Part shown: one piece after another, positions 1-64,000 of the stretch
Numbering within the stretch: the first letter of the stretch is position 1
Layout: each line of letters begins with the position of its first letter
Assembly: GCA_021770925.1 (NCBI GenBank)
Contig: JAETPY010000001.1
Coordinates: 17,145-81,144 of the forward strand
Reading direction: 5' to 3'
Source of the DNA: Erysipelotrichaceae bacterium
GTDB taxonomy: Bacteria; Bacillota_I; Bacilli_A; Erysipelotrichales; Coprobacillaceae
Length of the DNA: 64,000 bases
Translations under genes and position numbers: made by a program
Notes under the pieces: model-generated
Databases searched by the model: none
The model's input: the letters and a program-made list of their open reading frames with translations, nothing else
Told to the model about the DNA's origin: nothing

Positions 1-2
1 CC

Positions 3-41
3 CTTCATGAATTAGGCTTTGAAATCAAGATAAAATCATAA
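3..41 (+). CDS. C-terminal tail of a CDS truncated by the window edge (..LHELGFEIKIKS*)
   Basis: Short open frame from base 3 to TAA at 39-41, followed by a terminator at 101-127; too short to identify. Confidence 0.3.
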   Translation, partial: LHELGFEIKIKS

Positions 42-100
42 AAAGTATATTATCTTGATTAAGAAAATATAATATAGAGATTTTGTATAAATATTAAGCT

Positions 101-127
101 GACACTTCATTAATGAAGTGTCTTTTT
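101..127 (+). terminator. Rho-independent terminator
   Basis: GACACTTCAT-TA-ATGAAGTGTC perfect stem followed by TTTTT. Confidence 0.8.
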
Positions 128-156
128 GCAAAAATAAAATGATTGTTTTATCATGT

Positions 157-609
157 TTATTTGTTTAATTTTTCCATAATAAAATTTGTAAGAAAAATCC
201 CCTGTCGTTCTACGCATTGTTCTTTTATAACTTTGTACCCTCTTTTTTCAAAAAAAGATTTTGCAGTAATAGAAGAATGGGTAAGGATACTTCCATAAAC
301 TGCCTGTTCTAACTGGTTGCAAATAGCTGTAGCGATTCCCTTTCCTTGATAATCAGCATGAACGAATAGATGGTCAAGATAACCTGTTTTATCTATATCT
401 CCAAAACCTACGATAATTCCATTATCAATTGCAACAAGACTGTAATTTTTTTGAAGTGATTGATCCCATTTTTTCAAATTCGTCTGTTTTGTTGCCCATA
501 TATCTAACTGTTCTTTTGTATAATCTTTGGCATTAATTGTATGAACTGTATTGTAAAATAATTCGGTCAATTCTTTGCAGTCTAGCGACTTATATTCTCT
601 AATAATCAT
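157..609 (-). CDS. GNAT family N-acetyltransferase
   Basis: ORF with GNAT acetyl-CoA motif region (LFVHADYQGKGIATAICNQLE) and C-terminal SITAKSFFEKRGY. Confidence 0.85.
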   Translation of the reverse strand: MIIREYKSLDCKELTELFYNTVHTINAKDYTKEQLDIWATKQTNLKKWDQSLQKNYSLVAIDNGIIVGFGDIDKTGYLDHLFVHADYQGKGIATAICNQLEQAVYGSILTHSSITAKSFFEKRGYKVIKEQCVERQGIFLTNFIMEKLNK

Positions 610-845
610 TTTTCCTCCTAATGAATATTTCTTTTATTCTTTCAATATTATTAAAAAATAATTTTGTTCTTTTTTACTTTATTATGCATTCCTAAATATC
701 TAAATATCTTTTAGAAGATTTATAAATATTTTTTGTATATTTAAATATTTTTTATCTTTAATTCCTGAATTTATATATTCAACAGAAATTTATAGTAGTA
801 AAAATGATATTTTATATATGTAAGTTTATTATATTTTGAATTTTA

Positions 846-1367
846 TTAGAAATATTTATCAATCATTTTTAAAGGCAGCATTATTATAAAAATAAAAAAT
901 AATTCAATAATACTATTAATTACACCAAACATAATAATAAACATGCATAATATTAAAATCAATCTGTGAAATATTATATTTATCTTTTTGTAAAAACCAA
1001 AGTCAATTAACATAGTACGATTAATTAATATTTGAATTATTATTAATAAAGATATGGCTCCTAAAGATGAAAGAATAATATGGAGCATAGAAATAATATT
1101 TTCATTATCAGGATGATAGGGTAAAAAAGAGCCTATTAATATTGTTGAAAAACTAAATATTACTAATAACTTATTTAAACTGGTTGAATAAGTTATTTTT
1201 TTGAATAACTTATTTATTTTATATAGTAAAAAGCAGGAAATAATTGTAATCCAAATAAGATAGTGGATTCGCATCTCATTTTGATAAGATAAGTAAGTAA
1301 AATTATTATATGTCCAGGAAGTTTTTAATGATAATAAAAACGTATAAATAAATATTAAATAGTACAT
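846..1367 (-). CDS. Hypothetical multi-pass membrane protein
   Basis: ORF with several strongly hydrophobic segments; family not recognised. Confidence 0.6.
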   Translation of the reverse strand: MYYLIFIYTFLLSLKTSWTYNNFTYLSYQNEMRIHYLIWITIISCFLLYKINKLFKKITYSTSLNKLLVIFSFSTILIGSFLPYHPDNENIISMLHIILSSLGAISLLIIIQILINRTMLIDFGFYKKINIIFHRLILILCMFIIMFGVINSIIELFFIFIIMLPLKMIDKYF

Positions 1368-1472
1368 TTTTTAACCTCCATGACTAACATTTTAATAAAA
1401 TCGAAAAAAAATGTAAATAATAAAAGAAAAATCATTTTTTTAAATGTAAAAAATAATGAGGAGGAAATTAAA

Positions 1473-1790
1473 ATGAAAATTAGATTAAAAAGTATTCATG
1501 GAAATGTCGTTAATGATAAGGAGAATTATGTATCCAAAAATGTTAAGGCACATATTGAAGTAGGTTACAGTTATAATCAAAAAAGAAATTTAAGTCTTAA
1601 TTATCAAATTAAGGTGGGTGAGGCAAAAAAACAGTTTTTTGTAGTTAAATGTGTTTTTGACATTGAAAATTATGATCATGATATAGATGAAAAAATAATT
1701 CTTGATCAGGCAGTTGAAATACTTCAAGAACGAATTGAAATTATTTTAGGATTAATTAGTGAGGAAATGGGAATTGAGTTACAAGGTTGA
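1473..1790 (+). CDS. Small hypothetical cytosolic protein
   Basis: ORF-track frame 1380-1790; the start at 1473 (MKIRLKSIHG) is preceded by GAGGAGG, so the N-terminal 31 aa in the track are probably not translated. Confidence 0.6.
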   Translation: MKIRLKSIHGNVVNDKENYVSKNVKAHIEVGYSYNQKRNLSLNYQIKVGEAKKQFFVVKCVFDIENYDHDIDEKIILDQAVEILQERIEIILGLISEEMGIELQG

Positions 1791-1852
1791 TGAAATTTAT
1801 CAACCTTGTAACAAACTTAGATTATTATCATATTTTATAATAGAGGTGGAAT

Positions 1853-2605
1853 ATGTTGATCTATATTAATGGAACTGATAATCGTTGTAAATATTTAGCT
1901 AAGCTGATGGCTAAAGATGGTTATCAGATAGAGGATGATAAAAACTATATATCATCTTGTCAAATTGTATATTTGGGAAAAGATGGTAAAGGCTTTGAAC
2001 AAGTAGATTTTGCTTGTAATGCAGTTGTATTGACATTATTAAAAAATCAGCGATTATGTTATTTAAGTAAACTAAAAGGTTTTAAGTATGATTATTTGTA
2101 TCACGATGAGCAATTTGTTAATGAAAATACCTACATCAGTGATGAAGCTTTGATTGCCTACATGATTATTGATAATAATATCAGTCTATCTAATTCAAAT
2201 ATTCTAATATTAGGCTATGGTCATTGCGGTAAAGATTTAGCAAATAAATTAGAACAGTTTAATGCTAAAATTACTGTTTCTAATCGTAATGATCATTATC
2301 ATGATGAGGTAGTAGCTAAAGGATATCGCTACATTCGTTTAAATGAGCTTACGTTAGAAGGATATGATTTTATTATTAATACTATTCCATGTAATATTAT
2401 TAGTGATGAAATGTTGAAAACAAAAGATGACAGGTGCCAAATTTATGATGTGGCTTCTAAACCATATGGTCTACAAAGTAATAAAAGAGATACTAGTTAT
2501 CATTTGTTGAAACAATTACCAACAAAATATGCTTATCAAAGCAGCGCTTTAGCTTTATTCAAAGCAATTAAAAGGGCGGTTGATTATAAGAATGTTAAAA
2601 AATAA
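1853..2605 (+). CDS. dpaA: Dipicolinate synthase subunit A-like
   Basis: Rossmann motif ILGYGHCGKDLANKL; followed by DpaB-like flavoprotein, aspartokinase and DapA-like genes as in the Bacillus spoVF cluster. Confidence 0.8.
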   Translation: MLIYINGTDNRCKYLAKLMAKDGYQIEDDKNYISSCQIVYLGKDGKGFEQVDFACNAVVLTLLKNQRLCYLSKLKGFKYDYLYHDEQFVNENTYISDEALIAYMIIDNNISLSNSNILILGYGHCGKDLANKLEQFNAKITVSNRNDHYHDEVVAKGYRYIRLNELTLEGYDFIINTIPCNIISDEMLKTKDDRCQIYDVASKPYGLQSNKRDTSYHLLKQLPTKYAYQSSALALFKAIKRAVDYKNVKK

Positions 2606-3182
2606 AAAAATTGGAGTTGGAATTACTGGTTCTTTTTGCTCATTAAAAAAAACAATAAACGTTTTAAATGAATTAGCAAAACAAGAATGTGACTTATATA
2701 TATTTGTTAGTGAAAAGATTTTAACCTGTAACACGCGTTTTGATCAGGCTGATGAATTAATTGAGGAAATCGAAAAGATAGCTAAGCGTAAAGTTATTAC
2801 TGATGTTGTAAATGCAGAAATTTTTGGTCCTAAAATCCCATTAGATTTAATGCTGGTCATGCCATGTAGCGGAAATACATTAGGTAAAATTGCCCATGGA
2901 ATCAATGATAATGCTGTAACTATGGCATGTAAATCAACTTTGCGTAATGAACATGACGTTGTTTTAGCGATTGCAACAAACGATGCATTAAGTAATTCAG
3001 GTAAAAATATGATGCAGATTTTAAATACCAAACACTTTTATTTAGTGCCAATGTATCAGGATGATTGTATTAAAAAACCAAATAGTATGTTATTTGATGA
3101 GACTTTAGTAATACAAACACTAATTAATGCCTTGAATAATAAACAAATCCAACCGGTGTTTGAAGGTAGTAAAGATGTATAA
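2592..3182 (+). CDS. dpaB: Dipicolinate synthase subunit B (flavoprotein)
   Basis: KKIGVGITGSFCSLKK flavoprotein N-terminus, PCSGNTLGKIAHGINDNAVTMACKSTLRN; start at 2592 preferred over 2580. Confidence 0.85.
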   Translation: MLKNKKIGVGITGSFCSLKKTINVLNELAKQECDLYIFVSEKILTCNTRFDQADELIEEIEKIAKRKVITDVVNAEIFGPKIPLDLMLVMPCSGNTLGKIAHGINDNAVTMACKSTLRNEHDVVLAIATNDALSNSGKNMMQILNTKHFYLVPMYQDDCIKKPNSMLFDETLVIQTLINALNNKQIQPVFEGSKDV

Positions 3183-4236
3183 AGTTTTAAAATTTGGTGG
3201 TACATCTTTACGTGATAAAAAAACATTGGGATCTGTAATTGAAATAATAAAAAAAAATCTAGATCATAAATTGATTATTGTTGTTAGTGCAATGGGACGT
3301 TATCCTGATCCATATGCTACTGATACATTAAAAGAATTGGTTTCCTGGCAGTTATCATTTGATGAATATAGTCGCATCGTAAGCTGTGGGGAGACAATCA
3401 GTAGTGTTGTTTTATCAAGTGAACTAAGAAAAAAGGATATTAATGCGATTTCTCTTTCTTGTTTACAAGCAGGTTTAAAAGTTAGAGGAAACCGTTTAGT
3501 TGATTTCAATAAGAAAAAAGTGCTTGAATATTTAAGAAAATATGATGTAGTGATAATACCAGGTTTTCAGGGAATTGATAAGTTTAAAAATATTCGAATT
3601 CTAGAAAAGGGTGACAGTGATTATAGTGCTGTTTATATTGCTCGAAGAATGAATTTAAATGAGGTATTTATATACAGTGATGTTTGTGGAATATATACTG
3701 GGGATCCTAAATATATAAACGATGCTCGTTTAATTAAACATGTCGGCTATCGTCAGGCAATGGATTTAGCGAAACATAAAGCACGGATAATTTGTTATAA
3801 AGCATTATTAGAGGGTTATAAAAAAGATGGGTTTAAAATTAATTTGCGTTCTATCTACAATAATGATATTGGTACTTTAATTAATCATGATGAGACAAAA
3901 ATAAAAACTATGTCAATTGATTTTAATTACTGGTTAATTCGTTTTGATGAAGAAATAGCAAAAAAAGATTTTGGTTATTTATATGATAAATGTGAAAATG
4001 ATTATCTTGTTTTAGAAGAAAATCTTCATAAATTAGATACCAAATATACTAAAATAGATGCTTATACAAAAGTTCATTTTGTCGGATGTGAGTTAGAAAA
4101 TGATGATATTTATCGAAATTTCTTAGAAAAATTTGCTCTTACATCAACCAAAGAAATAGATAGTTATTATGTTAAAGTTAAAACGCAAAAGCAGGATTTA
4201 AATTTACTGCATGATTTAATTGTTCGAAGTGATTAG
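3175..4236 (+). CDS. dapG: Aspartate kinase (divergent C-terminal regulatory region)
   Basis: VLKFGGTSLRD, VSAMGRYPDPYATDTL, SCGETISS, KGDSDYSAVYIARR, SDVCGIYTGDPK motifs; start overlaps the dpaB stop. Confidence 0.8.
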   Translation: MYKVLKFGGTSLRDKKTLGSVIEIIKKNLDHKLIIVVSAMGRYPDPYATDTLKELVSWQLSFDEYSRIVSCGETISSVVLSSELRKKDINAISLSCLQAGLKVRGNRLVDFNKKKVLEYLRKYDVVIIPGFQGIDKFKNIRILEKGDSDYSAVYIARRMNLNEVFIYSDVCGIYTGDPKYINDARLIKHVGYRQAMDLAKHKARIICYKALLEGYKKDGFKINLRSIYNNDIGTLINHDETKIKTMSIDFNYWLIRFDEEIAKKDFGYLYDKCENDYLVLEENLHKLDTKYTKIDAYTKVHFVGCELENDDIYRNFLEKFALTSTKEIDSYYVKVKTQKQDLNLLHDLIVRSD

Positions 4237-4238
4237 AG

Positions 4239-5030
4239 ATGAAGATTTTTACCAATCTAGTTACTCCGTTTAAAGAAGATGGAATTATTGATTATCAGGC
4301 AGTTGATATTTTAATTAAACGTTTAGCGTTTCAAAAAAATCATTGCTTTATTATTGGCAGTCTTACTGGGGAAGGGATGTTTTTAAATCCTTTGGAGCTT
4401 AAACATTTAACACAATATATTTGTCGTCGTTATGAACTTGAGGTTTATGTCTATATTTTACAGGAAAGTACCAAAAAGGCAATTGAACAAATTAATGAAT
4501 TAAATGATATTAAGGGCTTATCAGGTTATATTATTAAAGTTCCTGATATGGTTAGATATTCAAATATTAGTATTTATAAACATCTTGATTTAATTTCAGT
4601 AGTAACTAATAAAAAGATCATCGTTGATTTTTATCATCAAGATATCTTAGAAAATAAATTTATTGAAGATTTATTAAAAAAGCATAAAAATATGACTGGG
4701 GTAATAGTTGATAAAGATTTTAAAAATTTACTGAATGTAAAAAAATATGTTCGAGATGAATTTGTTTTAAAAATGGATAATAATTATGATGGAATAGTTA
4801 GTGATATAAGCAATATTGATTATCAGTCTGTTAGTTTATTAAATGATAGTGAGATAAATAGAGATTATTTTAGTCTATTAGTTAAATATTTTTATCGTGA
4901 AAATATTTCCAGCAGTTTAAAATATATTTTATTTAAAAAAGGTTATATTGTTTATAAACTTCGTTTACCATTAATGAAAATAGATAGTAATTTACAAAAA
5001 CAGTTAAATAAACTGATGGAAAAATATTAA
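4239..5030 (+). CDS. DapA-like (dihydrodipicolinate synthase family) protein, catalytically divergent
   Basis: LVTPFKEDGIIDY N-terminus, SLTGEG, position 3' of the DPA genes; the Schiff-base lysine region reads GVIVDKD. Confidence 0.65.
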   Translation: MKIFTNLVTPFKEDGIIDYQAVDILIKRLAFQKNHCFIIGSLTGEGMFLNPLELKHLTQYICRRYELEVYVYILQESTKKAIEQINELNDIKGLSGYIIKVPDMVRYSNISIYKHLDLISVVTNKKIIVDFYHQDILENKFIEDLLKKHKNMTGVIVDKDFKNLLNVKKYVRDEFVLKMDNNYDGIVSDISNIDYQSVSLLNDSEINRDYFSLLVKYFYRENISSSLKYILFKKGYIVYKLRLPLMKIDSNLQKQLNKLMEKY

Positions 5031-5050
5031 CTTTGATATTAATATGTTAT

Positions 5051-5094
5051 AAAAAGTTAGAATATTACAAATTTATGTTATTCTAACTTTTTTT
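5051..5094 (+). terminator. Rho-independent terminator after the DPA cluster
   Basis: AAAAAGTTAGAATA...TATTCTAACTTTTTTT. Confidence 0.75.
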
Positions 5095-5326
5095 ATTATT
5101 TTTCTATCAAGATAGTAAAAAATAAGATAAAGAGGACATAATTTATTTAAAAGAACAAATGCTCAACGATAATACTAAAAGAGATATTAATTTTATTTCT
5201 CTTTTTCTTTAATTTTTGTTACAATGTTTTTAGAAAGTATTAGCCAACCATACTTTGATGTGGTAATATATTAAAGATTGTTTTTATACCTATTTTAGAT
5301 AATATAAAATAATAATGGAGGAAAAG

Positions 5327-7021
5327 ATGAGAAAAGATATTATAAAGATTTTACCTCTTGGTGGACAAGCTGAGATGGGTAAAAGTATGTACTGCATCGA
5401 AATAAAAGATAAAATTTTTATTTTAGATGCTGGATTTAGATTTCCTGAAATAAATAAATTAGGAGTAGATATTATTATTCCTAGTTTTGATTATTTAAAA
5501 GAAAACGAAGAACGAGTAGCAGCAATAATTGTAACTCATGGACATGATGATGTAATGGCAGCATTACCATATTTATTAGAAAATATAAACGCTCCTGTGT
5601 ATGCACCTGCTTTAACTGCTGATTTGATTGACCAGATGATGAGACGACATAAAAAACATAATAATTTAAAACTTAATTATCAGCTTATAAAAGTTAAACG
5701 CAATGATTCAATTAATATTGCTGGAGTACCAGTAGAATTTTTTCCAGTAACTCATTCAATTCCAGGTAGTGTTGGAGTTGCTTTGTGGACTAGAGATGGT
5801 TATATTGTGTACAGTGGTGAATTTATTATTGATTTTGGAGCACCAGAAGGTTTTAGATGTGATATTCAAAAAATGATGGAAATTGGTAAAAAAGGGGTTT
5901 TAGTACTGTTGTGTGAATCGTCATATTCTAAAAACACCGGATATACTTCACCAAAACATAAGTTAACAGAAAAAATTGATAATATTTTTGAAGATAGTGA
6001 AGGAAGAATTATTATTTCATCATATGCCCAAAATATTTTTAGAACTAAAGAAATTGTTGAATTAACTAAAAAATATAATCGTAAAATTGTTTTCTATGGT
6101 CGTGATAAATATGACAGTACAAATAGTATTGTAAGGATAGGGCAGCGTTTGAAAAAAGCTGTGATTCAAGTTCCTAAAGAATTAATTGCTTTTTCTACTG
6201 ATATTGGAAAAAGAGCTGTTGATGATAATCTAGTAGTTTTATTAAGTGGTAAACCACAACGTATTTATCATGATATAAGTGATATTATTGATGGTGGTGA
6301 TGAGTATTTAAAACTTAATGAAAAAGATACTTTTATTGTTGCTTCACCAGTAATTCCAGGTACTGAAAAAATTGCTAATAAGGCAGTTAATGAATTATAT
6401 AAGACTGATTCTAAGATTTATGTTTTAAAAAATAAGGAATTATTTTCAATGCATGCATCTCAGGAAGATATAAAGGTAATTATTCAAATTTTTAATCCAA
6501 CTTATTTTGTACCGATCAAAGGGGAATATCAACATTTTATTTCTAATATGGAAGTTGCTAAGAACATGGGTATAGCAATTGAAAATATTCCAATTATTGA
6601 TAATGGAGAATTTTTAAGCTTTAAAAATGGAAAGTTAGAAGATTATCGTGATACGATTGAAGTTGAAGATGTGATGATTGATGGTATTGGTGTTGGAGAT
6701 GTTGGAGATAAGGTTATTGATGATCGAATTCAGCTTTCAAATGATGGAGTTGTTATAATTGGTGTGACTATCGATAGTAATAGCCGAGAAATTATTGCTA
6801 ATACTGATGTTCAGTCACGAGGATTTGTCTACTTAAGAGATTCTGAGCATATTATTAAAGGAGTAATTGATATTGCTGAAAAGTGTGTTGCCCAAATGAA
6901 GAATGATCCAAATTTAGAAGCAATTGAGGTACGTCAGGAAATCAAAGAAAAGTCTAATAAATTTATTGTTAAAGAAACAGGCAAAAGGCCTGTCATTCTA
7001 CCAATTATTATCGAAATTTAA
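5327..7021 (+). CDS. Ribonuclease J (metallo-beta-lactamase/beta-CASP)
   Basis: THGHDD, VTHSIPGSVG, YSGEFIIDF, PVIPGTEKIANKAVNEL; start at 5327 after GGAGG. Confidence 0.92.
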   Translation: MRKDIIKILPLGGQAEMGKSMYCIEIKDKIFILDAGFRFPEINKLGVDIIIPSFDYLKENEERVAAIIVTHGHDDVMAALPYLLENINAPVYAPALTADLIDQMMRRHKKHNNLKLNYQLIKVKRNDSINIAGVPVEFFPVTHSIPGSVGVALWTRDGYIVYSGEFIIDFGAPEGFRCDIQKMMEIGKKGVLVLLCESSYSKNTGYTSPKHKLTEKIDNIFEDSEGRIIISSYAQNIFRTKEIVELTKKYNRKIVFYGRDKYDSTNSIVRIGQRLKKAVIQVPKELIAFSTDIGKRAVDDNLVVLLSGKPQRIYHDISDIIDGGDEYLKLNEKDTFIVASPVIPGTEKIANKAVNELYKTDSKIYVLKNKELFSMHASQEDIKVIIQIFNPTYFVPIKGEYQHFISNMEVAKNMGIAIENIPIIDNGEFLSFKNGKLEDYRDTIEVEDVMIDGIGVGDVGDKVIDDRIQLSNDGVVIIGVTIDSNSREIIANTDVQSRGFVYLRDSEHIIKGVIDIAEKCVAQMKNDPNLEAIEVRQEIKEKSNKFIVKETGKRPVILPIIIEI

Positions 7022-7041
7022 GTTAATATATTTCTGTTTAA

Positions 7042-7080
7042 AAAATTCCGCTTTCATATATAGAAAGTGGAATTTTGTTT
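7042..7080 (+). terminator. Rho-independent terminator after RNase J
   Basis: AAAATTCCGCTTTC-ATATATA-GAAAGTGGAATTTT. Confidence 0.75.
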
Positions 7081-7400
7081 ACAAAGAATATTAATCAAAA
7101 CATTAAATAATTAAGTTTTATTAATAATTAAAATAGATTTTTGATTTAAATTATGTATCTTTAAGTATGATTAAATATTTCTTTATTCATTGACTGTGTA
7201 TAATAGAAAAAATAATAAAATTTATTTTTCTTATCATGAACTAAATTTAGGTAAAAAGACATAATTAGACACAATTAACAGATAATCTATTTGCAATCAA
7301 TTATATTATTAATATTTAAGAATAATTAACCAGCTTTTTTTCTTTTGTTATAATAATGTGTTATGATATAATGGTTGAGTTAGAATAGGGAGTGTGAGTC

Positions 7401-9668
7401 ATGGCTAAAACGAGTCGATCAAAAAAATCCAAGCAAGAACAACTTAGTGAAGATTTAAAGGTCAGAATTATTGCTGTCACAGGTTTGTTTTTAGTTATTG
7501 TAGCGGCGATGAAATTGGGACCGATAGGAGAACAGTTAAATTTTCTTTGTACATATATATTAGGAAATTTTGTAGGAATTGGTTATGTAACATTAATTAT
7601 AATTAGTATATATGTAATTTATTATGCTAAATTACCACGTTTTAACGGTCCTAACGCAATTGGATTTTATTTATTATCTGGAGCAGTCTTAACATTCATG
7701 TCATCACTTAGTGATGATAATATGACTGGGATGAAAGTAATTAATCAATATATTAATCAGGCACCATGTAATCGTGGTGGTTTTATAGGTGCTTTATTAT
7801 ATGGAATGCTTAGTATGTTGTTTGATAAAACTGGAGCAATTATTGCTGCTGGCTTTATTCTTATAATTAGTCTAGCCTTATTAGGAAGTAAATTTTATGT
7901 AGAGCATCGAAAAAAATCGCGACCTAAGATAACGTCTAAAAAGAAAAAAGAGAAAGAAAAGAATCAAAATTCAAGTAGATTTATTGATTTTTTTACTAAA
8001 AAAAGAGATATTGCTTTTTTTCCAGATGATATATTTGAAATAGATGAAGAAAAACCTGAAAAGAAAACGTCTGCAAGGATTCATACTGCTCATTTAGAAG
8101 AAGATGATAATATTTCTTCAGCATTAGAATTTGATGAAAAATCAATGACTTTAGAAATAAAAGAAAAGGAGCCTAAAGTTCACGAAAATGATAATTCAAA
8201 ACCAAAACAGAAAATTAATAAAAATTATCGATTACCAGCATTATCTTTATTAAAAAATCCGATTTCAAAAAAATCCGGTGATAATAAAGGCAATGCTTTA
8301 GAAAAAGCAGAAGCTTTAACCAATGTTCTTCATGAATTTGGAGTCAATGCTTCAATTAGTGATATTTTTATCGGACCTTCTGTTACTAAATATGAATTAA
8401 AACTTGAAACAGGAACTAGGGTTAATAAAATTCTCCAATTACAAGATGATATTAAATTAGCTTTAGCTGCAAAGGATATTAGAATTGAAGCACCAATTCC
8501 TGGTAAACCAGCGGTTGGTGTAGAAATTCCTAATAGTGTAGCTACTATGGTTACTTTTAAAGAAGTTATTAAAGATATTCCTAAAGAACTTCAAGCAAAT
8601 AAATTATTAGTTCCTTTGGGTAAAGATGTTAGTGGGAAAACCATTTATGCACAATTGAATAAGATGCCCCATTTATTAATTGCCGGAGCTACAGGAAGTG
8701 GTAAATCGGTTTGTGTAAATACTATTATATGTAGTATCTTGATGCGAGCAAGGCCAGATGAAGTTAAATTTATTTTAGTTGATCCTAAAAAAGTAGAACT
8801 TACTAATTATAATGGAATTCCTCATTTATTAGCACCAGTAGTAACTGATCCTAAAAAAGCAGCTGCAGTTTTACAAGAGGTTGTTGTGGAGATGGAACGA
8901 CGTTATGATTTATTTGCAGGAGCAAATGTTAGAAATATTGAAGGGTATAATAAATATGTCCATAAAAAAAATGAAGATCTGCCATTAGATGAACAGTTAG
9001 AAGTGCTACCGTTTCATGTTATTATCTTAGATGAAGTAGCTGATTTAATGATGGTTGCTAGTAAACAGGTTGAAGACTGTATTATGAGAATTGCCCAAAT
9101 GGCCAGAGCAGCTGGAATTCATTTAATTGTTGCGACTCAAAGACCATCTACCGATATTATTACAGGGGTTATTAAAGCTAATATACCTTCTAGAATTGCT
9201 TTTGCAGTATCATCAGGAATTGATTCTAGAACTATTTTAGATACTTCAGGAGCTGAAAAATTACTAGGTAAAGGTGATATGCTTTTTTCACCAATGGGTT
9301 CGAGTTCCCCAATCAGAGTTCAAGGTGCTTTTGTATCAGATGAAGAAGTTAATGCAATTACTCATCATACAGCAAATCAGCAGGAAGCTAACTATGATGA
9401 AAAATATATTAATGTTAAACTGAATACATCTTCAGCAGGTGCTGCTTCTAAAGAGGAAGAAGAGGATGAGGAATATGAAATGTGTCGAAGCTTTGTTATT
9501 AATGCTCAAAAAGCTAGTACATCATTATTACAAAGACAGTTTAGAATTGGATATAATAAAGCGGCACGGATTATTGACCAGCTGGAAGCTGATGGCGTGA
9601 TTGGACCTCAAATAGGTTCAAAGCCTCGTGAAGTATACATACGCGGTTATCAAGAAGAAGATATCTGA
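7401..9668 (+). CDS. ftsK: DNA translocase FtsK/SpoIIIE
   Basis: Hydrophobic N-terminus, Walker A GATGSGKSV, Walker B VIILDEVADLMM, C-terminal gamma winged helix. Confidence 0.95.
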   Translation: MAKTSRSKKSKQEQLSEDLKVRIIAVTGLFLVIVAAMKLGPIGEQLNFLCTYILGNFVGIGYVTLIIISIYVIYYAKLPRFNGPNAIGFYLLSGAVLTFMSSLSDDNMTGMKVINQYINQAPCNRGGFIGALLYGMLSMLFDKTGAIIAAGFILIISLALLGSKFYVEHRKKSRPKITSKKKKEKEKNQNSSRFIDFFTKKRDIAFFPDDIFEIDEEKPEKKTSARIHTAHLEEDDNISSALEFDEKSMTLEIKEKEPKVHENDNSKPKQKINKNYRLPALSLLKNPISKKSGDNKGNALEKAEALTNVLHEFGVNASISDIFIGPSVTKYELKLETGTRVNKILQLQDDIKLALAAKDIRIEAPIPGKPAVGVEIPNSVATMVTFKEVIKDIPKELQANKLLVPLGKDVSGKTIYAQLNKMPHLLIAGATGSGKSVCVNTIICSILMRARPDEVKFILVDPKKVELTNYNGIPHLLAPVVTDPKKAAAVLQEVVVEMERRYDLFAGANVRNIEGYNKYVHKKNEDLPLDEQLEVLPFHVIILDEVADLMMVASKQVEDCIMRIAQMARAAGIHLIVATQRPSTDIITGVIKANIPSRIAFAVSSGIDSRTILDTSGAEKLLGKGDMLFSPMGSSSPIRVQGAFVSDEEVNAITHHTANQQEANYDEKYINVKLNTSSAGAASKEEEEDEEYEMCRSFVINAQKASTSLLQRQFRIGYNKAARIIDQLEADGVIGPQIGSKPREVYIRGYQEEDI

Positions 9669-9690
9669 AAGGATATCTTCTTTATTTTTA
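9653..9690 (+). terminator. Rho-independent terminator overlapping the ftsK stop
   Basis: AAGAAGATATC-TGAAAG-GATATCTTCTTTATTTTT. Confidence 0.7.
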
Positions 9691-9772
9691 TCTTGTATAT
9701 TTAATACTGGAAATGGATATAATTTTGATAAATAATCGAGATTAATTTATATATGTAAAGGAGAAAATAAAA

Positions 9773-10867
9773 ATGAAAAAAACATTAATCATATTACTAA
9801 CATTTTCATTTTTATTAGTAGGATGTGCAGGCAATGGGGATGAATTTGAAATTGCATTAATTACTGATGCTGGTGACATCAATGATAAATCTTTTAACCA
9901 GGCAGCCTGGCAAGCAATAGAAATGTTTGGAAGAGAAGAAAACATTACTTATAAATATTATAAGCCGGCTACATTTGATGCTGCAGGCTATAAAGCTCAA
10001 ATTGAAGAAGCTGTGTATAATGGTGCAAAAATAATTATCTGTCCAGGTTTTAAGTTTGGCAATGTGATTGGTGAGGTACAAGAAGAATATGCAGAGGTTA
10101 AGTTCATTTTGATTGATGCAACGCCAACACTTTCTGACGAAAAGGACAGTACAAAAACAAAAGCAATAGAACCTAGTAATAACGTATATTGTGCCTTATA
10201 TAATGAAGCACAGGCGGGATATTTGGCTGGGTATGCAGTAGTAAAAGCAGGTTATACTAAACTTGGGTTTATGGGAGGAATTACCTTACCAGCAGTAGTC
10301 AACTACGGATATGGATTTATTCAAGGTGCTAATGATGCAGCTTTACAATCAGGAGTTAATATCGATATGATGTATACTTATACTGGAACTTTTAGTGAAG
10401 ATCCTACAATCAAAACAAAAGCAGCTAAATGGTATGATGCAAAAACTGAAGTTATTTTTTCCTGTGGTGGAGGAATTTGTAATTCCATTTTTTCAGCAGC
10501 TAAAGAAGCCGGAAAATATGCCATAGGTGTAGACAGCAATCAAAATGATAATACTACAGGAGTAGTTATTACATCAGCATTGAAGAATGTTAATAAAACT
10601 GTTTATGATAAACTTACTGATTATAAAAATGATAAATTTACTGGGAAAATTGAAATACTTGATGCCGCAGGAGAATATGTGGGATTACCTAAAGATTTTA
10701 ATCGTTTAGGTGATTTTAATGAGGAAGCATATGATGAAATTTTTACAAAAATAGCTAATGGAATTATTCAAATTAAAACTATGGAAGATATAGATACTAA
10801 TAATAAAGATAGTGGAAATCCCACTAAATTAAAAGTAACAAATGTCAATATCACATATGATAAATAA
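9773..10867 (+). CDS. BMP family ABC transporter substrate-binding lipoprotein
   Basis: Lipobox LLVGCAG; ITDAGDINDKSFNQAAWQ; VGVIT-type BMP fold; next to nucleoside ABC genes. Confidence 0.92.
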   Translation: MKKTLIILLTFSFLLVGCAGNGDEFEIALITDAGDINDKSFNQAAWQAIEMFGREENITYKYYKPATFDAAGYKAQIEEAVYNGAKIIICPGFKFGNVIGEVQEEYAEVKFILIDATPTLSDEKDSTKTKAIEPSNNVYCALYNEAQAGYLAGYAVVKAGYTKLGFMGGITLPAVVNYGYGFIQGANDAALQSGVNIDMMYTYTGTFSEDPTIKTKAAKWYDAKTEVIFSCGGGICNSIFSAAKEAGKYAIGVDSNQNDNTTGVVITSALKNVNKTVYDKLTDYKNDKFTGKIEILDAAGEYVGLPKDFNRLGDFNEEAYDEIFTKIANGIIQIKTMEDIDTNNKDSGNPTKLKVTNVNITYDK

Positions 10868-10911
10868 AAGCAGGAATACTCACTTTTATTTAAGATAATG
10901 GGAGCAAATTT

Positions 10912-12444
10912 ATGGATTATGCAATTGAAATGTTAAATATTACTAAAGAATTTCCTGGTGTTAAAGCAAATGATCATATTACTTTACGCGTAAAAAAAGG
11001 TGAAATTCATGCTTTGTTAGGTGAAAATGGAGCAGGTAAATCAACTTTAATGTCTATTTTATTTGGATTATATCAGCCAGATAGTGGATATATAAAAATA
11101 GATGGCAAAAAAGTAAAAATTAATAATCCTGGTGATGCCAATGAATTTAAAATTGGGATGGTTCATCAGCATTTTAAGTTAATTAATACTTTTAGTATAT
11201 TAGATAATATAATTTTAGGTGTAGAAGAAACTAAAAATGGTTTTTTAACAAAAAATAGTGCTCGCAAAAAAATTATTGAATTATCAAACCAATATCATTT
11301 AAATATTGATCCAGATCTTTTAATTAAAGATATTACAGTAGGAATGCAGCAAAGAGTAGAAATTTTAAAAATGCTGTTTAGAAATAATGAAATATTGATT
11401 TTTGATGAACCTACTGCAGTACTGACTTTACAAGAGATTGAAGAACTTTTAAAGATTATGAAAAGGTTAGTTAATGAAGGTAAATCAATTATTTTCATAA
11501 CACATAAATTAAATGAAATTAAAGCTGTGGCTAATCGCTGTACGATTATTCGTAAAGGAAAATATGTTGATACAGTGAATATTGATGAGGTTTCTAAAGA
11601 ACAATTATCAAAAATGATGGTTGGTCGTAATATAAATTTAGTCTTTGAAAAACAAAGAGCTGATTTAAAAGAGACAGTTTTAAAAGTGGAAAATCTTAAT
11701 TATTTAAAAAAAGGTGCTGCTAAAAATACTTTAACGAATATTAATTTTGGTGTTAGACGTGGCGAAATTGTTGGTATTGCAGGAATTGAAGGTAATGGCC
11801 AAAGTGAGCTAATATCAGCTCTTACAGGAATGCTAAATGGTTATACAGGTAAAATTATTTTAAATAATCAAGATATTACTAGTTGTTCTATTAAAGATCG
11901 TATTTTAAAAGGAATTTCATACATTCCAGAAGATCGCCATAAATATGGATTAGTACTTGATTATAATATTGCTGAGAATATGATTTTAAAAAATTATAAT
12001 CATAAAAAAAATCAAAAATATGGTTTTTTGCAGTTTGATTATATTTATGATCATACAGAAGAATTAATTAAGAAATTTGATATTCGTTCTAATCAGGGAG
12101 CTCATTCAATTATTCGTGGAATGTCAGGAGGTAACCAGCAAAAAATAATTATTGCTCGTGAAATTGATAGTAATCGAGATTTGTTGATTGCAGTGCAGCC
12201 AACTCGTGGTTTAGATATAGGAGCAATTGAATTTATTCATAAGCAGCTTCTCCAACAAAGAGAAAAAGGACATGCACTACTACTGGTCAGTCTAGAATTG
12301 GATGAAATTATGAATATAAGTGATCGTATTTTAGTAATGTATGAAGGTAAAATTGTTGCTAATCTTAATCCTAAAGAAATTAACATTGAAGAATTAGGTC
12401 TTTATATGGCAGGTTCAAAGCGAGGTACAGAGTGTGAAAAATAA
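10912..12444 (+). CDS. Nucleoside-type ABC transporter ATP-binding protein (two ABC domains)
   Basis: GENGAGKSTL, second GIAGIEGNGQSEL, SGGNQQK, GLDIGAIEFIH. Confidence 0.95.
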   Translation: MDYAIEMLNITKEFPGVKANDHITLRVKKGEIHALLGENGAGKSTLMSILFGLYQPDSGYIKIDGKKVKINNPGDANEFKIGMVHQHFKLINTFSILDNIILGVEETKNGFLTKNSARKKIIELSNQYHLNIDPDLLIKDITVGMQQRVEILKMLFRNNEILIFDEPTAVLTLQEIEELLKIMKRLVNEGKSIIFITHKLNEIKAVANRCTIIRKGKYVDTVNIDEVSKEQLSKMMVGRNINLVFEKQRADLKETVLKVENLNYLKKGAAKNTLTNINFGVRRGEIVGIAGIEGNGQSELISALTGMLNGYTGKIILNNQDITSCSIKDRILKGISYIPEDRHKYGLVLDYNIAENMILKNYNHKKNQKYGFLQFDYIYDHTEELIKKFDIRSNQGAHSIIRGMSGGNQQKIIIAREIDSNRDLLIAVQPTRGLDIGAIEFIHKQLLQQREKGHALLLVSLELDEIMNISDRILVMYEGKIVANLNPKEINIEELGLYMAGSKRGTECEK

Positions 12445-13528
12445 GATATGGGTTAAATCGTTTGTCTCATCTTTAATTGCAGTTTTTTGTGGCCTTATTT
12501 TTGGCTTGATCATTATGTTTTTAGTAATTCCTAATCGAGCATTAGAAGGTTTTTCAATCTTACTTAGAGGAGGTTTTTATCGAGGAATAAAAAGTGCTGG
12601 CGAAGTTTTATATTTGTCGGTTCCAATCATGATGACAGGACTTTCAGTGGCATTTGCATTTAAATGCGGCTTATTTAATATTGGCACCCCAGGACAATAT
12701 ATTATAGGTGCATTTGTCTCGATGTTTGTGGCTTTTAATACTACTTTCATTTCAGATTCATTTCGTTGGTTATTTGCAATTTTAATTGGAGGACTAGCGG
12801 GAGCTTTGTGGGCCGCTATTCCTGGTGTTTTAAAAGCTTATTGCAATGTAAATGAGGTGATATCTGGCATAATGATGAATTATACAGGAATGTTGCTTGT
12901 AATTGAGGGGGTTAAACGATTTATGTATAATTCAGCAGGTGGCGAGTCTTATGCGATTTCAAAAAGTCTTGCGATTCCTAAACTAGGTCTAGATAAAATT
13001 TTTAGAGGATCAAGTATTAATGCAGGAACTCTGATTGCAATTGGGATATGTTTTGCTGCTCATATAATTATGAATAAAACGGTTTTTGGCTATGAATTGA
13101 AAGCGGCTGGTTATAATTTAGATGCTAGTAAATATGCTGGTATGAATGAAAAGAAAAGTATTGTTTTAACAATGATGGCAGCAGGTTTTTTTGCTGGTCT
13201 TGGGGGAGCACTGGTTTATCTTGCTGGTACTGGAAGAACGATTAGTACAGCAGAAATATTGGCAACTGAAGGATTTAACGGAATTTCAGTTGCTCTATTA
13301 GGTTTTAATAATCCATTAGGGGTGATTTTTGCATCTTTATTTGTTGCTTATATCAATTTAGGTGGAAATTATATTCAGGCAGTACATATTGCAATTGAAA
13401 TTATTGATATAATTGTTGCTGCTATTATCTATTTTAGTTCATTTACATTATTCATTAATTTAGCCTTGGAAAAAAGATATCGACGTAAATATAATGATCG
13501 AATAGTGATGATAGGAGAGGAAAAATAA
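12434..13528 (+). CDS. ABC transporter permease (BMP/nucleoside type)
   Basis: AFKCGLFNIGTPGQYIIGAF, NVNEVISGIMMNY. Confidence 0.92.
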   Translation: MKNKIWVKSFVSSLIAVFCGLIFGLIIMFLVIPNRALEGFSILLRGGFYRGIKSAGEVLYLSVPIMMTGLSVAFAFKCGLFNIGTPGQYIIGAFVSMFVAFNTTFISDSFRWLFAILIGGLAGALWAAIPGVLKAYCNVNEVISGIMMNYTGMLLVIEGVKRFMYNSAGGESYAISKSLAIPKLGLDKIFRGSSINAGTLIAIGICFAAHIIMNKTVFGYELKAAGYNLDASKYAGMNEKKSIVLTMMAAGFFAGLGGALVYLAGTGRTISTAEILATEGFNGISVALLGFNNPLGVIFASLFVAYINLGGNYIQAVHIAIEIIDIIVAAIIYFSSFTLFINLALEKRYRRKYNDRIVMIGEEK

Positions 13529-14490
13529 TGGATTTATTTTATTTTTTGTTTAGACAAAGTTTAATGTTTTCCATCCCTCTATTAATCGTTGCTTTAGGCG
13601 GGTTGTTTAGTGAACGTACAGGAGTTATTAATATTGCTTTGGAAGGAATTATGATTTTTAGTGCCTTTTTTGGAATTTGGTTTATGTATACTGCTCAAAA
13701 TAATCATTGGTTAAATGGTCAAAAATTATTTTTTGGATCATTGTTGATTTCAGGGATAGTTGGTGGAATGTTTTCTTTACTACATGCATTTGCTTCAATT
13801 AATATGAAAGCCAATCAAACTATTTCTGGAACTGCCTTAAATTTATTTGCACCAGCGTTTGGCATCTTTGTTACCAAAACAATGTTTGGTGGAGTTAAAA
13901 GCATTCCTTTTACTAATGAATTTTTAATAAAAAAAGTGCCTGGTTTGTCTGATATTCCAGTTATTGGTAAAATGTTTTTTACAGATTTTTATTTATCAAC
14001 ATTTATAGGAATCATAGTTCTAATTATTACATATATTTTTTTGTATAAAACTAAAACCGGTTTAAGAATTAGAGCCTGTGGCGAAAATCCTCAGGCTGTT
14101 GATGCTGCAGGCATTAGTGTTTATAAAATCCGCTATATTGGTGTTGTTTTATCAGGAATATTATCAGGTGTGGGTGGGGTGATTTATGTTATTCCAATTA
14201 CTAGTGAATATTCTAGCACAGTGGCTGGTTATGGATTTTTAGCTTTAGCTGTATTGATTTTTGGGAACTGGAAACCTTGGCAAATTGCAATTTCCGCTGT
14301 ATTTTTTGCTCTTGCAAAAACTTTGGCGGTTACTTATGCTTCAATTCCATTTTTATTAAACTTGGGTATTCCAGGAATGATTTTTAAGATATTTCCATAT
14401 ACAGCAACATTAGTACTATTAGCATTTACTTCAAAAAATTCTGCTGTTCCAAAGGCTTTGGGTGAGCCATTTGATAAAAGTAAACGTTAA
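13528..14490 (+). CDS. ABC transporter permease (BMP/nucleoside type)
   Basis: SERTGVINIALEGIM, RACGENPQAVDAAGI. Confidence 0.92.
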   Translation: MDLFYFLFRQSLMFSIPLLIVALGGLFSERTGVINIALEGIMIFSAFFGIWFMYTAQNNHWLNGQKLFFGSLLISGIVGGMFSLLHAFASINMKANQTISGTALNLFAPAFGIFVTKTMFGGVKSIPFTNEFLIKKVPGLSDIPVIGKMFFTDFYLSTFIGIIVLIITYIFLYKTKTGLRIRACGENPQAVDAAGISVYKIRYIGVVLSGILSGVGGVIYVIPITSEYSSTVAGYGFLALAVLIFGNWKPWQIAISAVFFALAKTLAVTYASIPFLLNLGIPGMIFKIFPYTATLVLLAFTSKNSAVPKALGEPFDKSKR

Positions 14491-14510
14491 TTTTTTTAGT
14501 TTTATTGTAA

Positions 14511-14555
14511 TAAAAAGTGTTAAAATTAAAAAAATATCACAACGTGACACTTTTT
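14511..14555 (+). terminator. Probable Rho-independent terminator
   Basis: AAAAAGTGT...ACACTTTTTT with internal TCACAACGTGA hairpin. Confidence 0.6.
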
Positions 14556-14682
14556 TAGTTGTTTTAAATACGAATAGTTTTTTACTATTAATAGTATTTT
14601 ATGGTAATAAAATGGGGTTTTAATTTTATTTTTTGAATTTTAGTGTATAATATATACATTAGATTTATAGAAGGAGTGTCAT

Positions 14683-15945
14683 ATGAAAAAAAGTTATCAG
14701 CTTTTGGGATATACATTACATGTAATTCCAACTAGGAAATTCAAAAATATAACAATGTCTTTAAAACTTGAGAATAAATTAACGAGAGAAAACGTTACCA
14801 AAAGATCGTTACTGGCATTTATGTTAACAGGTGGAACTAAGGAATATCCATCTACTCAAGCTCTATCTAGTCATTTAGAAGATTTGTATGGAATGAACTT
14901 TGGTACTAATTTAGCGACTAAAGGATTATCACAAGTATTAAATATTTCTAGTGTCTGCATTAATGAAGCTTTTTTGCCATATCAGGAAGATTTATTAAAA
15001 CAACAAATTAAATTATTTAATGATGTTCTTTATAATCCTAATGTTAAAGATGGCAAATTTGATGAACAAACTTTTAATATTAAGAAAAAAGAGTTAAGAG
15101 AACGTTTAATTGTTCAAAATGATGATAAGTTTATGTATGGGTTGAATCAGTTATTTATAAATATGGGAGAAGGGGGATTTTTATCAATTTGTAATAATGG
15201 GTACATTGAAGAACTAGATAAGATAACTAATGAAGAATTGTATCAATATTTATTAGAATGTGTTAAAAATGATGTTAAACATTTATATGTTGTTGGAGAT
15301 GTGGATGAGAGTATTGTTGAGGTTTTTAAAGAAAATTTAAGTTTTGATACTAATCCGCCTTCAAATGAGGTTGTAACTAATTTTAACTCAACAAAAAAAG
15401 AAGTCCTTGAAGTAATTGAAAAACAAGACATAACCCAGGCTAAGTTGAATTTAGGCTTTGTTGTGGATTGTAACTTTTTAGATGAAGGTACTTATGCAAT
15501 GACAGTTTTTAATGCTATTTTTGGTGGTTTTTCACAATCAAGATTATTTAAAGTTGTTAGAGAAGAACATAGCCTTTGTTATTATATTTCCTCTAGTTAT
15601 GGCGCTTTTAGTGGAATCATGACAGTTAATGCAGGAATTGAGGGAAGCAATTATCAAAAGGCTAAAGAACTTATTATGGATGAATTGGCTAAAATTCAAA
15701 ATGGTGATTTTAGTGAGGATGAAATTAATTTAGCAAAATTAATGTTAAAAAGTTCACTTATAAAAACGAAAGATGAGCCAATGAGTTTAATTGCATTAGC
15801 TTATAATCGTGATTTAACTAATAAACAAGAAACTAATGATGAATATCTTGAAAATATTTTAAAAGTAACAAAAGAAGAAATTATCGCAGCAAGTAAAAAG
15901 GTTTATTTAGATACTATTTTCTTGCTTACAGGGAGTGATAAATAA
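14683..15945 (+). CDS. M16-family protein, YmfF-like (no HxxEH)
   Basis: M16 fold sequence (VFNAIFGGFSQSRLFKVVREEHSLCYYISS) without a zinc motif; paired with the next gene. Confidence 0.85.
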   Translation: MKKSYQLLGYTLHVIPTRKFKNITMSLKLENKLTRENVTKRSLLAFMLTGGTKEYPSTQALSSHLEDLYGMNFGTNLATKGLSQVLNISSVCINEAFLPYQEDLLKQQIKLFNDVLYNPNVKDGKFDEQTFNIKKKELRERLIVQNDDKFMYGLNQLFINMGEGGFLSICNNGYIEELDKITNEELYQYLLECVKNDVKHLYVVGDVDESIVEVFKENLSFDTNPPSNEVVTNFNSTKKEVLEVIEKQDITQAKLNLGFVVDCNFLDEGTYAMTVFNAIFGGFSQSRLFKVVREEHSLCYYISSSYGAFSGIMTVNAGIEGSNYQKAKELIMDELAKIQNGDFSEDEINLAKLMLKSSLIKTKDEPMSLIALAYNRDLTNKQETNDEYLENILKVTKEEIIAASKKVYLDTIFLLTGSDK

Positions 15946-17225
15946 TGGAAAAAATATATTTTGAAACTTTAAAAGAAACCTTATATCATGAAAAGATGGA
16001 TAATGGTCTAGAAGTTTATTTACTTCCAAAACCTGGTTTTGAAAAAACCTATGGCTTGTTTTCAACCAGATTTGGAGCAATCGATACTAAGTTTGTACCA
16101 ATTGATCAAGATCAAATGATTAAGGTAGAAGATGGAATTGCTCATTTTCTTGAACATAAAATGTTTGATATGAATGGCAGTGATGCTTCAGATGAATTTG
16201 CAAAATTAGGAGCAAGTACCAACGCCTTTACTTCATCAAGTAGAACTGCTTATTTGTTTAGTACAACTACTAATGAATATCCATGCATTGAATTATTATT
16301 AGATTTTGTTCAAAAGTTAGAAATCACTCCAGAAAGTGTTGAAAAAGAGAAAGGAATCATTGGTCAAGAAATCAAAATGTACGATGATGATCCAGATTGG
16401 CAGGTTTATTTTGGTTCGATTCAAAATCTATATAATAATCATCCTGTCGCTGTTGATATTGCAGGAACAGTAGAAACTGTTAATAATACGACTAAAGAAA
16501 TGTTGGAGCTTTGTTATAACACTTTTTATCATCCAAGTAATATGATGATTTTTATTGTTGGAAACATTGAGGCTAATAAAGCAATGTCAGTAATTAAAGA
16601 AAACCAGTCTAAAAAGAATTTTAATTTTGCTAAAAAGATTGTTTGTCAGAAAAATATTGAACCTTGTAACATCAAGACTAAGGAAAATATTTTAACTATG
16701 GATGTTGAAATGAATAAAATCATTGTTTCAATTAAAATAAATGAGATTTTAGATGATCCTAAATTAAAGATCAAACGAGAATTGGCAATTAATCTGTTGT
16801 TTGATTTATTATTTTCAAAGAGTGCCAAATTATATAATGAGTGGTTAAATAAGGGAATAATAAATGATTCTTTTAGTGCCAATTTTACTCAAGAACGTGA
16901 TTATGCTTTTATTCAGATAGGTTGTGATTGTGATGATTATGAGACATTAAAAGAACATATATTTGATTTGATTAGAAATTTGAAGAATATTGAAATTTCT
17001 AAAAATGATTTTGAAAGAATTAAAAAGAAAAATATCGGACTATTTATAAATTTGTTTAATGGTCCTGAAAGTATTGCAAATTTATTTAGCCGTTATTATT
17101 TTGAAGGAACGATTGCATTAGACTTAATTGATGAAATTGCTGAGATTTCACTTGAGGATATTTATGATATGTTTAAATATTTTGATTTAGAATATACTAG
17201 TGTATGTATTGTTAAAAAAAAGTAA
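15945..17225 (+). CDS. M16-family zinc metallopeptidase, YmfH-like
   Basis: HFLEH zinc motif (GIAHFLEHKMFD), ASTNAFTSSSRTAYLF. Confidence 0.9.
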   Translation: MEKIYFETLKETLYHEKMDNGLEVYLLPKPGFEKTYGLFSTRFGAIDTKFVPIDQDQMIKVEDGIAHFLEHKMFDMNGSDASDEFAKLGASTNAFTSSSRTAYLFSTTTNEYPCIELLLDFVQKLEITPESVEKEKGIIGQEIKMYDDDPDWQVYFGSIQNLYNNHPVAVDIAGTVETVNNTTKEMLELCYNTFYHPSNMMIFIVGNIEANKAMSVIKENQSKKNFNFAKKIVCQKNIEPCNIKTKENILTMDVEMNKIIVSIKINEILDDPKLKIKRELAINLLFDLLFSKSAKLYNEWLNKGIINDSFSANFTQERDYAFIQIGCDCDDYETLKEHIFDLIRNLKNIEISKNDFERIKKKNIGLFINLFNGPESIANLFSRYYFEGTIALDLIDEIAEISLEDIYDMFKYFDLEYTSVCIVKKK

Positions 17226-17256
17226 AATTATGTTAAATAACGTGGGTGAATAATAG

Positions 17257-17284
17257 TTGACACTTGTCATGCTTATGTTATAAT
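17257..17284 (+). promoter_or_regulatory. Consensus vegetative promoter for the 6S-like RNA
   Basis: TTGACA (17257-17262), 16-nt spacer, TATAAT (17279-17284). Confidence 0.85.
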
Positions 17285-17290
17285 AACGTT

Positions 17291-17445
17291 GGTTAGAGAG
17301 TAAATAAATTTCCACATCATAGATAAGGGAACCTGATCTAAATCACGGTGTTGAAAACCTATCATAGAATAGGGATCCTAAAGTGTATTTAAAGGTGCCC
17401 ACCTGTATAAAACAGGGAAATATCTAAAGCTCTCTACCTTTTTTT
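17291..17445 (+). ncRNA. ssrS: Candidate 6S RNA
   Basis: Closing stem GGTTAGAGAG/CTCTCTACC then T7; rod stems GGGAACCT/AGGTGCCC and AAATCAC/GTGTATTT; apical CCTAT/ATAGG; small CCTGT/ACAGG hairpin on the 3' side of a central bubble. This is 6S-like architecture. No covariance search was run. Confidence 0.7.
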
Positions 17446-17462
17446 ATATAAGGAGAAAGATG

Positions 17463-17693
17463 ATGAGCAATATAGATCCAAAATTGATTGCAAGAATTAA
17501 TGAGTTAGCTAAAAAGAAAAAAGATGGTATAATTACTCCCGCTGAATTGAAAGAACAGAAAAAGTTGAGAGAAGAATATTTGAAAGCATTTAGAAATGGT
17601 TTTAAACAACAATTGATGGGAATTAAAGTAGTTGATGCTAAAGGAAATGATATAACTCCACAGAAATTAAAGGATGAAAAATTAAAAAATTAA
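17463..17693 (+). CDS. DUF896 protein, YnzC-like
   Basis: IARINELAKKKKDGIITPAELKEQKKLREEYLKAFR. Confidence 0.92.
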   Translation: MSNIDPKLIARINELAKKKKDGIITPAELKEQKKLREEYLKAFRNGFKQQLMGIKVVDAKGNDITPQKLKDEKLKN

Positions 17694-17781
17694 AGATATT
17701 TGCAGAAACTTATTCAAATTTAGGCTTTTTTGTGTATAATAAGAATAAGTTTTTTATGTGCAAAAGGAGAATTAGAAATAA

Positions 17782-19758
17782 ATGGAAACGTCAAGTTTAT
17801 CAATTGCAGCTATTCGTGCTCTAGGTATTGATACTATCAATAAAGCTAATTCTGGACATCCTGGAATGGTTTTAGGTTCAGCACCAGCTGTCTATACATT
17901 ATTTACTAAAGAAATGAATTTTTATCATAAACAGTCAAAGTGGTTTAATCGTGATCGATTTGTTTTAGCCTCTGGTCATGCTTCAGCATTATTATATGCT
18001 GTATTACATCTATCTGGATATCAGATTTCAATGGATGATTTAAAAAACTTTAGACAATGGGGTTCAATAACACCAGGACATCCTGAATGTAATCTTACGG
18101 ATGGTGTAGATGCTTCATCTGGACCACTTGGACAGGGAATTCCGATGGCAGCAGGAATGGCTTTAGCTGAAAAATTTTTAGCTGCTAAATACAATCGTGA
18201 GAATTACGATATTGTTGATCACTATACATTTGCATTATGTGGTGATGGTGATATGCAAGAAGGGGTGACTTATGAAGCTGCATCACTTGCAGGACATTTG
18301 TCACTAGGAAAATTAATTGTTTTATATGATGCTAATCAGGTTACTCTTGATGGTCCTTTGTCAATGTCATTTAGTGAAGATGTAAAAAAACGATATGAAG
18401 CAATTGGATGGCAGGTAATCAATGTCAAAGATGGTAACGATATTAATGAGATTCAAAAAGCGATTCGTAAAGGTAAAAAGGAACTGTATAAACCTACTTT
18501 AATTATTGTTAATACAGTTATTGGATATGGTTCAAATAATCAGGGAACAAATAAAGTTCACGGAAGTCCATTAGGCAGAGAAGATGGAAGAAACGCAAAA
18601 TTGTCTTATGGATTTGACCATGAGGAATTTTATGTACCTGAAGAAGTTTATGAGGATTTTGCTAATAGTTGTGTTAAACGTGGTAAAAATCGTTATAATA
18701 AATGGAATCGTTTATTTAAAGATTATGAAAAAGCTTTTCCAGAATTAGCTCATGAACTAAATAAGGCAATCGAGGGAAAATATTCTTTAGATATTGATGA
18801 AATTACTAAAAAGTATATAGCTGGATTTAGTGATGCAACAAGGAATACTTCATTAGAATTGATTCAGGAGACCGCAAGACAAAATCCTACATTTATGTCT
18901 GGAACTGCTGATTTAGCATGTTCAACTAAAACTGAGATTGCTAATGAAAAAGCTTTTAGCGTTGAAAATTATGATGGACGTAATTTAGTTTTTGGAATTC
19001 GTGAATTTGCGATGGTAGCGATGATGAACGGAATAGCTTTACATACAGGAATTAAAGTCTCTGCTGGTGGTTTTTTAGTTTTCTCTGATTATTTTAAAGC
19101 AGCTTTAAGAATGTCATGTTTAATGGAATTACCAATTATTATTCCTTTATCACATGATTCTATTGCTGTTGGCGAAGATGGACCAACACATCAGCCGGTT
19201 GAACAATTAGCAATGCTTCGATCTTTACCTAATATTCAGGTCTTAAGACCAGCAGATGCAATTGAAACTGCTGCAGCATGGAAGTTAGCAATCGAGTCAA
19301 CTAAAAAACCAACTGCGTTGATTTTAACTAGACAAAATGTAACAACGATGGAAAATACTTCATGTGAAGGTGTTAGTAAAGGAGCTTATATCGTTGGTAA
19401 AGAAGTTGAACGTCTTGATGCAATAATTATTGCTACAGGTAGTGAAGTTAATCTAGCAATGAAAGCTAAAGCAGCTCTATTAAATGAGAATATTGATGTT
19501 CGTGTTATTTCTATGCCATCGATGGAATTATTTGAGGAACAAGAAGAGGCATATAAGGAATCTGTTCTTCCTCGTAATATGAGAGCACGTCTAGTGATTG
19601 AAATGGCTAGTGATTTTGGATGGCATAAATATGCTGGAATTGACGGGAGAGTAATGTCAGTAAGTACATTTGGTTCTAGTGCTCCAGCTAATGTGGTAAT
19701 TGAGAATTATGGTTTTACAGTAGAAAATATTATTAAAAATATTAAAGAAGTTTTATAA
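17782..19758 (+). CDS. tkt: Transketolase
   Basis: NKANSGHPGMVLGSAP, GDGDMQEGVTYEAAS, GEDGPTHQPVEQLAMLR. Confidence 0.97.
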   Translation: METSSLSIAAIRALGIDTINKANSGHPGMVLGSAPAVYTLFTKEMNFYHKQSKWFNRDRFVLASGHASALLYAVLHLSGYQISMDDLKNFRQWGSITPGHPECNLTDGVDASSGPLGQGIPMAAGMALAEKFLAAKYNRENYDIVDHYTFALCGDGDMQEGVTYEAASLAGHLSLGKLIVLYDANQVTLDGPLSMSFSEDVKKRYEAIGWQVINVKDGNDINEIQKAIRKGKKELYKPTLIIVNTVIGYGSNNQGTNKVHGSPLGREDGRNAKLSYGFDHEEFYVPEEVYEDFANSCVKRGKNRYNKWNRLFKDYEKAFPELAHELNKAIEGKYSLDIDEITKKYIAGFSDATRNTSLELIQETARQNPTFMSGTADLACSTKTEIANEKAFSVENYDGRNLVFGIREFAMVAMMNGIALHTGIKVSAGGFLVFSDYFKAALRMSCLMELPIIIPLSHDSIAVGEDGPTHQPVEQLAMLRSLPNIQVLRPADAIETAAAWKLAIESTKKPTALILTRQNVTTMENTSCEGVSKGAYIVGKEVERLDAIIIATGSEVNLAMKAKAALLNENIDVRVISMPSMELFEEQEEAYKESVLPRNMRARLVIEMASDFGWHKYAGIDGRVMSVSTFGSSAPANVVIENYGFTVENIIKNIKEVL

Positions 19759-19788
19759 AGTGATGATTTTCATCACTTTTTTCTTTTT
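19758..19788 (+). terminator. Rho-independent terminator after tkt
   Basis: AAAGTGATGA-TTTT-CATCACTTTTTT. Confidence 0.8.
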
Positions 19789-19846
19789 AAACATATTTTG
19801 ACAATTTTTATCATTTGATTTTGTTAAGCTTATAGGGGTGATAAAA

Positions 19847-20227
19847 ATGAATACATATAAAATATATAAATTAAATCCAAATGTTATGGATCTGTTTGAA
19901 CAATATCCAGAAATAAAAGAAAAGGTTATTGAGTTAGAACCAAAAAATATTTTTTTTACTAAACAAATGGAATGCCTTTTTGGCAGTAATGAAGGAGTTA
20001 GTGATTTTATCGAGTATAAATTAAATAAACGTTATGACTATTTACGTGATAACAATATCCATGTTATTGATAATCAATTAACAAAAGAAAAAATAACATG
20101 TAAGGTTTTCGATTATTATATAATTATTGAAGCTGCTAAAAAAACCAATATATTCTTAGATATTTTATATCAAATTTCAAAAAGTTATGTTATAATTAAT
20201 GAGCAAGCAAAAAAATTGGAGGTATAA
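19847..20227 (+). CDS. Hypothetical protein, candidate SirA-like
   Basis: Lies between tkt and yneF, where B. subtilis has yneE/sirA; similar length; weak pattern similarity near the C-terminus only. Confidence 0.45.
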   Translation: MNTYKIYKLNPNVMDLFEQYPEIKEKVIELEPKNIFFTKQMECLFGSNEGVSDFIEYKLNKRYDYLRDNNIHVIDNQLTKEKITCKVFDYYIIIEAAKKTNIFLDILYQISKSYVIINEQAKKLEV

Positions 20228-20229
20228 AT

Positions 20230-20433
20230 ATGGTCTTAAATATAATTATAGGGGTAATTATTGGAGCCGTTATCGGTTTCTTTGGAGCTCGTTATATGTT
20301 TAAAAAACAATTACAGAAAAATCCACCAATCAATGAAAAAATGATTCGTGCAATGTATATGGAGATGGGTCGTAAGCCTAGTGAAGTACAAATAAAAAAA
20401 ATCATGTCATCTATCATGGCACAATATAAATAA
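20230..20433 (+). CDS. UPF0154 protein, YneF-like
   Basis: Single TM plus NPPINEKMIRAMYMEMGRKPSEVQIKKIM. Confidence 0.93.
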   Translation: MVLNIIIGVIIGAVIGFFGARYMFKKQLQKNPPINEKMIRAMYMEMGRKPSEVQIKKIMSSIMAQYK

Positions 20434-20453
20434 GGGGATTCCCTTATTTTTAC
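20428..20453 (+). terminator. Rho-independent terminator
   Basis: AAATAAGGG-GATT-CCCTTATTTTT. Confidence 0.75.
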
Positions 20454-20456
20454 TTT

Positions 20457-21077
20457 ATGAGATTATTTATTACACGACATTCAAAAACATTGTGGAATCA
20501 AGAAAAAAGGCTTCAGGGATGGAAGGATTCTCCTTTAACAAATCAGGGAATTAAAGATGCTTTATTATTAAAAGAACGAATTAAAACTCTATCAATTGAT
20601 TATTGTTATAGCAGTCCTATCAATCGTGCAAAACAAACAAGTGAAATTTTATTTGATCAGGTTATTTTAGACGAACGTTTAAAAGAAATGAATTTTGGCA
20701 TTTATGAAGGAAAAAAAATTGAAGAGATATTGAATGATAAACAGTATGATGATTTATGGAATCATCCTGATGACCAGGTTAGATTAACTGATGGGGAATC
20801 ATATCTTGAAGTTCAAACAAGATTGAAAGATTTTATTGATGATATTTATCAAAAACATCCTGATAAAAATGTTTTTATTACAATTCATGGAATGTTATTT
20901 ATTATTTTACATGGTTTAATGCTTAATTATAAAACTAGTGATCTAACCAAAATTAACCAGCATGTTGTCCGTGGATGCTCACTTAGCGAGATTGAATATG
21001 ATGGCAAAAGTTTTACCATCAAATATATTGGAGATGCCGCACATTTAAAAAATGAGGAAACTATAAGCTATAAATAA
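20457..21077 (+). CDS. Histidine phosphatase family protein
   Basis: ITRHSKTLWNQEKRLQGWKDSPLTNQG (RH motif). Confidence 0.9.
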   Translation: MRLFITRHSKTLWNQEKRLQGWKDSPLTNQGIKDALLLKERIKTLSIDYCYSSPINRAKQTSEILFDQVILDERLKEMNFGIYEGKKIEEILNDKQYDDLWNHPDDQVRLTDGESYLEVQTRLKDFIDDIYQKHPDKNVFITIHGMLFIILHGLMLNYKTSDLTKINQHVVRGCSLSEIEYDGKSFTIKYIGDAAHLKNEETISYK

Positions 21078-21112
21078 AATAAAATCAGTCATATTATGCG
21101 ACTGATTTTATT
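21077..21112. terminator. Bidirectional terminator
   Basis: AATAAAATCAGTC...GACTGATTTTATT between convergent genes. Confidence 0.75.
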
Positions 21113-21725
21113 ACATCCAGCTTATTTTATTTTCTGTTCCATGCCTGATTCGTTTTAAATTTTCTCGATGACGGTAAACTAACAATGAGATTATTCCAAA
21201 AGTAGTTAATTTTCCAGCTAAAGGCATATTCAAAAATGGAATAGCTGCTAAAACTGATAAAGAAGCTAAAACTGATGAAAGTGATACATATTTACTGATC
21301 TTTAAAACAATAAAGAAAACAACTAATGCAAGGATAGCTCCTAAAGGATTAACAGCAAAAAAATAACCAATTGCAGTTGATACTGCTTTTCCACCTTTGA
21401 AATTTGCAAAAATTGGATAACAGTGTCCTATTACACAAAATAGAGCACATATGTAAGGTAAATCTGTGTTTAATGAAAATAATGAGCATAAATATCTAGC
21501 TAGAAGCATTACTAATAAAGCTTTTGAAGCATCTAAAACAATTACTGCAATCCCAGCTTTTTTTCCTAACACTCTACCAGTATTAGTTCCACCTAAATTA
21601 CCTGACCCATAATTTCGAACATCTGTTTTATAAAAAAGCTTTCCAATTACTAAAGCAAAAGGAATAGACCCATAAAGATATGCTAAAATTATTAAAATTA
21701 TTGAAATCATATTTATCACCTTCAT
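21111..21725 (-). CDS. plsY: Glycerol-3-phosphate acyltransferase PlsY
   Basis: GSIPFALVIGKLFYKTDVRNYGSGNLGGTNTGRVLG; FKGGKAVSTAIG. Confidence 0.95.
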   Translation of the reverse strand: MKVINMISIILIILAYLYGSIPFALVIGKLFYKTDVRNYGSGNLGGTNTGRVLGKKAGIAVIVLDASKALLVMLLARYLCSLFSLNTDLPYICALFCVIGHCYPIFANFKGGKAVSTAIGYFFAVNPLGAILALVVFFIVLKISKYVSLSSVLASLSVLAAIPFLNMPLAGKLTTFGIISLLVYRHRENLKRIRHGTENKISWM

Positions 21726-21897
21726 TTATTATATATTATTAGTTTAAAAAAGCAATCTTTTATTCTTAAAACTTTAGTTAATAGAAGATCATATTAGATG
21801 ATTATTTTTATATAAATTGTTAAAAATACAATAACCTTTGAAAAAAACAGATAATTTAGTTATAATGACAAAAGTGATTAAAGGAGGCAATTGATTA

Positions 21898-23826
21898 ATG
21901 ACAGCTAAAAGTAATTATGATGAATCAAACATTCAAATTCTAGAAGGATTAGAGGCAGTTAGAAAAAGGCCTGGAATGTATATCGGTTCAACTGATGGTC
22001 GAGGATTGCATCATTTGGTTTGGGAAATTGTTGATAATGCTATTGATGAAGCACTTAGCGGATTTGGTGATAATATTCAAGTAACAATTTGTAAAGATAA
22101 TAGTATTGAAGTTAGTGATCATGGTCGTGGGATGCCAACGGGAATGCATGCTTCAGGTAGACCCGCAACAGAAGTGATTTTAACTGTTCTTCATGCTGGC
22201 GGTAAATTTAGTGAGGATGGCGGATATAAAACATCAGGAGGTCTACATGGAGTAGGGGCATCAGTTGTTAATGCTTTATCTTCATGGCTGGAAGTAACGA
22301 TCCATCGTGATGGAAAAATCTGGTATCAAAGATTTGAAAATGGTGGTAGTAAAATCAGTAAATTAAAAGTGGTTGGAAAGACGAATAAAACTGGTACAAC
22401 AATTCATTTTTTGCCTGATCCTAATATTTTTTCTGTTTGTGAATATAATTTTTCTACAATTAGTGAAAGATTAATGGAAAGTGCTTTTTTGTTAAAAGGA
22501 ATTAGAATTGATTTGAAAGATGATCGGACTAATAAAGAAGTGTCTTACCAATATGAAAATGGTTTAACTGCTTTTGTTGAATATTTAAATTATGAAAAAG
22601 AAACATTGAACCCAATTATTAATATTGAAGGTACCAGCAATGAAATTGAAATAGATGTTGCTATGCAGTTTACTTCTGGTTACCAAGAAAATACATTATC
22701 ATTTGTTAATCTAGTTAGAACCGGTGATGGAGGAACTCATGAAACAGGATTTAAATCTGCTTTAACTAGAACTTTTAATGAATATGCTCGAAAATATGGT
22801 TTATTAAAAGAAAAAGATAAAAATTTAGAAGGAAATGATGTTCGTGAGGGGTTGTCTGCCATTATTTCAATAAAAGTACCAGAACATTTTTTACAGTTTG
22901 AGGGTCAAACAAAATCAAAATTAGGAACTCCAGAAGCTCGAAATGTTGTTGACAATATCGTCTATGAAAAACTATCTTTTTATTTAGAAGAAAATAAAGA
23001 GATAGCGGATATACTAACTAAAAAAATGATTAAAGCAGCTCAAGTTCGAGATGCTGCTAGAAAAGCTCGGGAGGCTGCTAGAAAAGGTAAAGGATCTAAG
23101 CAGGAAAAGATATTAAGCGGTAAACTTGCACCTGCTCAATCTAAAGATAAAAAACGTAAAGAGCTGTATTTAGTCGAAGGAGATTCAGCGGGTGGAAGCG
23201 CTAAACAAGGGCGTGATAGAAAATATCAGGCTATTTTACCACTTAGAGGTAAAGTAGTTAATACTGAAAAAGCGGCAATGAGTGATATTTTAAAAAATGA
23301 AGAAATTGCTACTATTATCAACACCATTGGAGCTGGTGTTGGAGCAGATTTTAATGAAAAAGATAGTAATTATAATAAAGTTATTATTATGACTGATGCT
23401 GACACTGATGGAGCTCATATTCAAATTCTTTTATTAACTTTTTTCTATCGCTACATGCGAGATTTAATTACAGCAGGAAAAGTATACATTGCTTTGCCGC
23501 CATTATATAAAATATCAAAGAAAAATGGGAAAAAAGAAGAAGCTATTTATGCTTGGGAGGATGATGAGTTGGAGGAAGCAAAGAAAAAGATTGGTCGTGG
23601 ATATACTGTTCAGCGCTACAAAGGTCTAGGAGAAATGAATGCCGGCCAGCTGTGGGAAACAACAATGAATCCAGAAACGAGGACTTTAATTCAGGTGTCA
23701 ATTGATGATGCTGCAATTGTAGAACGTCGGGTCTCTGTCTTAATGGGGGATAAAGTAGAGCCACGTCGAGAATGGATTGAGCAAAATGTTCAATTTACAT
23801 TAGAAGATAATTTTGCAATTGATTAA
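21898..23826 (+). CDS. parE: DNA topoisomerase IV subunit B
   Basis: GLEAVRKRPGMYIGSTDGRGLHHLV; EGDSAGGSAKQGRDR; adjacent to parC. Confidence 0.93.
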   Translation: MTAKSNYDESNIQILEGLEAVRKRPGMYIGSTDGRGLHHLVWEIVDNAIDEALSGFGDNIQVTICKDNSIEVSDHGRGMPTGMHASGRPATEVILTVLHAGGKFSEDGGYKTSGGLHGVGASVVNALSSWLEVTIHRDGKIWYQRFENGGSKISKLKVVGKTNKTGTTIHFLPDPNIFSVCEYNFSTISERLMESAFLLKGIRIDLKDDRTNKEVSYQYENGLTAFVEYLNYEKETLNPIINIEGTSNEIEIDVAMQFTSGYQENTLSFVNLVRTGDGGTHETGFKSALTRTFNEYARKYGLLKEKDKNLEGNDVREGLSAIISIKVPEHFLQFEGQTKSKLGTPEARNVVDNIVYEKLSFYLEENKEIADILTKKMIKAAQVRDAARKAREAARKGKGSKQEKILSGKLAPAQSKDKKRKELYLVEGDSAGGSAKQGRDRKYQAILPLRGKVVNTEKAAMSDILKNEEIATIINTIGAGVGADFNEKDSNYNKVIIMTDADTDGAHIQILLLTFFYRYMRDLITAGKVYIALPPLYKISKKNGKKEEAIYAWEDDELEEAKKKIGRGYTVQRYKGLGEMNAGQLWETTMNPETRTLIQVSIDDAAIVERRVSVLMGDKVEPRREWIEQNVQFTLEDNFAID

Positions 23827-23839
23827 GGAGAAATGAAGC

Positions 23840-26455
23840 GTGGATAAAAAAATAGTTATGTCATTAGAAACCATCATGGGTGATCGCTTTGGAAAATATT
23901 CTAAATATATTATTCAGGATCGTGCTTTACCTGATGTTCGCGATGGTTTAAAACCAGTACAGCGAAGAATTTTATATTCAATGTATAAAGAAGGAAATTT
24001 ATATACAAAACCATATCGTAAATCAGCAAAAACAGTCGGTAATGTAATTGGTAATTATCATCCTCATGGCGATACTTCAGTTTATGATGCTATGGTGCGT
24101 TTATCACAAGAATGGAAAATGCGAATTCCTTTAGTTGATATGCAGGGAAACAATGGTTCAGTTGATAATGATCCTGCTGCTGCAATGCGTTATACAGAAG
24201 CAAGGCTTTCAGCAATTGCTGTTGAATTATTAAAAGACTTAGATAAAGATACAGTGCTGATGTCATTAAATTTTGATGATACTGAATATGAACCAACAGT
24301 TTTACCAGCTGCTTATCCTAATTTATTAGTAAATGGAGCTACCGGAATCTCTGCTGGTTATGCAACTGATATTCCTCCTCATAATTTAGAAGAGGTTATT
24401 GATGCTACGATTTATCGAATTAAACATGCTAACTGTTCGTTAGAAAAAATTATGGAATATGTAAAAGGACCAGATTTTCCGACAGGAGCAATTGTTGAAG
24501 GGAAACAAGGAATTTTAAATGCTTTTAAGACAGGACGTGGGAAGGTGATCGTTCGTAGTAAAACAGAAATTTTGGAAGAAAAAACAATGAATAAGATCGT
24601 GGTAACTGAAATTCCTTATGAAGTAAACAAAGCAGAGTTAGTAAGAAAAATAGATGAAATCCGTTTTAATCGCAATGTGGATGGAATAATTGAAGTTCGT
24701 GATGAATCTGATCGAGATGGTTTGAGAATTGTAATTGACTTAAAAAAAGATATTTCAGTAAAAAATACATTGAATTATTTATATAAAAATACTGATTTAC
24801 AAAAAAATTATAATTATAATATGGTGGCAATTAAAGATAAGCGGCCAGTACTAATGGGAATTATGGATATATTAGATGGTTATATTGATCATCAAATTGA
24901 TGTAGTTACTAGAAGTTCAATTTATGATTTAAATAAAGCTAAAGATCGAAAACATATTGTTAGCGGTTTAATTAAAGCTATTTCTATTTTAGATGATGTT
25001 GTAAAGACGATTAGGCAATCTAAAGATAAAAGTGATGCTAAAAATAATTTGATTACTAAATTTGGTTTTAGTGAAAAACAAGCTGAAGCAATTGTGATGT
25101 TACAATTATATCGTTTGACTAATACTGATATTGTAACATTAGAAAATGAAAATGATGAATTAGATAAAAAAATCACTTATTTAAACAATATTTTAAATAG
25201 TGATGATGTTTTAAGAAAAGTAATTATTGATCAATTAAAAACAATTAAGAAGAAATACCCAATGCCTAGGTTATCTAAAATTCGTGATGAGATTCAAGAA
25301 ATCAAGATAGATGAAAAAGCAATGATTTTATCCGAAGATGTTAATATTTCGATTACAAGAGACGGTTATATTAAACGAATCAGTAACCGTTCAATCAAAG
25401 CCAGTGGGTCAATACCATTTGGTAAAAAAGAAAATGATTATTTAGTATCAATGTATCAGGCAAATACTTTAGATCATTTATTATTATTTACCGATGCTGG
25501 TAATTATTTATTTATTCCTGTTCATAAAATTGAAGAATTTAAATGGAAAGATGCAGGGAAACATGTTAGTTATTTAGTTAAAGTTAATTCGAGTGAAAAA
25601 ATCATTGGCAGTATTTTAGTAAAAGATTTTAATTTACCTTTCTATGTAATGATGGCAACTAAGAACGGCCAAATAAAACGTACTTTATTAAAAGATTTTG
25701 AAGTAACCCGTTTTTCAAAACCATTAAAATGTATGGGGCTTAAAAATGACGATAAGGTCATCGGGGTTAAATTAACAGATAATAATCAGGGCGTTGTTTT
25801 AACAACTAGAGCTGGTTATGGAGCAATGTATTCAGAACAGGAAATATCGGTTGTTGGAATCAAGGCATCAGGAATCAAAGCTGTTAATCTTAAAAATGAT
25901 CAATTAATAAGTTTGAATATTTTTGATCCAATGACTAGCTGTTCATTAATGGTAATTAGTGAAGATGGCGGGATAAAACGTATTAAGATCAGTGATATTC
26001 CTCCATGTAATCGAGCTACTAAAGGGACACCGTTATATAAAAATCCTAAAAGTAAAGTTATTTATGTAAAAAAAGCTGTTGTTGTTGATAATTTTCAGCA
26101 GATAGTTTTAACTTTGAATGACCAAACAACCTTTAAATTTAAAGCAACTGATTATAATAACGCTTCACTTGAACAAAAACCTGCACCATTTACAAAAATT
26201 AAAACTGGTCAATCCATTGATGATGTGTATATAGATACCCCAATTTCAACTAGTAATTACTGTAATCAAAATTCAAAAAATATTATTCCTGATGTTTTTA
26301 AACAGCCTAAAGAACATACTTTATTAGATGAAATTGAAGAACCATTAATAGAAAACAAAACAGTAAAAAAGAAAAAATCTCTAGTAAAAAAATCTAAACC
26401 TGTTAAATATGAAAAAATAAGTTTAGAAGATATACTAAATGAAGATGAATTTTAA
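23840..26455 (+). CDS. parC: DNA topoisomerase IV subunit A
   Basis: RALPDVRDGLKPVQRRILYSM; HPHGDTSVYDAMVRLSQ; AMRYTEARLS. Confidence 0.95.
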   Translation: MDKKIVMSLETIMGDRFGKYSKYIIQDRALPDVRDGLKPVQRRILYSMYKEGNLYTKPYRKSAKTVGNVIGNYHPHGDTSVYDAMVRLSQEWKMRIPLVDMQGNNGSVDNDPAAAMRYTEARLSAIAVELLKDLDKDTVLMSLNFDDTEYEPTVLPAAYPNLLVNGATGISAGYATDIPPHNLEEVIDATIYRIKHANCSLEKIMEYVKGPDFPTGAIVEGKQGILNAFKTGRGKVIVRSKTEILEEKTMNKIVVTEIPYEVNKAELVRKIDEIRFNRNVDGIIEVRDESDRDGLRIVIDLKKDISVKNTLNYLYKNTDLQKNYNYNMVAIKDKRPVLMGIMDILDGYIDHQIDVVTRSSIYDLNKAKDRKHIVSGLIKAISILDDVVKTIRQSKDKSDAKNNLITKFGFSEKQAEAIVMLQLYRLTNTDIVTLENENDELDKKITYLNNILNSDDVLRKVIIDQLKTIKKKYPMPRLSKIRDEIQEIKIDEKAMILSEDVNISITRDGYIKRISNRSIKASGSIPFGKKENDYLVSMYQANTLDHLLLFTDAGNYLFIPVHKIEEFKWKDAGKHVSYLVKVNSSEKIIGSILVKDFNLPFYVMMATKNGQIKRTLLKDFEVTRFSKPLKCMGLKNDDKVIGVKLTDNNQGVVLTTRAGYGAMYSEQEISVVGIKASGIKAVNLKNDQLISLNIFDPMTSCSLMVISEDGGIKRIKISDIPPCNRATKGTPLYKNPKSKVIYVKKAVVVDNFQQIVLTLNDQTTFKFKATDYNNASLEQKPAPFTKIKTGQSIDDVYIDTPISTSNYCNQNSKNIIPDVFKQPKEHTLLDEIEEPLIENKTVKKKKSLVKKSKPVKYEKISLEDILNEDEF

Positions 26456-26484
26456 ACCGTAAAAATTATTTTACGGTTTTTCTT
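26453..26484. terminator. Bidirectional terminator between parC and sigK
   Basis: AAACCGTAAAA-ATTA-TTTTACGGTTTTT. Confidence 0.8.
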
Positions 26485-27166
26485 TCATATGTTCTTTTAA
26501 TAACTTTATTAATGCTCTTTTTTCAAGCCGGGATACATAAGAACGTGAGATATTTAGTTTTTTGGCAATTTCTTTTTGAGTATATTTTCTGGTGTTATTT
26601 AGTCCATAACGCATAATTAACGTTTCTTTTTCACGTGGTTCTAATATATTGAAATAATTAGTAAATTTATCTAATGTATCTTTTTTATCGACGATATCTA
26701 TAAATTCCTCTTGTTTGGCGGCTATAGTATCACCTAAGACGATTTCACTGCCATCTTTATCAATTCCAATAGTTTCATTTAAAGAAACGTCTAAACTAGT
26801 TTTTTTATTAGTTCTTAAATGCATCAGGATTTCATTTTCTATGCATCTTGATGCATAAGTGGCCAATTTTGTTTTATGGTTTTGTTTATAGCTGTCAACT
26901 GCTTTAATTAAACCGATCGTTCCAATTGAAATTAAATCTTCTTGTAGATCTTTACTGTTTTCGTATTTTTTAGCAATATGTGCAACGAGTCGAAGATTTC
27001 TTTCAATTAAAATATTTCTCGCTTCTTGATCACCATTAAAAAATAATTCAAGATATTTTTCTTCTTCTTTTGGTGTTAAGGGAATCTCAAAAGATTTTGA
27101 TTTAATATATGATAGAAAAAAGCCGTTTGTTAGTAATGATAGAATTGTTGAAAACATGAATTTCAC
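26471..27166 (-). CDS. sigK: RNA polymerase sporulation sigma factor SigK (pro-form, uninterrupted)
   Basis: Hydrophobic pro-sequence followed by PLTPKEEEKYLELFFNGDQEARNILIERNLRLVAHIAKKY and a region 4 HTH. Confidence 0.9.
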   Translation of the reverse strand: MKFMFSTILSLLTNGFFLSYIKSKSFEIPLTPKEEEKYLELFFNGDQEARNILIERNLRLVAHIAKKYENSKDLQEDLISIGTIGLIKAVDSYKQNHKTKLATYASRCIENEILMHLRTNKKTSLDVSLNETIGIDKDGSEIVLGDTIAAKQEEFIDIVDKKDTLDKFTNYFNILEPREKETLIMRYGLNNTRKYTQKEIAKKLNISRSYVSRLEKRALIKLLKEHMKEKP

Positions 27167-27291
27167 CCCTGATACATATATATTGTAAATCTTTTATTTT
27201 AGGACAAAATATTTATGAATTGTTCATTTTATTTACTTTAAAAGTAGCGCAAAATAAGGTACAATGGGTATAGTTTTGAAAAGGAGATTGT

Positions 27292-28389
27292 ATGAGTAAA
27301 GAAATAAGATGTTTTGGCTGTGGAGCTATAATCCAAAGTGAAGATGAAAAGAAAATCGGTTTTGTACCAAAAAATGCTTTAAATAATGAATCAGTTTTAT
27401 GTAAGCGATGTTTTCGTTTAAAGAATTATCATGAATTACAAAAAACTAGTCTTACAAGTGATGATTTTTTAAATATTCTTCAAAAAATAGGTGATCAGAA
27501 TTGTTTGGTTGTATACTTAATTGATTTATTTGATTATAATGGTAGTTTGATCAATGGATTACCTAGACATTTAAATAATAATGATATTTTAGTAGTTGGA
27601 AATAAACGTGATATTTTACCTAAATCTTTAAAAGATATTAAAATAATTCATTGGCTGCGTCGACAATTAAAAGAAGTTGGAATTAAACCAGTTGATGTGA
27701 TATTATCTAGTGGAGTGAAAAACTACAATTTAGATTTGTTAATTGATAGGATTAATGAATATCGTCATGGACGTGATGTTTATATTGTTGGTGTTACTAA
27801 TGTGGGAAAATCCTCGTTGATCAATGCTTTATTAAAACATTATGGAGCAGGCAGTAATAATTTAATTACAACAAGTGAATTTCCTGGTACAACTTTAGAT
27901 TTGATTGAAATTCCATTAGATGATAAAAGTTATTTGTATGATTCTCCAGGAATTATCAATTCCCATCAAATGGCTCATTTAGTAAAAGATGATGATCTTA
28001 ATGTGATTATTCCTAAAAGTGAATTAAGACCAATTAATTTTCAATTAGATGATCAACAGAGTCTATATTTTGCTGGTCTTGCAAGAATGGATTTTGTAAA
28101 AGGAAAACATGCTTCATTTACATGCTATTTTCCTAAGTCAGTAAAGATTCATCGGACTAAATTAGAAAAAAGCGATAGTTTATATAATCGTCATATGACT
28201 TTAAAACCAGAAATTGAAACAATTAAAGATATTAATGAAATGAAAGTTTATGATTTTAAATTACCAGATTATAAAGTAGATCTTGTTATTTCTGGTTTGG
28301 GGTTCATTAGTGTTAAATGTTTGAATGCTAGAATAAAAATTCATGCTCCTAAAGGGGTTGGGGTATTTATTAGAGAAGCATTAATTTAG
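27292..28389 (+). CDS. yqeH: Ribosome biogenesis GTPase YqeH
   Basis: N-terminal Cys4 zinc motif CFGC/CKRC, circularly permuted GTPase NKRD...GVTNVGKSSLIN...DSPG. Confidence 0.95.
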   Translation: MSKEIRCFGCGAIIQSEDEKKIGFVPKNALNNESVLCKRCFRLKNYHELQKTSLTSDDFLNILQKIGDQNCLVVYLIDLFDYNGSLINGLPRHLNNNDILVVGNKRDILPKSLKDIKIIHWLRRQLKEVGIKPVDVILSSGVKNYNLDLLIDRINEYRHGRDVYIVGVTNVGKSSLINALLKHYGAGSNNLITTSEFPGTTLDLIEIPLDDKSYLYDSPGIINSHQMAHLVKDDDLNVIIPKSELRPINFQLDDQQSLYFAGLARMDFVKGKHASFTCYFPKSVKIHRTKLEKSDSLYNRHMTLKPEIETIKDINEMKVYDFKLPDYKVDLVISGLGFISVKCLNARIKIHAPKGVGVFIREALI

Positions 28390-28403
28390 AAAGGATTTAA
28401 GAT

Positions 28404-28691
28404 ATGTTAACAGGAAAACAAAAAAGATATTTAAGAGGATTAGGACATAATTTAAATGCAATTTTTCAAATTGGTAAAGATGGTGTCCATCAAACACAAA
28501 TAGAAGGAATTGATGCAGCTTTAGAGGCTCATGAATTAATAAAAATTAAAATTTTAGAATCTTGCAGTGAAACTAAAAACGAAGTAGCAATTGAAATAAG
28601 TATGAAAACAAAAGCTGATGTTGTTCAAATTTTAGGAAGAACAATTCTTTTATATCGACCAAGTGAAAAAGGAATTTATAAATTACCATGA
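28404..28691 (+). CDS. yhbY: YhbY family RNA-binding protein
   Basis: LTGKQKRYLRGLGHNLNAIFQIGKDGV. Confidence 0.95.
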   Translation: MLTGKQKRYLRGLGHNLNAIFQIGKDGVHQTQIEGIDAALEAHELIKIKILESCSETKNEVAIEISMKTKADVVQILGRTILLYRPSEKGIYKLP

Positions 28692-29788
28692 TGAAAATAG
28701 GTATTTTTGGTGGCAGCTTTGATCCCGTTCATCGCTCTCATATAAGAGTAATTGAAGAAGCATTGAAACAATTACAGCTAGATAAAATCTTAATTATTCC
28801 AACTGCTAATAATCCTTGGAAAGATTCTACTGGTGCTAATAAACAACAGCGTTTAGAAATGCTGAATATTGCTTTACAACGATATCATAGTGTTGAAATT
28901 TGTCGTTATGAAATAGATCAGGATGGAAATGATAAGAATTATACAATTGATACTATCAATTATTTAAAATCTGTTTATCCTAATGATTGTTTATATTTCA
29001 TCATGGGAATGGATCAGGCAAGTCTTTTCCATAAGTGGAAAGATGCAAAAAAAATAAGTGAGTTAGTATCGTTAGTTGTATTTGAACGCGTTGGTTATCA
29101 AATAAATGAAAATTTAATTAAATATAATTTTATTAAATTAAATCTTATCGCTAGTGATGATGCTAGCAGTGATATTAGAAATGGTAAATTACATGCTTTG
29201 ACACCAGATGTTTTGAAATATATCGTAATGAACGGAATTTATTTAGAGACAATCGTTAAAACTAAAATGTCAAGGAAAAGATATCTGCACACTGTAAGTA
29301 TGGCAAAATTAGCTAAAGATATTGCAATAAGTAATGGTTTAAACGAAACAAAAGCTTATGTAGCTGGAATGTTACATGATATAGCTAAAGAAATGCCTCA
29401 TGCTCAGGCATTAGCTTTGATGAAAAAGTATTTTCCTGATTATGTAGATAAACCAGAGCCGGTTTGGCATCAATGGTTATCTGCATATGTGGCAAAAAAT
29501 GAATATTTAGTAGATGATTTAGAAATTTTGCAAGCTATTAGACATCATACCACTGCTTCAATCAATATGTCTAAATTAGATATGTGTATATATGAAGCTG
29601 ATAAATACGATCCTAGTCGTGACTATGATTCTTCTCAAGAAATTGCGTTGTGTAAAAAAGATGTAGTAGCAGGGTTTAAGGCTTGTTTAAAAGATTTTTA
29701 TGATTTTTCAAGCAAAAAAGGACGAAAAATAGATGAATGTTTTTTTGAAATTTATAACAAATATGTAAAAGGAGATATCAATGAATAA
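28688..29788 (+). CDS. nadD: Nicotinate-nucleotide adenylyltransferase fused to YqeK-type HD domain
   Basis: GIFGGSFDPVHRSH plus C-terminal HD: RYLHTVSMAKLAKDIA..GMLHDIAKEM. Confidence 0.93.
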   Translation: MMKIGIFGGSFDPVHRSHIRVIEEALKQLQLDKILIIPTANNPWKDSTGANKQQRLEMLNIALQRYHSVEICRYEIDQDGNDKNYTIDTINYLKSVYPNDCLYFIMGMDQASLFHKWKDAKKISELVSLVVFERVGYQINENLIKYNFIKLNLIASDDASSDIRNGKLHALTPDVLKYIVMNGIYLETIVKTKMSRKRYLHTVSMAKLAKDIAISNGLNETKAYVAGMLHDIAKEMPHAQALALMKKYFPDYVDKPEPVWHQWLSAYVAKNEYLVDDLEILQAIRHHTTASINMSKLDMCIYEADKYDPSRDYDSSQEIALCKKDVVAGFKACLKDFYDFSSKKGRKIDECFFEIYNKYVKGDINE

Positions 29789-30125
29789 ATTAGAAATTAT
29801 TGTAAAAGCTTTAGATGATAAATTGGGAGAAGATATTGTGGCTATTAATATGGAAATGGCAAGTCCGATTTATGATACCTTTGTAATCTGTTCAGCTGCT
29901 AATGAACGTTTGATGAACGCTCTTAGAGACAGCGTAGAAGAAAATATGACAATCAATGGATTTGAGGTAAAAAAAATAGAAGGACGTCGTAATAGTAAAT
30001 GGCTATTGATGGATTATGGTGATATTATTGTTCATATTTTTGATCAAGATGAACGAACAAACTATAATCTTGAAAAATTGTGGTCTGATATGCCAAGAAT
30101 TGATGTTTCAGGGTATTTAAAATAA
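29781..30125 (+). CDS. rsfS: Ribosomal silencing factor RsfS
   Basis: RRNSKWLLMDYGDIIVHIFDQDERTNYNLEKLW. Confidence 0.95.
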   Translation: MNKLEIIVKALDDKLGEDIVAINMEMASPIYDTFVICSAANERLMNALRDSVEENMTINGFEVKKIEGRRNSKWLLMDYGDIIVHIFDQDERTNYNLEKLWSDMPRIDVSGYLK

Positions 30126-30847
30126 TGTCATACGAAAATTTTGCTTATTATTATGATAGTTTGATGGATGAACAGTTTTATGATGATTATTATAAATTTA
30201 TTAATGATCAGGCAGATTTCAAAAGTGTTTTAGAACTTGGCTGTGGTACTGGAGAAATTGCTATCCGTTTGGCTAATGATAACAAGGAAGTTTATGCTAC
30301 TGACCTCTCAAAAGATATGTTAGAAGTTGCAAGACTAAAAGCTTTAGAAGCTAATGTTGATCTGATGCTTGGTAGAGTTGATATGAGTGATTTTAAGACA
30401 GATAAAGCAGTGGATTTAATTATTTGTTTATGTGATTCAATAAACTATCTTTTAAGTAAGAAAAAGGTTATTCAAACATTTAAAAATGTATATGAATCAT
30501 TGAAATATAATGGAACATTTATCTTTGATGTTGATAGTCTTTATAAAATGGACCAAATTCTTGATGGCTATTTTGAAGAAGAAGACGAAGATGATTTTTA
30601 TTTTAAATGGGATGTTAAAAAAACGGCATATGGAGAAATTGAACATTTAGTTGAAATAATTGATAAAGAAAATAATGAACATATAAAAGAATTTCATCAT
30701 CAACAAACTTATAGTATTGAAACATATCTAGAAATGCTAAAACAGGCTGGTTTTAATGATGTAAAATACTATGGTGAATTTGAAATGTATCATGATAAAT
30801 CACAAAGAATTATTTTTGTTTGCCATAAAAGAAGGGAAGATAAGTAA
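30125..30847 (+). CDS. Class I SAM-dependent methyltransferase, YqeM-like
   Basis: YDSLMDEQFYDDY; VLELGCGTGEIAIRLA. Confidence 0.92.
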   Translation: MSYENFAYYYDSLMDEQFYDDYYKFINDQADFKSVLELGCGTGEIAIRLANDNKEVYATDLSKDMLEVARLKALEANVDLMLGRVDMSDFKTDKAVDLIICLCDSINYLLSKKKVIQTFKNVYESLKYNGTFIFDVDSLYKMDQILDGYFEEEDEDDFYFKWDVKKTAYGEIEHLVEIIDKENNEHIKEFHHQQTYSIETYLEMLKQAGFNDVKYYGEFEMYHDKSQRIIFVCHKRREDK

Positions 30848-31537
30848 ATGATCGGAATTATTGGTGCAATGGAAGAAGAAGTAGCTGCAATTAAGGAGTA
30901 TATGAATATTATAGACACTAAAACAATTCTAGATTGTACCTTTTATCAAGGAACGATTGAAAATAAAGAAATTGTTTTATTACAAGGTGGAATTGGAAAA
31001 GTAAATGCTGCTATTTGTACTACACTGCTATTAACAAATTATAAAATTGATTTTGTAATAAATATAGGTTCAGCAGGTGGATTATGTTTAAATCAAGAAG
31101 TTGGTGATATTGTTATTTCTGATGAAGTATGTCAATATGATTTTGATGTTACGGCTTTTGCTAATAGGGTATTAGGTGAAGTTCCTGGCCTGCCGCCTAA
31201 AATTAAAGCTGATCAAGAGTTAATTGATAAAGCAAAAAAGGTTTTAGAGAATTTAAAACTTAACTGTGAAGTTGGTTTGATCGTTTCAGGGGATAAATTT
31301 GTTGCTGATAAAAATATTGTTGATTATATAAAGAATAATTTTGCGGAAGCAAAATGCTGTGAGATGGAAGCAGCAGCAGTAGGACAAACATGCTATAAAT
31401 TTAATACTAGATTTATTATTGCACGTTCGTTAAGCGATGTTTTTAATAAAGGTGATTCAACGGTTCAATTTGATGAATATCTAAATAAAGCTGCTAAAGC
31501 TTCTGCTTTAATGTGTGTAGCATTAATTAAGGATTAA
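30848..31537 (+). CDS. mtnN: 5'-methylthioadenosine/S-adenosylhomocysteine nucleosidase
   Basis: IGIIGAMEEEVAAI; INIGSAGGL; CCEMEAAAVGQTCY. Confidence 0.95.
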   Translation: MIGIIGAMEEEVAAIKEYMNIIDTKTILDCTFYQGTIENKEIVLLQGGIGKVNAAICTTLLLTNYKIDFVINIGSAGGLCLNQEVGDIVISDEVCQYDFDVTAFANRVLGEVPGLPPKIKADQELIDKAKKVLENLKLNCEVGLIVSGDKFVADKNIVDYIKNNFAEAKCCEMEAAAVGQTCYKFNTRFIIARSLSDVFNKGDSTVQFDEYLNKAAKASALMCVALIKD

Positions 31538-31539
31538 TT

Positions 31540-33876
31540 ATGAAAAGGCAAATAGAATTATTAGCACCTGCTGGAAGCTATGAGGCTTTGATAGCCGCAA
31601 TTCAAAATGGAGCAAATGCTGTATATTTAGGCGGTAATGAATTTAGCGCTCGGGCATTTGCTACCAATTTTAATCGTGATGAACTAAAACAGGCAATAAA
31701 TTATAGTCATTTAAGAAATGTAAAAGTTTATGTTACTGTAAATACATTGTATGAAGATAATCAATTTGAGCGTTTAAAAGATTATCTTTTGTTTTTATCT
31801 TCAATAAATGTTGATGCTTTAATTATTCAAGATATTGGTTTAATGGCTTATGTAAAAAAGCATTTTTCTAATTTTGAAATCCATATGTCAACTCAAACTA
31901 GTTTATATAATTTAAATGCTGTTAAATATTTTGAGCAAATTGGTATTGAGCGGGTTGTTTTGGCTCGTGAAAATAGTCTAGATGAAATAAAAGATATTTG
32001 TACTAATACTAATCTGGATGTTGAAGTGTTTGTTCACGGAGCTTTATGTATGTCATATTCTGGACAATGTTTGATGTCGAGCATGATTGCTAAAAGAAGT
32101 GGAAATAAAGGTGCCTGTGGACAGCCATGCCGTTTGGCTTATAAATTGCAAAAAGATGATAAAAATCTTAACCAAATACCGACTTATTTATTATCCCCCA
32201 AAGATCTTTGTACGATAGAAAATATTGGTAAATTGATTGAAGCTGGAATTACTTCTTTTAAAATAGAAGGACGAATGAAACGTCCTGAATATGTGGCTAT
32301 AATCGTTAGACAATATCGTGAAGCAATTGATGCTTATTTTCATAAACAAAAATTAACGGATTTTTCTAACCGGATCATTGAAATGAAGCAGATGTTTAAT
32401 CGTGGCTTTACAGGCGGCTTTTTATTACAGAATAAAAGTATTATGGCTAATGAATATCCTGGGAATCGTGGAATCAATCTTGGAACAGTTCTTGATTATG
32501 ACAAAAAAAGAAAAGTAGTCAAAATTAAGTTGATCAATAAAATCAAACAGGGAGATCGAATAAATTTTGAAAGTGTCGATTATACTAGAACAATTACGAA
32601 ATTATTTTTAAATCAGAAATTAGTAAATCAAGCTGGTTTAAATGATATTGTGGAAATTGAATTAAATACACCAGTAAAAAAAGGAGAATCTGTATACAAG
32701 ATTATTGATATAGATTTGATTGAAAAAGCTCATGCCAGTTATCGAAAAGAACAAATAAAAAATCCTGTTGAAATGTATTTTACTAGTCAGATGTATGACC
32801 ATCCAATTCTCAGTATTACATATTGTGGCAAAACAGTTTCTGTTACTTCAAAACAAATTATTGAGCCGGCAAGTAAAAGTCCTTTGACAAGTGAGAGAAT
32901 CAAAGCACAACTTGCTAAATTAGGTAATACTGTTTTTAAAGCCGAAAATATAATTGTTGAAATTCCCCCTAATGCTTTTTTTAGTCTTAAAGAAATTAAT
33001 GAAATGCGTCGCCAGGTAATTAATAAATTAAGTGATTCTTTAATAACTACTAAAACTACAAATATATTCATAGAAGAAGAGAAAAAGGAACATCTAAGTA
33101 AAAAAATTAAAGGAATTTATGTTCGCATTTATTCTTTAACGCAATTAAATGCCTTAATTGATGAAGACATTGAAGGATATTATTTTCCAATATTTAAACA
33201 GTTAAGAGAAGCAATTGAACTTGCTGCTAAATATGATAAAAAAATTATCCCATTTACTGGATTTTTAACTAACCACCACCAACTAATTAACTTTAAAAAT
33301 AGTAATTTATATCAAAAAGTTGATGAAATACTAGTTGGAGACTATGGCGCTTTAGAAATATTTAATGATAAAAAATGTATTCTTGATACAACATTTAATC
33401 TTTATAATAGTTATGCTTTAAACTATTTAAGAAATCATGATGCAATTCTTTCTTTAGAAATGAGTAAAAAACAGATCAACAATTTATCAAATATTCATCA
33501 AAATATAACAATGACAGCCTATGGTAAAACAATCAATATGCATTTAAAGCATTGTATAATTAGTGGTCATTATTTTAAAGAAAAAAAGATAGGCTGTAAT
33601 ATGTGTAAAAAAGGAAATTATTGTTTAATTGATCGTAAAGGAGAAAAATTTAGAATTTTAACCGATAGTAATTGTAATAATTTAGTTTTTAATAGTCATT
33701 GTTTATATTTAAATAAACTTAATAATCTGGATGTTGATTATATTTTATTATCTTTTAGTGATGAAAATGTTGAGATGGTAAAATTGGTTTATCAAGAATT
33801 TAAACAGATTTTATTAGATAAAAAAAATCAAATTCCTACTTTTATTAATCATACAAACGGATATTTTTATGATTAA
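31540..33876 (+). CDS. U32 family peptidase
   Basis: ELLAPAGSYEALIAAIQNGANAVYLGG; VFVHGALCMSYSGQCLMSS. Confidence 0.95.
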   Translation: MKRQIELLAPAGSYEALIAAIQNGANAVYLGGNEFSARAFATNFNRDELKQAINYSHLRNVKVYVTVNTLYEDNQFERLKDYLLFLSSINVDALIIQDIGLMAYVKKHFSNFEIHMSTQTSLYNLNAVKYFEQIGIERVVLARENSLDEIKDICTNTNLDVEVFVHGALCMSYSGQCLMSSMIAKRSGNKGACGQPCRLAYKLQKDDKNLNQIPTYLLSPKDLCTIENIGKLIEAGITSFKIEGRMKRPEYVAIIVRQYREAIDAYFHKQKLTDFSNRIIEMKQMFNRGFTGGFLLQNKSIMANEYPGNRGINLGTVLDYDKKRKVVKIKLINKIKQGDRINFESVDYTRTITKLFLNQKLVNQAGLNDIVEIELNTPVKKGESVYKIIDIDLIEKAHASYRKEQIKNPVEMYFTSQMYDHPILSITYCGKTVSVTSKQIIEPASKSPLTSERIKAQLAKLGNTVFKAENIIVEIPPNAFFSLKEINEMRRQVINKLSDSLITTKTTNIFIEEEKKEHLSKKIKGIYVRIYSLTQLNALIDEDIEGYYFPIFKQLREAIELAAKYDKKIIPFTGFLTNHHQLINFKNSNLYQKVDEILVGDYGALEIFNDKKCILDTTFNLYNSYALNYLRNHDAILSLEMSKKQINNLSNIHQNITMTAYGKTINMHLKHCIISGHYFKEKKIGCNMCKKGNYCLIDRKGEKFRILTDSNCNNLVFNSHCLYLNKLNNLDVDYILLSFSDENVEMVKLVYQEFKQILLDKKNQIPTFINHTNGYFYD

Positions 33877-33990
33877 TTATCAAATTTTAGAAATAATTGT
33901 TGCTATAATACGAAAAAAATTATAAAAATGCAAAATTTTATTGAAGGTAAGTAAGGAAAATGCTAAAATTTATTTATCGGAGGTATAAAG

Positions 33991-34320
33991 ATGATAGATA
34001 AAGATTTAGCAGCCAGATTAAAATCCTATCGTAATTTTAAGCACCTTACTCAAAAAGAAGTGGCCAAGTATTTAAAAGTTCCACATTCTGCTATCTCTGA
34101 CATTGAAAATGGTAAAAGGGATATTACAGTTGGAGAACTTAAAATTTTTTCTAATTTATATGGTCGCAGTGTTGAAGAAATTATGAGCGGCAAAAAGTAT
34201 GATTATTATAATATTGCTAATATTGCACGACTTTTAACAGAATTACCAGATGAGGATTTAAAAGAAGTTATGTTTATTATTGAATACAAGCGTAAACGTA
34301 ATGAAGAAAGAGAAAAATAG
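33991..34320 (+). CDS. XRE-family helix-turn-helix regulator
   Basis: LTQKEVAKYLKVPHSAISDIENGKRDITVGELKIFSNLY. Confidence 0.9.
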   Translation: MIDKDLAARLKSYRNFKHLTQKEVAKYLKVPHSAISDIENGKRDITVGELKIFSNLYGRSVEEIMSGKKYDYYNIANIARLLTELPDEDLKEVMFIIEYKRKRNEEREK

Positions 34321-34345
34321 AGTGAGATTTTCTCACTCTATTTTA
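34318..34345. terminator. Bidirectional terminator
   Basis: ATAGAGTGAG-ATTTT-CTCACTCTATTTTA. Confidence 0.75.
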
Positions 34346-34914
34346 ATGCTTTTAAACTTTTCTAACATAAGTTTGCCATCATTCAAGACTAAATCGGTAC
34401 ATTCTTCAAAAGTTGAACTATGATAGAATTTAACATCAATATTATCTTTAATAATTGACACTATTGCAAAAGTTCCAAAACCATAGCTCCCACGATTGAT
34501 CATTACACTACCAGGATTAATAATATATTTATTTTCAATAACACTGCACACAGGAACATGGGTATGACCATGAAAGGCTATATCAATATGCTTTTTTTTC
34601 ATAAAAGTAATTAATTGATCATTTCCATAATAAATATTGAATTTATTACCATGTGTAATTAAACAACGATATTTTTCAGCTTTAAAAATTATATTTATAT
34701 TAAAAGTTCCTAACTGATCATGATTTCCATTAGCAGTAAGATATTTTGTTAACAGGGGGTTATTATTTTTTAACGAAGAATCACCACAATGAATATAGTA
34801 ATCCATATTGGGATATCTATCAGTTATTTTTTTTAAAAGATCATTTTGTAAATGTGTATCACTAAGAACTAAAAGCTGCATATAGCTCACTTCCTTTGTT
34901 AATAATTTTATCAT
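34333..34914 (-). CDS. YfcE/MJ0936-type metallophosphoesterase
   Basis: MQLLVLSDTHLQND; YIHCGDSS; TANGNHD; FHGHTHVP; true start probably at the internal MQLLVLSD. Confidence 0.93.
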   Translation of the reverse strand: MIKLLTKEVSYMQLLVLSDTHLQNDLLKKITDRYPNMDYYIHCGDSSLKNNNPLLTKYLTANGNHDQLGTFNINIIFKAEKYRCLITHGNKFNIYYGNDQLITFMKKKHIDIAFHGHTHVPVCSVIENKYIINPGSVMINRGSYGFGTFAIVSIIKDNIDVKFYHSSTFEECTDLVLNDGKLMLEKFKSIKIE

Positions 34915-35005
34915 ATTAGGAAAATTTATTATATATATTAAGTAAAAAAAGTATCGATTAAAGCATAAAATTTAAATTTTAGTTTTAAAAAGATTTAAGA
35001 AAGTG

Positions 35006-35034
35006 TTTACATCCAATAATATTCGTTGTAGAAT
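35006..35034 (+). promoter_or_regulatory. Putative promoter of the first IIB gene
   Basis: TTTACA-N17-TAGAAT. Confidence 0.5.
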
Positions 35035-35066
35035 TATAATAAGTAAAAAAGGAGTGTGTACATTAT

Positions 35067-35381
35067 ATGAAAACTATTTTATTAGTGTGTTCAGCTGGTA
35101 TGTCAACTAGCTTATTAGTAACAAAAATGGAGGGTGCTGCTAAAGAAGCTGGTGTTGAATGTAAAATTTTTGCATTGCCTTTCTCAGATGCACCAAGAGT
35201 ATTAGAAGAAGTCGATTGTATCTTACTTGGACCTCAAGTTAGATTTCAAAAAGCTGCTATCGAAAAATTAGCTGCAGGACGTAAAGCAGGGGCAATTCCT
35301 GTAGATGTGATTGATATGAGAGATTATGGGACAATGAATGGTAAAGCTGTATTTGAAACTGCAATGAAAATGATTGGTTAA
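35067..35381 (+). CDS. PTS sugar transporter subunit IIB (lactose/cellobiose type)
   Basis: ILLVCSAGMSTSLLVTKME, DCILLGPQVRF. Confidence 0.93.
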   Translation: MKTILLVCSAGMSTSLLVTKMEGAAKEAGVECKIFALPFSDAPRVLEEVDCILLGPQVRFQKAAIEKLAAGRKAGAIPVDVIDMRDYGTMNGKAVFETAMKMIG

Positions 35382-35462
35382 AAGAAGAGCTTGGCTGAAA
35401 AGGTAAAACGGGCGTTTTTATAATGCCCTTTTTATATGAAATATAATGAAGGAGAGAAAATT

Positions 35463-35780
35463 ATGAAAACTAGAATTATGTTAATATGCGCTGCAGGGAT
35501 GTCAACCAGCTTATTAGTAACAAAAATGGAAAAGGCTGCTAAAGAGGCTGGAGATGAAGTGGAAATCTTTGCATTGCCTTTAACTGAAGGGGGAAAACTT
35601 ATTAATACAGTTGATTGTGTATTACTTGGACCTCAAGTTAGATATGCTAAAACAGAAGTTGAAAAACTTATTAAAGAAACTGGAAAAGATATTCCTCTTG
35701 ATATAATTGAAATGAAAGATTATGGCATGATGAATGGTAAAGCTGTTTATGAATATGCTAAAAAATTAATGAATCAATAA
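35463..35780 (+). CDS. PTS sugar transporter subunit IIB, tandem paralog
   Basis: MLICAAGMSTSLLVTKMEKAAKEAG; start at 35463 rather than 35436. Confidence 0.93.
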   Translation: MKTRIMLICAAGMSTSLLVTKMEKAAKEAGDEVEIFALPLTEGGKLINTVDCVLLGPQVRYAKTEVEKLIKETGKDIPLDIIEMKDYGMMNGKAVYEYAKKLMNQ

Positions 35781-35795
35781 TTCATTAAAATATAT

Positions 35796-35819
35796 GAGAC
35801 TGGTTAGCAGTCTCTTTTT
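35796..35819 (+). terminator. Rho-independent terminator
   Basis: GAGACTG-GTTAG-CAGTCTC-TTTTT. Confidence 0.8.
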
Positions 35820-35894
35820 ATTATTTTTGAATTTTGCTCTTTTTTGTTGTATACAATTATGCTATAATAACCTAAATAATTAGGAGGTTATTGT

Positions 35895-36167
35895 ATGCAA
35901 AAGGGGATTATTACAGTAGTAGGTAAAGATCAAGTTGGAATTATTGCTAAAGTATGTACTTATTTAGCAACTAAACAGGTAAATATTTTAGATATTTCGC
36001 AAACTATTATTCAAGGTTATTTTAATATGATGATGATTGTGGAATTAAGTTCGATAACTGATGAATTTGGTACTATCTGTGAGGAATTAGATAAATTAGG
36101 TATTGAAATAGGTGTTAATATTAAATTGCAGCATGAAAATATTTTTAATAAAATGCACCGTATTTAA
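35895..36167 (+). CDS. ACT domain protein (UPF0237)
   Basis: [35 protein letters not shown]. Confidence 0.93.
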
Positions 36168-36181
36168 GGAGAATTTGTAAA

Positions 36182-37546
36182 ATGATTAATTTATTTGAAG
36201 TAGCAGAAACAAATAAAATGATTGAACAGGAGAACCTTGATGTAAGAACTATTACTTTAGGAATTAGTTTATTAGACTGTATGGATCATGATGTTAATGT
36301 TTTATGCGAAAATATTTATAAAAAAATTACTACTATAGCTAAAGATTTGGTTTCAACGGGAAAACAAATTGAAATGAAGTATGGGATACCAATCGTTAAT
36401 AAACGGATTTCAGTTACACCAATTGGTTTTATAGGTTCTAACGCATGTAAAACTACAGATGATTTTGTTAAAATTGCAAAAGTTTTAGATAAATGTGCAC
36501 ATGAAACAGGTGTAAATTTTATAGGTGGTTATAGTGCTATCGTATCTAAAGGAATGACTAAAGCTGAGGAGTTATTGATTAGATCAATTCCTGAAGCAAT
36601 GAAAGTAACTAGCAACGTATGTAGTTCTGTCAATGTTGGTTCAACTAAAACTGGTATCAATATGGATGCTGTTAAATTGATGGGAGAAATTATTAAAGAA
36701 ACTGCAGTTTTAACAAAAGAAAATGATTCGATTGGATGTGCCAAGCTGGTTGTTTTATGCAATGCACCTGATGATAATCCATTTATGGCTGGAGCTTTTC
36801 ATGGTGTAAGCGAAGCTGATGCAATTATTAATGTTGGAGTTAGTGGTCCTGGAGTAGTTAAAACGGCAATTGAAAATGCTAAGGGTAAAGATTTTGGAAA
36901 GTTATGTGAAATCATTAAAAAAACAGCTTTTAAAATTACCCGTGTTGGTCAATTGGTAGCATTGGAAGCATCAGAAAGATTAGGTATTCCATTTGGTATA
37001 ATTGATTTATCATTGGCACCTACTCCTGCAATTGGTGATAGCATTGCTGATTGTCTTGAAGGAATGGGGTTAGATAGTGTAGGTGCACCAGGAACAACTG
37101 CAGCTCTTGCAATTTTAAATGATCAAGTAAAAAAAGGTGGAGTTATGGCTTCTTCATATGTTGGAGGATTAAGTGGTGCTTTTATTCCCGTTAGTGAAGA
37201 TCAAGGTATGATCAATGCTGTAAACAATGGAGCTTTGACACTTGAAAAATTAGAAGCTATGACATGTGTGTGTTCAGTTGGTCTTGATATGATTGCTATT
37301 CCAGGTAGTGTTGAAGCAACTACTATTTCTGGGATAATAGCTGATGAAATGGCGATTGGAATGATCAATCAAAAAACAACAGCTGTTAGAATTATTCCTG
37401 TTATTGGAAAAGATGTTGGAGAAGTCGTAGAATTTGGAGGATTATTAGGATATGCTCCAATTATGCCAGTAAACAATTTTGGATGTGCTGAATTTATTAA
37501 TCGCGGTGGAAGAATTCCTGCACCAATTCACAGTTTTAAAAATTAA
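36182..37546 (+). CDS. PFL family protein (UPF0210/DUF711)
   Basis: Paired with the ACT gene; [27 protein letters not shown]. Confidence 0.92.
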
Positions 37547-37570
37547 AAGACGAATTTTCGTCTTTTTAAT
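37543..37570 (+). terminator. Rho-independent terminator
   Basis: AAAAGACGAATTTTCGTCTTTTT. Confidence 0.75.
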
Positions 37571-37814
37571 TGTTTAGATAATTAATTATATGAAAATTAA
37601 GTTATTTTATAAAATTCAAAGTGAATTAAAATATTTGTTAACGACTAATAATTTCAAAAATAGAATATGACAAGAATTTATAAAAGAGTTGATTTTAGAA
37701 AGAAGCTGATTAAAGATGCATCTATTCTAAATAAAATCTAACGAAAGGAAAATGTATATCAAATGATGAAATAAAATAGATATCACATTTGTAATATACT
37801 AGGAAAATTATAGT

Positions 37815-39044
37815 ATGAATGATTTAATAGTTTTTTTTCCATTATGCCAGAATGATGATATAGAAGAGTGCTTCAAATTATACGATGAAATTATTAGAAA
37901 TGATAATTTGGAAAATGCTAGTTATTTTGTATCGTTATTAATTAAATTAGCAGAAAAATATAATTTATATGATAATTTGTTTAATAGTTTGTTAACGCAC
38001 TTATTAATCAATAATGAAAATTCATTTACTTTGGCATTAGAAAGAAAAAAAGAAATTTCTGAAAATTTAAAAAAAGTAGTTATTAATGATTTTAAAATCA
38101 TTTTTAAAATGTTTAATACCGATTTTAGCTCTTTAACATCTTTACAGCAAGATTTAATTACTAATTTTATTCCATCAAAACCTATAATTAATCAAGAGTT
38201 ATTTGATATTTTTGGTTCCTTACAAAACAGGTTATCTAATTGTAAAAATGTTGATGAATTTTATAATACTCTAGAAAAATTCTTTTTAAATTATGGGGTA
38301 GGAAAATTTGGATTAAATAAAGCATTTCGTTATGAAAACAATCAAATATGTCCTATAATACATATAGGTAATGGACGATTAAATCAATTAATAGGATATG
38401 AAAGTCAAAAACAAAAACTTACCCAAAATACAGAAGCATTTTTATCTGGAAAAAAAGCTAATAATGTTCTTTTATATGGAGATAGCGGTACTGGAAAATC
38501 AAGCAGTATCAAAGCTTTATTAAATGAATATTATAAAGAAGGATTAAGAATGGTCGAAATTTACAAACATCAATTCAAATACTTACCAAGTATCACTCAA
38601 GAATTACAATCTCGTAATTATAAATTTATTTTATTTATGGATGATTTATCATTTGAAGAGTTTGAGATCGAATACAAATACTTAAAAGCTGTTATTGAAG
38701 GCGGTTTAGAAAAAAAACCAGACAATATTTTAATTTACGCAACTAGCAATCGTCGTCATTTAGTTAAACAGACATGGAGTGATCGTCAAGGTCAAGATGA
38801 AGTTAATATAAATGACGCTAAACAAGAGAAAACATCATTAAGCTCTAGATTTGGGGTAAAAATATTATATACACATCCAAATCGTCAAAATTACTTAGAT
38901 ATTGTAGATGGGCTGGCTAAACAATATGATCTACATATGTCTCAAGAAGAATTACATCAAAAGGCTCTAGCCTGGGAAATACGTTATGGTGGATTTTCAG
39001 GAAGAACGGCTAAACAATTTATTAATGCTATGTTAGGAAGATAA
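37815..39044 (+). CDS. AAA ATPase, DUF815 family
   Basis: LLYGDSGTGKSSSIKALLNEY; FILFMDDLSFEEFE; IYATSNRRHLVKQTWSDR. Confidence 0.9.
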   Translation: MNDLIVFFPLCQNDDIEECFKLYDEIIRNDNLENASYFVSLLIKLAEKYNLYDNLFNSLLTHLLINNENSFTLALERKKEISENLKKVVINDFKIIFKMFNTDFSSLTSLQQDLITNFIPSKPIINQELFDIFGSLQNRLSNCKNVDEFYNTLEKFFLNYGVGKFGLNKAFRYENNQICPIIHIGNGRLNQLIGYESQKQKLTQNTEAFLSGKKANNVLLYGDSGTGKSSSIKALLNEYYKEGLRMVEIYKHQFKYLPSITQELQSRNYKFILFMDDLSFEEFEIEYKYLKAVIEGGLEKKPDNILIYATSNRRHLVKQTWSDRQGQDEVNINDAKQEKTSLSSRFGVKILYTHPNRQNYLDIVDGLAKQYDLHMSQEELHQKALAWEIRYGGFSGRTAKQFINAMLGR

Positions 39045-39055
39045 ATAGGTGTTAT

Positions 39056-40783
39056 ATGCAAAAATTATTATTGAGAGATTATAATAAAATTAAATCATAT
39101 CTAGATGATGCTAATTATGAAGGTTATAATTCAAATTTTGTAACAATGATGATGTGGGATCATGAATATGAGATTTTCTATGAAATTAAAGATAATTTTA
39201 TGATTATGTTACATACTTATATGAATGAAAAGTTTTTTGCTATGCCATTTTGTAAACCTGAATATTATCAAGAAGCTCTTGACTATATGATAGAATATGC
39301 TAATCAACACAATTTTCTATTTAAAATTGATTTAGCAGTAGAAAAATCAAAACAATTAATTCAGGAATTGTATGGTGATAAATTTTTATATCTTCACAAT
39401 GAAGATTTTGATGACTACATTTATAATAAATCTTCTTTAGAAACATTATCAGGTAAAAAAATGCAAAAAAGACGAAATCATTTTAATGCTTTTCTTAAAG
39501 AAAATCCTAATTATGTCTATAAAGAAATTGAAGATAATGATATCGACAATGTACTTCAATGTTTAAAAAAATGGGACTTTTCAAGACGGATTGAAGAAAG
39601 TGTAATTTCTGAATATATTGGAATTGTTTATTTATTAGTACATCGCCATGAATTAAATATTAAAACTGGATGTATTTATATTAATGATAAATTAGAAGCA
39701 TTTATTATTGGATCACCATTAAAACATAATACTGTTCAAATTCATGTTGAAAAAGCAAATAAAGATATTAGAGGACTTTATGTTGCAATTGGAAAATTTT
39801 TTTTAGAGAAAAACTTTGAAGGGTATGAGTTTGTAAATCGTGAGGAGGATATGGGTTTAGAAACATTACGTAAAGCTAAACAAATGCTTCATCCAGTAAA
39901 AATGTTAAAAAAATACACTATTGTTTTAAATAATCAATCAATTAGCCAAGCTGGTGATAAAGATTTACATAATGTTATCGATTTATGGCGCAATAGTTTT
40001 GAAGATGAGGATGAAATGTCTACGAATTTTTATTTTATAAATAGATATCAAAAAGAAAATACTTATCTTTTAAAAAATAATAATCAGATAGTTTCTATGT
40101 TGCAAATTGTTCCATATACTATTCTTTTAAACAATAAAGAAGAGCGGGTATATTTCATCTTAGGGGTAGCAACTAATAAAGATTATCAGAGACAAGGATT
40201 AATGAAAAAACTTATGCATTATGTTTTAACGTTACCAAAATATCAAAACGCTAAAATAATGTTACAGGCGTATCATCCAGAGTTATATTATCAATTTGGA
40301 TTTAATGAAGATTATTTTCATAAAGTTACAAAAGTAGATAAACAATCATATTTAACAAAGTCTAAACTTAAAATAATTGAAAATTATGATTACAACAAAT
40401 TAGTAAATTTATATGATTGTTTTTGTAATAAATTTACAGGATATCGTAAAAGAAATATTGATTATTACAAAAAATATTTAATTCCACGCTGTGTGGCTTT
40501 TAGGGAAGAAATTGAAGTTTTTTATCGTGATGCAAAAACAGTTGGATATGCTGTATACAGCGAAGATGGTACAACTATTAAAATATCCGAAATTATTTAT
40601 TTAGATCAAAATGATCTAGATGACATACTTAGTTATTTTGTTAGTTATGATAAAGAAATAATTGTCGAAAGTGATCTAAAAGCCAAAATAGATGGTGAAT
40701 GTACTTTTGTTTGTACAATGCTAACCAATTTCTTAAAAAATAATTGTCAAGATAATAATTTTTATATAAATGAATGCTTATAA
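39056..40783 (+). CDS. Fusion of DUF2156-type (LPG synthase C-terminal-like) domain with Eis-like GNAT domain
   Basis: N-half KKMQKRRNHFNAFLKENP...YEFVNREEDMGLETLRKAKQMLHP; C-half ILGVATNKDYQRQGLMKKLMHYVL. Confidence 0.85.
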   Translation: MQKLLLRDYNKIKSYLDDANYEGYNSNFVTMMMWDHEYEIFYEIKDNFMIMLHTYMNEKFFAMPFCKPEYYQEALDYMIEYANQHNFLFKIDLAVEKSKQLIQELYGDKFLYLHNEDFDDYIYNKSSLETLSGKKMQKRRNHFNAFLKENPNYVYKEIEDNDIDNVLQCLKKWDFSRRIEESVISEYIGIVYLLVHRHELNIKTGCIYINDKLEAFIIGSPLKHNTVQIHVEKANKDIRGLYVAIGKFFLEKNFEGYEFVNREEDMGLETLRKAKQMLHPVKMLKKYTIVLNNQSISQAGDKDLHNVIDLWRNSFEDEDEMSTNFYFINRYQKENTYLLKNNNQIVSMLQIVPYTILLNNKEERVYFILGVATNKDYQRQGLMKKLMHYVLTLPKYQNAKIMLQAYHPELYYQFGFNEDYFHKVTKVDKQSYLTKSKLKIIENYDYNKLVNLYDCFCNKFTGYRKRNIDYYKKYLIPRCVAFREEIEVFYRDAKTVGYAVYSEDGTTIKISEIIYLDQNDLDDILSYFVSYDKEIIVESDLKAKIDGECTFVCTMLTNFLKNNCQDNNFYINECL

Positions 40784-40844
40784 ATATTGACTATACCTTT
40801 AATACATTATAAAATGTAATGGAATTGAAGGAGGTCAGCAATTA

Positions 40845-42266
40845 ATGTTTTTACAAGATCAAGAATTGCATGAAGAGTGTGGGGTGTTTGCAGTGTGCGG
40901 CTATGAACATGCTGCAGCAATGTGTTATTATGGTTTACATAGTTTACAACATCGTGGACAGGAAGCAGCTGGAATTATTGTAAAGGATAAAGAGGCTTTA
41001 TCTATTCAAAAAGGTGAAGGTTTAGTCTCTGAAGTCTTTAATCAAGAAAAAATCAATAAAATGAAAGGTGATTATGCAATTGGACATGTTCGTTATTCTA
41101 CTGCTGGAGGTGGCGGAATTGCTAATGTTCAGCCATTATTATTTAGAACTTTAAATGGTTCTTTAGGAATTGCTCATAATGGTAATATTGTTAATGCTAA
41201 TATTTTAAAAGCTGAATTAGAAAAAAAGGGTAGTATCTTTTCTAGTACATCAGATACTGAAATTTTAGGCCATTTGATCATGCGTGAAGAAGGGCGAATG
41301 ATTGACCGCATTTGTAATTCATTAAATCGATTAGATGGGGCTTTTGCATTTTTAATTTTAATTGAAAATGCTCTTTATGTTGCACGTGATAAATATGGTC
41401 TAAGACCTGTTTCAATTGGTCAACTGCCTAATGGTGCCTATATTTTTTCATCAGAAACATGCGCTTTTGAAGTAGTTGGTGCTAAATTTGTTCGTGATTT
41501 AGAACCTGGAGAAATTGTTAGAGTAAAAAACGGAAAATTAAAATCTAAATTATATACAGATGATGTTACAGATAAAATATGTGCTATGGAGTATATATAT
41601 TTTTCACGTCCTGATAGCAATTTAGATGGTATTAACGTACATACTACAAGAAAATTAGCTGGAAAACAATTATATAAAGAGGCTCCAGTAGATGCTGATT
41701 TAGTAATTGGGGTTCCTGATTCTTCGATATCTGCAGCTATTGGTTATTCTGAGGCATCTGGTATTCCTTATGAAATGGGGCTAATAAAAAACAAGTATGT
41801 TGGAAGAACATTTATTCAGCCTACTCAAGAAATGAGAGAACAAGGGGTAAGAATGAAGCTTTCTGCAGTTTCATCAATTGTATGTGATAAAAGAGTTATT
41901 ATGATTGATGATTCAATTGTTCGAGGTACTACTTCAAAGCGAATTGTTCGTTTATTAAAAGAAGCTGGTGCTAAAGAAGTTCATGTAAGAATTGCATCTC
42001 CAGCAATCAAATGGCCATGTTTTTATGGTGTAGATATGTCAACAATGGATGAATTGATTTCTAATAGGCTTTCAGTTGAAGAATTATGTAAATATATTGA
42101 AGCTGATTCGTTAGCTTTCATTAGTGAAGAAGGAATTGATAAATCAATTCACTACAATAAAGAAAAACATAAATGTAGTTTGTGTTTGGCTTGCTTTAAT
42201 GGAGATTACGTTACTAAATTATATGATTCATTTGAAAATGATAAGATAAAAAAAGGAAAAGAGTAA
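40845..42266 (+). CDS. purF: Amidophosphoribosyltransferase
   Basis: ECGVFAVCG, LQHRGQEAAGI, VIMIDDSIVRGTTSKRIV. Confidence 0.97.
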   Translation: MFLQDQELHEECGVFAVCGYEHAAAMCYYGLHSLQHRGQEAAGIIVKDKEALSIQKGEGLVSEVFNQEKINKMKGDYAIGHVRYSTAGGGGIANVQPLLFRTLNGSLGIAHNGNIVNANILKAELEKKGSIFSSTSDTEILGHLIMREEGRMIDRICNSLNRLDGAFAFLILIENALYVARDKYGLRPVSIGQLPNGAYIFSSETCAFEVVGAKFVRDLEPGEIVRVKNGKLKSKLYTDDVTDKICAMEYIYFSRPDSNLDGINVHTTRKLAGKQLYKEAPVDADLVIGVPDSSISAAIGYSEASGIPYEMGLIKNKYVGRTFIQPTQEMREQGVRMKLSAVSSIVCDKRVIMIDDSIVRGTTSKRIVRLLKEAGAKEVHVRIASPAIKWPCFYGVDMSTMDELISNRLSVEELCKYIEADSLAFISEEGIDKSIHYNKEKHKCSLCLACFNGDYVTKLYDSFENDKIKKGKE

Positions 42267-42289
42267 AGCACCATCTGGTGCTTTTTATA
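42266..42289 (+). terminator. Rho-independent terminator after purF
   Basis: AAAGCACCATCTGGTGCTTTTT. Confidence 0.8.
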
Positions 42290-42384
42290 TTATATTTAAC
42301 TTCGCATAATACATATTATGTAATTATTTATGTTTATAAATAGTATAATAATGCTTAAAATAAATAATTCAAAAAACCTTGAAT

Positions 42385-42409
42385 AAAAAAAGAAGTTTAA
42401 AACTTCTTT
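42385..42409 (-). terminator. Rho-independent terminator for the deoB operon
   Basis: AAAGAAGTTT/AAACTTCTTT stem with A-run on + strand. Confidence 0.6.
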
Positions 42410-42692
42410 ATAAAAACAAATTATTAATAAATGCAGCTAAATTAATAATAATAAAGATAAAACCAACTAAAAATAAATATAAATACAGTTTGATTTGTTT
42501 TTCTCTTCTATAATTATTAAATAAAGCCAGCATTGCGCAGATAATTAATATCATAGCAATGATATAAAAAGTGACAATACTAATAAATGATTTAGTTAAA
42601 AGTCCTGCAGCAAAAATGAATGTTCCTACTGCATAAGCTAAAATTGAAGTGATTATTAAACGCTTACTATTTTCTTCCATAAAATTCTCCAT
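42408..42692 (-). CDS. Small membrane protein, hypothetical
   Basis: Three hydrophobic segments; start adjoins the deoB stop. Confidence 0.65.
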   Translation of the reverse strand: MENFMEENSKRLIITSILAYAVGTFIFAAGLLTKSFISIVTFYIIAMILIICAMLALFNNYRREKQIKLYLYLFLVGFIFIIINLAAFINNLFL

Positions 42693-43873
42693 TAAATTAA
42701 TTTATCTAAAATTGAACTACCAATTGATGGTAAAGAAACTTCAAAATTATCAGCAATAGTTGCACCAATAACAGCAAAAGAATCCATTTCGTCTAATTGA
42801 CATGGTCTAAGCATTTCTTTTGAATAAATTATTAATGGTACTTGTTCACGAGTATGATCAGTACCTCTATATGTAGGATCATTACCATGATCAGCAGTTA
42901 TCATCAATAAATCATCATGTCTTAAATATTTCATCAATTCTTCTAGCTGAGTATCAAATTCTTTAATTGCCTTACCATATCCTTTTGGATCGCGACGATG
43001 ACCATAAACAGCATCAAAATCAACTAAATTAATAAAACACAGTCCTGTAAAGTTAGTTTTGGCTAATTCGATTGTTTTTTCCATTCCATCATGATTATTA
43101 ACAGTTTTTACCTTTCTGGTAATTCCTTGATTATCAAAAATATCAGGTATTTTGCCAACACCAATTACATCATAATTATGATTTTTCAATGTATCTAAAA
43201 CAGTTTGATCAGACGGCGCTAATGCCAAATCATGCCGATTTGCTGTTCTCTTAAATTTCCCTGCTTTTTTTCCTATGTATGGTCGTGCGATTATCCGCCC
43301 TACTTTCCAACGCTCATCCATTGCTAACTCACGAGCAATTTTACAAGCATCATATAATTCTTGTAAAGAAATAATTTCTTCGTTAGCAGCTATTTGAAAT
43401 ACCGAATCAGCTGAAGTATAAACGATCCAGTCTCCTGTTTTAATTTGATGTTCACCATATTCATCAAGTATTTCTGTACCACTAGCTGCCTTATTACCAA
43501 CGCATTTACGACCTGTTTTTTCTTCAAACAATTTAATAAATTCATCAGGGAAACCGGTTTCTGTAAAGGTAACAAATGGTTTTTCAGTTTTTAACCCCAT
43601 TATTTCCCAATGACCTGTCATAGTATCTTTACCATTGGAAACTTCATTTAATGCTAAAGTATAGCCAAGCTGTAATCTTAAGGGATGTATTCCTCTAAAG
43701 TTACCGAGATTACCTAACCCTAATCCTTCTAAATTTGGTAGATCAAGTCCATTACAATAATCGCAGATATGTTTTAATGTGTTAGCACCTTTATCATTGA
43801 AAGAAATGGCATCTTTTGCATTACCAATTCCTAAAGAATCACATACAATTAAAAAAATCCGTTTATATTTCAT
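42692..43873 (-). CDS. deoB: Phosphopentomutase
   Basis: CDSLGIGNAKDA; GKDTMTGHWEIMGL; TADHGNDPTYRGTDHTREQVPLI. Confidence 0.97.
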   Translation of the reverse strand: MKYKRIFLIVCDSLGIGNAKDAISFNDKGANTLKHICDYCNGLDLPNLEGLGLGNLGNFRGIHPLRLQLGYTLALNEVSNGKDTMTGHWEIMGLKTEKPFVTFTETGFPDEFIKLFEEKTGRKCVGNKAASGTEILDEYGEHQIKTGDWIVYTSADSVFQIAANEEIISLQELYDACKIARELAMDERWKVGRIIARPYIGKKAGKFKRTANRHDLALAPSDQTVLDTLKNHNYDVIGVGKIPDIFDNQGITRKVKTVNNHDGMEKTIELAKTNFTGLCFINLVDFDAVYGHRRDPKGYGKAIKEFDTQLEELMKYLRHDDLLMITADHGNDPTYRGTDHTREQVPLIIYSKEMLRPCQLDEMDSFAVIGATIADNFEVSLPSIGSSILDKLI

Positions 43874-43914
43874 TTTTCCTCCATTTCCTGCATAATCTAT
43901 GCAATTATTTTTAT

Positions 43915-44814
43915 CTAAATTTTTTTAGTTCGTGGATGAAACTGCTGGTATTCATTTTTTATCTTTTGATTTGAAATATGAGTATATATTGTTGTTGTAC
44001 TAATATCGCTATGTCCTAACAGTTCTTGGATTGAACGTAAATCAGCCCCATTTTCTAAAAGATGAGTAGCAAAACTATGGCGAATAGTATGTGGAGATAC
44101 TTTTTTATTTATTGATGTTTGGTTAATAATCTGCTTTAAAATAAGATAAAATTCCTCTCGACTTAATTTATTACCATGATTATTAAAAAATAATAAAGAA
44201 GATTCTTTTTTTATAAATTTTTCACGGTAGTGATTTAAATACTCATCCAATATCTTTTTAGCAATATCACCAATAGGAATAATTCGTTCTTTATCTCCTT
44301 TTCCAATAACTTTTATATATCCCATATAAATATTCACTGAGCCTACATTTAAATTAATTAATTCAGATACACGTAGTCCTGTAGCATACATTAATTCTAA
44401 CATGCAACGGTTACGTGAACTTAAATGATTATCAACAGTAATACTATCTAAAACTTCCTGCATTTCCTGGATACTTAAAACTACAGGTAATTTTTTATCA
44501 ACTTTAGGTAAATCAAAACTGTTTATAATATTAACATCAATAATTTTTTCTTTCATTAAAAAAGTAAAAAACATCCTTAATGAAACCAGTTTCCTTGTTA
44601 TTGAAGCCGCGCTGTTACTTTTTGATAATTCTTTTAAATAAAGGCGGATATGTTCTTTAGAAATATTTTCTATTTCATTAATTTGATGGATATTTTTTAA
44701 ATAATCAGAAAACCTATTTAAATCATTTAAATAAGCTATGATAGTATTTTTACTTAGACCTTTTTCAACGATCAAATATTGTTTATATTCATTTAAACTA
44801 TCTTTTAACAGCAC
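43915..44814 (-). CDS. xerD: Tyrosine recombinase XerD
   Basis: LYATGLRVSELI; SPHTIRHSFATHLLENGADLRSIQELLGHSDISTTTIYTH. Confidence 0.92.
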   Translation of the reverse strand: MLLKDSLNEYKQYLIVEKGLSKNTIIAYLNDLNRFSDYLKNIHQINEIENISKEHIRLYLKELSKSNSAASITRKLVSLRMFFTFLMKEKIIDVNIINSFDLPKVDKKLPVVLSIQEMQEVLDSITVDNHLSSRNRCMLELMYATGLRVSELINLNVGSVNIYMGYIKVIGKGDKERIIPIGDIAKKILDEYLNHYREKFIKKESSLLFFNNHGNKLSREEFYLILKQIINQTSINKKVSPHTIRHSFATHLLENGADLRSIQELLGHSDISTTTIYTHISNQKIKNEYQQFHPRTKKI

Positions 44815-44883
44815 TTATATTCACCTCATTTATCGTAATCAATTATATCACGATTAAAATTAAAATTTCCATTAATTTGGTAA

Positions 44884-45447
44884 CTAAAGTGCATAAACCT
44901 TAAAGGCCATCGATAGAGTTACAATAATTAAAATAATTATTACATAATCTAAAATATAATTAATTATCTTTCGACTATTAAAAACTTCTCTAGTAATAAA
45001 TGAGATTGTAAGACAGTTCAACGACAACCTCAAAGATATTATTGAAATGACATATGTTAAAATAAGCTCGATAAATAACTGTGGTATATATCCTAAAAAG
45101 AACATACCTATTTTAAAATCATTTAAAGTGAAATAAAAAATGGTTGCTAGAGTAAACTGCATTCCTTTGGTAAAAATAATAAAACTATTAAAGAAAACAC
45201 CTAGAAAACTTGTTGAAATTAACAAAGATAAAAATATGTATATACCAGTAATTGTCATATATAAATTATAATTATTGGTAATTTCATTATCTTTACAAAA
45301 AAATATATATTTACATAAATCAATTAGGCTTTCACTGCCATAAAAATAATAAATAATTCCAAATATAACACCACAGCTTAATAAAACAAAAGAAAAAAGA
45401 TTAATTAATAATTTTTCATTTTTAAAAATTTTATTTAAAATGCCCAT
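44884..45447 (-). CDS. spoIIM: Stage II sporulation protein M
   Basis: Multi-pass protein with FLGVFFNSFIIFTKGMQFT and HGF-like IPQLFIELI segment; adjacent to xerD-deoB as in B. subtilis. Confidence 0.85.
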   Translation of the reverse strand: MGILNKIFKNEKLLINLFSFVLLSCGVIFGIIYYFYGSESLIDLCKYIFFCKDNEITNNYNLYMTITGIYIFLSLLISTSFLGVFFNSFIIFTKGMQFTLATIFYFTLNDFKIGMFFLGYIPQLFIELILTYVISIISLRLSLNCLTISFITREVFNSRKIINYILDYVIIILIIVTLSMAFKVYAL

Positions 45448-45497
45448 AAATTGTCCTCCGTTTATACAACTTATGAGCAGGATAATTATTTATTCAT

Positions 45498-46697
45498 TTA
45501 TTTTAAATATTTCTTTTGAATTACTTTATTTGAAATAGCAGAAGCTTTAGTTACAATTGGTTTTTCAAATTTATTATTGATGTCTTCTAAAATGCTTTGT
45601 ATTGTTTCTTTGTCATTATTATTTTTAGAGGAATCAAAAATAGTTAATTGTTCTTTATAATTTTTTTTATTAATTGTATTGTTTAAACTAATTCCTAATA
45701 ATCGTACTGGTCTGCCATCATAATTGCTGTCAAAAAGCATTTTTGCAACAGAAAGAATCGTTTCGTAATCATTTATATAAGAATTAATTGTGGTTTGCCG
45801 ATTAACACTTTCAAAACGGGTATATTTAATAGTAATTGAAATAGAATTAGAAATAAGATTTCTTTTTATTGCACGTATCGAAACCTGTCTAGCTAATCGT
45901 TTTAAAGTATCTCTTAAAATAATTTCATCTAAAGTATCGTAAGGTAATGTTGTAGAATTACCAACGGATTTTAATTCGTTTTGCTTAGCATTAACGGTTC
46001 GATTATCAATGCCATTAGCTTTACGATATAATAATAAGGCATTTTTACCAATAATTTGCCGTAATTTGTTATAATTATTATAATTTGCGATATCACCAAT
46101 TGTTTTGATTCCAACCTCTTTTAAACGAGGCTGTGTCTTTTTTCCAATTCCAAACATATCCTTGATATCTAAGGGCCACATCAGCTCTTTTATATTTGAA
46201 CGGGTTAAAACTGTAATACCCATTGGTTTTTTCATATCACTAGCCATTTTTGCTAAAAATTTATTTGGTGAAATACCAATTGAACATTTAAGATTCAACT
46301 GATGATAAACCTTTTCTTGTATCTCTTTAGCTAATTGTATAGGATGACAGTTTCTTTTTTGTATTACTTTAGTAACATCTACATAACATTCATCAATACT
46401 GGCAACTTCTAAAATTTCACTATATGATGCAATAATATTAAAAAATTCATTAGATAAGCGATGATATAATTCAAAATCTGCAGGAAGAACAATTAGATGT
46501 TTGCATTTTTGATATGCTTGAAATAAGGGCATTGCTGAATGGATGCCTAATTTACGAGCTTCATATGAAGCAGTAGTAATGATACTACGTTTTGATTTAC
46601 CAGAAATTACAAGCGGCTTTCCTTCTAAACTAGGATTTCGAGATATTTCAGCACTAGCATAAAATGCATTTAAATCAATATGAAAAATTATTTGCAT
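45498..46697 (-). CDS. dinB: DNA polymerase IV (Y family)
   Basis: FHIDLNAFYASAEISRNPSLEGKPLVISG; SIDECYVDVT; MFGIGKKT. Confidence 0.96.
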   Translation of the reverse strand: MQIIFHIDLNAFYASAEISRNPSLEGKPLVISGKSKRSIITTASYEARKLGIHSAMPLFQAYQKCKHLIVLPADFELYHRLSNEFFNIIASYSEILEVASIDECYVDVTKVIQKRNCHPIQLAKEIQEKVYHQLNLKCSIGISPNKFLAKMASDMKKPMGITVLTRSNIKELMWPLDIKDMFGIGKKTQPRLKEVGIKTIGDIANYNNYNKLRQIIGKNALLLYRKANGIDNRTVNAKQNELKSVGNSTTLPYDTLDEIILRDTLKRLARQVSIRAIKRNLISNSISITIKYTRFESVNRQTTINSYINDYETILSVAKMLFDSNYDGRPVRLLGISLNNTINKKNYKEQLTIFDSSKNNNDKETIQSILEDINNKFEKPIVTKASAISNKVIQKKYLK

Positions 46698-46709
46698 TGC
46701 ATATACCTC

Positions 46710-47033
46710 CTAAATAAAGATTAACTGCACACAAATCATATAGCTGGCTGTTCCAGCAATAATAGATAACAAAGTATTATTTTTAAATAAATGAACTATA
46801 ATCGTAACAAAAATAGCTATAATCTCTGGTAAACCATGATTTGAATTAAAGAAATCAATATCTTTTAAACAATAAACAACCAGCATAGCCATAATTGAAT
46901 AAGGTAATACCTTACTTAAATAACCAATCAAAGCTGGCTTTTTATTGGAATCATTAAAAATAATAAAAGGTAGAACTCTTGTTAACATGGTTCCTAGAGC
47001 AACAGTGATAATTATCATCATATCACTATTCAT
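46710..47033 (-). CDS. azlD: AzlD family branched-chain amino acid permease subunit
   Basis: ALGTMLTRVLPFIIF; adjacent to azlC. Confidence 0.9.
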   Translation of the reverse strand: MNSDMMIIITVALGTMLTRVLPFIIFNDSNKKPALIGYLSKVLPYSIMAMLVVYCLKDIDFFNSNHGLPEIIAIFVTIIVHLFKNNTLLSIIAGTASYMICVQLIFI

Positions 47034-47703
47034 ATTTATACTCCAAATCTTTTCTTTTGACTATTAGGGCAAAAATAATTCCAATTAAAGATATAATTAC
47101 AAAGTTATTATTACTAAATATTATTAAAGAGAAAATTGTAACCATAAAACCAATCATTGTAGCAGTATGATTTTGATTGTTTTTTATTTGATCAATTACA
47201 ATCACAATAAATAACGCTGTCATTGAAAATTCTAAACCTTTAGTATTAAAAGTGATAATATTTGAAATACTTGCTCCAATCAATGAACCAGTAATCCAAT
47301 AACATTGATCAAATAAACTAATAAAAAAACTAACATGTTTATTTTGTTTATCATCTTTAACTAAAAGTGAAAAAGTTTCATCTGTCAATGAAAAAATCAT
47401 GTATGGTTTTAAACCTTTCATTTTATCAAACCTGTTTAACATTGATAGACCATAAATAATATGTCTAGCATTTACCATCAATGTCATTATAAAAGCATTT
47501 AAAAGTGTACTTTTAGCTGTTAATAAAGAAACTGTTACAAATTGCATACTGCCAGCATAAATAAAAACGCTCATAATTAAGGCATAATAAACAGGGTATC
47601 CTTTACTTACAAGCAAAGCCCCAAAAGCAAAACCTAATACAAGATACCCCATCATTACTGGAATAGATTCCTTAAATGCTTTTTTTACTATTCTAAAATT
47701 CAT
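47026..47703 (-). CDS. azlC: AzlC family ABC-independent permease
   Basis: AFKESIPVMMGYLVLGFAFG; YAGSMQFVTVSLL; NARHIIYGLS. Confidence 0.93.
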   Translation of the reverse strand: MNFRIVKKAFKESIPVMMGYLVLGFAFGALLVSKGYPVYYALIMSVFIYAGSMQFVTVSLLTAKSTLLNAFIMTLMVNARHIIYGLSMLNRFDKMKGLKPYMIFSLTDETFSLLVKDDKQNKHVSFFISLFDQCYWITGSLIGASISNIITFNTKGLEFSMTALFIVIVIDQIKNNQNHTATMIGFMVTIFSLIIFSNNNFVIISLIGIIFALIVKRKDLEYKYE

Positions 47704-47796
47704 ATAATTCCTCCAATGATATTATTATACTAAAAAAGTTGCTTTATGAAAAGCGGAGTTAAAATTTGAACCTTATTTTTATATTTGGATAATAAT

Positions 47797-48951
47797 TTAT
47801 TTATAACAATCAATCTTAGAAATATTCAATTGCTCGTTTATTATATTTTTGTTTAAGTCTATTAATTCGATTTTTAGTTTCTGGATTTTCTTTATTAAAT
47901 CTTCTTCAATTGGAAATAAACAAATTGATTCAAAGATATAAGATATCATTATATGAAACTTACTATAAATGGATTCATAAAATAAAAATGGATTTAATTT
48001 TGTAGTAATATCTTGTCCATGTACAAAAGAACTAGTAAATTGAAAATCATCATATATTTCTATTTTATTCAAATATATACAAGCACTACGAAAAGTTATT
48101 CTCTTTTTTGAAATTATATTTTTTAACCAGCTATTTGTATTTTCATTTTTATTAATATAAAAATTCCATTTTTCATTGAAATCTATATTTCGATTTTGAC
48201 AATATTGTTTGATCACTTCTATAATCCTACTTTTACTCTCTCCAGCATATTTGCTTGTTCCTTTTATAATACTACATAGATACCATTCATCTAACAATTG
48301 CGCACTTTTTTCTTTTTTCAAAATACTTAAATAGACATAACATTCAATCAAAGATCTTGTCATTGCTGTGGCAGTTATAAGATTTCCATAAAGAAATGAG
48401 TTAAATAACTCATTAATCAAATCTTTTATATGCAAACACCACATGTTCATCCATCCCATCGGATCATAATCATCATTATTCATTAAAGCATAATAAGTAT
48501 CTAAATCGTTATATTCTTTTAAAAAATCAGAAACCTTCTTTAAATATTCATAAACTTCTTTTTTAGATATAAATTCTGTATTAGAATAGTTCTCTATGTA
48601 TAATGCATTTAAACTACTATCTCTTTTATTATCAGCATTGGATATTTCTAACTTATCTGGAATATCATTACACTGTTCGTTAGGATTGTCTATAGATATC
48701 AATGGAAAATGTACTTCAGTAAAAAAAGGCAATAAAAATCCCAATCCAAACTCCTTTTGTAATTCAAGCATATCATCATCATATCCGCCTTTTTCATTAC
48801 GATGTCCATCAATATCTACATACAAAACTCTTGATTGATTTGGATTTTTCTTTTGTGCAGCTTGAAGTAAATTAAATAAATCTTTTGCAGCCTTCTCAAA
48901 ATTTTCTCGTCGCATTACCCTATGATATAAAAAAATTTGTTTTTCTTTCAC
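47797..48951 (-). CDS. Hypothetical protein, DUF5677-like
   Basis: AMTRSLIECYVYLSILKKEKSAQLLDEWYL resembles the DUF5677-type 'aRsllE' helix; no other recognised domain. Confidence 0.5.
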   Translation of the reverse strand: MKEKQIFLYHRVMRRENFEKAAKDLFNLLQAAQKKNPNQSRVLYVDIDGHRNEKGGYDDDMLELQKEFGLGFLLPFFTEVHFPLISIDNPNEQCNDIPDKLEISNADNKRDSSLNALYIENYSNTEFISKKEVYEYLKKVSDFLKEYNDLDTYYALMNNDDYDPMGWMNMWCLHIKDLINELFNSFLYGNLITATAMTRSLIECYVYLSILKKEKSAQLLDEWYLCSIIKGTSKYAGESKSRIIEVIKQYCQNRNIDFNEKWNFYINKNENTNSWLKNIISKKRITFRSACIYLNKIEIYDDFQFTSSFVHGQDITTKLNPFLFYESIYSKFHIMISYIFESICLFPIEEDLIKKIQKLKIELIDLNKNIINEQLNISKIDCYK

Positions 48952-49097
48952 ACACAGTCCTCCTATAAATAATTAATTTAATAATAACAAATATAATTTA
49001 TATATGCAAAAAGTTAGCAAAGATAAATATATAAACTGCATAAGATTAGCCATAGCTATAAGATAATAATTTCACTAAAGAAACCAATTATAAAAAC

Positions 49098-49128
49098 ACT
49101 AAAGGTGCCCTGAGGCACCTTTGTTATC
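49098..49128 (-). terminator. Terminator after spoIVB
   Basis: AAAGGTGCC-CTGA-GGCACCTTT. Confidence 0.75.
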
Positions 49129-50122
49129 CTTGTTTATCCATTTCTAACATCCATTCTATATACAAACCAAAACCTGTCATCGGATTATTTCCAGATACAT
49201 GAGTAACACAGCCGATAATTTTATCATTTTGAATTATTGGTGAACCACTCATACCTTGAATTATACCATTAGCTTTACTAATAACATTTTGATCTGTTAC
49301 TTTGAATTCAATTCCTTTTTCTTTAACCGAATCTTGTTTATTCAATTTAGTAATCTCAATTTCACATTTTTCAATTTCCTGACCATTCAAAACGGTTAAA
49401 AAATATGCTTTTCCTAATTCAACTTCATCCATACTTGCTGTATCCATTGCATTTCTATTAGAAATATCGTAATTATAAGTTCCATAAATACCAAATTGAT
49501 TATGGCTGTTTATACTACCTATTTCAATATTAGAAATATCAGCAATTTTATTGCCAGAACTATTAGGAGAAGCTTTTTTGATTCCTGTAACACTACTTTC
49601 ATAAATATTACCTGATTGCAGCAAGGTATCACTATTTAGTTTGGTATCACCCATTGCATGACCCAATGCACCAAAGGTATTATCTGCTGGATTATAGAAT
49701 GTTAGGGTTCCAACACCAGCAATGGCATCTTTTACATATAATCCGGTTGTAAATTCTTGATTTTCTAAAAAAACTTGGAGATTACGGTGAAGTCGTTCTT
49801 TATTTCTGATGATAGTTAAATTATATTCACTTTTTTCACTACCACCGTTTTTGATAAACTCACTTAATTCTTCAATCGTAGTTACCTTTTTACCATCAAC
49901 TTCAACAATTATATCTCCGACTTTAAAATCTTTTGCCAAAGGATCATAAGTTGTATCAGTAGTTTTAATCTTATAACCACCAGTAATTACAACTCCTTGA
50001 TAATTTAGCTCAATACCGATCGAATCACCACCAGGTATTAAAGATATTGCATATAGAGCAATTGGATTGATAATAATGGTTAAAATAACAATTAAGGAAA
50101 GGATTAGCTTTTTAAAAAGCAT
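49124..50122 (-). CDS. spoIVB: SpoIVB peptidase (PDZ, S55)
   Basis: LIPGGDSIGIELNYQGVVITG; FGALGHAMGD; IQGMSGSPIIQNDKIIGCVTHV; RBS AAGGAGG supports start at 50122. Confidence 0.93.
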   Translation of the reverse strand: MLFKKLILSLIVILTIIINPIALYAISLIPGGDSIGIELNYQGVVITGGYKIKTTDTTYDPLAKDFKVGDIIVEVDGKKVTTIEELSEFIKNGGSEKSEYNLTIIRNKERLHRNLQVFLENQEFTTGLYVKDAIAGVGTLTFYNPADNTFGALGHAMGDTKLNSDTLLQSGNIYESSVTGIKKASPNSSGNKIADISNIEIGSINSHNQFGIYGTYNYDISNRNAMDTASMDEVELGKAYFLTVLNGQEIEKCEIEITKLNKQDSVKEKGIEFKVTDQNVISKANGIIQGMSGSPIIQNDKIIGCVTHVSGNNPMTGFGLYIEWMLEMDKQG

Positions 50123-50175
50123 AGAAACCTCCTTGTAACAAATGTTACAATCTAGTTTGGTCTTCATGCTTATAA

Positions 50176-51831
50176 CTATTCACTATTTATTTTTAATCTT
50201 TTTGCATGTTCAATTGATTCTTTAGAAATATCTTTTCCTGAAATCAACTTGGCAATTTCTTTGATACTTTGTTTTTCGTCTAATTCATTAATTTTTACAT
50301 TAGTATTATCATTATTAGTAGTTTTTTCAATTAAATAATGATTTTTAGCAAAAGCAGCAACTTGAGCTAAATGAGTAATGCATAATACTTGACGCTCTTT
50401 TGCAATCAGTTTCATTTTAGCTCCAATACTTTCAGCTACTTTACCGCTAACTCCAGTATCTGCTTCATCAAAAATAATTGTTTCAATTGAACTTGATGAT
50501 AAAGAAAGTGTTTTTATCGCTAACATGATTCTCGACATTTCTCCACCTGAAGCTACTTTGTTTAGTGGTTTTAAACTTTGTCCAAGATTAGTTGAAATTA
50601 AAAAAGTAACAATGTCTTGTCCATTTTTTTGTAATTCTTTTTTTTCAAAATCAACTTTAAAAATAACCTTTTCAAGATACAATGATTTTAGTTGTGTCAT
50701 TACTTGATCAGTAAACTCAAGAGCTTTTTGTTTTCGTAAAGCAGTAATCTTATTAGCCAGATTATTTGCTTTACTTAAAGTATTCTTTAACTGATTTTTT
50801 AATTCATTTAAATATGTTTCACGATTAGTAAATGCTTCTATTTTGTTTTCAAGTTCTTTTCCTGCTTCAATGATCGATTCAACAGATTGACCATATTTAC
50901 GTTTTAAACGATTTAATTTAAATAATATATCCTGTATTTCATTTAAGCGATATTCATCAAAATCAGTATTATTAAATTCATCAAGAACTTCTTCATCGAG
51001 ATCAATTAAATTATAATAAAGATCATACATCTTTTCATAGACAGCCCGGTAATTAGGCTGTTGAGTAAGTGTTTCTAATTCGTTTATTGCATTATTCAAA
51101 AGAGCTAATGCACCTTGACCGCTGCTCATATAATGACGATAATTATTGATTTTTTCATTTGTTTTTTCATAATTTAATAGCGATTTTTTTTCTTGTTCTA
51201 ATTGTTCTTCATCGATTGAAGATAAATCAATGCTATTAATTTCATTTAGTTGACTTTGATAATATTCTAATTGTTCATCACTTAGCTCTTCTTCTATCAT
51301 TTTTTGATAATTATCTTTAATAGCTTTATATTCTTGATAAATATACAAATATTCTTGTTTTAAAGATATTAGAGAATTTCCTATATAATTATCTAAAATA
51401 TTTATATGATTATTAGCATCAAATAAACTATGAGTTTCAAATTGAGAATGAATATCAATTAATACACTCATAATAGATTGTAAGACCATTTTTGAGACAT
51501 TTCGATAATTTATTTTAATAGTTGTTTTGTTATCACGATTAAAGGATTTTGATACTACTAGTTTATCATCAAATTCGATTCGATATTCTTTCAATCTATT
51601 TAAAACTGCTGAATCATCTTTAATTGTAAAAACACCTTCAATAAAAGCTTCGTTACAACCACTTTTGATAAAACTAGTTTGACTACGATTTCCTATCAGC
51701 TGGCCTATTGCGTCAATAATAATTGATTTACCAGCACCAGTTTCACCTGTTAAAACAGTCATATTATCATGAAAATTCACTTCTAAACGATCAATGATCG
51801 CAAAATTCTCAATATAGATACTTTCTAGCAT
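50176..51831 (-). CDS. recN: DNA repair protein RecN
   Basis: MLESIYIENFAIIDRLEVNF; TGETGAGKSIIIDAI; FDEADTGVSGKVAE. Confidence 0.97.
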   Translation of the reverse strand: MLESIYIENFAIIDRLEVNFHDNMTVLTGETGAGKSIIIDAIGQLIGNRSQTSFIKSGCNEAFIEGVFTIKDDSAVLNRLKEYRIEFDDKLVVSKSFNRDNKTTIKINYRNVSKMVLQSIMSVLIDIHSQFETHSLFDANNHINILDNYIGNSLISLKQEYLYIYQEYKAIKDNYQKMIEEELSDEQLEYYQSQLNEINSIDLSSIDEEQLEQEKKSLLNYEKTNEKINNYRHYMSSGQGALALLNNAINELETLTQQPNYRAVYEKMYDLYYNLIDLDEEVLDEFNNTDFDEYRLNEIQDILFKLNRLKRKYGQSVESIIEAGKELENKIEAFTNRETYLNELKNQLKNTLSKANNLANKITALRKQKALEFTDQVMTQLKSLYLEKVIFKVDFEKKELQKNGQDIVTFLISTNLGQSLKPLNKVASGGEMSRIMLAIKTLSLSSSSIETIIFDEADTGVSGKVAESIGAKMKLIAKERQVLCITHLAQVAAFAKNHYLIEKTTNNDNTNVKINELDEKQSIKEIAKLISGKDISKESIEHAKRLKINSE

Positions 51832-51839
51832 TTTCTCAC

Positions 51840-52643
51840 CTATCCTTTAAAACAATCGTGTGCTGCATCGACCACACTTTCGATATCAATAAAACTTTCT
51901 TTCCCATCTTTGACAAATAATCCTAAAAATTCAATATTTCCCTCACCACCTGTAATTGGTGAATATGTAAGTTTTTCTAAGATAAAGCCATCCCTTTTAG
52001 CAAATTCGATTACATTTTGAACTACTTGATAATGAACCTTTCTATCTTTAACAATACCTTTTTTTCCAATTTCTTCACGTCCTGCTTCAAACTGAGGTTT
52101 GATTAAAGCTACTATTTGATCATTAGAACTTAAAATGTTTTTCAAAGCATTAAAAATATGTTTTAAAGAAATAAATGATACATCAATTGAAGCAAAAGTA
52201 GGAATTCCATTTTCAAACAGGTCTATTGTAGCATAACGAAAATTAGTTTGTTCTTTTACAATCACTCGTGGATCATTACGAAGTTTCCAAACCAGCTGAT
52301 TTGTTCCAACATCCACAGCGTAAACCATTTTAATCCCATTTTGTAATGCACAATCAGTAAAACCGCCAGTAGAACTACCTATATCTACCATAATTTTATC
52401 TTTAAGATCTAATGAAAATTCTTTTAAAGCACGTTCCAGCTTCAATCCGCCTCTTGATACATAGGGCATAATATTTCCTTTAACGTGTAAATTAGAATCG
52501 ATTGGAATCTTTGTTCCTGGTTTATCAATTATATCATAGTCATCATGAACAATCCCAGCCATAATTGCTCGTTTGGCCTTTTCGCGTGAATCAAAAAAGC
52601 CTTGTTCTACTAATAAGACATCAATTCTTTCCTTTTTCATCAA
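51840..52643 (-). CDS. tlyA: TlyA family RNA methyltransferase/hemolysin
   Basis: RIDVLLVEQGFFDSREKAKRAIMAG (S4); DIGSSTGGFTDCALQ. Confidence 0.96.
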   Translation of the reverse strand: MMKKERIDVLLVEQGFFDSREKAKRAIMAGIVHDDYDIIDKPGTKIPIDSNLHVKGNIMPYVSRGGLKLERALKEFSLDLKDKIMVDIGSSTGGFTDCALQNGIKMVYAVDVGTNQLVWKLRNDPRVIVKEQTNFRYATIDLFENGIPTFASIDVSFISLKHIFNALKNILSSNDQIVALIKPQFEAGREEIGKKGIVKDRKVHYQVVQNVIEFAKRDGFILEKLTYSPITGGEGNIEFLGLFVKDGKESFIDIESVVDAAHDCFKG

Positions 52644-54495
52644 TTATCTCCTTAACCTTTTGATAAAATGATTTCATATCTAAGCCTTCATCTTTTAATA
52701 TTTCTTCAATACTTCCCTGAACAGAAAAATGATCATCAACTCCAAAACTATAGATACGTTTTAAGATTCCTTTTTGGCTATAGTAATATGCAATATTACT
52801 AGCTAAAGAATTTATTTTTATTTCAGTTTCATAAACTATCAATGGCTTATCATCAACTAATTTATCTAATAGTTCAAAGTCCATCGGCTTAATAAATTTA
52901 GCATCTACTAATCTAATTTTAATATCCTTATCTTTATAAAAAGCTCGTATCATATTTACATTTTGTCCATAACAGATGATCGTTATATCATAGTCCTTGT
53001 CCATTTCAATCGACCATTTACCAACTGGTAAAATTTCATTATTAATTTCATTATCATTTTCGATATTTCCTCGAGGAATTCTTAAAATATAAGGATGATT
53101 ATTATATTTCAAATATGTATTAATGAATCTTTTAGCATCTTTACTATTGCTGGGTGTACAAATAATAACATTTGGCAGTGGATTCAAAATTCCTAAATCA
53201 AAAACACCATGATGAGTAGGACCATCAGCTCCAACAAAACCACAGCGATCAACACAGATTAAACAGCCTAGATCCATTCTTGCAATATCGTGATTAATTT
53301 GATCATAAGCCCGCTGTAAAAAAGATGAGTATACAGAAACAAAAGGCTTTTTATTAGCTATTGCTAGTCCAGCAGTAAAAGTCAAAGCATGTTCTTCAGC
53401 AATACCAACATCAAAACTACGATTAGGATAATGTTTAAAAATATCATCCATAGCAGAACCATGGATCATTGCTGGAGTAATAGCTACAATATCCTGATCT
53501 TTGGCCATCATTTCTTCGATATGATTTGATACAAGTTTAGACCAGCTTATTTTATCTTTTGGTTCTGGATTTTTTATTGTTCCGTCATTAATATTAAACG
53601 GTGCTATTCCATGCCACTTACCAGCATAATCATTTTCAGCATAACGATATCCTTTTCCTTTTTTAGTAACTACATGTACAACGACACTTGTTTTAGACGT
53701 TTTGGCTAAATTTAAAACTCTAATCAAATCATCAAAATCATGACCATTTACAGGTCCTAAATAGGCAACCCCAAAATCTTCAAAAATTGTGTCATCAATC
53801 AAGCCGTGTTTCACAAAATCTTTAACCCGTTTTGAAACATTAAAAATCATTTTACCAAACTTATTTTTTGAAGTAATATTACGATAATCCTCTTTTAAAT
53901 TATTATAAGTTCCACTAAGTCTTATCGATGACAAAAAATCACCAAATCCTCCAACACTTCTACCAATTGCCATTTGATTATCATTCAAAATAATAATCAC
54001 TTTATTATTAATAGAACCAAGATGATTTAAAGCTTCTAAAGATTCACCACCAACCATTGCTGCATCACCAATAACAGGAATCACACTAAAATTCTGATTG
54101 TCTAAATCACGGGCAATCGCCATTGCTACAGCAGCACTTAGTGCGGTTGATGAATGTCCAGCTTCCCAAACATCATGCTTACTTTCACAGCGTTTTTGAA
54201 ACCCGGATAATCCTTGATATTTACGCAATGTATTAAATTGATCAGCTCTTCCTGTTAGAATCTTATGTACGTATGATTGATGTCCAACATCAAAGAAAAT
54301 TTTATCATTAGGCGAGTTAAAAACATAATGTAATGCGATTGTTAATTCAACCACACCAAGATTACTTGAAAGATGTCCTCCAGTTTTAGAAATATTATTA
54401 ATTAAAAAATTACGGATATCCAGGGCTAATTGATTTAATTGTCTAATATCCAACTCTTTTAAAAAAGAGGGATCTTTAATTTTACTTAGATCCAT
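52621..54495 (-). CDS. dxs: 1-deoxy-D-xylulose-5-phosphate synthase
   Basis: GGHLSSNLGVVELTIALHYVF; DVGHQSYVHKILTGR; GADGPTHHGVFDL. Confidence 0.96.
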   Translation of the reverse strand: MDLSKIKDPSFLKELDIRQLNQLALDIRNFLINNISKTGGHLSSNLGVVELTIALHYVFNSPNDKIFFDVGHQSYVHKILTGRADQFNTLRKYQGLSGFQKRCESKHDVWEAGHSSTALSAAVAMAIARDLDNQNFSVIPVIGDAAMVGGESLEALNHLGSINNKVIIILNDNQMAIGRSVGGFGDFLSSIRLSGTYNNLKEDYRNITSKNKFGKMIFNVSKRVKDFVKHGLIDDTIFEDFGVAYLGPVNGHDFDDLIRVLNLAKTSKTSVVVHVVTKKGKGYRYAENDYAGKWHGIAPFNINDGTIKNPEPKDKISWSKLVSNHIEEMMAKDQDIVAITPAMIHGSAMDDIFKHYPNRSFDVGIAEEHALTFTAGLAIANKKPFVSVYSSFLQRAYDQINHDIARMDLGCLICVDRCGFVGADGPTHHGVFDLGILNPLPNVIICTPSNSKDAKRFINTYLKYNNHPYILRIPRGNIENDNEINNEILPVGKWSIEMDKDYDITIICYGQNVNMIRAFYKDKDIKIRLVDAKFIKPMDFELLDKLVDDKPLIVYETEIKINSLASNIAYYYSQKGILKRIYSFGVDDHFSVQGSIEEILKDEGLDMKSFYQKVKEIIDEKGKN

Positions 54496-55343
54496 TATTT
54501 CACTCTTTTCTTTAATTTTTCCATAATTTCAAAAATTGAATCATGATTAATTTTTAATTTATATAAAAGCTCTAATGCTTCATTAAAATAACGCTCTACT
54601 ATTTCCTGAGATTTTTCAATTCCCATTAAGGAAACGTATGTAGATTTATTATTTTGTAAATCACTACCTACTGTTTTACCTAAAATTTCACTACTTCCAA
54701 TTACATCTAAAATATCATCTTGGATTTGAAATGCTAAACCTATTTTATATCCAATTTTCTGCCATACGATTAAGTCATCTTTGTTTGCAATTAAAGCACC
54801 CATTTTCATTGCAGCACTGATTAAATCGCCAGTTTTATGGTGATGAATTAGATCCAGCTCTTGACGATTAGCTTTTTGATTTTCAAACTTCATATCTAAT
54901 ACTTGTCCCAAAATCATCCCATTTACACCACTTGCCTGGTATAGAGTGTGCAATAAAGAAACTTTTAATTCATTACTATAATCTGCTTCCAAAATAACAT
55001 TGACTGCTTCATTTAATAATCCATCCCCAGCCAAAATCGCTGTTGCTTCGTCAAATTGTTTATGACATGTGGGTTTACCGCGTCTTAAATCATCATTATC
55101 CATCCCAGGTAAATCATCATGTATTAATGAATAAGTGTGAATCATTTCAATTGCACAAGCAGCATCGATATAATTATGATAATCAATGCCATAACTGCGA
55201 ATTATTTGTAACATCATTATAGGCCGGATTCTTTTGCCTCCAGCCATTAACGAGTATTTAATTGCTTTTTTAACATTAGAATCTTGAAAATTATCTACTA
55301 TTTGTAATAATCGAGTATTTATTTCATTAATTATATTTTCCAT
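54495..55343 (-). CDS. ispA: Farnesyl/geranyl diphosphate synthase
   Basis: GGKRIRPIMML; IHDDLPGMDNDDLRRGKPTCHKQFDE; QIQDDILD. Confidence 0.96.
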   Translation of the reverse strand: MENIINEINTRLLQIVDNFQDSNVKKAIKYSLMAGGKRIRPIMMLQIIRSYGIDYHNYIDAACAIEMIHTYSLIHDDLPGMDNDDLRRGKPTCHKQFDEATAILAGDGLLNEAVNVILEADYSNELKVSLLHTLYQASGVNGMILGQVLDMKFENQKANRQELDLIHHHKTGDLISAAMKMGALIANKDDLIVWQKIGYKIGLAFQIQDDILDVIGSSEILGKTVGSDLQNNKSTYVSLMGIEKSQEIVERYFNEALELLYKLKINHDSIFEIMEKLKKRVK

Positions 55344-55344
55344 A

Positions 55345-55560
55345 CTATTCCTCTATTTTTAAATCTTCTAATTTTCCATCAATTAAAATTTTCGCAACCC
55401 TATTTTCTATTCCTGCTAGTTTATCACTACATATTTTAGATAGTTTGATGCCTTCTTGAAATAATTCAACACTATTTTCTAAAGAGGTTTGATTATCCTC
55501 TAATGTCTTAATAATTTCTTCAAGCCGATTCATAGCCTGCTCAAATGTAATATTGTCCAT
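55345..55560 (-). CDS. xseB: Exodeoxyribonuclease VII small subunit
   Basis: TFEQAMNRLEEIIKTLEDNQTSLENSVELFQEGIKL. Confidence 0.95.
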   Translation of the reverse strand: MDNITFEQAMNRLEEIIKTLEDNQTSLENSVELFQEGIKLSKICSDKLAGIENRVAKILIDGKLEDLKIEE

Positions 55561-55569
55561 AACATACCT

Positions 55570-56889
55570 CTATTCAATAATAGCATTTTTCATGCCGTCT
55601 TTCATTTTAATTCCAACTTTATCGCCTGATTTAAGATCAGCAGCTAAAGAAATAACCTTTTCATCTTTTAAAACAATTGCATATCCTCTTTCAAGTGTTT
55701 TTAATGGGGAAAGAGTATTTAATTTTGATAATGTATAATAAAATTTTTCTTGATCATATCGCATCTTTTGTTTTATAAGCTGATGCATTGATTGATTAAG
55801 CAAATTTAAATGATTTCGTTGATTTATTGTAAATAAGCTGGCTTGATGATTAAATAACTGTATTAAGCGTTTAGCTTGATTATTTTGATTACTAAAATTA
55901 TATGTAAAAACATTATTTAGTCGATCATATAAATAATCGATTTTTGTTTTTTTATCTTCAAATAATTTATCTGGATTTTTAAATAAATAAAATGAACTTA
56001 ATTTTGTAAATATTTGTTTATTTAAAGCTACTTTTTGTTTTATTAATGTATTTAACGTGTAATAGGTATTATTAACATTTTGCTGTAATTCTATTAAATC
56101 TGGTGTTGCTTTAATTGCCGCTGCAGTTGGAGTAGCTGCACGATAATCAGAAACTAAATCACAGATGGTAAAATCAACTTCATGTCCTACACCGCTAATG
56201 ATAGGGGTTTTACATTTATATATCGTTCTAGCTAACAACTCTTCATTAAAATTCCATAAATCTTCTAATGAACCACCTCCACGAGCAATGATAATAGTAC
56301 TAAATCCTAATGTGTCAACATAATTCAGAGTTCTAATTATTTGTAAATAAGCATCCTTTCCTTGAACTGGAATAGGAAATACAATTACACGAACAACGGG
56401 AAATCTTAAATTAACTGTTCTTACAATATCAGCTAGTGCTGCACTAGGATAGGCAGATAAAACAGCAATTTTACTTGGAAATTTAGGAATTTCGACTTTA
56501 TTGCTTTGATCAAATAATCCTTCTAAAAAAAGCTGTTTTTTTAATTGCTCATATTTTAGAAAAAGATTTCCCAAACCATCCTGTTCTATATTATCAACAT
56601 ATATTTGATAAGTTCCAGCTGCATCATATACAGAAACACTAGCCTGAATCAATACTTTCATACCATTTTCTAGTTTAAAAAGGACTTTTTTAGCTTTTGA
56701 GGCAAACATAACAGCATTTATTCTTGAATGTTCATCTTTTAAAGTAAAATAAAGATGTCCCGAATTATGATGCTTAAAGTTAGAAATTTCCCCTTTTATC
56801 AATATTTTTTGCAATTGATCGTCAGCATCAATTTTAGCTTTTAAATAACGATTTAAGGCACTGACTGTTAAGTATTTTTTTTCCATCAC
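55570..56889 (-). CDS. xseA: Exodeoxyribonuclease VII large subunit
   Basis: KGEISNFKHHNSGHLYFTLKDEHSRI; IIIARGGGSLEDLWNFNEE; GVGHEVDFTICD. Confidence 0.96.
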   Translation of the reverse strand: MMEKKYLTVSALNRYLKAKIDADDQLQKILIKGEISNFKHHNSGHLYFTLKDEHSRINAVMFASKAKKVLFKLENGMKVLIQASVSVYDAAGTYQIYVDNIEQDGLGNLFLKYEQLKKQLFLEGLFDQSNKVEIPKFPSKIAVLSAYPSAALADIVRTVNLRFPVVRVIVFPIPVQGKDAYLQIIRTLNYVDTLGFSTIIIARGGGSLEDLWNFNEELLARTIYKCKTPIISGVGHEVDFTICDLVSDYRAATPTAAAIKATPDLIELQQNVNNTYYTLNTLIKQKVALNKQIFTKLSSFYLFKNPDKLFEDKKTKIDYLYDRLNNVFTYNFSNQNNQAKRLIQLFNHQASLFTINQRNHLNLLNQSMHQLIKQKMRYDQEKFYYTLSKLNTLSPLKTLERGYAIVLKDEKVISLAADLKSGDKVGIKMKDGMKNAIIE

Positions 56890-57290
56890 TTGATCTTATT
56901 TAATAAGCCATTAACAAATTTATAAGCATCTTCATCACAATATTTTTTAGAAAGTTCAATTGCTTCATTAATAATAACTTCTTTACTCTGTTCAGTTTCT
57001 AATAGTTCATAACAACCTACTAAAAGAATTGCCAGCTCCATTTTAGATAATCGTTCAATTGTCCAGCCAGCTTTTAAATATTTAGCGACTTCAGATTTAT
57101 ATTTTTCAATTTCATTTGCAACACTTGTAATTAACATAAAACAATAATTATAATCATCCTGGTCACTAGCAAGATCTTTATCACTATTTAAATATTCTCT
57201 AATTTCATCTTCATTTATATCAACAAGTAGTTTTTGATAAATTGCAATAACTGCTTTTTCTCTAATTAATTTTTTTCTATATTTCTTCAT
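56886..57290 (-). CDS. nusB: Transcription antitermination factor NusB
   Basis: WTIERLSKMELAILLVGCYELLE; VIINEAIELSKKYCDEDAYKFVNGLL. Confidence 0.94.
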   Translation of the reverse strand: MKKYRKKLIREKAVIAIYQKLLVDINEDEIREYLNSDKDLASDQDDYNYCFMLITSVANEIEKYKSEVAKYLKAGWTIERLSKMELAILLVGCYELLETEQSKEVIINEAIELSKKYCDEDAYKFVNGLLNKIK

Positions 57291-57356
57291 TTAAACCGTC
57301 CTTCCAAAATATCTAAGATGATTTTACCATATTTATACCCCAAAATAAATAAATAA

Positions 57357-57381
57357 AAAGATTATCAAAAGATAATCTTTA
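57357..57381 (-). terminator. Rho-independent terminator
   Basis: AAAGATTATC-AAAA-GATAATCTTT. Confidence 0.65.
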
Positions 57382-57718
57382 AAAATTAATACCTTTAACT
57401 TCAATATTGACTTTAATGTTTTTTATTCCTGTCATTTCAAAACAGCTTTGAGCAATTTTATTCTGTAATGAAGTAGTTGCAGCTGTTACATTTAATCCAT
57501 AATCAATTAAAACAGCTACATCAACAATTACCTGGTTATTCTTATTAAGACGTACTGTTACAGGTCCACTGCCAGGCATTGGAATCATATTTCCTTCAAA
57601 ATCTACACCATCAATTGACTCAACAGCTTTAACAACGATTGACTGAAAAACATTTAAACCAATATTTAAAGCTCCTAAATTTGTTTCTTTTTCTACTGAA
57701 TAATATTCTTGACTCATA
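57379..57718 (-). CDS. Asp23/Gls24 family protein, YqhY-like
   Basis: VFQSIVVKAVESIDGVDFEG; start probably at MSQEYYSVEKE rather than the track start at 57771. Confidence 0.9.
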
Positions 57719-57767
57719 ATAAATGCTCCTTTATATACCTTTATTGTATATAAAATCAAGAGAAAAT

Positions 57768-58238
57768 TCAAGCCTCACTGATAAACTTAACTTCTACCTG
57801 ATACTCATTTTTGGTTTCTTCCATAATTGTTTTGATTATGTTATTAGCGTCATTACCACTACCATCCTTCTTATCTACAACCACCTTGATAGTTTTGTTT
57901 TCTACTTCTACGAATGCATTTTTAAAACCAGCTTCATTTACAGTTTTAGTAATTTTTGCTTCTAATGCAGCTGTTTCTTTAGCTTCGCTAATTGTTGCTA
58001 AAGCTGATGCTATTTTATCACTATCGCTTTCGCTAGAAGCAATAATTGCATTATTTTCACTAATTAGATCTTCTCGTTCTTTATCTAAATTTTTTTGTAG
58101 TGCTTCAATTTGTGACACTTCCTGATCATTTACAGCTACTTCATTAGCAGTATTTTCAGGTGGTAAGAGAATATAATAAATTGATAGTACTAAAATTAGG
58201 CTAAATAGGGTTAAAAAAGTAATTGCTTGTCTATTCAT
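57768..58238 (-). CDS. spoIIIAH: SpoIIIAH-like protein
   Basis: N-terminal TM then ring-building-motif region VNEAGFKNAFVEVENKTIKVVVDKKDGSGNDANNIIKTIMEET; between efp and asp23. Confidence 0.85.
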   Translation of the reverse strand: MNRQAITFLTLFSLILVLSIYYILLPPENTANEVAVNDQEVSQIEALQKNLDKEREDLISENNAIIASSESDSDKIASALATISEAKETAALEAKITKTVNEAGFKNAFVEVENKTIKVVVDKKDGSGNDANNIIKTIMEETKNEYQVEVKFISEA

Positions 58239-58292
58239 ATTTTTTCTCCTTTATCAATTACTTTATTATATGCAAAAGGAAAAAAAGTATGA

Positions 58293-58321
58293 AAAAAACA
58301 CTAGTTTAAAACTAGTGTTAA
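58293..58321 (-). terminator. Rho-independent terminator after efp
   Basis: AACACTAGTTT-TAAACTAGTGTT, T-run on - strand. Confidence 0.75.
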
Positions 58322-58875
58322 GCTCTACCCTGATATTTACCATCAACTGTATTTACAATAACAATTTCCCCTTCAGAAATGAATAATGGCACTTTGATTT
58401 GATATCCTGTTTCAATAGTAGCGTTTTTAGTAGCTCCAGTTGCGGTATCACCTTTAACAGCAGGTTCTGTTTCAATAATCTTAAATGGGACATTAATAGG
58501 TAAAGAAACACCTAATACTTCCCCTTCATAGCTAGTTACTTCAACTTCATCACTTTCTTTTAGAAAATTAATTTCCCATTTTAAATTATCTGCAGGAATT
58601 TCAATTTGTTCATAAGTTTCATTATCCATGAAAACTAATGCATCTCCAGAATTATAAAGATATTGCATCTTATTTTTATCAATATGTGCTTTTTTTACTT
58701 TATCATTTCCACCAAAAGTAACTTCTGTAGTTGATCCAGATCTCAAATTTTTCATTTTAATTCTAATATTAGCAGCTGCACGAGCTGTTTTATTATGTGA
58801 ATAGTCTAATACAACATATAGGTTACCTTCATATTCAAAAGTAATTCCTGGTCTTAAATCTCCAACACTTATCAT
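58318..58875 (-). CDS. efp: Elongation factor P (Arg at position 32)
   Basis: MISVGDLRPGITFEYEGNLYVVLDYSHNKTARAAANIRIKMKNLRSG; full-length three-domain EF-P. Confidence 0.96.
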   Translation of the reverse strand: MISVGDLRPGITFEYEGNLYVVLDYSHNKTARAAANIRIKMKNLRSGSTTEVTFGGNDKVKKAHIDKNKMQYLYNSGDALVFMDNETYEQIEIPADNLKWEINFLKESDEVEVTSYEGEVLGVSLPINVPFKIIETEPAVKGDTATGATKNATIETGYQIKVPLFISEGEIVIVNTVDGKYQGRA

Positions 58876-58951
58876 TTTAAAAATCTCCTTATTTGTAATT
58901 TACTTTGTGATTATATCAAAAATCATTGATAAAGTTAAGTGATTTTACTAA

Positions 58952-59326
58952 TTATTGATATTCAAATGAGGATATTATCAAAGTTTCTATATTTATTTCT
59001 AAATTAAAACTATATTCTTGTTCATTTTTTTTAACGTCTGTTACAATATAATAATAACTTCCCAAATCATCGACTCTATAATCAATAACATAATCGCCTA
59101 CACTTATCATATTACTAATTAAAATATCATTAGCAATCATCTCTTTATAATATCTCAATATACTAAGCTCAACCAGGCGTTCTTCATTAAGCTTTTTTAC
59201 TCTATCAATTGCTTTACTATTTTCAATTATATTAGTAAAAAATACTCCGATATTTAATACTAAAACTAAAAAAATTATTAATACCAGCTGTAAAATAGAG
59301 CCTTGTGCTTTACTGACCTGATTCAT
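58952..59326 (-). CDS. ComGG-position protein
   Basis: Last gene of the comG operon; N-terminal hydrophobic helix. Confidence 0.6.
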   Translation of the reverse strand: MNQVSKAQGSILQLVLIIFLVLVLNIGVFFTNIIENSKAIDRVKKLNEERLVELSILRYYKEMIANDILISNMISVGDYVIDYRVDDLGSYYYIVTDVKKNEQEYSFNLEINIETLIISSFEYQ

Positions 59327-59774
59327 TTTCTATTTCTCCTGAGTCTTCTATCATTTCATAATTGATTGCAATCAAATAATAGAAATCATTTTTACCATCA
59401 TTTAAATGCATATAAATATTCTCGTTCCTAGTAAAAAAATCTAAGTCTTCAACATCTCTAATAATAATATCAAAACCAGGTTCTTTTATAACTCTTTTTT
59501 TGTGTAAAGATATTGTGCATGATTTATCGTTTTCATCTTTAAAAGATAACTTTTCACCAACTGTAATACTTTTTGAAGTATATAAAATTTTAGCTACCTG
59601 CTTTGCCCCAATAGCATAGAAACTTGTATTTGCTGCTGTTTTATCTTTATAAGATACTATTTTAACAATTGGCACAATATTTAAAACGATCAATAAGCAA
59701 ATTGAAAGTGAAAATAAAACTTCAATCAGTGTAAAACCTCGTTTATTGATGAATCTAAATCTTTTGTCCGCCAT
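59310..59774 (-). CDS. comGF: ComGF-like competence pseudopilus protein
   Basis: Type IV prepilin-like GFTLIEVLFSLSICLLIV; position in operon. Confidence 0.75.
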   Translation of the reverse strand: MADKRFRFINKRGFTLIEVLFSLSICLLIVLNIVPIVKIVSYKDKTAANTSFYAIGAKQVAKILYTSKSITVGEKLSFKDENDKSCTISLHKKRVIKEPGFDIIIRDVEDLDFFTRNENIYMHLNDGKNDFYYLIAINYEMIEDSGEIENESGQ

Positions 59775-59968
59775 AATTCTAACTCCTTATTATTTTGAAG
59801 TTGTAAATACTCTTGATAATCATTATTAATTTTATGAAAATGTCGCATACCACTATTATAACAACTGAAAATCACTACTATAACGGTTATAAAGATGCTA
59901 AATGCTAATAAACTTTCAATCAAAGTCATTCCTTTAATCTTTAACATAAAATGCCCCGCTGCCAACAT
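59726..59968 (-). CDS. ComGE-like minor pseudopilin
   Basis: GMTLIESLLAFSIFITVIVVIF; operon position. Confidence 0.65.
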   Translation of the reverse strand: MLAAGHFMLKIKGMTLIESLLAFSIFITVIVVIFSCYNSGMRHFHKINNDYQEYLQLQNNKELELWRTKDLDSSINEVLH

Positions 59969-60356
59969 TAAAAATAATACTTTTGCATATCTCCTGACTA
60001 CATATATTTAGATGATTTCCACTATTAATATTTCCATTTTTATTAAAATACAATTCAAATACATCTTGAATATAATAATTACTATCTAATTCAATACCAT
60101 GTTTTCCTTGAAAATCATAACTAATCTGGTTATCACTAATTAAAATATTAATTTTTTCATGATTCAACAAAGCTTTAGTTTTGGCTTCCTGTAATAAACC
60201 AATAATTTCATTACACTGTTGATCAATAGATAAATGCGGTGATAATGTGATTGCATAATTAAGAGTAAACATACTCAGGATAATAATTATACTAATAGAA
60301 AAAATCACTTCAATTAATGTAAAACCATTATTATCTTGCATAAGCTTGACCATCAC
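59934..60356 (-). CDS. comGD: ComGD-like minor pseudopilin
   Basis: NGFTLIEVIFSISIIIILSMFTLNY; operon position. Confidence 0.8.
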   Translation of the reverse strand: MMVKLMQDNNGFTLIEVIFSISIIIILSMFTLNYAITLSPHLSIDQQCNEIIGLLQEAKTKALLNHEKINILISDNQISYDFQGKHGIELDSNYYIQDVFELYFNKNGNINSGNHLNICSQEICKSIIFNVGSGAFYVKD

Positions 60357-60645
60357 TAATCGTAATTGTTAAACCACTAGGACATGTTACTTGTTTTTCT
60401 GTCAAATAAGGATGATCACCAGATGTTAAATCTGAAATACTAGCTGGTAAATATCCTTTTTCAATCTCATAAAGAACGATTTGAGAATTAACTACTTCTA
60501 CTTGAGCATCACAGCTTTTTTCTTTAACTACCCTGTTTTTACTTGTAACATTTGGTATAACGAGTAATAAAATAACTAAAATAACTGAGATACAAAAAAT
60601 CATTTCAATTAAAGTAAATCCTTTTTGCTTCATCTTTTCCTCCAT
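60331..60645 (-). CDS. comGC: Major competence pseudopilin ComGC
   Basis: KGFTLIEMIFCISVILVILLLVIPNV. Confidence 0.9.
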   Translation of the reverse strand: MEEKMKQKGFTLIEMIFCISVILVILLLVIPNVTSKNRVVKEKSCDAQVEVVNSQIVLYEIEKGYLPASISDLTSGDHPYLTEKQVTCPSGLTITISDGQAYAR

Positions 60646-60694
60646 TCTGTGATATCATAATCAGTATCACATTAAATTTACTTATTATTTCTAC

Positions 60695-61696
60695 TTATAA
60701 ATTACCAATAATTGACATCATCGGAATAACAATTGAAACATAAACTAAAATAACAAAACCTGCAGTAAAACAATAAATTAACGGAACTATAATCTTAACT
60801 ATTTTCATAATCTTAAAATGTAAAGTCTCAAGAGAAATCTTTAAATAGTTATCAAGAGATTTATTAATACAATTATCGTGCATCAACAATTTAAAACTAG
60901 CAGTAAATAATGGTTCAAAATAATTAAACTGGCAAACTGTATTTTCTAGAGATTCACCATTTAAAATTTTTAGATATATTTCATATATTAGCATTTTAAT
61001 ATCACTATCATTAATTTGCTGATAAAGCATAATGATTATATCTGTTGTATCATAACCGTTGATCAATAATTCATTATAATATAGAGCAAATTTAATTGAA
61101 TAATATTTTTGAATCATATTTTGAATGATCCATATATGATTTACTAAAAAATCTATTAATTGATAATACTGTTTTTTTACAGCATAGATAGCAATAAAAC
61201 AAATACTACTAAAAAATATTAAAATAATAATTATAAAAAATGGTATGATTTTAAATAACTTAAACATTATTTTTGTTATAAAATTAGGCTCAATATTAAA
61301 TTCTATAAAAAGCTGCATTATTGATGGTAATAAGGCATAAACAATAAATAACGAAAACATCATTAAAAAAATAATTAATAAAACCGGATATGTTAATTCC
61401 TTTTTTAATTTTCTGAATGTCTCATCTCTTGTTTTACAAATATCTAAACTTTGGATAAGTGCTTTTGAAAGATTATTTTTAATTCTAAAAAATTTAAAAT
61501 ATTCAATAAATGTTTGATTAAAATCACATTCGATTATTGCCTCATCAAATGTTAAACCATTATTTAACTTTTCTCTTAATTTTTCAATTCGATTATCATG
61601 ATAAATAAAACTACAAATATCTAAAATATCCTGAATCAAATAACCTTGTTGTAAAAAATAAGCAACATTCTCTAAAAAACGATATTCCTCATTCAT
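60695..61696 (-). CDS. comGB: ComGB, type II/IV secretion membrane platform protein
   Basis: GspF-like repeats, KKELTYPVLLIIFLMMFSLFIVYALLPSI. Confidence 0.88.
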   Translation of the reverse strand: MNEEYRFLENVAYFLQQGYLIQDILDICSFIYHDNRIEKLREKLNNGLTFDEAIIECDFNQTFIEYFKFFRIKNNLSKALIQSLDICKTRDETFRKLKKELTYPVLLIIFLMMFSLFIVYALLPSIMQLFIEFNIEPNFITKIMFKLFKIIPFFIIIILIFFSSICFIAIYAVKKQYYQLIDFLVNHIWIIQNMIQKYYSIKFALYYNELLINGYDTTDIIIMLYQQINDSDIKMLIYEIYLKILNGESLENTVCQFNYFEPLFTASFKLLMHDNCINKSLDNYLKISLETLHFKIMKIVKIIVPLIYCFTAGFVILVYVSIVIPMMSIIGNL

Positions 61697-62675
61697 AAAA
61701 AATCCCTGCTACTTGTTGATAATTAACCAAGTTGTTTTCTAATAATATTTTAGCATTATCCTTAAATGTATTATAACTAACAGACTGGTTATTAAAAAAA
61801 TCACAAATTTTACTACGATCTAAATATTCAGGTAAAACAAGCGGGGTGTGCTTATTTTTATGATACAGCATTTTTTGTGACATCACTCCCACCAAAACAT
61901 CTTCAACATCTATCTTTAATACCCCCAAATTCAAAAGACGTCTAATTGTAGTTAAACAATTACTAGAATGAATTGTTGTTAATACTAAGTGACCGGTTAA
62001 AGCACAAGTTATTGCTAATCTTGCTGTTTGTTCATCACGTATTTCCCCAATCATAATTATATCAGGATCATGCCGAAGAATTTGTTTTAGAGAATTATTG
62101 TATGTAATTCCTAACTTTTCATTAATCTGGATTTGTAAACAATAAGATTTTTTAATTTCTATGGGATCTTCTAAAGTAACAATATTTTTTTGATAGCTTT
62201 GATTTATTGTATCCAGCAAAGTATAAAGAGTAGTAGATTTGCCTGAACCTGTTGCCCCGCTTACGATAAATAATCCTGAATCCAAAGTTACTATTTGTTT
62301 TAAAAAATCTCTTGTATCTTTAAACAGAGTAAGTTCATCTAATGATAATTTATGATGATTATTTAATATTCTAATCACAATACTGTCAATATCTTTACCA
62401 GGTAAACTAGAAACTCGAAGATAGTATATTCTATCATCATATAGATAATTCAAATGTCCGGTTTGAGGTCTTAATTGATAATTAATATCAATATTAGATT
62501 TAAAACGAATATAATTCATTAATTTAATTCCTTGTTTATATTCTAAAGCATCATAGATTACTAAATCACCATGTTGTCTAAATGAAATAGTACATTGTTG
62601 TTTTAATAACAAATGAATATCAGATGTTTTATAAGTAATAGCATGGTTTATTATTTTTTCAAATAGATCATTCAT
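61689..62675 (-). CDS. comGA: ComGA, type II/IV secretion ATPase
   Basis: VSGATGSGKSTTLYTLLD; LEDPIEI; IGEIRDEQTARLAITCALTGHLVLTTIHS. Confidence 0.95.
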   Translation of the reverse strand: MNDLFEKIINHAITYKTSDIHLLLKQQCTISFRQHGDLVIYDALEYKQGIKLMNYIRFKSNIDINYQLRPQTGHLNYLYDDRIYYLRVSSLPGKDIDSIVIRILNNHHKLSLDELTLFKDTRDFLKQIVTLDSGLFIVSGATGSGKSTTLYTLLDTINQSYQKNIVTLEDPIEIKKSYCLQIQINEKLGITYNNSLKQILRHDPDIIMIGEIRDEQTARLAITCALTGHLVLTTIHSSNCLTTIRRLLNLGVLKIDVEDVLVGVMSQKMLYHKNKHTPLVLPEYLDRSKICDFFNNQSVSYNTFKDNAKILLENNLVNYQQVAGIFYE

Positions 62676-62730
62676 AAAATTTCCTCCTATTATCTTTTAC
62701 GATATAAAAAGACAAATTACTTCAAAAATA

Positions 62731-62756
62731 AAAAAAATCGTATAAACGATTTTTAT
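62731..62756 (-). terminator. Rho-independent terminator
   Basis: AAAAATCGT-ATAA-ACGATTTTT. Confidence 0.75.
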
Positions 62757-63361
62757 AAATAAGGATTATTCATTTGTTCTTCTTTTAAAGTTGTACTAGT
62801 TCCATGTCCTGGATATACTATTGCATCAAAATTAAATTCTTTAATTTTTTCTAATGATTTATTAGTATCATGTTTAGAAGAATTAGGAAAATCAAAACGA
62901 CCAATTGATCCTTTAAATAATACATCACCTGCAAAAATAATATTTTCTTTAGGCAAATAAATCATTGATGAGCCTGGACAATGTCCTGGCAAATGTAACC
63001 ATTCTATTTCAAAATTACCGATTTTCATATTTTCTCGGCTTTCAATTACTGGTGCTTTTACAACAAATGGTTTTTCAAAAATTGATAAATTAGCTCTAGA
63101 ATCATGTAGTAGTAATATATCATCTTGGTGAATATAAATTGGACAATGATAATGCTCATATAAGTAATCAACTGCTCCTATATGGTCAAAATGTCCATGT
63201 GTTAATAAAACAGCATCTAAAATTAATTCATTTGCATTTATATAATTGACGACTTTTCTACCATTTGCTCCTGGATCTACAACAAAACAATGCTTATTAT
63301 CATCACTAACAACATAACAGTTTGTTTGCATATTTCCTAATAATAATGTTTTTATTTTCAT
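62753..63361 (-). CDS. MBL-fold hydrolase (glyoxalase II-like), YqgX-like
   Basis: LLTHGHFDHIGAVDYL; HLPGHCPGSSMIYLP; VYPGHGTSTTL. Confidence 0.94.
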   Translation of the reverse strand: MKIKTLLLGNMQTNCYVVSDDNKHCFVVDPGANGRKVVNYINANELILDAVLLTHGHFDHIGAVDYLYEHYHCPIYIHQDDILLLHDSRANLSIFEKPFVVKAPVIESRENMKIGNFEIEWLHLPGHCPGSSMIYLPKENIIFAGDVLFKGSIGRFDFPNSSKHDTNKSLEKIKEFNFDAIVYPGHGTSTTLKEEQMNNPYL

Positions 63362-63380
63362 ATTTTCTCCTCCTATAAAG

Positions 63381-63401
63381 AAAAAAAGCCGTTAGGCTTA
63401 T
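63381..63401 (-). terminator. Rho-independent terminator after rpmG
   Basis: AAGCC-TAAC-GGCTT-TTTTT on - strand. Confidence 0.7.
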
Positions 63402-63547
63402 TTCTTTTCTTTATGTACAGTTTTTCTATTACATCTTGGACAATATTTATTTACTTCCATTCTATCAGGATGATTTCTCTTATTTTTTGTATTAATGTAA
63501 TTTTCTTCACCGCATTCAGTACATTTAAGAATGATATTTTCTCTCAT
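63398..63547 (-). CDS. rpmG: 50S ribosomal protein L33 (Cys4 type), 49 aa, absent from the ORF track
   Basis: Translated by hand: [49 protein letters not shown]. Confidence 0.95.
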
Positions 63548-63685
63548 TACCTACACCTCCATTTGTAAACTTCCGTTAAATATATTAACATAGTCTCAAC
63601 TTAATTACTAGCATTTTTTTATTTAAATCATACTTTTCTACACATTTAATGATATTTGACATATCATCATAAATTAATATATTCC

Positions 63686-64000
63686 TCAATTATTTGAATT
63701 GTTTAATACATATTTATCATAGTATCTATCAACAATTTGTTGTGAAATCAATGGTGCTGAACTGCTGCTTCCATTTGATGCGGTTGTTTGACGAATCGCT
63801 ACGCAGGCAAATGCCACTAATGGCTTTGAGTTTTCATCAGTCTGAATATATCCTATCTGTAAATGGTTTGGATAATCAGTTTCTCCTGTTCCAGTATAAT
63901 CTTCCGCTGTCCCTGTCTTTGCATATGTTATATATGGTTTACTGCTCCAGTAGGCATTGCATGTCCCGCTGCTTCTTGTTACACAGGCTCTCATTCCCTG
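63686..64000 (-). CDS. C-terminal part of a penicillin-binding protein transpeptidase, truncated by the window edge
   Basis: YAKTGTAEDYTGTGETDYPNHLQIGYI; KTGTAE box; frame open to the window end. Confidence 0.85.
   Translation of the reverse strand, partial: QGMRACVTRSSGTCNAYWSSKPYITYAKTGTAEDYTGTGETDYPNHLQIGYIQTDENSKPLVAFACVAIRQTTASNGSSSSAPLISQQIVDRYYDKYVLNNSNN

Follow-up and report, generated by a model that had tools for sequence, protein, structure and literature searches.

In Bacillus subtilis and Staphylococcus aureus, the elongation factor EF-P is of the 5-aminopentanol type, with Lys32 at the tip of a Pro30-Gly-Lys32 loop. Arg-tip EF-Ps are found in the EarP bacteria (P. aeruginosa, P. 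putida, Neisseria), where they lack a proline two residues before the tip and are rhamnosylated. Previously, Witzky et al. demonstrated that 5-aminopentanolylation in B. subtilis strictly requires ynbB, with a contribution from yaaO, and the genetic screen placed gsaB, ynbB, yaaO, yfkA and ywlG upstream of ymfI, with ymfF and ymfH unmentioned (PMC5885033). The K32R mutation of efp brought back swarming in a B. subtilis ymfI mutant (PMC5885033), and the unmodified K34R variant of E. coli EF-P, with its PGKG-like loop, had only about 20% activity (PMC6544042). E. coli EfpL (YeiP) functions with an unmodified Arg tip on a prolonged loop that has Pro three residues before the Arg (PMC11611912). 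In both M. genitalium and M. pneumoniae EF-P is reportedly essential, and known EF-P modification enzymes are missing from the mollicutes analysed (PMC4014445). YmfF and YmfH were described as proteases cleaving lanthipeptide precursors in vitro (PMC8960859) and were studied as putative spore-membrane proteases (PMC13393411).

The stretch of DNA analysed here (64,000 nucleotides, hereafter the window) derives from a Thomasclavelia-like genome of the Erysipelotrichales and encodes an EF-P of 185 residues (Table 1), which scores 240.4 bits against TIGR00038 (cut-off 185.8) and contains all three EF-P Pfam domains (EFP_N, EFP and Elong-fact-P_C). The protein shares fold and length with the B. subtilis and S. 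aureus factors. It is 50.5% identical to S. aureus EF-P (PDB 6rk3) and aligns with it without a gap over residues 1-184, as the original prediction had claimed for the B. subtilis-type N-terminus. The loop reads HNKTARAAAN (HNKTARAAANIRIK), and because the 6rk3 alignment has no gaps, the Arg32 at its tip corresponds to Lys32, which bears out the predicted replacement at the modification site. With Thr-Ala-Arg instead of Pro30-Gly-Lys32, the window EF-P is not a Lys-tip EF-P of the 5-aminopentanol type; residue 29 is Lys, and the TAR loop is an Arg tip without Pro at the -2 position. The latter feature is shared with the EarP-type EF-Ps, but the window EF-P belongs to a Bacilli clade. The T. 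thermophilus EF-P (1ueb) also has an Arg tip without Pro (HQKLGRGGA) in a loop that aligns ungapped with that of the window, although it represents a distant lineage with 41.8% identity. Membership of the EfpL family, which likewise has an Arg tip, was rejected, since the score is 138.8 bits against a cut-off of 216, and the window loop is ungapped to 6rk3 and of canonical length, unlike that of EfpL.

Table 1. Coordinates in the window of efp, its neighbourhood and the ymfF/ymfH region
Feature	Position	Strand	Basis
YmfF homologue, M16 peptidase family	14683..15945	+	NF047422, 415 bits, cut-off 285
YmfH homologue, M16 peptidase family	15945..17225	+	NF047421, 518 bits, cut-off 250
Interval before tkt; no ymfI	17226..17781	+	no ORF of at least 100 aa
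Transketolase gene tkt, next gene after ymfH	17782-19758		TIGR00232
YqhY/Asp23-like gene, native efp neighbourhood	57379..57771	-	named by resemblance
SpoIIIAH-like gene, downstream neighbour marking the native efp locus	57768..58238	-	adjoins native efp in most relatives; named by resemblance
Terminator-like hairpin and T run just past the efp stop	58297..58319	-	consensus scan
efp, EF-P of 185 aa, loop HNKTARAAAN	58318..58875	-	TIGR00038; Pfam; ungapped 6rk3 alignment
Arg32 codon, CGT (modified Lys32 position in B. subtilis)	58780..58782	-	direct sequence reading; invariant 33/33
Promoter-like site upstream of efp (TTAACT, 17, TATAAT, extended -10)	58910..58938	-	consensus scan only
comG-like pseudopilus operon upstream of efp	58952..62675	-	named by resemblance

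The gene occupies the native efp locus, whose order (comG operon, efp, in some cases spoIIIAH, yqhY, nusB, xseA) recurs in almost every locus read from the family. In the window, the YqhY/Asp23-like gene is followed by nusB, xseA, ispA, dxs, recN and spoIVB, all named by resemblance; this is presumably the same chromosomal neighbourhood as that of efp in B. subtilis. The consensus scan returned two terminator-like hairpins in the region against 0.1 in shuffled sequences. The comG operon has the orientation of efp in the window and most relatives; T. saccharogumia and VE202-01, along with one Thomasclavelia MAG, have it the other way round (L086, L089, L097). In the assembly of Clostridiales bacterium VE202-01 (G007), the native efp is split by a frameshift (L097:6262-6820), which may be real or a sequencing error.

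We compared the window with 60 relatives and aligned the native-locus EF-Ps of 33 family members. Arg32 is invariant in all 33 of them, within the motif NKTAR in 29 and NKQGR in four, and is therefore no sequencing accident. The window EF-P and its counterpart in Thomasclavelia saccharogumia DSM 17460 (G003) share 99% identity. A third native loop type, QNKQGRLSGKYMVK, which keeps Arg32, was seen in Massilimicrobiota and a relative (L098, L100, L051). EF-Ps of sister families have NKTAM, with Met32, or NKTAR. In a tree of 171 EF-P sequences, from which the loop columns had been removed and whose supports are SH-aLRT values from quick searches, the 66 Arg/Met-tip EF-Ps of the family, its sister families and the code-4 genomes form one clade (SH-aLRT 99); mapping the loops onto a phylogeny had been proposed with the original prediction. 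We call the code-4 families Mycoplasma-like solely because TGA is read as a sense codon. Their EF-Ps share the Arg tip without Pro (SKSGR, SKQGR), but the residues around the Arg differ from the window loop and their genomes are reduced. The Arg32 tip is an old trait of the whole lineage. An ancestral Pro30-Gly-Lys32-Gly loop would have turned into an Arg or Met tip lacking the proline in the Erysipelotrichales and the Mycoplasma-like families. A clade reaching to such genomes, together with close sister species with and without a Lys-tip EF-P, offers natural tests of the need for tip modification.

We consider it likely that the window EF-P is the unmodified native-locus factor of this Arg/Met-tip lineage, that the Lys32 EF-P of relatives belongs to a separate, laterally acquired cassette absent here, and that YmfF and YmfH act elsewhere. 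Alternatively, a hitherto unknown enzyme, such as a glycosyltransferase unrelated to EarP, would modify Arg32. The strict invariance of Arg32 and the rhamnosylated Arg tips of EarP bacteria would fit such an enzyme, as would the presence of rmlC (224 bits), which represents at least part of dTDP-rhamnose synthesis; a rhamnose donor may therefore exist for other purposes. However, EarP (PF10093) was found in none of the 60 relatives and none of 392 genomes of the phylum, a weak negative as no control genome known to carry EarP was included, sister families within the same clade have Met32, which is unable to take lysine or arginine chemistry, the reduced code-4 genomes share the Arg tip, and no known EF-P modification enzymes occur in the mollicutes analysed (PMC4014445). 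Furthermore, no gene was seen travelling with the native efp in the way that ynbB travels with the Lys32 EF-P gene (efpK, see below). We regard an unknown modifier of Arg32 as unlikely. EpmA (TIGR00462) had no match over the cut-off in the 60 relatives, the matches of about 210 bits being presumably lysyl-tRNA synthetase. The PPP codons of ValRS are kept in the own genome and 56 of the 60 relatives, so that relief of stalling is still needed where the sole EF-P is tipped with Arg or Met. From these EarP and EpmA results, the retained ValRS codons, the mollicute EF-Ps and the precedent of EfpL, we infer the modification state and the ribosomal mechanism of the window EF-P, which probably works with an unmodified Arg32 tip. 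The swarming restored by K32R in B. subtilis also speaks for this reading, and the low activity of E. coli K34R speaks against it. Among the three options of the original prediction, those of an EF-P without modification and of a different YmfF/YmfH substrate survive, and Arg chemistry of the EarP type, for which the searches above lacked a positive control, is unsupported.

A Lys32 EF-P with the loop HVKPGKGAAILKTK or a near variant was detected in 27 of the 60 relatives, beside or instead of the native EF-P, and shares 37-38% identity with that of the window. In these 27 genomes, its gene is arranged as (pnuC-like)-efpK-SDR-ynbB. The short-chain dehydrogenase (SDR) gene directly follows efpK in all 27, and a gene of the YnbB family (PF06838) lies within a few kb in 25, the exceptions being G013, where the contig breaks, and G058, where ynbB is about 35 kb away. 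We name the SDR only FabG/YmfI-like because FabG-type models score higher (210 bits) than YmfI (165 bits). Two genomes have a YaaO-like decarboxylase inside the cassette cluster. A SCIFF-type radical SAM maturase, together with a YaaO-like decarboxylase, lies between the SDR gene and ynbB in two Thomasclavelia genomes (L109:10940-12325, L107), and most cassettes have upstream of efpK a homologue of the PnuC-like nicotinamide riboside transporter with an extra N-terminal part (e.g. L108:9548-10774). The efp-SDR-ynbB operon points to genes that may form the minimal set of the 5-aminopentanol pathway, which is still poorly resolved.

The cassette measures about 4.0-4.4 kb and is 92.5-96% identical between genomes of three genera, with homology ending at its edges, whereas the native efp genes of the same genome pairs are 76-85% identical, except for the same-genus pair G012-G028. 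This difference argues that the cassette moves laterally, and it appears to have been passed between bacteria. Within a genus, cassettes occupy different contexts. A search of the cassette ends for terminal repeats, as a sign of a transposon, gave only AT-rich matches at chance level. A further family of Bacilli (f12; G127, G145) likewise has the order efp-SDR-ynbB, which in G145 lies near a spoIIIAH-like gene at what is apparently the native efp locus, and the Lys32 EF-Ps of the Erysipelotrichales nest with the f12 EF-Ps in the tree (91% support in the topology-test analysis). Duplication of efp in place as the source of the Lys32 copy was rejected by AU tests (p-AU 0.0005, and 0.0065 with Mycoplasma-like rows added). 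Within the order, the 5-aminopentanol-type Lys32 EF-P is a protein apart, carried on a laterally transferred cassette. We lean towards the view that EF-P and the enzymes decorating it travel among gut Bacilli as one discrete unit of about 4 kb, which supplies hosts living on an unmodified Arg/Met tip with an additional, self-sufficient EF-P of the Lys-tip type, and that the window species is naturally free of this unit. In one complete relative (G013; L114, G013:C129), the cassette Lys32 EF-P is the only EF-P, and the native efp and yqhY were undetected.

The second, PGKG-type EF-P that could have overturned the original prediction was found in five sister species and not in the own genome, where a single EF-P was detected in an assembly of 89% completeness. 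With these sister species and this completeness in mind, one might suppose that a Lys32 EF-P and its modification genes are hidden in an assembly gap. Such a gap is improbable, since efpK and ynbB would both have to be missed (the best match to YnbB in the own genome is 19.7 bits, against at least 490 bits for true members), and both are absent from T. saccharogumia (G003, 100% complete), whose EF-P is nearly identical to that of the window, as well as from G007 (96%) and G004 (95%). The own genome and these three cassette-free sisters retain YmfF/YmfH.

The co-occurrence of these genes separates what product names had joined. Leaving aside G009, G019 and G056, in which no EF-P was detected (G019 has ynbB), a strong ynbB match was present in 27/27 relatives with a Lys32 EF-P and 0/30 without, and the two agreed in 7/7 independent pairs on the native EF-P tree (p 0.016). 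In the class sample outside the Erysipelotrichales, the further genomes with ynbB all have a Lys tip and most Lys-tip genomes lack ynbB, so the rule is one-directional. YmfF, on the other hand, was found in 21/27 relatives with and 26/30 without a Lys32 EF-P (p 0.49). Its presence is independent of Lys32 EF-P and YnbB in the Erysipelotrichales. YmfI (NF047420, cut-off 238 bits) was dropped as a marker gene, as no relative passed the cut-off, cassette carriers included; the best match in the own genome (211 bits) is the FabG of the fab cluster, which scores 335 bits as FabG. Next to ymfH in the window stands tkt, in the place that ymfI has in B. subtilis.

The homologs of YmfF and YmfH are indeed present, as predicted. 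Their supposed tie to 5-aminopentanol finds backing in the NCBIfam product names, but neither in the co-occurrence with Lys32 EF-P nor in the paper on the B. subtilis screen. Those names, and the location of the pair and efp in the same 64-kb window, would favour a role of YmfF/YmfH in processing or modifying the Arg32 EF-P, which we nevertheless hold to be highly improbable: YmfF is missing in four genomes with only an Arg/Met-tip EF-P (G015, G017, G037, G049) and occurs with either EF-P type, and the two proteins are M16-type proteases with the lanthipeptide and spore-membrane connections already mentioned. YmfF and YmfH form a protease pair that persists regardless of the type of EF-P and most likely acts on another target, and the premise of a conflict between Arg32 and their presence is weak. 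Since YnbB and not YmfF/YmfH tracks the Lys32 EF-P, the label 'EF-P modification-associated' should be revised for these two proteases.

It is scarcely credible that the native Arg EF-P is decaying into a relic while other factors such as ABCF ATPases do the work, as the frameshift in G007 and the lack of a native copy in G013 might suggest, given that the native EF-P is full-length with invariant R32 in 33 family members, that almost all 30 cassette-free relatives have an Arg/Met-tip protein as their sole EF-P, and that ValRS for the most part keeps its PPP codons. In the wider class sample, other Arg tips (SAR) and Asn tips (SAN) lie elsewhere on the EF-P tree, all without Pro at -2, in agreement with the description from other bacteria (PMC6544042). 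The Asn-tip EF-Ps (HVKSANSMA) were observed in two Bacilli families of this sample (L185, L190).
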